NCBI RefSeq assembly: GCF_030253575.1
Contig: NC_080568.1
Location: forward strand, 30,035,001 to 30,099,000
DNA: 64,000 bases
Source of the DNA: Rhododendron vialii
Lineage: Eukaryota; Streptophyta; Magnoliopsida; Ericales; Ericaceae
Direction: 5' to 3'
The position numbers were made by a program, and so were the translations under genes. Below are positions 1-64,000 of the stretch, piece after piece (position 1 is the stretch's first letter; the number at the start of each line of letters is the position of its first letter). The notes beneath the pieces were generated by a model. It had not been told where the DNA came from. It searched no databases and worked only from the letters and a program-made list of their open reading frames with translations.

Positions 1-4028
<4,028 letters not shown>

Positions 4029-4377
4029 GGGAGGAGAGAGAAGAGAGAGAGGAAGTTGTTTCGATTCGAGTGAAGTGAAAGGTTCTGTTTTTTCCTTTTT
4101 AGTGCGCGCTTCTGCGCTGGCACCTCATTTTTGGCATATTGCAGTAATTTATTAGGCCGTTGATTTTGCCATTTTTTTGTCTTATTAACGCTACTTCTTA
4201 GTAAGTATATTTTTGATGTAAAATTATACTTATAAGAAAATGGTGTTAACTAAAAAAGAAGTGACAAAATTATTTTTCATTTTTTCCATTTCTAATAGCA
4301 TTTTCTCTTCTTCTTCTCTTTTTGACAAAAGATAATTTTTGGCATTTTTCTATTCGCCTGTACTCTTTAAGTGGAAT

Positions 4378-4925
4378 TAAGCCTAGTTACCCCAAAAAAA
4401 AAAAAAAAACTTTTTTTTTCGTTCTTATCCATTTTTTTTTACATTTGATAGTTTTTATCAAACTTTTGTCAATTATTGTAACGCCCCGAGCAGACCACTG
4501 GCCCAGTTGTAGACTTCCGATGTGGGACGGGGTGTTACAATCTCCCCAACTTTATAGCCTCGCGCCCTCGCGAGATGTTGAGCACTATAATCCAACAACC
4601 AAATCAAACCAAACTCCATGGGCCCACACGGTCGTGTACATGGATGGTTTTGATACCACCTGTAACGCCTCGAGCAGACCACTGGCCCAGTACTCTGATT
4701 TTGATTCACAGGCCACACCACATGACCCAAAAGCTTAAGCACAAGGTATTAGTAGTAGCCCACAAGGTTTGTTATATGCCCAAGATCATCCATGTAGACT
4801 TCCGATGTGGGACGGGGTGTTACAATTATTAATTCGTTTCAGCGAGATAAATTGACAGAACGAATCAATAATCCATAAAAATTTAACGGAATTAGACTAA
4901 AATTTAAATGAGGACAAAAACTTTG
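4378..4925. other. AT-rich small transposon-like region hosting the TRIM; ELP3 upstream flank
   Basis: On either side of the TRIM the sequence reads ATCAAACTTTTGTCAATTATT and AATTCGTTTCAGCGAGAT, words also found in the TIR element near 30.6-30.95 kb. I infer an older MITE of the same group that was later split by the TRIM. Between 4029 and 4378 lies the ELP3 promoter region; no clear TATA box was found. Confidence 0.4.
4477..4824 (-). mobile_element. TRIM retrotransposon with a shortened 3' LTR
   Basis: A terminal-repeat retrotransposon in miniature, read on the minus strand. The 5' LTR is 4661-4824 (164 bp, TGTAAC...GTTACA) and is followed within two bases by TGGTATCAAAAC, a near match to the initiator-tRNA-Met primer binding site. 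The 121-bp interior encodes nothing and ends in the purine tract TTGGGGAGAT directly before the 3' LTR (4477-4539). That LTR is only 63 bp: it keeps both ends of the 164-bp LTR but lacks the middle. The 5-bp direct repeat ATTAT flanks the element at 4472-4476 and 4825-4829. Having no genes, it would need proteins from another LTR element. It sits about 450 bp upstream of the ELP3 start codon, inside an older AT-rich element. Confidence 0.88.
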
Positions 4926-5263
4926 GTCATGACTCAACTACATGCAGTTCTTAAAACTTTGTAGTTCCTCCTCTGAGCAGAGCATTATAGTTATTGTTTT
5001 CATTTTCTTCTTTTGTTACGTATATTTCGGAAAGGAAACAATGAAAAATTGAAACGCTCGTTGCTTCCATATAGCGGAAACTGTTTTTGAAAATTTGATA
5101 ACATATTTTCTTTGTTTCCTGAAAAGTGTGTAGTTTTCAAAAGGTTTTTCCAAATACAGTTTTCAGAAACTGCTAGCCAAATCTGTTTTCATTCCACAGT
5201 CAGGTCCTGGCCTACTGTTTTTTTATTCAAGTTGAAAAACTTTTCTACCTGAAGAGCAACAGA

Positions 5264-5506
5264 ACCAATGTGGAGGTGCGGATGGTGAACCTGCATTTGT
5301 ACAATTGTACATGTCCCTCAATGGCTCTGTGTTCAATATATTGGACCTAACCCACGTATCTGAGTTCAGAGCAGATGCCAATCCATCTTCGGCTGGTGGA
5401 AAGAAACATAATACACTGGTGCTTACCGGGTGTTACGAATACTTGGAATGACTTGTTTATAGCTCATCTAAGCAACATCAAGGAGCAGAGCGGAGCTGAG
5501 AGGTAA
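5264..5506 (+). pseudogene. TRICHOME BIREFRINGENCE-LIKE (TBL) C-terminal fragment, frameshifted
   Basis: TBL proteins are Golgi acetyltransferases acting on cell-wall polysaccharides. This fragment reads SVFNILDLTHVSEFRADANP in one frame, matching the block before the C-terminal motif. It then shifts frame at about 5410 into IHWCLPGVTNTWNDLFIAHL, the hallmark TBL C-terminus that carries the DxxH catalytic segment; the preceding Asp-Cys is missing. The second frame ends at a stop at 5504-5506. No N-terminal TBL or GDS-motif exons were found upstream, so it is a relic fragment and cannot encode a working enzyme. The family call rests on recognising these two conserved blocks. Confidence 0.62.
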
Positions 5507-6747
5507 CCATTCCATTCTTACCGCAAGGGTTCATTTGTTGTTGGGAAAACTGTATATTTTAAGCAGTCATTGTGTCGTTTGAACCGATAATGGTTGCAGT
5601 AGGTTTTAGTTATGGCTGAGGTCGACTCATGAGGTTATGTACGAGCTGACAATCGGCTTCACGAACAGTGCGTAGAAATAACGAATGATTGAATCTAAGA
5701 ACAGATGAATCTTCACTAATTTGTCAGGGCATTTCAAGGTTTGCATGGTAATAAGCTTTACAGATCTTGTAAGTGGGAAGGGAGAAACAATTTGGAGCTC
5801 TAAGTCCTAGTGGCTAAATGTATATTGGACTTGGATGGGATGATCACTAAATGTTCTAGGTATATTGCATGGGATGGCTTCAGCTTAATATATATTGCTT
5901 CAAAGTCCAAATTAACGGGCATGAAATTCGTGCTTTGCACGAAGCCGTTTATCTAGTGCTATTAAAAAAATATCGTTACTTCTTAGTGATTCTATTTGCA
6001 TCCTTGAAAATTCTCTGCAGCTTTATATTTGTCTTTGTATCCAAAATCACTTGTAAGAATGAAAAATTATCTCAAACAATTTTTGGGTGTAATGTTCAAT
6101 TTGATTGAAGCATTCAGCCTATTGTCAAATTTTTCTTGCTTTTTATATCTTGCAAAAGATTGGTAGATGCCAGGACGAGAACGATTGATCGGTGTGTAAT
6201 ATGGAATTTGATGGGTAAGTTTTGAGGAATTTTTTTTTACAAATAAGTTGAAAACTAAGTGCTGATTGGATTAACATAAATATTTTTAAGTAGGTGTGCA
6301 AAATAAATGGGCTAGAGAGAAATATTATAGGCTCAAATGGAATAAATCATTCTCTTTTCACATAGTAGAAAGAAATTTACGAAGGCTGATTTATTTCACA
6401 TGAATATCTTTTCTATACTCCATTGTTGCCGTCATGCTTAATTCAATGTTCAAACGACAACAACGGAATATAAATTAAAAATCCTTTCAAAATTAAAGAA
6501 TAGTTAAAATTAGTTTTCTTGTTTTTTTCATACTTAATTCACTAGATAAAAACGAAAAATAAATTTATACTTTCATTGAAAGTTCAGAGGAAAAAATTAA
6601 GTCCAAAAAATTATTACAGTATATTGTTGATTTTTTTTTTTCTCGGAAGTATATTGTTGAATTTGCTTGTGTCTCTTTATCATTAAATTGTTATTATTCA
6701 AAAGGTATTAGCAATACCTTTAACATAAGATCCATATTCAACATATT
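5507..6747. other. Intergenic, no gene seen
   Basis: AT-rich DNA after the TBL relic. A 79-codon ORF near 5869-6108 has no recognisable features and no coding-like composition. Nothing functional is claimed. Confidence 0.5.
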
Positions 6748-6985
6748 TACTCCCTCCGTCCCAAATTATTTAGCTTGTTTCCTTTTTCGAACATCTCAAA
6801 AAATTGTCTACATCTTTTAATTTATAAATATTTTTTATATTAAATATGAATTTTTTTGATAGATCTCAATTAATTTTGTTAAATAAAGATTTTGAAATCA
6901 TAAAAAATTTATACTGTTAAATATCAACAAATTTCGGAAAGGTCCCAAAAAGGAAACATGCACAATAATTTGGGATGGAGGTAGT
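6748..6985. mobile_element. Stowaway-like MITE
   Basis: The left end is CTCCCTCCGTCCCAAATTAT preceded by TA, and the right end is its imperfect inverse, AATAATTTGGGATGGAGG. These are the classic ends of Stowaway/mariner-type MITEs. The interior is AT-rich and non-coding. Confidence 0.8.
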
Positions 6986-7063
6986 AGTAAAATTTGAAAA
7001 ATTAATTTTGAAAGAAAAGTGTTTGTTTTTTGTGTTATGGAGTAAGTGTAACTTTTTTAGAAA

Positions 7064-7247
7064 CTAGAGTTACCCCGTGCCTACGGCACTACGCATCTCG
7101 GTTGGAAGGGCATGGCAGTTGTGTGATTTAGGTGAAAACCATGTGCACTTAACTGGGAAGTGAGAAAATGCACTACAGCCATTGGATCAAATGAATCTAG
7201 GCCGTTCCAACAACTTGTTCCCACACACTTCTGTTTTATAATAGAGA
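7064..7247 (-). mobile_element. 184-bp mini-Helitron
   Basis: Read on the minus strand it starts TCTCTATTATAAAACAGAAG directly after an A and ends in CTAG directly before a T. A hairpin GTGCC-GTA-GGCAC lies about 9 nt before the CTAG. TC start, hairpin near the 3' end, CTRR terminus and insertion between A and T are the diagnostic Helitron set. It has no coding capacity and would depend on a RepHel protein elsewhere. Confidence 0.75.
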
Positions 7248-7301
7248 TAGATTACTAAATTTGAGTTGACTTAAATATATAGTAGCATCTTTTCAAACCA
7301 A

Positions 7302-7413
7302 ATTTTCTTATTATTTCGATACTTTTAAATGGATAAATGGAGATAAAATACACTATTTCTTATTATTTCGATACTCTTAAATGGATAAGTGGAGATAAAA
7401 TACACTATTCTAA
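7302..7413. repeat. Tandem duplication, about 57-bp unit x2
   Basis: Two adjacent near-identical units containing CTTATTATTTCGATAC and GGAGATAAAATACACTATT. No function suggested. Confidence 0.8.
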
Positions 7414-7450
7414 AAGGACTCTATTGTAGCTTGTAAAACAAAAGCTTTAC

Positions 7451-7521
7451 AAGAGCTATTCCAAAGGGTAATGTTGGCAGCCAAAATGAGCTATTCTAAA
7501 GGGTAATGTTGGCAGCCAAGA
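7451..7521. repeat. Tandem duplication, about 36-bp unit x2
   Basis: Two adjacent copies of a unit containing AAAGGGTAATGTTGGCAGCC. Directly follows the 57-bp duplication. Confidence 0.8.
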
Positions 7522-8737
7522 TGATGCAATTAATGATACTAACAGAATCTAGGAAAGTGCTTCCAATTATCCAAAATTTTAATGCGTAGAAATTCGTCCT
7601 GGAGTATTAATTACAACTAAAGAGGTACTCCTAAACATCATTTAACTTCAAATTACATTGTTAATTGCTCCTAATCTATTAGCAGGACCGTAGAATTTTT
7701 ACCTCAAGTAATGCCATAGAAGGGCTTGTTTGGAAACTCAGAGAGTCCTTCCAATTGTATTTTGTCAATAAATAATTAATTAAGCAATCTATATATAAAA
7801 TTTTAAAAAAAAAATTTGCTTTAACTCCCCAAGAGCATTTTTCAGCTCGCCTTCGTCCATCTCCTCCATGAGTCCAGGACGAGATCAGGGATTGTAATTA
7901 AAACACGTTGATGCAATGGGTCACGGCGAGGGCTTGGAGAGGGGGGTCGATGCGGCGGCGGCGCTCGGCGGAGGAGAAGGCGAACGAGCGCTGGTCGGGG
8001 TTAGGGGAAGTGTGTGTGTGGGGAGGGGAGAGGGTGACCGGCGGAGGGAGGGAGCGGAGGGAAAATGGTACAGATTATAAAAGAAGGGGAAGTTAACGCA
8101 CCATAGCAGTAATTGTTTCTCGCCATTGATTTGAGAGAGAGAGAGAGAGAGAAGGAGAAGAACAACATCACATATCGTCACAAAGAGAGGGGGTTCAATG
8201 CGGCAGCCAAGGGCGGAACCAAGAATTCATTCTACTCTAGGCTAACCCAAAACCAGTGTTTTCAATTATATAGATCGTATCGGAATACGTATCACATATC
8301 TTAAGATTCGTTTGTTGGAAGAGTAGGAATTTCTATTGTTCAATTGAACAAAAATTTTGGAAAAGAGAGAATACTAAAGACAAGAGCGTAGAATTAGACA
8401 CACTTGAACTCAACTTCTTTTTTTGGTTGATACAAAATAGCTAGAACTCATCCCTATTTATACTATCCCATGAAAGACTTTAGTACAAAGATATTTTCAT
8501 ACACGATAAACTTTGAGGTAATTCTAGACTTACACATGTGACTAATTCTCACAAAAAATTCTAGATATTTCACAAAGATATTCTAGAGTTTCTAAAGCTA
8601 GATATTTTAGAGTTTTTAAAAACTAGATATATCTTCTTCAATAATATCTTTTATTTTTGGAATTTGTCGATTGGACTTGTTTGGACTTAACTTTCTTGTG
8701 TCAAATACTAAATTTAGTTTATGCTTCAACTTCGTTA
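7522..8737. other. Intergenic; GC-rich island around 7905-8080 and a GA microsatellite
   Basis: A short G-rich, GC-rich block (about 7905-8080) interrupts AT-rich DNA and gives overlapping ORFs on both strands, none with recognisable domains. It resembles a degraded promoter/first-exon region. A (GA)n run sits at about 8131-8152. From 8300 to 8737 the DNA is AT-rich with repeated TTCTAGA(T/G)TTT words. Confidence 0.4.
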
Positions 8738-9140
8738 ATCATAATTGGGAAAATTTCAAAACAACACTTGAACTTTGGACCCGATGTCCCATAAACACCT
8801 GAACTTCATTTTATTTCAATTAGGCACCTGTACTTTACAAACCCCCAAATTCAAGCACCTAGCCTCATTTTCCGTCCATTTTGTTACGGCATTTGCTGAT
8901 GTGGCGACCTTCTCCCGTTAGGAAGCCCATGGGCACATGACCTGGGTTAATTAGGGAAAAGCACATCTGGTTCGGCATCTCTTCTGGACAGTAATGGGGA
9001 GAGAAGGAGAGGAGGAGGAGGGACGAAGACCACACCACCACCACCACCACCCAGGGCCGGCCCAATGGGGAGGCCCAAGAGGCCGCCGCCTTGAACCTCC
9101 ACATTTTGGGCGAAAAATGGGGCACTCATTTCTAGATAAG

Positions 9141-9359
9141 TACTCCCTCCGTCCCATAATATTTGTCCGGTCCACAAAACAGAGACGTAAAAATAATACT
9201 ATTTTTGTAAGAAAAGTTGAAAAAAAAATCAACAATTTATTAGATCTCGATGAGTTCTTTTAACTTATGAAAAAAATTTAAATTTTTTCTCGAAAGAAAT
9301 GCATTATTTTGTAGTCCTCGTTTCGCGGACCGAACAAATATTATGGGACGGAGGGAGTA
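9141..9359. mobile_element. Stowaway-like MITE, third nesting level
   Basis: About 45-bp near-perfect TIRs beginning CTCCCTCCGTCCCATAATAT, flanked by TA on both sides. It lies inside the hAT-like element, so it is the youngest insertion or travelled with it. Confidence 0.88.
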
Positions 9360-9397
9360 TATATATTTTCTGTGTACAACTATAATACAAACTTCTT

Positions 9398-9475
9398 TGG
9401 TGGTTCAGTGGTAGAGTGTTTGTTTTTCCACATAAGACGTTTGGGTTCAAATCCTGGTAGGGTATTTTTTTGCAA
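9398..9475 (+). repeat. tRNA-like head (SINE-type pol III promoter)
   Basis: TGGTTCAGTGGTAGAGT matches a pol III A box and GGGTTCAAATCCTGG a B box, spaced as in tRNA-derived SINEs. There is no anticodon arm that would make a functional tRNA, and the acceptor ends do not pair. I read it as a SINE head or tRNA relic inside the hAT-like element. Confidence 0.55.
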
Positions 9476-10262
9476 AAAAAAATTCCTTCTATGTAGGGCA
9501 CTATTCCACCACTTGGCCTAGGGCATCCAAATACCTTGGGCTGGCCCTGCCACCACCACCGAAAGCAACTCAACCTCCACCTCCAGCGACCACCGAGAAT
9601 GATAACTCGCCGTACACGCGCCAGGATCGAACGGCCCGTGATAACTCTGTGCTACTCCGATCAAGATGGGTCTTGCACCGATCTCTTCGTCTCTTCGTTC
9701 CTCCGAGCCGCACAAGACTTAAGGATCCGATTGATTTTACGGAACAAAACCTCAAAAGAATCAAAACCCACCTCTCAATTTCTCACACAATTAGTATGTA
9801 CGTATGTATGTGTATATGTTTCTCGCTTTAGATCTCTAAATCTCGTATTTTGCTACGTACTGATTCTCTCTTTATCCCAAAGCCACTTCTTGGATAAAGT
9901 AATTTCTCACAATTTTGGTGTGATTTGGTGGTTTTGGATTGGGTTTGTTGGGGTTTTGTTGTTAAACCCCAAACCATTTTCGAGTACATCGTCTCCATTT
10001 AGGTTGAAGGGCGGGCAAGGGGTGGGGGAAAATGATTATGTGCAACACACATGCTGAGTCATGTGCCTATGGGCCACTTAAGGGGAGAAGGTCGCCACGT
10101 CAACGCATTCCGTTACAAAATTGACGGAATATGAGGTCAGGTGCCTCAATTTGGGGCTTTTGTAAAGCACAAATGCCTAATTGAAATAAAGTGAAGTTCA
10201 GGTGTTTATGAGACATTGAGTTCAAAGTTCAGGTGTTATTTTGAAAATTTTCCATCATAATT

Positions 10263-11543
10263 AATAGACAATTAAAAAGTAGATAGGGGTGAGCATAGTC
10301 CGTATTTGTTCGATTTTGTAGTAAATCAAGAACCAAATCAATACCTACGGATTATAAATTTTGAGAACCAAATCAGTCCATAAAATTCATAAAACCTAAC
10401 CAATCCAGACCTTTAAGATACGGATCGATTTCGATTTTGAACCACGGTTTGCTTGAAATTAAAATATCAATTTTATACACGATTTTAGTGAGTACACATC
10501 CATATTCATATAGTGTACCAATTTTTCTACCTTCATGGTACGTACCGGTAGCACCGAGTACTATTTCAAGTTTATCGCTACAGTCCCACGTGATGATTTT
10601 TTTTTTTTTTTTTTTTGAACCGCCCCATGGGATGAATTGAATGTATAAAAAATGACTCTAGTAGCTTTTTCCCAAAAAGGCTTCTTTCTCAGAGATTTGA
10701 AGGCTCTTTCGTTTTCTCACTGGAAGAGAAAGTTGGAGGGTTACGACTGCTCCTGCACATAGCATAGCGGAGAGGGACTACTTTAATGAAGAGCTAAGGC
10801 TGTCAATAAAATTGTTATTTTTCCACATTGAATAATTTAGAGTAATGTATACATATAGTCAAAAAGAAAATAAAATTGAAAATAGTTTGATACCAATTGA
10901 TATTTGAGCCCGAAATAAATTACAGTTCTAACATACCGGATGCGCTCAAAAAATTGTACCAGCTGATATGTGATTCAAATCCCTGCGTAAAACCATATGA
11001 ATATGTTCCAACTGTTCACAGTGGACAGACTGGGAACGTAGGATTCCAGTGGAAGGCGAGTAAAATTATTTTACTAGCATAGGGGTTCAAAAATATACAT
11101 TTGCGGGCAGAAAGTCTAACTGCACGTATCTGATGCACAGATCACAGTATGAGGCCCCACTACATGCTTCACACAAACAACTGGATTTTTTCCTCCGAGC
11201 CCTTGTCATGGGACCAACTAGCTCGTATGTTTTCATTACAAATGGGAACTCAAAAATGATGGCAATGCTACATGCACATACATGTACCACAGATCAGGAC
11301 AGATAGGTCCGGAAATGTTCAATGCACCTGAGCTCAATAGAATAATAGGGCCGACATAACTCATCTAACACCCCTATCTGTTCGACAGGGTAGAAAATTT
11401 CAGTTGAACACAGTGAGTGCTAAAGTTATCCAACTTGTCAAATGAACTGTCATAACAGTTGAAATCACATTGTATAAATCGATCTTCTACATATGGTTGA
11501 AAGAGCTCTGCAAAACTGAATGAAACCATAGAAAGGTCAGGAA
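10263..11543. other. Intergenic and NDPK2 3' flank
   Basis: From 10286 a segment starting AGGGGTGAGCATAGTCCG resembles the edge of common plant GGGGTGAGCA-type MITEs, but no matching right end was fixed. A T18-type run lies at about 10599-10616. The part from about 11090 to 11543 is probably the 3' UTR of the minus-strand NDPK2 gene; no clear AATAAA was fixed. Confidence 0.4.
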
Positions 11544-14500
11544 TCACTCCAACAACCATGCTGCTTGAGCTGGTGTCCACTCACATAATTCACCTTCCTT
11601 GAACCAGAGAGCTGCATTAAAGCAGAGGGAAAAAAGGGAGATCAGAATAAGTACACACTTAACAGCAATTTGCTCGGTGGAGTAAGAAACCGTAGTTTAT
11701 AACAAGAAGGATGAAAGGTAGCAAAGACAGCTGGCAAAACGTCAAATGTAGCGATGGTAGCAAGTGAAAGGTGCCAGTGGCGGTAGAATAGAAGCACTCA
11801 TCATGCTTATGATAGCACCGGTTCATGAAGCGTAATAAACCAATCCATTTAGCATCGCAAATTTTATAATAATCTCCCAAGATGAAAAAGAACAAATAAT
11901 CTTTTTCACTCCCAGGCCCCGGCTTATTCAGAATGACAACAATTGAGGGAGCTGGGAAGGGTAAATTAACTTTTGGGCTTGAACCCACCTTATTCAATAC
12001 CGGTGGTCTATGAAGTTCTCTCTTAATTTGAAACTGAATTTCAATATCATCATCAGTTTCTTGAATGTCAAAGAATATTTTACCAAATTATTTGCAACAT
12101 GTGGGATTCTTGCCATTAATCACCCCTTTCTATAGTTCATCGATCATGTCATCGAAAAGTATCTATACCCCATTTTCTCTATAGACAGTCAAGTTCATGG
12201 ATCAAGAGATTGGCAAATGGCCACCTCCTGACTGGAAACATGGCCTAAGGAGCACAATTGGCCAACATTTGTTCTCCGCCCATGATTTTTCCTCACAATT
12301 TTTTAAAAATACTTCACATCAAAAGAAAGTAAACAAGGTCTTTTTTAGAACAAAAAACACAGGCCAGAAAAAAGAAGACGAAGTTCATGACAAGTCAATT
12401 GCACAAACCAACAATTCTTACATTTACTTCAAGCTCAAACCCAAGAGAGAACCATAAGACCATTCCAGAAGCAAAGGATTTCAAGTAGCAGTCTATTCAA
12501 AACAAGAGATTGATTTACCTATTTCACGCTTGCCGTTCTCAGGGCTGTCACTTCCGTGAACCACATTCCTGCAAAAGGAGCTTCATAAGGCCTCCTTTTT
12601 TTTACAGTTTTGTTTATCTAAATTTTTTTGATACTTCGTAATTCAATACCTCAATGTCACAACTATAGAAACATTGAAGTATTCAACAACAAAGTTTAGA
12701 ACTAAAAAAGAGGCCCCACCTTCCTGTTTGAACGGCAAGATCCCCCCTGATTGTGCCTGGTTCAGCTTGAAGAGGATTTGTAGCCCCAATTAGCTTACGA
12801 GCTGATGCAACAACACCATCACCCTCCCAAGCCTTATCAAAACAAATTTACCAGATGTTTCAGAATATCATATACCCCTGGAGTATCTAAGATTGATCTA
12901 TTCACACAAAAGAAAGAGGGAGTATTATACCATACACACCACAGGACCAGAGGTTATGTATCTGATCAGTTTCGGGAAGAATGGCTTGGAGTTCAAATCC
13001 TTATAATGCTCCTAGAACCATTAAAAATTGAACAAAAGTAGGATATATTAACTCGAAGATTTAATATCTAATCTTCCAATTACAAGTATCTCTATATGGC
13101 TATACTACTACATTATGAAGGCATAGCTCCTTTTATTTTTACCTGTCTCTGGCTTAATAACGCAGTCGGCAATATGAGAGAAATTCTGATCTCATAAAAT
13201 CCATTAAATGTATAAAACACAGAGCGGCCAAAACCATATGCGTGCAACTAATATGAGACAAACGACACTGTATGCATAAATGCTTATTGCCTATCGTGTA
13301 TATCCAGTTACAAAAAGCAACTATCAAAAAAAAAAAAGTATCGCAAAGCACAAATGTGGCGTCTGCAGCACTTTTCAAAGTCCTCTCTGAATGTATTAAT
13401 CCTTCCAAAAAACAAATATGTATGGCGAAATTATTATGAGACAATCACCAACAGTCATGTCACACAAAGCCCATTTCAAGGAAGTTGCCTAAGGTGGCTT
13501 CCAATGCCAAATTCCCACTCAGTATAGGTTTAATATATGTGAGGCTTTTGAGTTATCATACTATCATCTAGTTTTAAAATGTGATACCCTCTTGTTTACC
13601 ATATTGAAAAACACTTTCCTACAGAGAGAGTGTTTAAATTTCCAGAAAAGAGATAAAGGGGGAGAACCGAATATGCAGGTGACTTGGAATGTTTAACACC
13701 TTTAGCACCGCCAACGAAAGCATGCTGAAACACTAGTCTACAAGAGCGCAAAACTAAGGGCGCATCACTTGTTGAAACCCGAAAGAAGGAGATGATTCTA
13801 GCCGTTGAGGTTTTTATCGAGATGGGTGCCACAATCTTCTTCCCCTTTTGGGCTTTCTTCATTTTGTTTCTGGATTTGCTCTTGTGCTCTTTGTGTTTCA
13901 CCACTCGAATAGGATTTTTGGTGTTGAGAAATGATCTAGTAGTAGATGACAACCACCCACTGACAAGACTTTTTTTGTTGGTTGCACAGCAAACCCATTG
14001 ATAAGAAGTTGATGCGATTACTTTCTTCATCATGTTGCTAAGTCAAGTTTTCGTCGAGCGGCTAAACTCCTTCAAAAGGTTCTATCTTTTTTGGTCAACA
14101 AGAAAAATAAAAAATTGATGGTTGTTGTGGTGAACAAGCTGAACAGGGTTTCAATCGGTCCTCATCACCCGAAAAGATGAAGATGTTGGTGGCAAGTGGT
14201 GGTCACAAAGGACTTTTCACAAACTCCGTTAATGAGAAGTCCTTGCATTCTGGGAAATTTAAAGCAAACAACCCCAAAATGACCAGAATTATAACTTGCT
14301 CTACTTAACAGAGTAGTACCACTACCACAGTTCGATAGTATTATGTCTGACCCGAATGAACACCATTGTAAACAAACAACAAAATAAAAATCCTGATATG
14401 GGTTCACTTGCTTCATAACAAGAAGTTCAAATACCTTTCAATGCAATACCAATTACATAGTTCCATAACTTTTGGCCATATCCTAATGAACATTCCTATT

Positions 14501-14909
14501 TACCCCATACAATATAAATGTAATTTAATCAAGAGAGAAAACCCTCACATGGGTTTTCCCTGCCAATGAAAATAAGAACAAAAGCAAGGATTTAGAGCAC
14601 AGACCTCTGCCAATTCTTGGGGGCATTCGAAGAGCTTCAAACCTGTCAGCTTAAACCCCTTCTTCTCAAACCTAGAAATTATCTCACCAACCTATATGAT
14701 AACTCAAACCCACAAAAAGAAAAGTTACAAACTTCCAATAAAATCTAAAACATCAGTAAATTACACAATTAAGTTAGCAGATTAAAGCTTACCAGACCAC
14801 GTTGGACCCCATCGGGCTTAATCATAATGTAAGTCTCCTCCATTTTTTGCTGCAAATCAAGAAAATCAAGATCAGAGTTCAATTGGGTGTTCAACAGAAA
14901 TTGAAATTG

Positions 14910-14940
<31 letters not shown>

Positions 14941-15154
14941 CCATGGAAGCAACCAAGTGGGGGAGGAAGATGCGGCGTTTGGTAAGGCTCTTCTGCTTGG
15001 GGGCATGAGGACGAGAAGATAAATACGAGAAAAGATTGGACCGGGGCTGGAATGCTGGAGTGTAGGATAAGCTGGTGGTGGGTTTTTCAGGCGCTGAGCG
15101 GAAGAAGGAAGATGAAGCACATGGACTTCCTCTGAACAGAGATACAGCGTCCAT
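11544..15154 (-). CDS. NDPK2: Plastid nucleoside diphosphate kinase (NDPK2 type)
   Basis: Transfers the gamma-phosphate between nucleoside triphosphates and diphosphates through a phospho-histidine; NDPK2 acts in plastids and is tied to phytochrome and stress signalling. Exons on the minus strand are 14942-15154, 14793-14849, 14605-14691, 12931-13011, 12720-12832, 12519-12568 and 11544-11611. All are GT-AG and total 669 nt: 222 aa plus stop. Residues 1-71 are Ser/Arg/Pro-rich and look like a chloroplast transit peptide. The kinase core follows: [15 protein letters not shown], the [17 protein letters not shown] block, [20 protein letters not shown] and [17 protein letters not shown] with the active-site His. 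It ends [10 protein letters not shown]. All core motifs are intact and the length suits the family (about 230 aa). The first Met directly follows a CT-rich 5' UTR. Confidence 0.95.
14915..14940. repeat. (GA)n microsatellite abutting the NDPK2 intron 1 donor
   Basis: On the gene strand intron 1 opens GTCTCTCTCT, so the CT repeat starts at the donor itself. Repeat length changes would alter the donor context. Confidence 0.85.

Positions 15155-15155
<1 letters not shown>

Positions 15156-15181
<26 letters not shown>
15156..15181. repeat. (CT)n microsatellite in the NDPK2 5' UTR
   Basis: GA repeat on the gene strand immediately before the NDPK2 ATG. GA/CT-rich leaders are common in plant genes, as also at 20091, 55102 and 63839. 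Confidence 0.85.
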
Positions 15182-15185
<4 letters not shown>

Positions 15186-15406
15186 AGTGTGTATTCTCTG
15201 TAGAACTGATATCGTGATATGGATTCAGTCTCAGATGAATTGGAATTGGAGCAGTCGGTCTAATTTTGTCCGTCTAAAAAGTATTTTTACAAATTTGGAC
15301 CATCAATGTCGTGTCCAATGGATTAAATTGCTGTTTTCACAAGTTAAAAGAGAGGGTTTCCGTTAAGCTAAAAATATAGACTATTGTCTATAGTACTTTG
15401 TAATAA

Positions 15407-16045
15407 GAGCATCCGCAATGGATTTGTTAACTAGTATGTTAATTGTGTGTGTTAAGATTTAATAAACAAAATTGTATTTTTTGTGCCACAATACTTATGT
15501 GTTAGAATATGCTAGATTGTGCTAAATGTAGTAGTGTGTTAGTATGGTTATCAAATTTAGCAAAGAAGTTAACAAACAATAAGTGGGACCTATGCTTATA
15601 AATTCAAACTTTAACAATAAAACATAAATGCCCACTCTACTTTCTTTTTTGAAAACTTACCGTTAACTTGATTTACCGTTGCCTTTTTCATTGTTTTTCT
15701 ATATATGTGTTGAACACCAAAGGTCAGAATAAAGGCAAAAATAGGCAATGAGATTTCATGCTCTGAACATAATTCTTTTAAATGGGAAGTGGAGTGGCAG
15801 GAACATGGCCATTGGCCTTTCCTTCATTACAGAAAAATGACGTTGGTGACATATAGTCATTGTAAAAGTTTTTATTATAGCCATTGTTTTGATACATTAT
15901 TTTAAAGAGTTAACACACTCCTAACTAACCCATTGAGGTACTCATATATATACTAACACACACTTGTAGGACCCATTTTTTATTCTAACACATACTTTAA
16001 CAAACATTTTGATACACAAATATAACACACCCATTGCAGATGCTC
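15407..16045. mobile_element. Tourist/PIF-Harbinger-like MITE
   Basis: Ends are GAGCATCCGCAATGG and, inverted, GAGCATCTGCAATGG, with TAA directly repeated outside (15404-15406 and 16046-16048), as for Tourist elements. The roughly 640-bp interior is AT-rich with repeated AACACA words and no ORF. It lies upstream of NDPK2. Confidence 0.82.
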
Positions 16046-16048
16046 TAA

Positions 16049-16280
16049 GGCCTGACATCTTTTTAAAAAATAAATAGTCTATTTCATATTTTTAAACTCA
16101 AAAATAATATAAATAAAAAATAATTTTTTGATTTTTTTGTACCGATTAAAAGATTTCAATGAGATCTATTAAACAATATCTATATTAGGAAAATTATTTG
16201 CGTGAACACATAATTTTTGAGTTTGAAATTACCTTCTTAAAAAATAAATACTTAATTTGCTTTCTAGAACGGGGCCTAAG
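16049..16280. repeat. Small AT-rich dispersed element, copy 1
   Basis: Shares its layout and many words, such as CTCAAAAATAATATAAATAA and the AGATCTAT/CAAACAA block, with 24259-24480. It starts GGCCTGA and ends GGGGCCTAAG. It abuts the Tourist-like MITE. Probably a MITE. Confidence 0.6.
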
Positions 16281-17294
16281 TTGTTTTCAATAAAATAAAA
16301 GGGAGCTGTTACTGGTACAGTAGTACGCACACAGACAGTGCGTACAACGCACTTTTTGGCCCGTCTCGAATCCAACAAAAATAATCGGAGTTGCTCAATT
16401 TGTTCAATATATTTTGTTTAAGGTTCCCGTAAAAAATCATCTCCATCCAACGTTGATAAGAGAGTTTACGAAACGTCCAAAATCGCTTCTCTACCGGTCG
16501 TCTTTCGTCTTTCTGAAAATAAAAATGATTATGGAAAAAGTTTGTAGAATGAATGTGGAAAAAAGTTTTGATATAATAAAAACAACTTTAATTTGACAAT
16601 AAATTATAGATGAAAGAGATAGGGAAAATGGAGTCTTAAATTACATTTGGCGCGAGTTTCTTAATTATAAATTTTTTTTATATAACCATGTCAGGGCTAA
16701 TTTGCACGCTTCTCAATTAATTTCAGACAATGAAATTAATTATCGGGCAAACCTTCGATAACCCCAAAAGTTTGAAATATTTGATTTGAATATGCGACTT
16801 AACGGCGAAACAAACCCTAGCCGTTTTTAATGATAAATCATTGCACGAGGTTTTTTTTGGATGTTGATTGAGGTTTTGTTTGGTCAGATGTCAATTTCAA
16901 AAGGACGTAATTATAAAAATAGTAGTAAAGTAATGCAATGAGAATAGCTAAAATTCGGGTTAGATTAACATCCACGTAGGGCAATGACAAGAAAAGATGG
17001 GTTTTTAGGGATTTTGGGGGTTCTACTTCACTGACATCCCTTGTCATTACAGTTGCTCTCTCTCTCTCTCTCCACCGTAGCACTGCTCTCCCTCTCTCCT
17101 CTGAGGTGCCTCCCCTCCACGAAATATAGGTATTGGTAATTCTTTCACTGCTCCATGTTCTTTGATCGATAAATTCGACTGAAGGAATTGTACATTCTAT
17201 AGTTGAAAAAGGACGGTAGAGTTCAAGTGTGTTAATGATTAGAGAAAAACTTTAGTACGGCGATTTCCGTGAATAGTGTTTACGAAGGTGCATT
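16281..17294. other. Intergenic with one arm of the foldback family
   Basis: At about 16310-16500 the sequence (GTGCGTAC words, CGTCTCGAATCCAACAAAAA, ATAATCGGAGTTGCTC) is a diverged relative of one arm of the long foldback at 40304. No opposite arm is present. The rest, to 17294, is AT-rich with a short CT run near 17055-17075 and no supported gene. Confidence 0.45.
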
Positions 17295-17375
17295 GTGGCC
17301 GTCCGTTTCGGTGTTGGACAGTCCGGATTGAAATGAAACTTTTCCGGACTATCCAATACCGAAACGGACGGCCAC
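17295..17375. repeat. Inverted repeat, about 32-bp arms
   Basis: GTGGCCGTCCGTTTCGG and its inverse lie around a short centre. Likely the core of a small foldback or MITE. Confidence 0.75.
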
Positions 17376-17683
17376 AATTGTTCAGCACAGCAAATGACTT
17401 ATTCACGGCTCATCCGTGAACAAGCAAATCTCCCTTTTTAGAATTTGTGAAGCCGCCACTGTTTCACGAGATTTATAATGCCTCCTATTTTAACCATGTT
17501 TAAACCAAACTGATATTCCTATGGTAAGTTGATGAACTCTGGAATATACAGAGATGAGAGACCCTAGTGTGTTTCAAAAAGCGACATTATTGCAAGTCTC
17601 ATGAACAGCAAGCAAAACAAACAGACTAAACACCCTTCTAAGTTCTAACAGTTCCAGTTCCGTGACCTCATATTAACTTTCAA

Positions 17684-17797
17684 TCAAATGTGCCATGGCG
17701 CTGGAGGTGGAGCCAGCTGCCATAATTGGCTCAAGAGGACAGAGAATCCAAAGAAGACGGAGGCGGCGAGGAAAATGAGGCTTTTCCAGCTCCTCAT
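17684..17797 (-). CDS. Possible 37-aa single-span membrane protein
   Basis: A short ORF starting MRSWKS, with a strongly hydrophobic stretch (SLIFLAASVFFGFSVLLSQL) and a short Pro-rich tail ending PWHI. It would make a basic-start, single-helix membrane peptide. The local DNA is more GC-rich than its surroundings, which favours coding. No intron, upstream exon or promoter was identified, and I do not recognise the family. It could equally be the last exon of a larger gene or chance. Confidence 0.3.
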   Translation of the reverse strand: MRSWKSLIFLAASVFFGFSVLLSQLWQLAPPPAPWHI

Positions 17798-17906
17798 TTC
17801 TCGCGCAGAGGCAGTGGCTTGTCTCTACAAGTCGTATGCCTCTGCGTTGCTCTCAGAGCTTTGAGCTAGTGTTTTTACTCTTTGGCTCGTCGTTCCACCA
17901 TGTGGG

Positions 17907-18037
17907 CAAGGCTTCCTCCAACATTGTCCGTTACGTTCATCATTGCTCTCAAAGCTGAATATGTCCATAGCCGCTCGGGTGGGTTGGGATTGTTTTACCA
18001 ACGATGAACATAATGGACAATGTTGGAGGAAGCCTTG
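17907..18037. repeat. Inverted repeat, about 33-bp arms
   Basis: CAAGGCTTCCTCCAACATTG at 17907 is matched by its inverse ending at 18037, with a roughly 60-bp spacer. No transposon ends or TSD were fixed. Confidence 0.75.
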
Positions 18038-19661
18038 CACCTGGTGTAAGAAAATTGTCCTCACATTGGGTACGGTCATTTCTTGGCCAACCCAACATGA
18101 TTAGAAGAACAATGCTATCGACATATTCAACTTTACATCTACTCTTACATCATCTCTCACAAGTGATGGTGAAACCCGCAACACTACCTAGAGGGTCTTA
18201 GTCTCACTATCACTTGTGAAACAAAATGTAATGTAGACACACATTGCAATTGGAAGCCTCCGAGGAAGATAATCCGTGCACGTAGCAGACCTAGGGATGG
18301 CCCTAGGTTTACCACAAGGGACCCAGTGACAAAGCCTGATTCACAGCCTGGCCAACCGTGTCAGTCTACCTCCACATTACCTTCTTCTTTTTTTATCATA
18401 CCTCCACATTACCTTCGAACAACTACGGTTGGGCTTTTCATCGAACGGTTTCAAGGCAGTGGGGATGAGCTCGAGGCTTATGCAAGAAGCCTAGGAATAC
18501 ATTCGGTTGTTTTGGATCATCGAGGCCCGAGGGCAATCTCGAAAACCTAAAGCCTGAGTTCATAAAACGCCACGATGGTTGCAATGAAAGAAAGCCAGAG
18601 GGCATTGAACTCTGTTTTGCAAATTATTCACGAGCTTCACCGAAGGCTTTAGTCCTAGTTGAGCAGGATTCAAGCAATAAAGGGCATTTCTTTTTGGGGA
18701 GATTTCTGGAGGCCTTGCAATATTTGACTCACTGGACGCAATGCTGCCTAAACATATATGACACCAAGTGCTCGAAAATCGAACAGTTTTTCATTTTTTC
18801 CAACTCAATGCGGTCAAGTGACTCCACTTGCCAATGTATAGTTCCGCACATGCTTATGATGGGTAAAGCAAGTCAAGTGGGTGAGCAATTTTGTTTTTGA
18901 TCGGGTACGTGCTCGTGAGTCGTGAAAATGGAAAGTTTCGTGCACTGATATTGTCAATAGCACTTGTCGACAAATCTAATAAGAGGGAAAAATAAGACAT
19001 TGAGTTTTGGATACCCCATACACTACCGTTGGGTTTGAATGTTGTGAACATCTCCATTTGCACCTTATTGTTTCCTGTTACTTCTCTTCCCTACAATATT
19101 CAACGACAATGTTCATGATATATGGGGTACTTATCCGATACTCTTGGAGTAGAATGCGACATTTTTCACCTAGTTTTCTAACAAATCATGTAGCGACAAA
19201 TTTAGCGAGTGAGACTTGATAACAAACATACATACGTTAATTAGTTGAGTGGGAGACATTGGTGACTCACATCTTGTGTTGCTGTTTCTCATTAGCCGGC
19301 GGGGTGCACCACGAGCGAGCCGATGCCACAACATACCCCATGAATACCTAATAATATTCCATGATTTATGTGCCCACGAATCTCTCGTATGTTTACCCCT
19401 GTTTCCTATAGGTTTCTTAAGGCCGAGAAGATACTTGCACACCAACGTAAAAAACTTACTTACACAGGTGGAAAAAAACCTAACAAAAACTTGAGCATAT
19501 GGTATTTGTTGGAGAACCAGAACTCCTCCTATATTTGTTGGAGAAACAGAACTACCTTAATTGAGACCATGAAATTACAAACAAGCAGGAAAATTCAATA
19601 AAGTACTCCTACAGCAAGGGAAGAGGGTGATCAGAAAGATCACTGACGGTAACTAGTGAAT

Positions 19662-19701
<40 letters not shown>

Positions 19702-19856
19702 AGCACTTTGTTTAGATGAAAGCCTCAACGCTTGCGTTCTACGGGAAACTTTTTTGAATGTTTACCTTCAAAGCAAAGGGCGACAAGTTAAAAACTAAGA
19801 AAGATTGGACAATGGGCAAAAGCCCGACCCATCAATATATCGGCGGGTTGATTAAG
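18038..19856. other. Intergenic, no supported gene
   Basis: Mixed sequence with several 65-90 codon ORFs on both strands, none with recognisable domains or splice structure. The moderate GC content and fragmentary ORFs suggest decayed transposon or gene debris. A long (GA)n tract closes it. Confidence 0.4.
19664..19699. repeat. (GA)n microsatellite
   Basis: About 18 GA units downstream (3' side) of the small minus-strand gene. Confidence 0.9.
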
Positions 19857-20045
19857 TTACGCATTGGAATTAGGAGTGAAGGCTATGTAAGCAAGGAGAA
19901 GAATGGCAGAAGAAGCACCATCTTCATCAAGATTGAAGGTGCTCCTCTTGAACTTGATTGATTTTCCTTTGTTTAGTTGTATCTGCCTAGCTTGCTGCTG
20001 CTCTTGCTTCCTCTTCTTCATGCCTTCTTCTGCCTTAGACACCAT
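19857..20045 (-). CDS. 62-aa conserved-looking plant small protein, function unknown
   Basis: Single-exon ORF. It opens MVSKAEEGMKKRKQEQQQAR, a charged helix-like segment, and then has the patch NLDEDGASSAILLLAYIA. I recall DEDGASSAI(F/L)LLACIA as a conserved ending of short plant proteins of unknown function; that is recollection, not a search. A TATA-like box (TATAAATA, minus strand, about 20167-20176) lies about 125 bp upstream of the ATG, and the leader between them is a CT repeat, a typical plant promoter plus 5' UTR layout. A role cannot be given. Confidence 0.6.
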   Translation of the reverse strand: MVSKAEEGMKKRKQEQQQARQIQLNKGKSIKFKRSTFNLDEDGASSAILLLAYIAFTPNSNA

Positions 20046-20090
20046 TTTCCTTCTCTTTCAACTTCAACAAACTGTGTGAAACAAAACTTG

Positions 20091-20128
<38 letters not shown>

Positions 20129-20129
20129 G
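20091..20129. repeat. (GA)n microsatellite, 5' UTR of the small gene
   Basis: GA repeat with one GC interruption, lying between the TATA-like box and the ATG of the minus-strand ORF at 20045. Confidence 0.9.
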
Positions 20130-20163
20130 CTAGTGCATATATGGGAAAATCCAATACCTGCAC

Positions 20164-20177
20164 CACATATATTTATA
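20164..20177 (-). promoter_or_regulatory. TATA-like box of the 62-aa gene
   Basis: Minus strand reads CTTATAAATATATG; the start codon is about 120 bp downstream. Confidence 0.45.
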
Positions 20178-20194
20178 AGCTATTTAGGATTTGT

Positions 20195-20275
20195 CCAAGA
20201 GGCCTTTAGCCCAATGGCATCAGGGATGTACTTAGGTACTAGAAGAAATGAGATCAGGAGTTCAGCTACTCTTTC
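20195..20275 (+). repeat. SINE-like pol III promoter segment (degenerate)
   Basis: TTAGCCCAATGGC fits an A box and AGGAGTTCAGCTACTC a decayed B box at SINE-like spacing. Ends were not fixed. Confidence 0.35.
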
Positions 20276-20399
20276 GATGTATTAATTTAACTATTCTCAC
20301 AATACTGACTTTGGATGATCAAGAAAAGAAAGAAAAAAAAAAAACCTATGAGTTGTTTTTTTTTTTACAATCCAGAACCATCCCTCCAACTACAAGCTT

Positions 20400-20520
20400 A
20401 GGTCACGTGGCCGCACCATAAAACAAAACCCTCTTTTATAGCTTTTGCTTGCAAAGAGGGTGGCTCAATGAAACAGAACCCCCTTTTACAGCTTTTGCTT
20501 GCGAAGAGGCTAATTCAAAT
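20400..20520. repeat. Tandem repeat, about 58-bp unit x2
   Basis: Two units share TTTA(T/C)AGCTTTTGCTTGC followed by AAGAGG. Non-coding. Confidence 0.7.
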
Positions 20521-20865
20521 GATTTATCTAACCTCCTCACCACTTGAGCTAATCCTTTTGATTTTTTTATGACTGATGACGTCAGTGTTAACTAAAATAC
20601 AAAAATTATTCTACAGATACAGAACCAGCTTCATGAATGAGGAGATCGCATTTTGTAAAAATCTTTCGATGGACTTTCTTTGATGGAATTGTATGCCTGA
20701 GTTATTTAACCATCCTTGATTTAGGAAATACCACTCATATGACACTTAAATTTTTGTATATAATACCAACAACCTTTTCTCAGGATGTATCCTAACCTAA
20801 TGCTAGGGCTTAGATTATAGTGATGAATAAATTGCTGGCATGTTAGGTAAGGGCAATAAGCTTCT

Positions 20866-20962
20866 TAGTCTTATGGTGGTTGAGCTGTGGATGATCCTCC
20901 TCAGTCTTATATGGTGGTTGACTAATGGATGATTCTCTTTTTAGTCTAAAGGTGGTTGAACA
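20866..20962. repeat. Short tandem repeat x3
   Basis: Three degenerate units of about 35-40 bp containing TAGTCTTA-GGTGGTTGA and GGATGAT. Non-coding. Confidence 0.6.
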
Positions 20963-23900
20963 GTTGAGTGGAGGGTGCACGTCTAAGCTCTAAATTCAAG
21001 TCCATATGCGTACGATGTGTTGTTCAATCTGGGTTTATAAAAAAAATAAAAAATTATAATCGAATGTATAGGTCAGCTTACACGCATCTCGACTAATTCC
21101 AGATAGTTAATGCGAATTGTATGGATTGGCTATTTTGACAGTCACAACTTACAACTTTATTAAATGATTACCCTCTGGCTGGGGGGAAAAAAAACTCACT
21201 GGATTCAAATTCAAAAGTGAAGTCCCGTTGGAAAAACTAATAATGATGAGAAACCCTTACCATACATTTGAAACATTTCTCCCTCCAGTCCAAAAAAACA
21301 AACAGAGGAAAGAAAAGGACAAATGAAGTTGAAAAGTGAAAGAGGTAAGCTTTATTCTTATTGTTATTTTCACTTTTAGGATCAAGTCTACGGCATGAAA
21401 ATGGGGAGCCATTGTCAAATTTTGACCCAAAAATGACAAAAGGGTCTCCAATTCTGTGGGTAGCCAAAAAGTTCATCATCTGGCAAAGTCATTTTTTGTT
21501 TTTAGAGCCAATTTTGGCAACAAGTTTGGCTTTGCCAAATTTGAATCGCGAGTTTGGTTTTAACAAACCACGTCATCTCTATCAGCCCAATTAATGTTTC
21601 TTTCCTCCTCCCTCTCTCCGGGGAAAAAAATCGCAATTGCGCAAAAATAGCATCAAACGGCACAACAATATCGTTGTTTTAAAATTTATTTTTTTGCTTT
21701 CTGATATTGTCGCGTGCCAATATTGGCAATAACGATTTTGACGAAGTCATTTTGAAACAAATGGATGGACTTGCTTCTAAATCGATCTACAGAGATCGCA
21801 AGTCCTTGAATTTGGAATTATCAGATAGTAATATGAGAAGGTCTTTGATAAGCTGGAAGCTTTGGGAATATGCTCCATTGGATACTCCATTGACGGCCCA
21901 ATCATTTGTAGTGTCAAATGATTCTCAATTTCGTTAGCTGTCTGTCAAATTTGAAAAAATATAGTAATAGTCGTGCCAAATTTAAAATTGTGTGCACCAT
22001 CTATGGGCTGAATACCCATATAAATATCGGGGTCCGATCTCTTCTGTCCTGAAAATTCATGTGCCTCTATGCCGAGGGGTTTTCCGGCCGTTGAATGTAA
22101 ATATGCGATTATTTTTTTATCTTTTCAATCCAACAACAGAAAAACTCCTCGGCACATGGGTTTACGGCACAAAGGATCTTGCCTCTATAAAAAAGATAGA
22201 GATGGAAAAGGGATAAACAATAATAACTGACAAATTAGAGGCAGTTGTAGTAAAGCACATGCAAGACAATGATTGTGTGAAATTGGATTCGTATGAGAAA
22301 GTTTTTTTTTTTTTTTTAACATTTCATTAGAGATTCTCCTCAACAGAGGCATCACCCAAATATATAGAAGAGAGCAAAGAGGGAGGATAATGGATTACTC
22401 ACCCAGTTGGGAGGAATATCTCCTCCCAGTCGGGTGAGTAAAAAAATGAAAACTTACAAGAGAGCGTTATATCCTTGGGATCACGAATAACAGTAGCTCG
22501 CTTTATTTTTTAGTTGAGTACACATAAATGAATCACTGTTATGTTGTCCCTTTCAACTTATGTATGTGCAAGCCTAGTTGTTCAAATTTGAATTAACTTT
22601 TGAAGATTCCCATGATACCCTCTCTCTCTCTTTTAAAATTCACTCTCGTTTAATACCGAAAAAAGTAAAGGGTATTGTTGAAAAGGCGGAACATTCAAAG
22701 TACGTAGTAATTATTTTGTCACTTTTAATAAGTTAAATTTTAAAGCTGAACATGCAAATATAATTTGGGACAGAGGGAGTAGAATAAAAGTGTCTGGTTG
22801 CATGTAGTGTGATGTCTTTTCCATCGAAAATCAGAATTACTTTTGCCCTCATACAAGGCTTAAACTGCAAAATCTCTCAACTCAAACAGAGAGATTAGGG
22901 GGGGCTTCCCTGTCTGGTTGCATCAAAGCTCGACACGACTTGATTACAATCCTAGTCATGTGTGGGAAGCATGGAGATTTTGTTAAATCTAAAAACATCC
23001 AGGGTCAAATTTGTTGCAACTCCCACGTGTTTGTTGTCTTTGAAAAGGACAATACGTATAAATGGAGTAAAAGGACGTGAGCCCATTGTTTCTAACTTGA
23101 GGGGACCATACCCTTAGAAAATGGGGTGTTGGCCTTTGTAGGAACTAGGAACTAGTACTGGAGTAGTTGGCTTGACATAATAAATGTTGTGTTTGAAATT
23201 TCGAATGGCGCGCTTTTTCGGTGATAAGTCTTGTTTGATTCGGAGATTAGGCGGCTGAGATTGGACCATGCGCGCGTCATTTCGTGCTCCTGTGCTTGGT
23301 TCACGAAAAGACGACCCAAATTAATAATACTAGTATACAATTACAGTTAAGCACTAGACTGAATTTTTTAATTCCTCCCTGCATACCTAGGATTAGTTCT
23401 CATACAAACCTATTTTCGTTGCCCCGCTGGCTCTAATTGACCATATACCGCGGTTCATTTGTCATCAATTTCATAAAGAGTATGTTATATGTCCCAAATA
23501 GTTTTGTTGCAGTAGGGTCTTGTTTTCACTGATGAATCCAGAATAGATCTTTTTTGAAACGAAAAAATGTGATGCCTCAAATTGTCTTGAGACGGTCGAT
23601 ATGGTGATATGAGGTATTATTGAGAGGTGCTCATCCGATTACGAAAACACCTAGAAGCTCGTTTTCCATTTCCCCTTCTGTTTAGTTATGAGAGAAAACA
23701 CCTCATAAGTTTTTTTTTTTTTTTTCCTTTCATACGAACATTGAATATACATCAGTAGAGTTAGTAGTTAGTGATTACCAAAAGGTGTTGACCTCCTCGC
23801 CATAGGAGTTGAACCCACAGCCTCTCACCACCATCTTTTGGACCGTGAATTCTTCTTTTTTTTTAACATGAAAGGGTAAGAGAGTAATTCCACCTACCTC

Positions 23901-24258
23901 GTCCACTAGGTTTTGGACCGTGAATTTATAGATGCTTCGAAAATGGAAACGAATAGAGTCCAAAACCTTCTAGTATGATAAAATGAACCCAGGCCCGGTT
24001 TGATTAGGGCCCCAAGTATTGGGTGGGTTTTTTTCCCTCTGAGGCTTCAACTGGTTGGGCCTGCTTGTGTGGGTTGATTATCCAGCTGCCAACAAAAGGA
24101 AAGGAAATAAACCTTCTAGTATTATCTTGTTTTTTTAAAGGTAATAAAAGGAAAGGAAATAAATCTTAATGCAATAAAAATAAAAATAAAAAAGGGGAAA
24201 AAAAAACAGAGAGTAGAAGTGGGTAATAGTTGTATTCTTGACCCTTGATTAAAATTTA
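20963..24258. other. Intergenic, repeat debris
   Basis: No supported gene. It holds MITE relics (CTCCCTCCAGTCC near 21279; GGGACAGAGGGAGTAG near 22768), a TGTCAAATTTTGACCC-type element around 21410-21960, and CTATGCCGAGGGGTTTTCC / CCTCGGCACATGG inverted words around 22068-22160. A minus-strand SINE-like B box (GGGTTCAACTCCTATGG) lies near 23805-23820. Short ORFs lack domains. Confidence 0.4.
22394..22441. repeat. Compact hairpin, about 20-bp arms
   Basis: TTACTCACCCAGTTGGGAGG and its inverse (two mismatches) surround ATATCT-like loop sequence. It would form a stable stem. Confidence 0.75.
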
Positions 24259-24480
24259 GGCTCTGTTCCAAAAACCTTCTTAAAAAATAAGCAGTTTATT
24301 TTACATTTTCAAACTCAAAAATAATATAAATAAAAAATAATTTCTTAATTTCTTTTGCATCGTATAAAAGATCTCGATGAGATCTTTCAAACAAGATCCA
24401 TATTGCATATTTTTAGATTTCAATAAGCTTATCATTTTTGCGCTTAAAATTGCCTTATTAAATCTGGAACCCACCCTTAG
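24259..24480. repeat. Small AT-rich dispersed element, copy 2
   Basis: Same order of words as 16049-16280. It opens GGCTCTGTTCC and closes CTGGAACCCACCCTTAG, which suggests inverted GTTCCAGA-type ends. Lies just upstream of the OTU-MULE. Confidence 0.6.
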
Positions 24481-24749
24481 TCAACCATCAAATCATCTGG
24501 GTCGGTTTAAAATTTCTAATTAAGGATAATAAATAAAGATTTTCGAATATAGAACTAGATTACCTAATCGCCATTCAATTTGGATTTGAACCGTGAGATT
24601 TTTCTAATCCCTTAACTTGATTTCTACTCCTATTTTCCTAATCCACCAGTATACCTAAATCGCCCCTTAATTTGGATTTGGACCGTGAGAAACTCATACA
24701 TACATATCTTCTGGCTATCAACAATCACTCAACTCGCAAATTGCTATTC

Positions 24750-25230
24750 CCCCCCCCCCCCCCCCCCCGGACACCCCACCCCCCGGCCCCACACCAAAAT
24801 TACCTCCTTGCCCTTACCCTTTTCCTTTTTGTTTTCTCTTTTTTTTACCCGGCCCCCCCCCCAGCATTCCGTTTCTGTTTTCCTTTTTTTTTAAACCCGG
24901 CTGTTTTCGTTTTTTTTTTACCCGGGCCCCCCCCAGCATTCCGTTTCTGTTTTCCTTTTTTTTTAAACCCGGCCGTTTTCTTTTTTTTTTTACCCGCCCC
25001 CCCCCCCCCCCCAAACATTTCCTTTCTGTTTTTCTTTTTTTTAAAATCCGGCCGTTTTCTTTTTTTTTTAACCGGCCCCGGCCCCCCAGCCTTCCCTTTT
25101 TGTTTTTACCCGGCCCCCCAGCCTTCTCTTTTTGTTTTTTTTTTTTTTTATCAAACTCCAGCCTTTTCTTAAAACCCAGATTATCCCCCGGCCCCCCACC
25201 CAAAAAACATCCGGCCCCCCCTCCCTTCTT
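24750..25230. repeat. C-rich degenerate tandem array in the left end of the MULE
   Basis: Long C and T homopolymers alternate in roughly 60-80-bp units carrying AGCATTCCGTTTCTG or decayed forms (near 24863, 24945, 25012, 25090, 25120). Strand asymmetry is extreme: C-rich here, G-rich at the right end. Homopolymer lengths may be unreliable in assembly. Confidence 0.75.
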
Positions 25231-25652
25231 AAAACACCTTCACCTTTTAAATTTTATTTTTATTTAATAAATTTTATCGTATTTATTTAATTTCTATAAA
25301 TACACCGGGTAAAAAATCATGTTTTTTTGATAATTTTATTTGAAATGTTTATAATGAATTTTTTGCTCTAAGACTTTTCAACAAACACCCTAAAACTCAT
25401 TATTTAGTTTCAAGACTCTCTTAGGGTGTTCATTGAAAGGCTTTGGAGGCAAAAATTTATTACGACCATTTAGGATGAAATGATCAGAAAAATAACATCT
25501 TTGCACCAGTTCAAACAGATTGAAAGTTGAAACATTTATTTTTGTAACTATATTTTTATTAGACTTAAACCTAGAATTAGATTTCAACCATAGAGCAAAT
25601 ATGGGGGGGGGGGGCCGGCCATATGGAGTGAGGAGAGAGGTCCTCATTTTCC

Positions 25653-25660
25653 TATAAATA
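25653..25660 (+). promoter_or_regulatory. TATA box of the transposase gene
   Basis: CCTATAAATAGAAC lies about 755 bp upstream of the transposase ATG, followed by a CT-rich leader (from about 25685) that may contain a 5' UTR intron. Confidence 0.55.
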
Positions 25661-26413
25661 GAACTCTTTGTGAAACCATTCAATTCACACCTTGAATCTC
25701 TCCAACTTGTCTCTCTAGAAATTTTGTGTTTGCTCTTTGTTCTTACTTTGTTCTTGGTATTATTCAGTTTCTTCTTGAGTTCTTCAAGAAACTCAACCCA
25801 AGGCCGCCACTAAACCACCACCCGATCAGCTTCTCGATCCAAAAAATTTAGTAGTTTAGTCAATATTTATTTTCGAGAGGAAAAAAAAGTATTTTGTTTT
25901 CTCTTTCGAAGCTAACGTAAGCTTACCGTAAGAAGTCAGTTCGTTCGATAGCCACATTCATCTTCTGTAAGCTACCGTAACCTTCTATTATATTTTATTT
26001 TTGTGTTTAAAAATGCATATTAAGTTAAAATACTAAAGATAGCTAGCAAACTTATTCTACTAAAATTACTGGTCTAAAGCATAAGTGGTTTCCACTCCAA
26101 AGGTGTCCGTCCATGTGACACTATGCTTTATGATCGTTTTTACAATTGTGGAGTAACCCGAGGCTAACACCCTCGAAAGTTTGTCAACAAGTCTGGCTTC
26201 GTACCGACTAAGGAAGGAATGGTGATTCTAATTGGATTCGTCCGACCATCCGACCTGGGACTTTCCTGGTTATTTCTATGTCAAACATAATCTACAAAAA
26301 TTAGAATAATGATTTTCGGTGAAAATTTGGCATGGTTACTTAGGCTTTCCTCACAAACTGTGTATTTGTCAAATTTTTTAGGAACGCCGCAGCGAAAAAT
26401 TCGGGAAGGAACA

Positions 26414-29261
26414 ATGGATGACTACAACTTTTCAATTTCAGATAGTTGGTCATTTGAGAATGATATTCGTAGTGAGGAGAGTGTCTCCCACAATAGTCGC
26501 GATTATACACAAGAATTTACCACCGACCAGGTTAGTTTTCACTGTTATTGTTTTGCATATTCGTTATTTATGTTAAGACTGGTTAATGTTGTATTTATAC
26601 ATTTTTTTTTATATAGATTTTTGAAAGTAGAGAAGATATGTTAGCTTGGGCACGGAGCGTTGGTCTAAAATATGGTATTGTGGTGGTTATTTTAAATTCT
26701 GCTAAGTTAAAAGGCGGCAAATTGCCGAAGTGCATTCTTGGTTGCGAAAGAGGAGGAAAGTACGAACCGCCACGGTATTTGGTTGAAGGGCAATCCTTGC
26801 AAAGAAATACTGGGACTAGAAAATGCGATTGCCCATTTCAACTGCGAGGTATACCACAACATCCATACGGTATCAGGTGGGGTTTAGAGGTTATTAGTGG
26901 TGTCCATAACCATGAAATAGCAAAACATATTGAGGGCCACGAGTACCCGTCAAGGCTAAAACCAATAGAGAAACAATTTGTGGTCGACATGGCCAACAGT
27001 ACTGCGCCTCGTGAGATTCTTAATATTTTGAAGCAAAAAGACCCGTCAAACACTACGGGAATCAAGAGCATTTATAACACCATTTTTTCAAACAAAGCAG
27101 CCAAACTGGACGGTTTAACTCCTATTCAGTATGTCATACGTCAATTACTTAAGGAACATTACCTCCATCAATTTCTTACAAATCCGGATACTAACGAAAT
27201 CACAGATATTATTTGGGTTCATCCTATGAGTCTAGAGCTATCTGTCAACTTTCCGTCTGTACTGATCATTGACGCCACGTACAAGACCAATGAGTATCGA
27301 AAACCACTATTGGAGGTTGTGGGTATCACATCCACATGGCGAACTTACTCGCTTATGTTCGCTTATCTTAGTAATGAGAGAGAAGAGACATTGACATGGG
27401 CATTGGATAACTTAAAAAACTGGATGCTTCAAAAGGGGGCGTCGATGCCATTGGTGTTTGTTTCAGATCGGGATTTAGCGCTTATGAACGCCATTGAAAC
27501 ATGTTTCCCTACGGCACGTCACATCTTGTGTATTTGGCACATAAATCAGTGCGTCATGAAGAACTGCAGCCGTGTGCTTGGTTCGGAATGGAAGCGCTTC
27601 GTCAAGTCATGGCACTCGCTTATCAATTCATCTACACCTTCGTCTTTCGAACATAAGTGGCAAGCCATGTGCGACGATTTTCGCCAGTTTCCGTATGTCA
27701 TAACTTACCTGTGGCAAACATGGTTAAGGTCGTACAAAGAGCGGTTTGTTTCAGCATGGACAGATACATGTATGCACCTCGGAAGCAATTCAAGTCAAAG
27801 GTAAAATCGCTTTTTCACTTTCCTATTAAAATTTTGTGTATTTCTCTACTATACTAAGAAATACTTTTTGATACTTTCCTATTTAAACACAGTGCATTAT
27901 TCTATTACAGGGCAGAGTCTGCACATGCGAGGCTAAAGCTATATTTAGGGGATACCATGTCATCACTACAAACATCTTTTGATAAAATACATAAGATGTT
28001 GAAAAATCAGTTCGGGAAAATTAAGAAGTCGTTCGAGAAATCATTGAACATTCCACGCCACAAACAATTACGTGACGACATTTTTGATCAGGTAAGGTGT
28101 CGTATTTCATTAGAGGCAATGGAGTTCATACATGATCAGCTAGAAACCGCTTTAGAAGTATCCCCCCACATTGTTGGCTATTGCAACTGTACGATCAAAA
28201 TCACACACGGATTGCCATGCATGCACGATCTTGCATATTATCGTTCCATTTCCACTCCAATTCCGCTATGGAGTATCCACGCTCATTGGACTAGGTTGTC
28301 TATGCACGCAACCGAGTTTAATGAGGAGGGAGCACGATCTGACAGGACATCTCAGGTCGTTGAGATATTAGATGGGATGGATCCACCTATGCGAGAGCAT
28401 ATCATAGACAGGATTATCGATATGGCAGATCCATCTCGTAGCACAATTCGACCTCCATCGTACAACACAGAACATAGAGGTCGACCTACAGGTAGAGATG
28501 AGCAAAGTACACGTCGCATACCTTCTTTCTCAGAAGCATCCACTTCAGGATCAAGGACTGCAACATCGCGAGTGAGAGGGAGAGGGAGACGTGGGAGGGG
28601 TTCGGGGGTTCGCAACACTCAATTTATAGTTCCATCCATCATTGATCCCTACATTCAACGATTACCTCAGGCTTATCAGCGTTATATTTCCCACACTGTT
28701 GACGTGCTTGGTGATGGTCATTGTGGATTCAGGGCGATAGTTGCACTAATCGGGTATAGTGAAAATGATTGGAGTCGAGTACGAGAGGAGCTTATTGAAG
28801 AGATTCAACAAAATTATTATCTATACACCGAGATTTATCCAGTAAATGATTGGGCAAAGCATCTACTAATTTTACTAAATTGGTTCGAGCCTACGGCACC
28901 AAAGGATCACTGGATGGAGGCTATGACTTTGGGAGTTGTCATCGCAACAAGGTACAACCTAGTACTGCATACATTTGATGAGGATGTTTACGGTTGTTTT
29001 ACTCATTTGCCATTGAGGTCCCCTCCAGTTTCAGTCGAATACCGCCGGGAAATTGCTATTGCCCGTGTTAACAACGATCACTTCGTGCAAATTTTCTTAG
29101 AACCTAATTACCCTGTACCACCCATCCCAATATGGTGGGAGGAGCATTCATCGGATGAAGCTAAAGGATGGGCTGCCAGTTATGAAACACGTTTGCTATT
29201 GTGGTACGAAGTAATGGGTATAAGCATGCCGGGAGCAGCATTTGGAGGAGATATTGATTAA
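26414..29261 (+). CDS. MULE transposase fused to an OTU-type cysteine protease, 883 aa
   Basis: Exons 26414-26530, 26617-27800 and 27911-29261 (GT-AG, 2652 nt, 883 aa). Order of parts: a FAR1/WRKY-GCM1-like DNA-binding region, residues about 40-140, with Cys pairs (CILGC, CDC) and a final H-N-H; MULE DDE transposase, about 170-440, with D258 in LIIDATYKTN, D323 in FVSDRDLALMNAI and E436 in AESAHARLK; SWIM finger C525-x-C527...C537-x-H539 (YCNCTIKITHGLPCMH); an Arg/Gly-rich linker around 650-670 (RGRGRRGRG); and an OTU fold, about 695-830, with D702 and C705 in VLGDGHCGFRAI and H824 in NNDHFVQIF. The triads look complete. The transposase would cut and rejoin the element's ends in the nucleus; the OTU part is expected to cleave ubiquitin or ubiquitin-like links, target unknown. 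No stop or frameshift was found. It is the only gene in the element. Confidence 0.9.
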
Positions 29262-29834
29262 AATTTGTGTTTTTATGTATTTTCATGTTTTGACAATATG
29301 TACTCAATTATAATAAAATGAAATTTTATTTCAATTTATTATTGTTCATTACAAGTTATTTTTATTATTCATTGTTAAGACTAATTAACTAATTAAAATA
29401 ATATAAATTTATTAAGCATAAAGTCAATTTTAATTGAAAATAGAATTTGAGTTAACCAAAAAAAAAATAAAGAAGGGAGGTAAAGGGGAAAAGAAACAAA
29501 TAAAGAAAATAGAAAAGATTATTAAAATAATAAAAAAAAAGTTCAAAGTAGAAGGAATCAAAAGAAAATAAAGAGAAAAAAACGAAAAAAAAATTCTACC
29601 AGAAAAAAAAACAAAAGAAAATAAAGAAGAAAAAAGAAGAAAAAAAAAAAGTAAATGAAATGTGGGGGAAGCAGGAGAACGGGAGGGGGAGGGGGAGAAA
29701 AAAGAAAGAAAAAAAAAAGTAAAAGGAAAGAGAGGAGAGCAGGAGAACGGGAGGGGGGGGGAGGGGTAATATGGGAAATGGGGTGTGGGGCCGGGGGGGG
29801 TGGGGTGTCAGGGGGGGGGGGGGAAAAGCAGCCC
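29262..29834. other. MULE 3' region: poly-A-signal zone, A-rich stretch and G-rich right end
   Basis: AATAAAATG at about 29311 could serve as a polyadenylation signal. From 29455 the plus strand is a purine tract (AAAGAAAATAAAGAA words), with AGCAGGAGAACGGGAGGGGG present twice (about 29669 and 29737). It ends in G runs that mirror the left terminus. Confidence 0.7.
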
Positions 29835-29845
29835 TCACTCAACTC

Positions 29846-30085
29846 AAGGCTGATCTAAATGAAATGAAAAACATCACGCAACTCTCAAGGGACTCGTGTC
29901 AGCTGACTATGAATAGTGATGTGGCACTGTAACCGCGGTGGTCCCCGCATCTTTTTTGTACGAAATCCAGATCCTTTTCGGTCCAATATTTAGACTGGAA
30001 CGAGATAGTCCACATTACGACTATCCGTTGGTATCGTCAATGGTTGGATTAGTTAAAAAAAAGGAGAAGTGCTAGAGACAAAAAA
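29846..30085. other. Intergenic, no gene seen
   Basis: Short unique-looking sequence between the MULE's right TSD and a small hairpin element. Confidence 0.4.
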
Positions 30086-30192
30086 AATTTGCAAAGAAAA
30101 TATCCTTAAAGTGTACATGAACGGTTCAGATTCACTGTGCAGTGCATCTGAATCGCTCATGTATATTTTAAGAGTATTTTCTTTGCATATTT
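30086..30192. repeat. Foldback, about 50-bp arms
   Basis: TTTGCAAAGAAAATATCCTT and its inverse enclose GTACATGAACGGTTCAGAT / ATCTGAATCGCTCATGTA around a CACTGTGCAGTG centre. Almost the whole segment is one hairpin. Confidence 0.8.
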
Positions 30193-30560
30193 ACTTTCGG
30201 TCCATGAAAGGAGTTAATGAACGTTCGCGATGCAGACTCTCTGTTCAGTCCAAAAGTACGACTCGGAAAAATTCATTTCGCTTTTTAACTCCTTCCGATG
30301 GTTTACCGACTGTACAGTTCCTTGGAGAATATTCTTCGCACCTATCAGCATATTATTTTTCATCAACAACCAGCATCACACCGCTCTCGTGTCTATTCAA
30401 AAAAAAAAAAAAAAAGCTCTCGTGTAAGCATCGCCCACCAACATCACCTAACCCCTGCTCAAGTTGTTGATTAAAGCGGATAAAAAAAAAAAGTTGATGA
30501 TTAAAGGGTTCATTTCGTAGAACTCGTCGTCTGAAAAGTTTTATCATGTAAAAAATTAAG

Positions 30561-30959
30561 TTAGGGGTGATTTGGATTAAAAAGTGGAACAGTAACTTCT
30601 TATTTTTTGTCTATATTAAAAAAAATTCGCATTCGTTAGTTTTGTATCAAACTTTTGTGATTTATTGATTCGTCTCAGTGAAAAGAATCGAAAAAGTAAA
30701 AAAAATTGATGGAAACTCAAAAAAAAAAATTTTAAAAAGACAAAGATAAGTAAAAAAAAATTGTCTTATTGATTTATTTTTGTTTTTATTCAAAAAATTA
30801 TGAGTTTCAATAAAAAAAATTTATTTTTCCGATTTCTCTCGTCGAGATGAATCAATAAGTCACAAAAGTTTGACGCAAAACAAACAAATGGAAAAAAAAA
30901 ATTTGAATAAGGACAAAAAAAATAAGTCTCTCAACTTTTTAATCCAAACCCACCCTTAA
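30561..30959. mobile_element. MITE with AT-rich inverted arms
   Basis: The left end TTAGGGGTGATTTGGATTAA is mirrored by TTAATCCAAACCCACCCTTA on the right. Inner words (ATTCGTCTCA.TG..AAGAATC versus GA..GAATCAATAAGTCAC) also pair. It shares words with the AT-rich flanks of the TRIM at 4477. Confidence 0.65.
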
Positions 30960-32305
30960 TCAGTTAATCGGTGTCCGTCTGACATAATTTTATCTCACAT
31001 TTACTTTGGAAACAAATTTTGATACTCCGTACATTACTAGATAGAAACCCATTTATCTCGGTAGTGATCATATATATTTTTTTATCTGTATTCGATTAAA
31101 TTCATTTGTGACATCATTAGTCTTCTTTTCTCGGTGAGATCTATAGAATGGGTTTTTCCATCATCGACAATTCGACATGAGTTTGATATAAAGCCTTAAA
31201 GACCAAAATTCAACAAGTAGAACGGCCATATTAAAAAAAAAAAAAAAAACAAGTAGAACGGCACATTACAAGACACATGCATTTGAAATATATATATTTT
31301 TTGAAAGGGAAAGATATCTTAATTTCTTAATTATTTTTCATGTTCAAAGATTTCTTTTCATTTTTTAATTTACTAAACACATTTGAAAGTTGTCATCCTT
31401 GGTTAATTTTTTTTCTTACATATTTGGGTCATTTTTCTTTTTCTTTTTTTGTTTTTTAATTCGTCTCACTCCAATTATAAATTTACACTAATTTTTTAGG
31501 ACGCATGTCCTCTCCCGTCTTATCTTGGGACTTAATGATCCAGCAAGACTTGTTTGAGCTCTTTTCAGATCAATTTTCTTGATAAAAGATCGTTTAAAAC
31601 TCATTGAAAACATCAACGATGTCTAAAAATATATATAAATCAGATATCAATCAAGATGATTTCGGAACAAGTTGAATTTAGGAAAATAAATCCCCAACCC
31701 CATTTGAAACCCATTTTGTCAAGCTAAATTCCAAAATCATATAGATCATAATATTTGGGAAGATTGATTCTCTAAATATATATTTAAAAATTTATATGAT
31801 CCACATTACCAAAAATGAGTTCGAAAAAGGATAGAAAGAGAATCCAATCAGCACACACTCCGGAGCCCACACGGATGAGACCCACGCATATGTGCAACGG
31901 GTGCATGTGGTTAGAGATGTGACTGGTGGGTGTGTACTTATTATTTTTCAAATCCAACACAAACGTCCAGTTCCAAGGAATGGAGATGCTGTCAAGAACC
32001 CCCTGTCAAACACGAGTTGAACGGTCTCATCTTGGCAATCGAAAACTTGAATATTGACCAAGTAATAGACAATTCAAATCAGTATGCACTCATATTCAAT
32101 TCCAGCTCTCCGTGTGAAAATGAATGGCCGGATGAGCTTGGCAGCATCCGGTCCAGTTCCAAAATGAGATTAGAGAGAATCGTTTCCCCTTCATTTATTT
32201 TTTTCTTGACCAATGCAATTACGAGCCCCGTGATCTATCTACCGGCCCTTCCGGTCTTCCCCCCTCAGCGTCTCTACATCTATACCTACCGGCTCATATC
32301 TATAT
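30960..32305. other. GAPC upstream region
   Basis: AT-rich, no gene seen to about 31850. The last 450 bp are the likely GAPC promoter, less AT-rich. A 161-codon ORF at 31930-32415 overlaps the promoter and leader and is judged spurious. Confidence 0.45.
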
Positions 32306-32310
32306 CTATA

Positions 32311-32321
32311 CTATATATACC
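32311..32321 (+). promoter_or_regulatory. TATA-like box of GAPC
   Basis: CTATATATACC lies about 100 bp before the ATG, followed by a CT-rich leader with CTCTCTCTCT at about 32340-32357. Confidence 0.6.
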
Positions 32322-32419
32322 TTGCTCTCACTCTCTTCACTCTCTCTCTCTCTCTCAATCACACACACACAACGTCACTTTAGCTCTCCATTTTCTCTCT
32401 CTGCGCTCTCTCTAAGATC

Positions 32420-36255
<3,836 letters not shown>

Positions 36256-36781
36256 GTTGCTTGGAAAGACGCAGGCTGGCGTAGTTTGCTTCTGATGTTT
36301 GGCTTTGTGTGTGGGGAGTGTTTGGTCAAATGCCATTAGGCGAGGAGCGTTAATCCAAATAAAATAAATTGGACTGAAGACTGAAGTGTAAGACTTCCTA
36401 GTATGTAGCGTTTAGCTTGATTACCATGTTCTGTAGAAGTATTCAGTATTCAGTATCGGGACTCGAATCTCCCCATGTTTTACCGGTTTTCTATTTTCTG
36501 TGCACGTGGAAGTGCTGTTTTGAAATCTGAGCTATTTTCTCTTGTTATCTTGGAAGATTGTACCCCCTTCCTCTTCCATTTCGTCCCTCTATTATCTTTA
36601 TCTTATAGCAGCAACTACCAATTATATGCTTGCACTGACTTTCATTTGGGACTTATATCTACGCAACAACAAAGTGGTGTTTCACTTTGAGTTCTTGTGA
36701 CTCGGTTGGAGTGTTGTTGGTAAGCGAGATGGCAGATTCTAGAAATTGAACTCGTTTATGCCACTATTCGGTTGTCTGAGA

Positions 36782-36899
36782 TTTGCTACACCCAATTTCA
36801 GTTGCGGCACTTGGAATTTTTCTTGTTGGGTAAATTCTCTCTTTATTTGCTACACCCAATTTCAGTTGCGGCGCTTGGAATTTTTCTTCTTGTTGGGGA

Positions 36900-36910
<11 letters not shown>
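36782..36910. repeat. Tandem duplication, about 64-bp unit x2
   Basis: Two copies of a unit containing TTGCTACACCCAATTTCAGT and CTTGGAATTTTTCTT, leading into a CT microsatellite. Confidence 0.85.

Positions 36911-36940
<30 letters not shown>
36904..36940. repeat. (CT)n microsatellite
   Basis: About 18 CT units. Confidence 0.9.
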
Positions 36941-36943
<3 letters not shown>

Positions 36944-37084
36944 TTTGCTTTACCATCTGCTACGTTATGCATCTTATTAGAAGGAATGTGAGTGCCCGTT
37001 TTCTTGTTCAATTCCAGTACAGTGAGGCGCTTCCCTTTGTAGGCTTGCTTTATCTGGGCGATGCTAGCCTCTTAAAATTTATGA

Positions 37085-37728
37085 GTGGTGTTTCCGCTAA
37101 CATAAAAGTTGTGGACTACAACATTTTTGTTTTTTCGTTCAATTTTGTTTTTTTATATTTGTTAGTTTTGCTCTAATTTTTATGTATTATTAGTTTGTCT
37201 AGACGAGAAAAATCGGTAAAAGTAAAAATTATGACTTTTACAATAGTATTTTGGAAATATCAAAGAAAAGCAAAAAAATAAAAATAAAAATCAATTTTTG
37301 AGATTTTTCTTGAATATTTCTCAAAAAATTGGATAAAGTAAAAAAAATAAAATTTTTTTTTGATTCCTCTCATTGAGACAAACGAATAACGTACTCCTTT
37401 CATACCAATTTAAGTGTCTATTATAGTTTTGCGTGTCATTTTCAATGGCTTATATCTTTCAATATATATTATGTTTTTATTTTTATATTTTTAAAATCAC
37501 TTATAAAAATGATTTGAGGTTTATAAAATTCATATTGTATATTTTTAATAATATACATTGAGAGATATGAGCAATTGAAAATGACACTCAAAATCATAAT
37601 AGACACTTAAATTGGGAAGGAGGGAGTAAAATTTTGATCCAAAACTAACAAATGTGAAAAAAAATTGAATAAAGAAAAAAGAAAAAAAAATTGTGGTCTA
37701 CAACTTATAGATTAGTTGAAGCGGGGCC
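37085..37728. mobile_element. TIR element containing a nested Stowaway-like MITE
   Basis: AAGTTGTGGACTACAACATT on the left is mirrored on the right by ATTGTGGTCTACAACTTATA (inverted), and outer parts TTTCCGC / GCGGGG also pair loosely. The interior is AT-rich and is split by the MITE at 37392. Confidence 0.6.
37392..37628. mobile_element. Stowaway-like MITE with about 75-bp TIRs
   Basis: CCAATTTAAGTGTCTATTAT near the left end is repeated, inverted, near the right. TA flanks both ends. It forms an almost continuous hairpin. Confidence 0.85.
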
Positions 37729-37730
37729 TT

Positions 37731-37892
37731 AGAGCAACTCTAACCAACCTCTTTAAAATGCTCCAAATCTCTGTATTGAGAGAAGATTTTGTAATTTATT
37801 TTCTCTTTTTTCAACTTTTTGGACTTTATGGGGAATTTTGGAAGGACTTATTTCTTTTTTAGAGATTTAGCCTCCAAAATGGACCCAAAACT
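37731..37892 (+). repeat. GAGCAACTCTAACC-type MITE, partial
   Basis: Opens TTAGAGCAACTCTAACC. The same family occurs in opposite orientation at about 55330-55486, next to the second copy of the neighbouring dispersed repeat. Confidence 0.6.
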
Positions 37893-38430
37893 CAAGGTCA
37901 TCATCCACCCACTCACGTGACCAAATGATCTTGGTTTAGACTCTGCGGTCCTCTCCTTTATACGGTCATAACTTTAATCATGTTTTGATTTTGTCGAGAA
38001 TATCAATTGCATTAAAAGTTGCTTTGATTGGATATCGATCGGTACAGGATCTCGAACTGCATTTTGAGATAAATGGTTTTTACATTTAAAAACTGAAATG
38101 GTACTTGACCACTTGTTCTGGATGTTCGCAGATTGAGAATGAAGAGGGTCCTTCATAATTTGTTTTGTGTAATCACATGGTATGAGTTCATATCCTCACC
38201 AGTTTTTGCTTCGATTTCAAATAGGCCCTCCGCCAATGAACGGGATATTGATCTACTATACGTAGAGTATGAGATCATGGTGTAGTTGTAGAATTTTACC
38301 ATGAAAAAGGTTTGGTCATAGTATATTCTTAGGCTGGTTGGCGTTGTTGACGAGGTGAGTGGTAGAACGATGGTGCGTGGAACTTGGAACTTTACGTTTG
38401 ATCTTGGAAATTTAGAAAAAATAAAACCTA

Positions 38431-38733
38431 GGCTCCGTTTGTTTGGGTTGGGCGTAAAATATTTTCTGGTAAAATGTTTTACATATTTTTCGATGTTTGG
38501 TTGTGTAAAAAATGAGAAAAATATTTTACATGTAAAACATTTTTCATTAATTGGATGAAAATGACTTATCCTTAAATTTTCGGTAAGTTATTTTTCGAAA
38601 TGAATTTGCTGTCTTTTACTACAATTCTCACTGCTCTATTTTCTCGATCATCAGTCCTGACCGACGTTCAATTCCAAATATTTTTAGTGTCAACCAAACA
38701 CCAGAAACATTTTACATCGAAACAAACGGATCC
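38431..38733. mobile_element. 303-bp MITE
   Basis: Ends GGCTCCGTTTGTTTGG and, inverted, GGATCCGTTTGTTTCG. Copy B of the host repeat lacks it, which confirms it as an insertion. No clear TSD. Confidence 0.75.
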
Positions 38734-38793
38734 TTGGGAGTTCATAACGTAAAAACAAAATCTCGTGTTTGAACTTTCCGGGTACTATCTCAA

Positions 38794-39165
38794 GAGAATA
38801 AATTATTTACACCGTCGGTGTAAACATTTGTTTCCTCCAAATCAATTGCATCGCGACACGTGTCAAAACAGTGGTCCCAATTAATAAAATAAGGCGCTCA
38901 AATTTGGATCCAAAATTAACGTCTTAGTGTGACCTTATCCATGTGCTTATGCTCTTAAGCATTCTTTTTCTGATTTTCTGTTTTCCTGGGTTTCCGAGAC
39001 CCTTTCAATGAATATTCTGATACGTAAATGTAATTCGGTGTTCAAACAACAATTCAGAGTTCCTAGAGCTCCTTGTAAGGCTTGTTGGAAAACTGCGTGA
39101 CGGAATGCAATTGATTTAGAGGAAACAAATATTTATACCGACGGTGTAAAAAATTTATTCTCATG
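38794..39165. mobile_element. MITE with 44-bp TIRs
   Basis: GAGAATAAATT..TTACACCGTCGGTGTAAA at the left is inverted at the right (39119-39162). TCTCAA is directly repeated outside (38788-38793 and 39166-39171). Absent from copy B. Confidence 0.8.
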
Positions 39166-39171
39166 TCTCAA

Positions 39172-39310
39172 TCAAAACAAAGAACAATGGGAACATGACA
39201 ATAGCTGATTTATGACATAGAATCAAAACAAAGAACAATGGGAACATGACAATAGCTGATTATTCAATGAAGCTCGTACCGCACCCCTTTGAAGAACATG
39301 ACAATAGCTG
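39172..39310. repeat. Short direct repeats of GAACATGACAATAGCTG (x3)
   Basis: Two full units (CAAAACAAAGAACAATGGGA then AACATGACAATAGCTGATT) and a third partial unit. Confidence 0.8.
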
Positions 39311-39443
39311 GAAAGAAGGAATCCTGGGACTTTTTGGAAGTGGGGTGTGATATTTTGGAGAAAATTTTGAGTGTCGGGTGGGTATCATGTAGAAGATCCG
39401 GATCCATCAATGCTATTTACATTCCTAAGAGCATTTATAATGT

Positions 39444-39666
39444 GCTCCCTCCGTCCCATTTTTTTTGTCCATTTTCGAAGTTCGTGTCAGTTTTCAATCA
39501 CTTATACTCTAAAAATATGCAATATAAATCTTATTTAATAGTTCTCAATTAGGTCTATAATACGAAGTTCTAAAAATTATGAAAAATATTATAAATTGGA
39601 ACATATAAGCATTTAAAGAACGGCACGAGTAACAAAAAAGGACAAAGAAAATGAGACAGAGGAAGT
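39444..39666. mobile_element. Stowaway-like MITE, diverged
   Basis: CTCCCTCCGTCCCATTTTTT at the left; AAAATGAGACAGAGGAAG at the right is its decayed inverse. Followed by AT-rich repeats to 40200, in which AAACTACAAAATTATAA-type words occur twice. Confidence 0.7.
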
Positions 39667-40303
39667 AATAATCAAAATTGGATAACGAAAAGTTGCCACA
39701 TCACATTTTGAAACTACAAAATTATAAACACTAAAAACTGTGATAATAATTTGAATATTTTTATTTGTTTGTATTATTTGTTCAGTTTCTAACAATTAGT
39801 GTTTATTTACTACTCAATGATGTCTATTTAAGACATTGCTAAGGTTAGTAATGTAAATGTCCACAATATAATAAGTAATAAATTGGATAACCAAACTTAC
39901 CACATCACCTTTTCAAACTTTAAAATTATAAAAACTAAAAACTATGATAATAATTTGAATAGTTTTTGACAATTTAAAAAAAAAACTGTTTTTGAAGAAA
40001 CAATTTTTTTTTAAAAAAAAGATTTTTTTAAAATTATTTTTTGAAAACATTGTTGAGATAGAGAGAAAAAGAAAAAAAGAATGTTTTTGTATAATGATGG
40101 GTGTACTTGATTGAAAAAATATGGTGTTCACTAAATTTGGCTATGAATTAAAAATTATTAGTTTTGGTTATCCCATAGCAAAAATTTGGTTAATTGCTAA
40201 GTTTGATTATTACGAATTAGGGATTGATGCTGTAAAGCTGCTGCACACCACCGTGCTCAAATGTCGTCCGCTCGACAATCCAACGATAATATAAAAACGA
40301 GAT

Positions 40304-40678
40304 GTGCTACGTGCACAGCATGCTATGCACAGCAGCTGTGCACAGAGCCCTTTTTTTCCCGCCTCGGGTCGCACAAAGATGATCGGAGCCGCTCATTTTG
40401 TTCAAAATATGTCGTTTAAGGTCTCTGTAAAAAATGAGCTTCATTCGATATCGTTAGAGGTGTTAACAAAACACCCAAAATCACTTCAGAATATAGGCCT
40501 AAATTCTGAAGTGATTTTGGATGTTTTGTTAACGCTTCTAACGATATCGAATGAAGCTCATTTTTTACAGAGATCTTAAACGATATATTTTGAACAAAAT
40601 GAGCAGCTCCGATCATCTTTGTGCGACCCGAAACTGAAGAAAAAGAGCTCTGTGCACAGCGTGCTGTGCACGTAGCTT
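40304..40678. mobile_element. Long foldback element, about 185-bp arms
   Basis: The two halves are inverted copies around a GGCC centre at 40496-40499. The inner 135 bp differ at only about six sites (CATTCGATATCGTTAGA, AACAAAACA.CCAAAATCAC). Outer ends contain GCTACGTGCACAGC and its inverse. Because both strands read alike, both show the same ORF; this is structural, not coding. A single-arm relative lies near 16310. Confidence 0.88.
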
Positions 40679-41442
40679 TTCTGTCTAAAAACGATGCTAA
40701 TTTTAGCATCTTTTTAATTTTAATTATTACATTACGATGCTCTAAGGGTCCGCAGAAAAGGGAAGCAGATTTTCAGGACTCAGGAGGGCCCTTTAGAATA
40801 ATTGATGCCAGGTGTAATCCTTTGTTGACTGCAAATGCACCTCAGTAGACCAGACCAACAATTGCTCTGCTTCTTTCTTTCTTCTTTACTGTCTTCTTTT
40901 CTCTTGCAGCACCTTCTTCGTCTTCTTTCTTCTCTTTTCTGCAGCTTCTCCTCCAATTTTTCGGCCGGGATATGTGGGCAACGTTGGCGTCGTCTCGTCG
41001 GCGGAATTTCACCACTGAATTCGTCTCGTCTAGGTAAATCTTTTGATACTACTGATGGGAGAGAGGAGATATTCACACACAAGCTCAAACACACAATTTT
41101 ATTACGAAAAAGACTATAATACACACCCTATGCATCTTCCAAAATGTTATAAATTATAGAGAAAAATGTTACGAATCGTATTGCTAAAAAGTTACGAGTC
41201 GTATAAAGGTTACGAGATACACCAAAATATTATGAATCATAATGAAAATATTATGAATCGTACTACTGAAAGGTTATGAATTCTAAAACAAAAGTTACGA
41301 AACACACTAAAATATTATGAATGAATCATAAAACAGGTGGATATAGTACACCTTTTAAAGAATGTGTATTGTAGATTTTTTCTTTTATAGCAAATGACTA
41401 CAAACGAGTACAATCTCTTACACGACCATTTCTTTCTTCAGA
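40679..41442. other. Intergenic between two foldbacks
   Basis: Includes a CT-rich stretch (40862-40960) then a GC-richer block to 41035 that resembles a promoter/leader but has no continuing exon. From 41140 there are degenerate repeats of GTTACGA(A/G)TC(G/A)TA. Confidence 0.4.
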
Positions 41443-41823
41443 AAGTCTACAGTTACCGATTGGGAAATCCCGGTCGGAATCCCGACACCCCGCCGGGCAC
41501 TCTCCGGCCACCGGATGGCCGATCCGATCCGTCCAATAATTCTAAAAAAAAAAACCGAGTGGACCCTCGCGAGAATAAATTGCATCCGACGTGTGTAAGT
41601 GGCCGATCCAAGCACTCCTTTTTTGGCGATCCAAACACTCCGTTTTTGGCCGATCCAAACACAAAAATGGAGTGCTTCGGATGCCATTTATTCTCGCGTG
41701 GGCCCATTCGGTTTTTTTTTATAGAATTATTGGACGGATCGGATCGGCCGTCCGGTGGCCAGAGCGTGCCCGGCGGGGCATCGGAATTCCGATTGGAATT
41801 TCCTGATCGGTAACTGTAGACTT
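41443..41823. mobile_element. Foldback/MITE with about 150-bp GC-rich arms
   Basis: AAGTCTACAGTTACCGAT opens it and its exact inverse closes it. Arms stay paired through GGATCCGATCC.TCCAATAATTCTA and CTCGCG.GAATAAAT. The centre holds CCGATCCAA(G/A)CACTCC units. It lies about 470 bp upstream of the NLP start codon. Confidence 0.88.
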
Positions 41824-42296
41824 ACTCTTCTTTCTTTTACTCTCGCTCAACTCCCTCCCATTGGGTGTGGGGGAGAAGCCCCGCCTGGGTTCCCTCAATC
41901 TGACGTCTCTCTCTGTGTTTTCTCACTCTCCTGCACTTTTACACTACGATTTTCACACATACATACAAATACATATACATATGGGGGAAAGAGACAAATG
42001 CCTTGTTCGGTAGTTTTTGAAATAAAATTTATGAGAATAACATGGGTGATAAATGAAAAGAGATAGAAAGAGAAATAATTAAAAGTAGGAAAAATCTTTT
42101 AAAAAATACTTTTTCAAACGAGGCTTTGTTTTGGATAACTTGTATGTACTCCCCAACTCAATCAAGCAACTTCAAAAAGTTTTCTTTGGCTGTAGCCTGA
42201 GATTGGAATTGGAATAGTACCCACACGTTTTAAATTCCTAATGATCAAGCTTACATATTTCAATAGTGCACAGGGCGATTCTCGACAAAATTGAAG

Positions 42297-45200
42297 ATGG
42301 CCATAACCGGAAGTGTTTCTAATGGTGACAAGGATAAAATCCTTGAAGTTGAGGAGGACTGTTTCCCTCCCAATTTCAGGGAATATATGTTAAAGGAACT
42401 CAGTTGGACGCGATTTAAAGAGGATGGCTGTGGGAATTCGTTGTTTGGATGGGTTTTTTGGAGCCAACAAGACCACGAGACCAACTCTCTCGGCAAGTGA
42501 CCCCTCATTTTGTGTGTGTATATATAAATAAAAGTTCACTTCCTAGGAGGGATTTCTCGTTATGCTTATATGCGGACCTCTCATTTCTGGATCATATTTT
42601 GATGATCCAAACCGTTCAACTTGTTTAAAACATATCTTTAAGAGTACTCACTAGTAAGCAGCTCAAAAGAATATTGATAGTACTTAATCCAAACAGTTTT
42701 TCATAAAACAGTTCCTGTCAAACTTTATGAAAAACCATTTGGATCAAGCATTTTTTGGTCATTTTTTGGTCATATTTTGAGCTTATTTCTCGCAATTTCC
42801 CTTAAAAATATGTTTTAAACAAGTTGAACGATTTGAATCATCAAAATATGACCTGGAAATAGGAGGTCCACATCGTAGACAAAATGAGGGGAAAGTCCAC
42901 TTTGACCCCCTTGTAATTTGGGTCATGCATGGATACACTCTATGATTCAAAAGTGTGCACATAACACCATGTGGTTTGTGAAATGTGCAAACACACCCTC
43001 TGCCGTCATGTTTTCCATCCACATTAATATACATAGCATTAAAAGTCCGATATGTCCTCATCTTCTCTGTTGATTCTTATTCTTCCTTGAATCTAACCAA
43101 TCCATCCTTTGTACAAAAAATTGGATCTGAACCGTTGATATTGTAGAGTTTGACGAGTATTGCATCCATACCAAAATTTAAGTCGATCAAAAAATGAAAT
43201 CTCATGGTCGGATTGAATTTAATAGGAAGTAAATTTTTAAATTTAAATCTACTATTCATTTTAACAAGAATTAGATCACTGAGTCATTGATGTCTGATCA
43301 AGTTGATTTTTTTACAAAGATGCTCTATTCTGTGACTAATACATTAAAATTCAAAATTTTGTTAATATAAATGGAAAACATGACAATAGGGGTTGTGTAT
43401 GCAAATTTCATAAACCATAAGGCGTTATGTGCACACTTTTGAACCATAAATGGTGTATTCGCACATGGCCCAAATTACAAGGAGTCAAAATGGACTTTTC
43501 CCTGGATATTTATATGTTCATATATGTGTATAAATGAATCTCTTTTTCTTGGCTCAATGTCAATTTTCAGTTGCAGATAATTTTGTGGACTTCAGTCCCG
43601 ACGTTTGTGCGTGTCCGAAAGTCAGAGAAAATATCAGACTTGCTCTCCAAAAAATGATATTGTACCCAAGACTTAATGTATCACTAGTTCAATTTTGGGC
43701 ATCCACAAAAACATTGGAGGGGCGGACTTTGCTTACAACTCAAAACCAACCTTTTGCTCTTGGTAACACATATACCACGTTTGAGAGACAGTGGCTTTGT
43801 GAGTATAGGATGATGATCGGCAGGGAGTATAAGTTCTACGCAGATGCCGAGAGTGGAGAGGAAGAACTTGGGCTTCCTGGCCGTGTGTTCCTCCATAAAT
43901 TCCCCGAATCCACTTCAGATGTGAAGCATTACACTCTTAAAGAGTATCCACAACTCGACCTTGCTTTACGTTGTTTCATTAGAGGATCTTGGGCTATGCC
44001 AGTGTTCGAACACTCCTCCAAAACCTGTGTTGGGGTGCTTGAGATAGTTTCTCTCTCTTACACGCCTTCATTTTGGCATGACAAGTCTTTCCTCGGTAAC
44101 CTGTATGGTATTTTTCAGGTATGTCAATACTCTGGCCATTTTTGAATACTAGCTAGTTACTAACTTTCATTACTACTCCATTGGTGCTTTGGACCACATG
44201 AGTATACTTAAAGCAAGCTGATGCTGGATTTTTCAGAAGGGAAGGAAGAAAAGTAAAAACAAGGATAAAATGAATAATCGCTCACCACCCATTGTTAAAA
44301 CCGAAGGGATACAGATTTCACCACCCAAGTTAGAGACCCAATGGGATACAGATTGACACCACCTGAGGATTTAACGAGGGATACAGGGCTGGAAACCGCT
44401 CACCACTCTAAGGAATTCACCTAAGAGATACAGAAACGGAGAACTCATCACCTATCGGAATCTACTGAAGGATAAGAGTTATAAGAAGAAATATCTTCTC
44501 ACAAGCCAAAGGCTATTTTAATTCAACACTCAAAACTATGAAGATGACCCGGCTTTCTCATCAAAGGATGAAAGGATAGGACTTGTTGGAACATCCCTCC
44601 AAACATAGGAAACATACGCTTAGATTTCCAAGACACAAATTGAAAAGAGACTTGACCATAGACTAATTGAAAGATGTGTTTGACTCTTGAAACTTAAAAA
44701 ACTCTTAAAAACTTAAAAAGACTCTTCGATCGACTCAAAAAGACACTAAAAACTGTGGGGGAAACCCCTCGTTTCTTGTAGCACCATTATATTTCTGCAT
44801 CACAAGCTACATGCCTGGTCAAATTACAGGATCAGGAAAGTTTAAAAAATGACATTTTGAAGTCAATGATTTTGCAACAATCCCCTCGTTAGTCTAATTA
44901 TGGCCACAACATCACCTATATATGAGCATGAACCTATGTTTTTCCTTTCATGAGGAAGTAGTTCGCCACACATTCAATTGCAATGCAACATTGGTAGAGA
45001 AGTGGATAACAGATTGATTGCAAATTTATAGGAGTATAAGCATTTAAACGAGATGCAACAGTCCTGAGCCTTAATGAGCTGTCTTGATGCGAAGACATTC
45101 CGGCAAAGAGAAAAAAAACCTATCCAAATAAAGGACATCGTTGGACCTGGAGGGGTTTGGTTCCCCTTGGCAACAGGCAGGCCTCTTGTCAAAAAAATTG

Positions 45201-45440
45201 CCCCTACTTGATGAGTTGTTAAAGCAGTGTTCTAAAAATCAGCCTAGGCAGACCACCAACGCCTAGATTTTAGGGTCTAGGCGGTTACTAGGCGTTTTTA
45301 CATTAGTCATCGTTTAGTTGCTGAGTAACTGGCTAGGCGGCGAGTAGTCAGTGGGGTATAATTTTCAATTGTTTTCAAGTATTTTTGGGGTTAAATGCAT
45401 ACTAGTAAAAAACACATCAAGTTAAGTGTTATTGTTAACA

Positions 45441-45514
<74 letters not shown>

Positions 45515-48038
45515 TTTACATAACAAGCCTCAATTGGCTAACAAAATATATATACACATAATACATAACAAATACATGTTTAGTGTTACTTTTAGTTATT
45601 AACTTATTATGTAGTCTTAATTGGCTCAGACATTCAGTCATGTGAAACACCTTTTGAGTTGAACACTCAGAAATCAAATACTATTGTACTGGTTAAACAA
45701 CACGTACGCAACTTAAGAGTCTCCCTTGAATTTCAGTTAAGTTACCGAACTCTTATTTGTTTGAAGCTTGTGTTCATTCGAAGAAGATATTAATTTGTTT
45801 GAATGCTGGCCCCCAAAATACCAAAGACAGTTCTTCCCAGGCTGCAGGAATTTCTGTGAGCCGAGTGTTGTTTCTTATTTGGACGTACATTTTCCTTACT
45901 TCGCTTTAATCTGACCATAACTGTATATATTGACTATGTTTCTCAAACTCCTGCAGGAGTTTGGTATGCGATGCTTTGATGGATATAAACACTGTGAAAT
46001 GAGAGTGAGTGGCAAACCCTTATGCTTAGTTAAACTTGGATTTCAGTTTTCTTCCATAGATATTGTACTTGTTATATTCTCAGAAGTATCTGACGTGACA
46101 ATACTTCCGAAACAGTACATGGACGAGAATAAAGCTCTTGCAGCTGCCTTCAAGGAACTCAAGATGGTTTTGGGATCTGTATGTAAAATTCATAAGCTAC
46201 CTCTGGCTATGACATGGGTCCCTTGCAGTGCCTGCGGCTATTTAGTGGAAGGCCAACACCTATCTAAGGGCAAAAAAATTTTTGGGGACGGTTATGACAA
46301 CCTTTTTTTTGAGTTCAGAACAATCCTAAAAAGCTGTCATTTAAGAAAGGGAGAGGTTGCTGGGAGGGTACTCTCATTTCCTAACTTGTTATACTGCTCA
46401 GACGTACAACTATTAAGCATAGCTGAGTACCCCTTGGTACCCTATGCACGACGGTACCAATTAACTGGTTGGTTCACGATATGCTTGCAGAGCAGTTTTA
46501 CTGGGAATGAAGTTTATGTACTGGAGTTCTTTTTGCCCACGAGCAGCAAAGATGATGAGAACATTCTGGCCAGATTGAGCTTGATATTGGCAACGATGGA
46601 GGAAAGTTTCAAAACTTTTAAGCTTGCTTCTGGCCAAGATTTGGGGGACATGTTGACTGTTGAAGTTATCGATTTTCTGAATGGCCAGAAAAGTCACTCC
46701 ATTCAAATGATCCAAGCTACTAGATTGACTCCTTGTCTTGAACTCTTAAAGGATGGAGGAGTGAGATTACAGATAGGTCAACTGGATCAGCCAACAATGG
46801 ATGCCAAAAATAGTGGAATGGATGTCGTTAGTGAAGATCACAACTATTTTTTACCTAGTCTTGAAGCCTCGCAGAATGGAGAATTGACGACAGAACTAGA
46901 CTCAACTGATCAGACATCAATGGATCCTTTAAACAAAGGAAAGAATGTCACCAGTGCAGAGCAAAACATCATTCTGGTTGCTAGTTCAGAAGAAGGCAAA
47001 AGAATCCAAGCTACTAGATTTACTCCTAGTCTTGAGCTCTTGAAGGATGAAGAAGAGATATTGCAGATAGGTCAACTGGATCAGCCGACATTGGATGCCA
47101 GAAATAGTGGAATGGATGTCGTTAGTGAAGAACAAAACTACATTTTACCTGGTCCTGAAGCCTTGCAAAATGGAGAATGGACGACACAACTAGATTCAAC
47201 TGATCAGCCATCAATGTATCCTTTAAACAATGGAAAGAATGTTGTCACTGCACAACAAAACATCATTTTGGTTGCCAGTTCACAAGAAGGCAAAAGAAAG
47301 ATGCAAGAAAAGAAACATAAAAAATCTGGAGTTAGAATTGAAGTTTCTTTAGAGGAGATCCATAGATGTTCGAAAATGAGGCGTGAAGATGCTGCAGAGG
47401 AACTCAAAGGTAAAGGGTACACTCCTAGAATTTAAAATCTGAGTTTGCTTCTTGTCATGATTGTAACTTTTGTGGTCTCGTTTTATATAGAAATTGGTGG
47501 GCTTTTGGCAGCATAGAGCAAAGGTGGTTGTCTTATCTGAGTTGTTTGTTTTGCAGTTAGCATATCTACGTTGAAGCGGGTCTGTAGGGATTATGGCATC
47601 CATCGGTGGCCACCTCGCGACATAAAAAAGGCCCGTCCCATTCGGCCCTCCCCTGTTGAGAACCAGGAACAATCCCCACAACTTAATTTTAATTTGCCTT
47701 TGAATCAAGCCTCAGATAGTGTTGCTCACATAAAGCCAGCATTGCAAGATGGGGATATGGTGACAATTAGGGCGAAATATGAAAATAACACGATAAAGTT
47801 TCGGCTGTCTTTGTCGTCTAGATTAGTAGAGCTGCAACAAGAAGTGGCTAAAAGGTTGAACGTGGAGCCAGGAACTTACTATGTCAAGTACAAAGATGAG
47901 GATAATGAGTTGATTTTGATAGCTTGTGATGAGGACTTGCTAGAGTGTATCCATGCTTCTAGATCGCTGGGCAACACTTCGATTGTGGTTCTGGTTGAGC
48001 TAAAACAGCCAATGACCAACTCGAATCCTGCTAATTAA
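42297..48038 (+). CDS. NLP: NIN-like protein (RWP-RK/PB1 transcription factor), divergent
   Basis: NLPs are nitrate-responsive nuclear transcription factors. Exons: 42297-42492, 43571-44118, 45957-47409, 47557-48038; 2679 nt, 892 aa. Intron 1 needs a GC-AG donor (CTCG|GCAAGT) to keep frame; an alternative acceptor at 43577 also keeps frame. The N-terminal half carries the NLP block ELGLPGRVF, then PLAMTWVPC and ITG-like LTGWFTICLQSSFTGNEVYVLEFFLP text (residues about 100-480). A 98-residue unit is then tandemly duplicated (46711-47004 and 47005-47298). The RWP-RK region follows at about 700-760, with STLKRVCRDYGIHRW intact but RWPPRD in place of RWPxRK. PB1 at about 796-880 keeps the lysine and the DEDNE-type acidic patch. 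The linker between RWP-RK and PB1 is much shorter than in AtNLP7. The first exon is the least certain part. Confidence 0.87.
42572..42872. mobile_element. MITE in NLP intron 1
   Basis: TGCGGACCTC and GGATCATATTTTGATGATCC at the left pair with ATCATCAAAATATGACC and GGAGGTCCA at the right. Inner AACTTGTTTAAAACATAT also pairs. 301 bp, non-coding. Confidence 0.75.
42888..43503. mobile_element. Long-TIR element (MULE-like) in NLP intron 1
   Basis: GGGGAAAGTCCACTTTGACC at the left is mirrored by GGAGTCAAAATGGACTTTTC at the right. TIRs stay alignable for about 130 bp through GTGTGCACATAACACCATG and CATGTTTTCCAT. No convincing 9-bp TSD. It ends about 70 bp before NLP exon 2. Confidence 0.75.
44119..45956. 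other. NLP intron 2 with degenerate GGGATACAG repeats
   Basis: Around 44270-44500 five loose copies of a unit with (G/A)GGGATACAG and TCACCAC occur. A GCCTAGGCGG-type repeat lies at 45240-45340. No ORF of note. Confidence 0.5.
45441..45511. repeat. Compound (TA)n(TG)n microsatellite in NLP intron 2
   Basis: About 11 TA units followed by about 25 TG units. Prone to length variation and Z-DNA. Confidence 0.95.
46711..47298 (+). repeat. In-frame 294-bp tandem duplication inside NLP exon 3
   Basis: Two units of exactly 98 codons, each beginning IQATR.TP.LELLKD and ending NIILVASS.EGKR. They differ at scattered positions, so the duplication is not brand new, and the reading frame has been kept. 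Confidence 0.95.
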
Positions 48039-49193
48039 GCATATATCTATATGGTTTGTAAGCATCTGTTGTTAATGCTGGCCTAAAGATATGCACTTGA
48101 TGTAGTTTTTTTCCTTTTTCTTTTAGTTATTCGACTAGCCATTATAGTGTGAGGAAGTTACGCTCTCTTTTTCCAGCCACTCCTATTCTTGCCTATGTTG
48201 TTTTATCATGCCTAGTCTTCATTTGATCACAAAACCATGTCAAGAGCTAGATCACATTTGTATGGAAGAAAAATTGATAAACGGAAGAAATCTCGGCCTG
48301 AAACCTCGAAGAGGTTGGTACAGAGGTATGCAACCACAAACCCTCTGGTTTTCAGCTCATCATTGCATAGTCTCATTTTTGTTGAGCAAAAACTAACGAA
48401 GGCTCTAATGTTGAGAAACAGTAGAATGGAGGATTATGGTTCCTAGTTCAGCAGATCCAAGCAGATCAGGAATTCCCAGCCGATGTCGGAGCTAGGAGTA
48501 CTTTTTCGTTTCACTTGAACTCTTATTAGTTTTACTTATTTTTACGGATTATTAGTTCGCTTTGATGAGAGGCATTTAAAAAATTGAAAAATCATGGCAA
48601 TTTTTAAAAAAGCTCATTGACAAAAATAATCTAACATTAGTGAACTTTAAATCTTCTAATGGAGTATAATTTTGTAGTTTTTAGATTCCTCCTATTGATA
48701 GAAGCGTTTTCATTTGTTGGTACCTTTTGGGAATTCTCGCATTTGTGACTTGTCATAGTTTGATTTTATCTTTGGAAAAATTTCAAATACCCCCCTAACT
48801 TTGAAAAAATGAATAGGAACATGTAAAGATTATCTCCTTCTTTTTGTACTTTCTCTTTGGAAAAATTCTCGCACTTGTGACTTGTCATAGTTCGAGTTTT
48901 GAGCTGTTTACGAGAGGCTTCGTTCATTTGTAGCCTTACTTTAGATGCATGCAATTTGACTCCATAAATGCAAAAACACGAAATGGTCCGTAAATAAACT
49001 CAAAAGTCTTGTAATCCCTGTTTTTTTCCATTGATTGGTCTATGCTTTCGTTTTCTCTCACTTAAATTTTCAGTTTCAGAAAAATCAAAATGTTATTCCC
49101 GATTCAATTGGTGCCCTGAATCCAATTGGATATGATAAAAACATAGGAAAATATTGGTATCGACTTTGCCAAATACTAATAACTTTTGCTTCA
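48039..49193. other. NLP 3' flank, no supported gene
   Basis: The first part is presumably the NLP 3' UTR. Short ORFs lack features. TCGCA(T/C)TTGTGACTTGTCATAGTT occurs twice (near 48736 and 48868). Confidence 0.4.
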
Positions 49194-49245
49194 CTAGGTC
49201 CACCTTCGTGCAAGGCACGAATGTATGCCCGTCGAAGGGAGCAAG
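49194..49245 (-). mobile_element. Helitron 3' terminus (minus strand); 5' end not found
   Basis: On the minus strand a hairpin TTCGTGC-CTT-GCACGAA is followed by GGTGGAC and then CTAG, with T next. This is the Helitron 3' signature. The element should extend to higher coordinates, but I could not find a convincing TC start. Confidence 0.5.
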
Positions 49246-49379
49246 TTATTATTTGGGCAGTATATTGTTGGTGTAAATTGCACAGTTTGTATGGGAAGAA
49301 CATGGAAACAGTTATGAAAGCACACTATGTGGATTGCTTTAAAGTAGGAAGGCGTCAATTTTTTTAATGTACAGATTAT

Positions 49380-50985
49380 ATGCTGAGTAGTCTATTGACT
49401 GATACTGCAGTGGCATCAATTTTTTTAATGTACACACCTGCTGGACACAACTTGGACACAGGTTCGACTCAATTTGGACACAAGTATGATAAAAGTTTGG
49501 ACACAGGTTGGACACCAACAACAGCAGCCAGCAGGGCATAACAGAACTGAAAATAGAACAACGCAACAACAGCTCTGTCCAGCATATAGCACACATAAAA
49601 CCTTCCAAGTTCGTTTTGTCAAGTGCCAAACTGTGTCCAAGATTGCACACAGCTGCCAAGCTCAACACACAGAAATACAGCTGAAAACTGGAAGTAGCCC
49701 ATTTGTGGGCTTAGACAATCATCATTGTCGTATCATGAATAAATAGTCATTCATAACCTTCCAAAGCAACACTTATACAACTACACAGCTGAGAAGTAGC
49801 CCATTTGTGAGCTTAGACAATCATCATTGCCACAAACTGGAGTAAAATTACACAAAAAAACTGCACAAAAACAGCCTCCAATCTGCACTAAAACTGCAGC
49901 TTGGATACACACACACAGCAACAGTTGCACTTTCATAGCAATGTGCACTAAAGTTGCATTCAAATTCTACCAAAAATTGCATTCAAAGTGCACTTAAACT
50001 ACACTATATGCCTTTTAGCTCGGATTTTCAAACATCATTGCCAACAATATATGAAATTTACATCATAGCCAACAATACATGCCATCTAACAACTAATCCA
50101 GACTTGCATACATATAAAAACAGCTGAAAACTGGAAGGAAACTAATATAATTTCTCATTCTGGCTCATAACCAACAACATATTCCACAATATGGAAATGC
50201 ATCGAAGTATGAGGATACAAGGCTGATTCCTCAACCCACACACACCTGCCAAGGCACAACCTTCATTAAAACCTACATGAAAATATATTAAGCTTAATTA
50301 AGTGGAAAATAGCAAAGAGAAACAGTAGATCAGTACCAAGCCACCACATGAAATCTGAACACGAATGAAACGCTAACTTCTACAAGGTTATCAGCTAAAG
50401 AGAATTTGTACCAACAGGTTAAAGGGAAGGATGGGGATAAAAAAATAAGATACACTTAGAAACAAATGGACTAATTTAATTTGCAAACCACAATAACAAA
50501 GAGCAGCCAAGATTAAATGTATATTCTCTTCCATTGTGGGCAATCAACCTTCCACAAATAGGTGCAGGAAACAGAAAGTCTCCACAAAAACTGAAATGCC
50601 ATAATGAAAAACATCAAAATTCGTTACTTTTTATTCAGAATAATATGGAGATAATAGTGAGTACTGATGGGGAATGCACTGAAGTCACATGCCCTATTTA
50701 AAGATGCTAAAGTAATGTCATTGTAGTGAAGTTCATGAAGTTCATGCCTGTTGCTTTGTCATTGCATAGATGGGTAGGTATATGACAATAAATAACTTTG
50801 CCCTTGATCCCTTCTCAAACTAATCTAAACCAATCATATTGTCTTGTGATCCACCCTCGTCAACCTAACTCCTAACATTTGGCTTCCCAAATAAGCTTTG
50901 CATAAAAAGAAAATAAAGTTGAGTTGATCTATCCAAAGAAAAGCAACCAAAGAAGATAGACATTACCAGTTAAAATGATTCATTA
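49380..50985. other. Intergenic with short direct repeats
   Basis: CATCAATTTTTTTAATGTAC occurs near 49414 with a partner near 49355. (T)TGGACACA words cluster at 49442-49520. AGTAGCCCATTTGTG.GCTTAG occurs at 49692 and 49795. No gene recognised. Confidence 0.45.
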
Positions 50986-50989
50986 ATTG

Positions 50990-51600
50990 AGAAATTTACA
51001 GATTTCATCAAATACCATCTCAACAACACCTAATTCCCCAGACGAGTAGTTAGCATGAATAGGATACTTGTTCTGGAAGAGAGAAGCCATGTCCTCAACT
51101 AAGCCCGTGGTGTAAAATTTCCCCCCATTGAAACTTGAAGCCTTGGAAACCAAATTTACTAAACAATTTTTGTAATATGGGAGTCACTCTTGTAGTCAAT
51201 AATATACCCTATTGCTAATGACCTCATAATGAAATTTAAAACAGGTAATTTCACAAGCCGTAGCTGCTTCTCTACTTGCAGCTCAATTAACTTATTATAT
51301 GTGGAATGCAATTGGAATTTGGAATTTATTGAATGCAACTATGAATGTCTTCTAAGACAACTCTCTAAATGAAAAAATCTTCTAATCCTACACTGAAAGC
51401 TTGAGAAAACAAATTTTCCTTGAGGAAAGGGCGTAAAGCATTAAAGAACTCCAAAACCTCATCTGGGCCCTTCGCATACAAAATAGAACTGACAATGTCA
51501 CTAACGCGGCATTCATTCCTATTAAAATGAATGGTCAAAACCTTCCTCTTCCTAATAAAAAATCTATCACAAGAACAGTCGAACATAAACAAAGGCACAT
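50990..51600 (-). pseudogene. NRPD1: NRPD1 (RNA polymerase IV largest subunit) fragment, decayed
   Basis: Pol IV makes precursors of 24-nt siRNAs in RNA-directed DNA methylation. On the minus strand a first block (about 51360-51560) reads AKGPDEVLEFFNALRPFLKE then FSVGLEDF, matching the NRPD1 stretch ending GFSVSLEDF. After a stop, a second block in another frame has KQLRLVKLPVLNFIMRSLAI and DYKSDSHITK. After a further stop and frameshift a third reads FYTTGLVEDMASLFQNKYPI and ANYSSGEL. Their order equals that of NRPD1, so this is one collinear relic with at least two frame breaks and no flanking NRPD1 exons seen. Homology is from memory of the family. It cannot give a working subunit. Confidence 0.65.
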
Positions 51601-52823
51601 AAAGATGTCATCTCCACTACTAATCTTGTGGGACATAGTAAGAGTAATAGCATACCGCCTCATTAGCTTTTCTCGGTAATGTGATTTTTCGTCAAGGGCA
51701 TCGGTCTTTCTCGTTAATGCTCTCACCAGTACCCTTGCATTTGTAGCAAAGGTGCTGTATCTGCTAGATCATTAAGCGTCTCAGTTGCCAAATTGTGACC
51801 ATTCCTCGTTTCCTTGGCAGCCAGCACATTTCGTCGAAGTCTACATAGTGAACATTTCCTGTCATTGACATAGCATAAGCCTACATGAGCATTATTGATA
51901 AAAACAGCATAAGATACTCGGTACTCCGTCACGTAAGACAAACCAGACGTAAACATTATTGATCAAACAGTAAGTTATCTCATTGCTCTTCACTCTGTTA
52001 CTCATATGTAACCAATTTCCAGGACATAAGTACAATAATGGGTGAAGGTGCAATGGACTGAAAATAAAATAGCAGGAAAATCCAAGGGTTGAAACTGAAC
52101 AAAACCTCATACATTACAGATGTTCCTCGTTTATTTTTACATACACAAGATCAAACCCAAACCCAAACCCAAACCCAAAATCACATTTTGAGAACCACGA
52201 GCCCACATATCAGACTACGACAAAAATTGCGCCCCTCTTAGCTCATATGTGGTGCTACAGAAACAGCAAATCCAACTACTCATTTGGGCGCCATCACCAA
52301 TGTGACAGTGCAAGGAAATGGGAAAAACCGTTCCACCTTTTGGAATTTCAGTCATATTATTTTAAGGATCACTTATGCATTAGCAAAAAAGGATCACTCT
52401 TCGCTGCTGCTTACCCTGCCCAATGGAATGAGAATTTCACATTTCATATTAAATTCAGCAGTACAACAGTAATTTCAAACCATACTATTTAAGGTGGGGA
52501 TGATCATAATTCTAAAAAAGAGCTTAAAATGGCAAAAACTTAAGGTGGCCATTAACAGCGCATCGGACAAAGGGTCATGACTCATGCTTATGTGCATAAA
52601 ATAAGGAGAGTAAAATATTAGACCAATATACTATATGCTTGCTCCATCAGAAGGCACACATATTTGTTAGTGTTCTTAATTTTCAGCTTCATAGTCATGT
52701 ATTATTGTATGTGCCACCTGGTGAAAAATAAAATATACTGGTGTAGATAATTGGAATTGCAAAAGGAAAAAGGCAGCATTCTAATTGCAGATAACTGAAC
52801 TCCGGGGTAAAGAGAATACCTAC
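51601..52823 (-). other. Region with candidate minus-strand exons, gene unresolved
   Basis: About 51742-51848 on the minus strand follows a TGACAG acceptor and reads RRNVLAAKETRNGHNLATET, and a neighbouring ORF (51535-51726) contains TDALDEKSHYREKLMRRYAI. Both look protein-like and charged but I recognise neither. They may be 3' exons of the gene starting at 54945. A short CCCAAA hexamer run lies at 52152-52180. Confidence 0.3.
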
Positions 52824-54945
52824 TTGCACATCTCCTGAAGGAATTATTACCATTTATAGCTATCGGTATTGGCCTCCTCTCTTGCCCTATAGATGGAATC
52901 TCTTGCATTCTTTCAGGCCAGTCTGAATTCAATCTCCGGGCAAGATCCTCCACCTCCCTGAGTAGGGGTGACAAAAAAACACGACAAAGATAAAGTCACA
53001 GACTCACAACAGTATATGAATGTGTAAAGTAAATATTTATATTTATTTTTCATTCACTTCAACCACATAAGAAAGCTGATTTAGGTTATGAAGTCCTTTG
53101 AATGAATAAGGCTTAAGGCACAACATAACAGAAAAGGAATGATAGAAGGGCACTAACCAAGGTATTGGGATCAAAGGCTTCCTGTGGTTGGTTTGATTAA
53201 TTGACTTAAGATTTGACTTTGTTATTAGTATTTTCTAACAAGCCAATGTTGCAACAGGAAACACAGAAAATCCACCTATGCTGGCATGGTAAGATAATTT
53301 TAAATTCAACATTCAACTCATGTACCATGCGGAAATCATCCCAGCCTTCACCAAACTCATGATTAACTATCTCAACTGGCATGGCCAAGCCTTAAATTTG
53401 TGCCTCAACACAATCCACACACTCGAACCATTGGCAGGAAAATATTGCCGAATGCCTCATGGAAATCTCCGGAAACAATAGGAAACTGTAATTTTGCACC
53501 CAACAGTACAACATGAATTAAAATGGAGCACAAGTAACCGGATCAACAAAGAATATACCTCATCATGATTAGCAGGAGAAACATACTTTAAGTACCAGCA
53601 ATGACCCACACCTATATGCAAATGTTACATAAACAACAATCAGGAAAATATAAAAGCAACTTTGCTAGTAATTATGCATTAATTGGAATCATTAAACATT
53701 AAACAAATAAGAACAAACATAACAGACATCCGTGGTAAGTAAATCTAGGAAATTATAATCCAGCTTTACCTTCTTCACTGTACCCTACAAATGAATGGTA
53801 CACAATGCCATCTAACCACGCACCCAGTTGGCAGCTAAAATTCCATTCAACCACAGTACCCAAAGGTAAAATCTCACGGTAATCTCCCAAGAAATAGACA
53901 AAAGGTTTATAGGTCATGTGGTTTCTTCTCACCTCCAGCAGTTTCCAGATAAAAAAGGGCTGCCCATGAAGACAAGCGAGAGGCATTGTCAACATGAACC
54001 CAATAGACAAATGGAACATGCACCACCATTTTGCAACAGACGAATGGAACTTAAAATCAGGCAGAACACATGCAGACAATATCAACATTATATATGATGT
54101 ACATACATTTCCCAGCATTTTGTCCCAATTCAGAGCGAACCAAAGAAAATGCAATTTCCATGTGAGCAGCTAAGTCACAACAAAGAAGAAACCAAAACGC
54201 ACCTTGTCATAAAAAAATTAAAAAAAAAAGTAACCAGCAAGCACCACATGGAGACCCAAAATATTCTCAAACACAAACAGTAAACGCGACCCACCAAAAG
54301 GTGCACCTTTTCCACAGCCAAAATCGAGGAAGGGGGAAAAAAAGGGGGCGGGAGAGGACAGTTGATCCAAACTAAAACTGAACCTGGTAATAGCCTAGTT
54401 GGTACAAACCATGACTGATGCATCAATTTAAATGCAACAAATTCTGCACTGACAACATGACTGATGTATCGTAGTAAAAAAAATCCTGTAAAACTAAAAC
54501 CCACAGATGAAGGATTGTTATCAGTAACAATGATCATTTAGATTTATCATAGTCCCATAAGAACAGATACATGAGTATTATTTATGGGCATCTACGGGCC
54601 ATTGATTTTATTTAAGTTTCATTCCAAATGGGTTGGGCCCAGTTGTTTTTAAAGCTCATTCAAAACCCACTATCCAAACGAAACCCTAATACGCCGATTC
54701 GGCCACTATCCAGTTCCCACAAATCGAAACCCACTCCCAGAAATTACTACTAAACCCAACAATCCACCAATCGAAACCCACGCAGATGAAGAACTTACCA
54801 GCGACGACCATGATTTCTGACAACGAAGATCTTTGCTGGAGGCTCTAACTGGGCTAAGCTTCGCCGGAGCAAACGAAGACGACGGCAACGCAGCAGCTTT
54901 GGAGGCGGAGAGGGATAGAAAGCGAGAGCTATAGTAGCCCGTCAC
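52824..54945 (-). CDS. Unresolved minus-strand gene with transit-peptide-like first exon
   Basis: Exon 1, 54799-54945, begins MTGYYSSRFLSLSASKAAAL, rich in Ser/Ala/Arg and poor in acid, and ends at a good GTAAGT donor. Its 5' flank carries a CT microsatellite, like other genes here. A second credible exon is 52824-52957 (acceptor CTCAG), reading EVEDLARRLNSDWPERMQEI and then PSIGQERRPIPIAINGN. The phases do not join directly, so at least one exon between them (53.0-54.7 kb) is missing from my model. Organelle targeting is inferred from composition only. I do not recognise the protein; treat the span as a locus, not a finished CDS. Confidence 0.4.
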
Positions 54946-55099
54946 GCCCAGCGAGCAACTGTAGCAAAGGGGGGAAGCGGAGACGACGTCGACGCTGCTG
55001 GGTTCCGTTTCCAGCTTCGCCTATCGAAAAAACGCCCAGAGGAAGAGAAGGAGAGGGGGTGAGGCCACGTTCGTTCTCCCATCTCTCTGTCATCCGTGA

Positions 55100-55135
<36 letters not shown>

Positions 55136-55330
55136 AACCAGAGTAAGATGAGATAAGAGAAGGAGAGGAGGTGAGGCAATTACGTGGCAGGTTTGAGTTT
55201 TGATTGGGCCACTGGTAATATGGTAGAAATTAAAGGGCAAATTGGTCCCAAATTGAAAATTGTCCTCCGAAAAACTCCTTCTTTTTATATAGGAGGAGGA
55301 CAATATCGCACATTTGGAAACCGAAAAGTA
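54946..55330. other. 5' flank of the 54945 gene
   Basis: GC-richer leader/promoter DNA with the CT microsatellite at 55102-55134, then AT-rich sequence leading into a MITE. Confidence 0.45.
55102..55134. repeat. (CT)n microsatellite
   Basis: About 16 CT units upstream of the minus-strand gene at 54945. Confidence 0.9.
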
Positions 55331-55486
55331 AATTTGGAAACCAAATATCTAAAAATGACAATGGGTCCTTCTAAAATTCTTCCATATAGTTCAAAAAATT
55401 GAAAAAAAGTGAAGATAATTAACAAAATTTCTCCGCAATATAGAGATCTGGAGTATTATAGATTATAGAATTTGGTTGGAGTTGCT
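55330..55486 (-). repeat. GAGCAACTCTAACC-type MITE, inverted relative to 37731
   Basis: Ends GGTTGGAGTTGCTCTTA. Its reverse complement aligns with 37731-37892, for example TTTTTCAA.TTTTTGAACT..ATGG. Confidence 0.55.
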
Positions 55487-56760
55487 CTTAGGGGTCATCA
55501 TCCACTCATGTGACTGTATGATCCTGGTTTAGGCTTTGTGGTCTTCCTTTATATGGTCATAACTTTAATCGTGTTTTGATTTCGTCGAGAATATCAATTG
55601 CGTTACTGCTTTGATTGGATATCGATCGGTCCAAAATCCCACACAACGACACGCATTTTGAGATATAAATGGTTTTTTCTAAACTGAAACGATATTTGTA
55701 CCAAATGTCTTGGATATTCGCAGAATGAGAATGTAGAGGGTCCGTAATTTTTTGTTGTTGTTGTAACGGAGGAACAACCTTACAGCTAGATCACCATATG
55801 GACCCGATTGTGCAATCCAAATCTCTGGAGGAGCTAGCGTGGTCACACCAGTCACAACCTCCACTTACTTCAGGATACTCATCTGATGGGAAACGAACTA
55901 GACCTGTTAGACTTGTCTCACATTGCTCATCTAAGTCACCCAAACTTGGTTAATATATTCTAGAGGTTACTCCACCTATTGCCAATTGGTTTTAGGTTGG
56001 AATCCTCCAAGAAATTTAACATGGTATCAGAGCTAGGTCTTGGGTGGCTGCACATCGTGTGGTCCAGTCTCCATCGCCCGAGTCAACTCATCAATTCATA
56101 CCTCCACGTGCATCCGGGTTGCACGTGAGGGGTCGCCCGAGTCAAATCTCCTGGTTTCCTCAATTCATACCTCCACGTGCATCCGGGCTGCACGTGAGGG
56201 GGAGTGTTAGACTTGTCCCACATTGCTCATCTAAGCCACCCAAACTTGGTTAATATATTCTAGAGGTTACTCCACCTATTGCCAATTGGTTTTAGGTTGG
56301 AACCCTCCAAGAAATTTAACAAGACCTTGAGGAATACGTACTCTCAAAGTCTGGGCGGACCACTGGGCAACCCCGTAGTTTGTTTTATGTAGTCACATGG
56401 TCTGAGTTCATATCCTCACCAATTTTTGCTCTGATTTCAAATGGGCCCTCCGCCGATGAATGGGTCCATAATTTGTTGTAGAGTATGAGATCATGGTGTA
56501 GTTGTAGAATTTTACCATGAAAAAGGTTTGGTCATGGTATATTGTTAGGCTGGTTGGCATTGTTGACGAGGTGAGTGGTAGAACGATGGTTGGGTGGAAC
56601 TTGGAACTTTACGTTTGATCTTGGAAATACATAACAAAATAAAACTAAAAGTTCAATGGACTACGTAAAAACAAAATAATAAAACCAAAATCTCATGTTT
56701 GAAACTTTCCGGGTACTATCGATCAAACAAAGAACAATGGGACAGTTTACTTTTTGTGGA
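55487..56760. repeat. Dispersed repeat copy B, interrupted by an insertion with a TRIM
   Basis: Homologous to copy A over about 55487-55760 and 56376-56760. The extra segment between (about 55761-56375) is absent from copy A and itself contains the TRIM at 55905. Its non-TRIM part (GGAGGAACAACCTTACAG ... CCACTGGGCAACCCCGTAG) is an unidentified insert. Confidence 0.8.
55905..56321 (+). mobile_element. Complete TRIM retrotransposon, 417 bp
   Basis: Two 117-bp LTRs (55905-56021 and 56205-56321), each TGTTAG...TTAACA, differ at about three positions. TGGTATCAGAGCTAGG, the initiator-tRNA-Met primer site, follows the 5' LTR with no gap. The purine tract GTGAGGGGGAG precedes the 3' LTR. AGACC is duplicated at both ends (55900-55904, 56322-56326). 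The 183-bp interior is non-coding and contains a duplicated TACCTCCACGTGCATCCGGG unit. Mobility would need foreign gag-pol. The high LTR identity suggests recent insertion. Confidence 0.95.
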
Positions 56761-57297
56761 ACTTTGCCCCATTTTTCTAATCGAACTAACTGCTAGTGGA
56801 TGTTGAATTTGTGGCACAAGGGCCAGAGATAAATTGAAATGCGCGTATGTTGATCCGAATACCTTGAATTATAAAAAAGAAACTTACTTTTGTATGATAT
56901 CTTGCATAGGGCGAAATTGTGTTGAAATTAATGTTTGAGTGGTAGGAGTACGTACTTAATTTACCGTAATAGTTCGTGATTGTTCTTTTATATGAAGCGG
57001 TATTTTTGTTAGTAAAAAAAAATAACGGAGATTGATATAATGAATGGTCTAAATACGAGCCACACCTTACGTAAACTAAAAGATCTACTTAGATAAATAT
57101 TGGTTGACAAAATCAAATTTTATGCCTGAATATTACTATAAATATGATAACAAGTAGAATTACATTCTATCCAAGTATGAGTTCCACTCAGATTTGAAAC
57201 ATCCAAGTGAGGTATTACTAAGCCGATCTTCACCAATGGAAGATCCTCTAGAGATCCCACCGCAGCTAAATAACTACAAAATAATGAAAAAGATATA
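56761..57297. other. Intergenic, no gene seen
   Basis: AT-rich, featureless to my reading, up to the Helitron start. Confidence 0.45.
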
Positions 57298-57956
57298 TCT
57301 ATACTACTTCTTTTAAAAGCACGAAGGTGTTTCCTACTTTTTGCCTTTCAAAAATGCCCCTTCAAAAAACTTAGTAATAACTGATCCACCCTAAATGGAA
57401 ATTAACGCCGCTTGAAAGCTCTCTGCACCGTTTTTACTTTGTGTTGTTTCCTAAAGACGCACTTTTCCAAAAATGAACCAACGGCAACTCCCATCTGCCA
57501 GACCTTTAAATTAAATTGAAGCAGTGTGTACGTCTCTCACGCCAACGCCTCTAGACTCAATTCGACTGAAGATCCCTCCGACGACTAGAATCTCTACGTC
57601 CGTCGTTGCCGACCACCTTGAATCTCTTCATGCTGCAGCTTCGGCTTCCATGTGGTACGCATTATTTCTCCTCCTTCTACGTCTATTCTCCTGGTAACTT
57701 CACTCCCTCTCTTTAACTGTCCAGAACATGAGACCATGGAATGTTGTCGTCAAATTTTCCTTCACAAAACATCCGCCGAAGATGTATCGTAACACCAGCC
57801 TTGGACAATCAGTCTTGTTCCGGTGAGGATTAGACCATAAGTTAGGTGTTCAATGGACGTATTACTGCAAGTTAGGTGTTCGATGTATTGCCTCTACGAG
57901 GATTAGACCACAAGTTATCGCAAAGTATGGATATCTTTGCGGTAAGGCCATAAGTT

Positions 57957-59530
57957 TGTTTCTCCACAAAAAGTGCAAAAACCAGATTGGCTTGAAATGC
58001 GCCGGCGTGCCAGGGCAGGATTGCTGCCCAAATTTGTATCAAGGCCTGGAAGCCTCAATCTGACTTCTAACTGGACGAAAGTGCACGGCCTAAGGGTGGA
58101 GACCGTGAGGAGGTTCGTGGTTTGCCTTTGCGGGATAAGGACTTAGTATTTCCTAATCGTGTGAAAAATGGAAAGAAAAATAGAACAAGACCTAAAACAG
58201 AATTTAAAGGACTTTATTAACGGTTTAACAAAGTCTGGTTACAAGGAAATGAAATAAAATCTAGGCTTGGCTAGATTGAGCGGGAAAGTAAAGATAATTG
58301 AAAGATAAATTGGGTAAGCCGTGGGCTTGATGGTCGTGGACCAAAAAATAGAAGATAATTGAAAAATAAATTTGCATAAGCCGAGGGCTTAATGGTCGGG
58401 AACCATTGCCAAGGCCTTTAATTCTGGTATTTATAAGCAATGCTTCCAAGCCTTGAGCTGCTTCCACAGGCCTTCATGCATGGCTGCCATGTGGCCTTCT
58501 AGCAGAGGCTTAGGCTTGAGCAGCTTCGAAATGCTCCAATGAGGGGTTGTTCTTTGACCAAAACGTGCTCTTCACTCCAAGAAAATGGCCAAGGCCTGAA
58601 AAATCCTCACTTTCTGCATAAGACTTTGTAAAAGAGCAAAAGGAATTTCAGCATCCAGGCCTTTGAGCTGCTTCAACACTCAAGCTACTGCTTGATTGGA
58701 CATCCTCTGGGCCCACCACTGCTGAAGACCAATACTTCTCCAGGCCTTCCTACCATTTTATTGGTCCTCTATCTCTTGTGGGCCCTTAAATCCTCTAATC
58801 TTGATTCCTTATGAAAGAAGAATTGAGAAACAAAAGATTAACCAGACCTGAGTGAGCTGCTTGTGTGCAGCTTGCTTAGGTCTGCATGAGTCATTCACCA
58901 ACAGCTCCAAGGGCTGCATGTACACCACCTGTCCCTGGCCTTGCATCATGCTGAAGAATGGGGTCCCACCAGTTCAGACATTGAGCTGCTTGTAAGCAAC
59001 TTACCTAGATCTGCCAAACAGTTTCTAGGCCTTTGAGCTGCTTGGGTGTATGGATGCTTGTAAAAAAGGGATATTTAGGCTCACTAAGGCAAAAAACGCA
59101 GGCCTAGTTAAGCTGCTTGTGAGCAGCTTGTGTGATGTTAGAGAGAACCTTCTAGGCCTTTGAGCTGCTTGTGAGCAGCTTGCTTCCCAAGCATGACTAA
59201 GTAGCTTATATGGCCTTCTTGACTTGGTCAGTTTTAAGTCTAAATAAATCCGAAAAACTGGGCCCAGACCTGAAAAATAAATCTTGGCCTTATTGGGCTA
59301 AATAGGCCTAAAAAACTAGGCCGAGCTTTGATTAGTTGGGCCAAGGCCTGAACCTAATTTGGGCTTTAACTCAATTGGGCCGAACAAGCCTAAGAATAGG
59401 CCCACTATATATTTGACCAAAGGCCTAAATCAATCGAGGCCTAATTCAACCAAGGCCCAAAATGTTATTTTGGGCCACTAATCCATTAAGAAATTCTTTT
59501 TTAGAATTTGGCCAAAAATGGGTGTAAACA
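57957..59530. mobile_element. Solo LTR, 1574 bp, inside the Helitron
   Basis: Begins TGTTTCTCC and ends GTGTAAACA (TGTTT/AAACA inverted tips), with AAGTT on both sides (57952-57956 and 59531-59535). No primer site, polypurine tract or internal domain is present, so it is an LTR-LTR recombination remnant. It is full of AGGCCT words and repeats of CTTTGAGCTGCTT(G)TGAGCAGCTTG. Confidence 0.72.
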
Positions 59531-59756
59531 AAGTTGAAACTGTTGAGTAGGATGTTAATGGATTCTGCTCCTATTTCTTCCTAATCAATGGATGGGGAAC
59601 CAAAAACTTCTCTCAAGTTTACCAATATCCAATGTGTGGTATCTCTTAGTGTATCGATGCTTGATTTCTATTTTACATACGCATGGTAATGTTATGGCCT
59701 TCTGGTCTGCGGCATTAAGGACCATTATCAACATCAAACTATTATGGAAGTTATCA

Positions 59757-60580
59757 ATCTTGGCTAATTTCTTTGGAGAAATCCCTGCAATGTTCAAAAT
59801 TGAAGAATGTTGTAGCCGCACAAGTTTCACCATATATTTGTTTTGATTGTCGGGTAAGATTTTGTAGGATCGATCATCGTGTGGTGCAAAACTGTTTGTC
59901 GCTTCGAAGAAATCAAACTAGAGAAATATTGTTATATGATCTAAACAAGCACATTTACGTATTTGTTCTACTTTAGATTTCTATTTCTATCGATACTTAA
60001 TTCTGATCCAGTCGTGGTTTAATTCTTTGAAGCTTTATTGGGTTAACTGGAAAAGCATCATTAGACTTTTCTTGGTGAGAGGAGGCACATGTTTTGTTCA
60101 GATAGGATTATGCATAATTCAGTTATCTGTTGAACAACTTATTTTGTGGCTCACGGTATGAGGGTGCGTCAATATATACTTGAAACTACTGTGTAAGTTA
60201 TCAATCCAGGCTATTTCCTTTGATCAAACCAATGAAATTTCAAAACCGAAGAATTTTTTATCGTTGCAAGTTTCGCATTTTATTTTCTTGATTCTCGGGT
60301 AGGATTTTCGGAAGCATCTCTAATTATGTGGTTCAGAACTTTTGGTCGCTGCATAGGAATCAAATTGGTGGAAGATAGTTAGCTAATCTAAACAAGCACA
60401 TTGGCTTATTGGTTCTACTTCGAATTTCTTCTTATAGTTAGTTCTGATTGGTTCCTAATTTAATTCTTTGAAGCTTTATTGGTTTACTGGCAAAGCCTCA
60501 TCAATCGGGCTTTTGTTTGTTGGAAGAGGTACGAATATATTGTTCAAATAGGGCTATGCATGATTCAGTTTTCTTTGCAA
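59757..60580. repeat. Diverged tandem duplication, about 430-bp unit x2, in the Helitron
   Basis: 59757-60150 and 60207-60580 share TCTAAACAAGCACATT, TTTAATTCTTTGAAGCTTTA and ATTCAGTT..CT blocks in the same order. Non-coding as far as I can read; possibly pieces of a captured gene's introns. Confidence 0.75.
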
Positions 60581-62200
60581 TGGCTTATTAGTACTTCTCT
60601 TTTCCCGTAAGATTTTGAGCTAACTATTACTAGATCTCAAAACTCTAAATATGTTTATTCATTTCATGCCTTTTTCTTTCTCCTGTACTCTTCTATGCTA
60701 CTTTGCATATTCATTTGTGTTGTTTAGTAAAAGGAAAATGCAATGTAATACACAGCAGTGTCCACGTGAGGATCGGAACTGCAGCAGTAATGATATTTTC
60801 CGCAATTAATAGCAGCCAATAGCAGTGTTCATTTTTTGGTTCCTCATCTCCATCCATTGATGAATAATTCTCGTCGGTTTAACGAGTTCCTCTTACATGA
60901 TTATTCATTGTGATCTTTTTGCTTTGGTATCGGTGCAAGATCCAATTACTTAAAAGTATTGGAATGACACTCAATTCTCTGGATATATTATGTTTCATTT
61001 TTTTCCTTTGTGTTGCATGATGAACAATTGCTTCAATTTGTTTTGCACTATGTTTTGAAGACTATTCAAATGCAATGTGGAGGGAAAAAAATGCAATGTG
61101 GTTAGAATTTGAAGGCATACCAATTTGACCCCACAAATTCGAGATAAGAAAATGGAGGTTCCTTTACTCTTTTTGGAGGAAAAAAAATGCTTCGAGTAAC
61201 CTAAATCGGGACGCAGGTAAAAATGGAAGGCCAGTGTTGTATACTCATTGGGTTCTGTGGTTCTTGATATATCTTTTGTAGGAGAGAAGCTTTGGCATTC
61301 TTGATGCTCACAGCGAAGTTCTTGTTGACATCTTTAGGTGCCTGTAAATCTAAGCAATGGAAGGAAGAAAGGCTTTTTTTTCTTCCATTGGATTTTGAAG
61401 TTGCTTTATGCCTGGATGATTACTGCTCTTACAATAACTTGCTGAGTGCAATTGGCACATTCATGGGTTTTGTTGCATTCAATATGAACTTGAATACTCT
61501 TGTATAAAATGTTGTCCCGCTACTTATATGGTTTTGATGTGCTGGTTTGGGAATCATTCAAGTAGACAATGTACCCTTCATCAATACTCTTCTTGTCTAT
61601 AACATTGGATGAAACCAATGTATCTGCTGGAAATATATCTGTTGGGACTATCATGAATTAAAAGGAATTCTGTGCAACTGTTTACTTGTGATCTTAAACT
61701 AAGGATTGAGCTATATCTTGCTGTGAAGGATACTGATTCTCTGGAATTTCTGTGCTGGTATCTCTATTTCATCTGATGATGCTCTGACTGCTATTGGATC
61801 TAATTTGCTATGTTGTTTCTTCTCATGCCGTTGGATGCTTCGTCTGTTATGAAGTGGAGAAGCTATAAAGCTGGATATCTTAAATGTTTGAAGTTACTTC
61901 TAAGTTAGAATTTTACAGCTGGTCTCGCCTTTCTCTTAAGGTTGAGTAGCGGAGATGTGGGCATCATTGTTCTTAGGCTCATTCAATTTCTATTGAATGA
62001 AGTCTCTTCTTCTTTCTTCTCTTTCTTTTATAGGCCTATTGTGGTATCTCATCCGCTGTGGTCCATATTTGGTCTCCTCTCGATGTACCCTTGGTCAAGT
62101 TCTAATAAAATTTTGTTGTCTATCAAACAAAATATTGGATGAAACCAGTCACCACTTGCTTCTATTGATCTAATTCAAAAATCTTGTAGGCACTAAATTA
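60581..62200. other. Helitron 3' half, no supported gene
   Basis: A 71-codon ORF at 61292-61507 has a hydrophobic tail but no recognised domain. TTGGATGAAACCA.T words recur near 61608 and 62133. Confidence 0.4.
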
Positions 62201-62269
62201 GGATTTTTCCAAAGTAGAAAACCATTTAATGGGATGAACGTCACGTGCAAAGCACGTGCTATTTACTAG

Positions 62270-63919
62270 TGGCGTAAAAAGAGTAAAAAAAAAACTCTCT
62301 TGTTAGATATCTCCGAATGAAACAAAAACTCGGTCTTGGCTACTTCTCAACGAACAACTCCTCCATTTACCATCTCACAAGAGGAGATTAGAAAATAGAG
62401 TGGGAGAATTCCATAACTAATAGTATCATGATCATCCCCTCCTGCAGTGGCCTATGGTTTTCGAGTTCTTACTTATGCCAGTTTCGTAATTTGTAAACGA
62501 ATTTCTAACCTGTGATCTCGTTTTCTGCATTATCTATTTGTATTTTTTTTTTTATACTTTATTGATATTGAATTCTGTCAGAAAAAAAACGCATAGACCA
62601 CCTCACATCGGAAATTCACCTAGGATTTTAAAACTGTGTGCCGGCCCTTAAAATAAGACCGAACGTGGTAGATATTATCGACTAAATTTTTAATTAAATC
62701 ATTCATGCATTACAAAAATGGTCAATGCATAGTTATGCCAATTTTGAATTACAAAAATGTTTTTTTTTTAATCTCTGTGTGATATGCTAATCAAAGCCCA
62801 TTTTTACACATGTCAATGCCAGCCATTTCTTTCTTTTTTTTGTGGAATCAGACAATGCTATTTCAAAAAAAAAAAAAAAAGAAGAAGAGGGGAGACAATA
62901 CGATGCTTCCATGTGGCCTTCCCGAATTACTCGACTTCTCAAACAAGTAGGGTTGCAAACTAATCAAGCCAAGCCAACTCTAACTTTGAAGTGTTCAAGG
63001 CTTCAAGCTTAGCTTGTTCAAAATTTAGTAAGTTCTTCGAGCAGGAATCCTAGGGCCTAGCTTAAGCTCAACTCAGCTCCTTTTTTGATGTTTGAGGTGT
63101 TTGAATTCTTTGAAGGAGGGCAAGAGGGTAATTTCACATACCAACTCACCTAGGCAATTGCCGGACCTCAATTAACGAACTGAGTATTTTTAATGACCCA
63201 AGATTTTATAAAAGAAAAACTCATTATGCTTCTATTTAATTGATATATAAATTGATTCATACAGTATTATACTTACAAAAATGTTTTGAATTTTTTTGAC
63301 CTAATCACACAATTCACATTATTGAGTTCGCTTGTCAACCCGAATCTGGAAGGGATCCCTATATATTGTCCGTTGAAACCAGTTCAAAATTTGAACCGAA
63401 AATATTCAGTCCCGTCAATACAAAAAAAAAGTGGCGATTTCATTGTTCTGTCAATCTCACCCTTCGTCTCAGCAATCAATTGTCTAGATTTTAAAAGACA
63501 TTTAAAAATCCAAACTGTCAAAAACACTTTTAGACGATAAAATTGAGTGCGGTGAGAAAAGCGGTAAAAAAAAGTGGAGTGGGTGTAGACTTTTCGAAAA
63601 TACAAAGAAGTCGTCATAAGCAGTCAGTCAATGGTAATAACGAAATTCGTCAGTCAATGGTAATAAGGAAATTTCCTAATCGAACCAGGGTTTATCCGTC
63701 CCGTCCCCCCCCCTTCAAATTTTCGTTTTCAAAAAACTCCACCAAAAACTTTCGATCACTCCGCCAAACCTTCTCCAACTGTAGCATTCAACTCTCGTCT
63801 CTTTCCTTCCAACTTCACTCACCTCTTCTCCGTGACCCCCCCCTCTCTCTCTCTCTCTGAAGCAATGACAAACTTCAAACCCTAATCTGTATCTACCTGT
63901 ACGACACTCACACATCGCG
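62270..63919. other. Intergenic and 5' leader of the right-edge gene
   Basis: AT-rich to about 63540. A GCTTAGCTTGTTC-type repeat relic lies at 62965-63085. TCAGTCAATGGTAATAA is tandemly repeated at about 63626-63668. The last 200 bp are CT/CCT-rich with a CT run at 63839-63859, typical of a plant 5' UTR. Confidence 0.45.
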
Positions 63920-64000
63920 ATGGCCACGTCGGCGTTCAAATCAACCACGAGTCGGACACCAATCGGGGCCGCACCGGCCACCGACGTCTCCGGCTCCTCA
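63920..64000 (+). CDS. First 27 codons of an unidentified plant gene
   Basis: After a CT-rich leader an ATG in fair context (GCGATGGCC) opens MATSAFKSTTSRTPIGAAPA and runs, GC-rich, off the window. The N-terminus is Ser/Thr/Arg-rich and acid-poor. I have an impression of plant proteins beginning MAT-FKSTTKRTPIG, but cannot name a function. The overlapping minus-strand ORF (63715-63981) is judged a shadow. Confidence 0.5.
   Translation, partial: MATSAFKSTTSRTPIGAAPATDVSGSS

Follow-up and report, generated by a model that had tools for sequence, protein, structure and literature searches.

Does a plant transposable element carry its own ubiquitin protease, and is such a domain a lasting part of its transposase? 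This question is raised by a locus of Rhododendron vialii for which the original prediction, made from the nucleotide sequence, had proposed an intact Mutator-like element (MULE) whose single protein joins a DDE transposase to an OTU deubiquitinase-like domain. We analysed a stretch of 64,000 nucleotides (contig NC_080568.1, positions 30,035,001 to 30,099,000 of the forward strand), hereafter the window, and all coordinates below are positions within it. By sequence, the element is intact and recently copied, and its single protein combines the DDE transposase with a domain of OTU fold. Taking identity and history jointly, we put at about 75% the probability that it is an autonomous-looking, recently mobile MULE with one gene, and that its OTU domain has long belonged to, and been inherited with, a plant transposase lineage and is no recently captured scrap.

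The gene consists of an uninterrupted three-exon open reading frame (ORF) of 883 codons, stop-free as predicted, with all of its features on the plus strand. Exon 1 (26414-26530) encodes residues 1-39, with the same N-terminus in the homologs P0005, P0008 and P0010; exon 2 (26617-27800) was assigned from the ORF and Pfam to the N-terminal DNA-binding region and the first part of the DDE domain; and exon 3 (27911-29261), delimited from the ORF, contains the end of the transposase, a linker, the OTU domain and the stop. Both exon junctions are matched in P0008 and P0010, which are predicted homologous proteins. The N-terminal region gave a profile match to AFT2 (E 1e-5), and a FAR1 domain was found in 9 of 47 aligned proteins. 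The three predicted catalytic residues of the transposase, D258 (codon 27271-27273), D323 (27466-27468) and E436 (27915-27917), are all present, and residues 254-350 match the MULE model PF10551 (E 2.4e-27). The proposed SWIM domain is putative: a SWIM-type CxC-x10-CxH motif lies at residues 525-539 (28182-28226), but PF04434 has no match in the 883-aa protein at E up to 1 (and matches 1/47 aligned proteins), and the assignment therefore refers to the motif only. Between transposase and OTU domain, approximately residues 621-675 (28470-28634) form a flexible Arg/Gly/Ser-rich linker, for which both models give a block-wise pLDDT of about 28-48.

The 11-bp direct repeats reported at the borders (TCACTCAACTC, 24725-24735 and 29835-29845) do exist as repeats, but 11 bp is not the length of the target-site duplication. 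The right end could be read, without any end pattern, in eight of the near-identical copies (window, L035, L037-L042), and all eight showed GCAGCCC-TC followed by differing flanks. Thus TC is part of the element, which therefore spans 24736-29836 and is flanked by a 9-bp target-site duplication, ACTCAACTC, at 24727-24735 (unstranded; from repeat comparison and dispersed copies) and 29837-29845 (unstranded; from dispersed copies); the TC preceding the left duplication (24725-24726) is a chance match to the right end of the element. The length of 9 bp falls within the MULE range of 8-11 bp given in a table of PMC6446971. The predicted inverted ends were confirmed by local alignment of the two 140-bp ends, the score of which (68) was reached by none of 1000 dinucleotide shuffles (maximum 56); once homopolymers had been collapsed, it was 36 and was reached by 1/1000 shuffles. 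The left inverted repeat (GCAAATTGCTATTCCCC...CCGGCCCCACACC; 24736-24795, plus strand) follows from the end alignment and from the left end common to dispersed copies, and the right one, terminating in ...GCAGCCCTC (29782-29836, minus strand), from the end alignment and dispersed copies; the outermost few bases of these terminal inverted repeats (TIRs) are imperfect. Three copies of a subterminal C/T-rich direct repeat (repeat family D2), with 72-79 bp spacing, occupy 24848-25085 (plus strand).

Near-identical copies are dispersed over several chromosomes, with common ends and different flanking repeats of 8-9 bp. Flanking repeats were counted in the 12 copies, of 14 listed, that had both end anchors, the right anchor being a typed pattern: in five the 9-bp repeat was exact and in register (window, L037, L038, L040, L046), five had an 8-bp repeat or a 9-bp repeat one base off (L035, L039, L044, L047, L049), and two had none (L041, L042). 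Several more diverged copies (L043, L045, L050, L052, L054) had other right ends. No empty site was found in the assembly: querying it with the two joined flanks returned only the two halves of the locus itself and one 81-base match at 77% identity.

The OTU claim had been expected to pass a profile search, and in this respect it failed. PF02338 (OTU) had no match in the protein at E up to 1 and none in the 47 aligned proteins at E up to 0.01; exon 3 gave no OTU match in Pfam, and the C-terminal 213 aa matched otubain alone (E 0.18), a model (PF10275) found in 2/47 aligned proteins with a best E of 9.3e-4. Besides an unrelated chain, a single-sequence PDB search returned VCPIP1 (E 0.8), and the four places of the genome where PF02338 matches all lie outside the window. 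Pfam alone would have rejected the claim, which we kept because the predicted-structure comparison overrides the missing Pfam match. Structure prediction, HMM comparison and conservation delimit a predicted OTU-fold domain at approximately residues 685-868 (28662-29213, plus strand), and its assignment to the OTU family rests on structure prediction and conservation, without a PF02338 match. The catalytic C705 (28722-28724) and H824 (29079-29081) are present together with a D-G-x-C box, and the corresponding positions are C in 94/99 and H in 96/99 domains. D702 (28713-28715; D in 94/99 domains) is likewise present, but not as the acid of a triad: it looks like the counterpart of the oxyanion-stabilising Asp described for OTU enzymes in PMC3950621, a matching made in the present analysis.

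In other OTUs, according to the same source, the catalytic His is oriented by an Asp/Asn just after it (PMC3950621). Neither residue was found at the two positions following H824, which are F825 and V826; among 51 non-redundant relatives, the first position was F/Y/W in 50 and the second V/I in 50. With an aromatic residue followed by V/I at these sites, the enzyme may therefore be a Cys-His dyad or weak. Some OTUs take the His-orienting acid from elsewhere. The OTU domains of VCPIP1, OTUD3, OTUD5/DUBA and A20 have 14-18% sequence identity to the present one in the rows compared, and the present one further differs in having no Asp/Asn after the His. The proposal that OTU and transposase share one transcript was supported through a relative only: P0041, whose database entry marks it as the ORF of an assembled transcript ('TRINITY ... 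ORF type:complet'), has FAR1, MULE and OTU in a single frame.

We explored the age of the OTU domain with an HMM built from 46 rows of A1. It detected the domain in 63 of 95 relatives found through their transposase, a count that includes partial matches and some of the proteins used for the model; the remaining 32, whose number includes short or partial gene models, showed none. The pairing of OTU and transposase is common to relatives in many flowering plants, and congruent distances support co-inheritance. On a shallow timescale (window vs L043), omega was 1.08 for OTU and 0.23 for the transposase. Changes common to at least two copies were 22 nonsynonymous and 7 synonymous in OTU vs 30.5 and 28.5 in the transposase (Fisher p = 0.038, uncorrected), and changes confined to one copy did not differ (p = 0.60). 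At the deeper of the two divergences examined, OTU omega was below 1, indicating purifying selection; omega of OTU exceeded that of the transposase. In a combined reading that we consider doubtful, the OTU would be a working, non-canonical deubiquitinase and a standing part of the transposases of this lineage. Its surface would be in an arms race with those ubiquitin ligases of the host that target the transposase, its catalytic residues being kept and the remainder of the domain changing at an omega near 1 from one subfamily to the next.

Host fragments are often described as captured by MULEs, and a recent Pack-MULE-type capture of a host gene would leave an OTU without function for the element; we rejected it as very improbable on the frequency of OTU among relatives and the congruent distances, and catalytic conservation and the OTU omega of less than 1 between the more distant sequences also argue against it. 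Slightly less credible still is a domesticated FAR1-like host gene instead of a transposon, which database names of relatives such as FAR1-RELATED SEQUENCE would suggest. The FAR1/FHY3 and FRS family is described as having a MULE-derived transposase core likewise, but its members are domesticated regulators, whereas ends and recent copies mark the present element; its near-identical copies, which lie on several chromosomes and share their ends but not their flanking repeats of 8-9 bp, contradict a single syntenic copy without ends, and domestication was rejected.

Sequence and predicted structure show how the gene is built, the ends and the 9-bp duplication of the element, its recent copies, the fold of its OTU domain with the conserved Cys and His, and purifying selection at the deeper divergence. 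In the best explanation, the OTU-family cysteine-protease domain, which sits on a flexible C-terminal tether of the transposase, would remove ubiquitin in cis, from the transposase that carries it and from other proteins within its transposase-DNA complex, which would thereby be spared from the proteasome. Ubiquitin-isopeptidase activity is predicted as probable; the role in cis-protection is advanced tentatively. We counted against this explanation the missing Pfam OTU match, the missing acid after the His, the shallow OTU omega near 1, the relatives without OTU and the lack of an empty site in the assembly. OTU might instead have its targets in trans, in chromatin or among silencing factors (e.g. 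ubiquitinated histones), and keep element copies expressed, which appears unlikely: VANDAL elements that carry KIU genes, which bear Ulp1, cause hypomethylation of related elements, but the 2026 review describing this calls the function of Ulp1 itself in plant MULEs unknown (PMC13317346), and UBP26, another deubiquitinase that affects transposon silencing in Arabidopsis, does not oppose this silencing but is needed for it (PMC3950621). Somewhat less probable again is that OTU would edit DNA-repair ubiquitin signals at excision or insertion sites, as proposed by Bao and colleagues for OTU/Ulp1 fused to transposases in Ginger1 (PMC2836005, Discussion). An OTU fold kept for binding ubiquitin or a partner, without cleavage, would fit the absence of Asp/Asn after the His and the higher omega of OTU than of transposase, but C705 and H824 are more conserved than binding alone should need, and we give such a pseudo-protease the same low weight as action in trans.

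The fusion has parallels in known systems. Kaonashi-type MULEs had been offered as the comparison; Ginger1 of animals is closer, its transposases having OTU or Ulp1 as a C-terminal protease domain of the same protein (PMC2836005), because Kaonashi (KIU) elements are, by description, MULEs that lack TIRs and have Ulp1 in one of three genes (PMC13317346). Kaonashi/KIU and MULEs of melon, rice and grapevine are likewise plant MULEs with a ubiquitin-like-protein protease domain, Ulp1 (PMC13317346), whereas the present element has OTU, one fused ORF and TIRs; Ulp1 was absent from the Pfam matches of the protein at E up to 1. Ginger1 differs in its DDE type, a Gypsy-integrase as opposed to MULE (PMC2836005), and no integrase family was among these Pfam matches at the same threshold. 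For MuDR-6_HM, of a cnidarian MULE clade, a table in PMC6446971 gives 'Ovarian Tumour Gene' among other motifs/ORFs; this clade is animal, and the likeness is by description in one table entry. Among the matches listed in open-licence PubMed Central (titles, abstract starts, term counts), no report described plant MULE transposases with an OTU domain, although two of the papers listed, PMC9993606 and PMC6207730, contain the terms; term look-ups gave no mention of OTU in PMC8599713 or PMC13359780.

These data expose an annotation blind spot: the Pfam OTU model labels 0/47 aligned proteins of this lineage, and relatives go by database names such as FAR1-related or PKS-NRPS hybrid synthetase, although one, P0096, is named as OTU domain-containing. 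Ubiquitin-type proteases are described as joined to unrelated transposons, namely Ginger1, some Helitrons and Ulp1 MULEs (PMC2836005, PMC13317346). Here the protease domain is fused to the transposase, is old and occurs in recently copied elements with undamaged frames, and therefore a one-residue test is possible; the element thus offers a way to ask whether jumping genes use ubiquitin removal to move or survive.

The MULE occupies window positions 24736-29836, as delimited by comparing its ends among copies in the assembly (532,647,506 bases searched, 13 contigs; the window is contig 12, 30035001-30099000). Eight near-identical copies have a right end that can be read (the window copy, L035 and L037-L042), and in all of them TC follows GCAGCCC before the flanks begin to differ. 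TC is therefore part of the element, which leaves a target-site duplication of 9 bp, ACTCAACTC. Thus, the letters of the 11-bp direct repeats in the original prediction are present as described, but the duplication itself excludes TC. Other right ends occur in some more diverged copies (L043, L045, L050, L052 and L054). The predicted inverted, C/G-rich ends were confirmed, with an alignment score of 68 exceeding every one of 1000 shuffles (maximum 56); when homopolymers were collapsed, the observed score was reached by 1/1000 shuffles, and the outermost 4-6 bases of the two ends matched each other poorly.

Consistently with the uninterrupted reading frame originally proposed, the gene comprises three exons encoding 883 amino acids with no stop, and its N-terminal exon and both exon joins match predicted homologous proteins of Actinidia and Rhodiola; the best protein match was R. 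vialii LOC131328499 (99%). In a survey of 21 sequences, one of which (L036) was passed over owing to its Ns, the frame was kept in eight, including the window copy (CDS identity ≥99.8%, no indel in the gene). Three more diverged copies (L043, L044 and L053) were stop-free across the aligned CDS with one indel each somewhere in the gene, L046 was stop-free but aligned over only 1858 of 2652 bases, and the remaining eight carried stops. L036 (contig 6, 40462198-40469844) is a near-identical copy with 1654 Ns, and these take in its 3' end.

A genome search with exon 3 returned at least 95 matches, at least nine of them (window included) at 99-100% without a stop, both counts being lower bounds (94 of 549 candidates scored). 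Flanking repeats of 8-9 bp were found in 10 of the 12 copies with both end anchors, and no empty site for the element was found in the genome assembly. A derivative on contig 5 (about 1757960-1759888) retains element positions 25-1549 and 4684-5099 at ~98-99% identity and lacks the entire coding region. With both end regions retained, this is the structure expected of a young, internally deleted, non-autonomous copy; its match begins after the element's first 24 bases, and deletion after insertion is a conceivable alternative origin. In a second family, whose OTU shares 64% identity, two copies differ from each other at 2/1350 bases and are both stop-free in the stretch read.

Sequence and structure prediction show a protein in which a loose linker connects the MULE transposase to an OTU fold whose Cys and His are conserved. 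Among 99 near-full-length OTU domains (98 proteins, window included, among 199; shorter matches dropped beforehand), D702 was Asp in 94, C705 was Cys in 94 and H824 was His in 96, with all three kept together in 87 (44/51 after an 80% redundancy cut). The residue following H824 is F in the element (F, Y or W in 50/51 non-redundant domains) and the next is V (V or I in 50/51), so the acid that comes just after the catalytic His in other OTUs (Asp/Asn; PMC3950621) is absent or located elsewhere. The D702/C705/H824 signature is present and conserved, and D702 looks like the oxyanion-stabilising Asp of PMC3950621 rather than a triad acid. In three related proteins (P0007, P0093 and P0163) the catalytic Cys is replaced by Tyr, though the domain otherwise aligns near full length.

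We consider that this domain would probably cleave ubiquitin (probability about 0.7); a pseudo-enzyme that only binds is a rival reading. More tentatively, cleavage might act in cis, on the transposase and its bound complex; rival targets are chromatin or silencing factors, or the OTU might act in DNA repair. In comparison with the 64% family, the transposase part of exon 3 had an omega of 0.37 (0.23-0.59); that of the OTU was 0.59 (0.38-0.92), and it was the higher of the two in 4646/5000 resamples. Nine comparisons of the window copy with copies 2-4% apart, mutually non-independent and six involving copies with stops, gave 0.56-1.17 for the OTU and 0.23-0.49 for the transposase, the N:S contrast reaching p < 0.05 in three. 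Changes common to at least two of 17 copies numbered 22 N and 7 S in the OTU against 30.5 N and 28.5 S in the transposase (Fisher p = 0.038, uncorrected); single-copy changes (42 N, 15 S against 87 N, 38 S) did not differ (p = 0.60). These figures therefore indicate an OTU constrained over longer time and fast-changing over shorter time, which may reflect relaxed constraint or adaptive change, the sequence data fitting both.

Searches with the OTU part matched 25 proteins, and those with a Camellia relative 150 (best 120 of 150 listed). The matches listed came from Rhododendron, Vaccinium, Actinidia, Camellia, Rhodiola, Citrus, Melia, Dipteronia, Rosaceae, legumes, Lamiales, Asteraceae, Celastraceae, Cinnamomum and others. 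The transposase part matched 95 proteins, 63 with an OTU match, including one from the Glomeromycota fungus Cetraspora pellucida; the 32 with no OTU were in some cases short or partial models and in others long. The OTU is thus common, judging from these predicted proteins, though not universal among transposase relatives. Across 37 proteins that have an OTU as well as a transposase, the distances of the two parts agreed (r = 0.88; 0/2000 permutations). Both sets of distances also track how the plants themselves are related, and the two differ in several placements (Cetraspora, Tanacetum, P0106, Salvia/Perilla). The relative P0041, from a transcript assembly, holds FAR1, MULE and OTU in a single frame.

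Both the D-G-N-C box and the His are present in the Cetraspora protein (P0197), and in P0194, another MULE-OTU protein, F replaces the Asp; the two may reflect an old origin or horizontal transfer. Three Rosaceae predicted proteins (P0142, P0147 and P0150; clusters of 19-37 members) combine MULE, SET (PF00856), PF17907 and OTU, so that, as predicted, the transposase carries a methyltransferase-type domain as well as an OTU. On the window's forward strand, an NLP (RWP-RK) gene (43615-48140) has a stop after its PB1-like part, and no OTU was found downstream of it. NLP relatives in Vaccinium (P0098) and Actinidia (P0046, P0049-P0051, P0053, P0055, P0057, P0070, P0083 and P0102) carry a MULE-type OTU, C-terminal in most, and in P0098 the junction to it looks like the MULE linker; host reuse of the OTU and gene-model fusion are both possible. 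The same domain is predicted on AP2/ERF- and MYB-labelled proteins (P0030, P0059 and P0064 of Melia; P0088 of Rubus).

A C-terminal OTU on a transposase is known from Ginger1 (PMC2836005); an ovarian-tumour gene is listed for one cnidarian MULE (PMC6446971), and Ulp1 in plant MULEs has been described (PMC13317346). Among the matches listed in the open-licence literature, no paper on plant MULE-OTU transposases was found.
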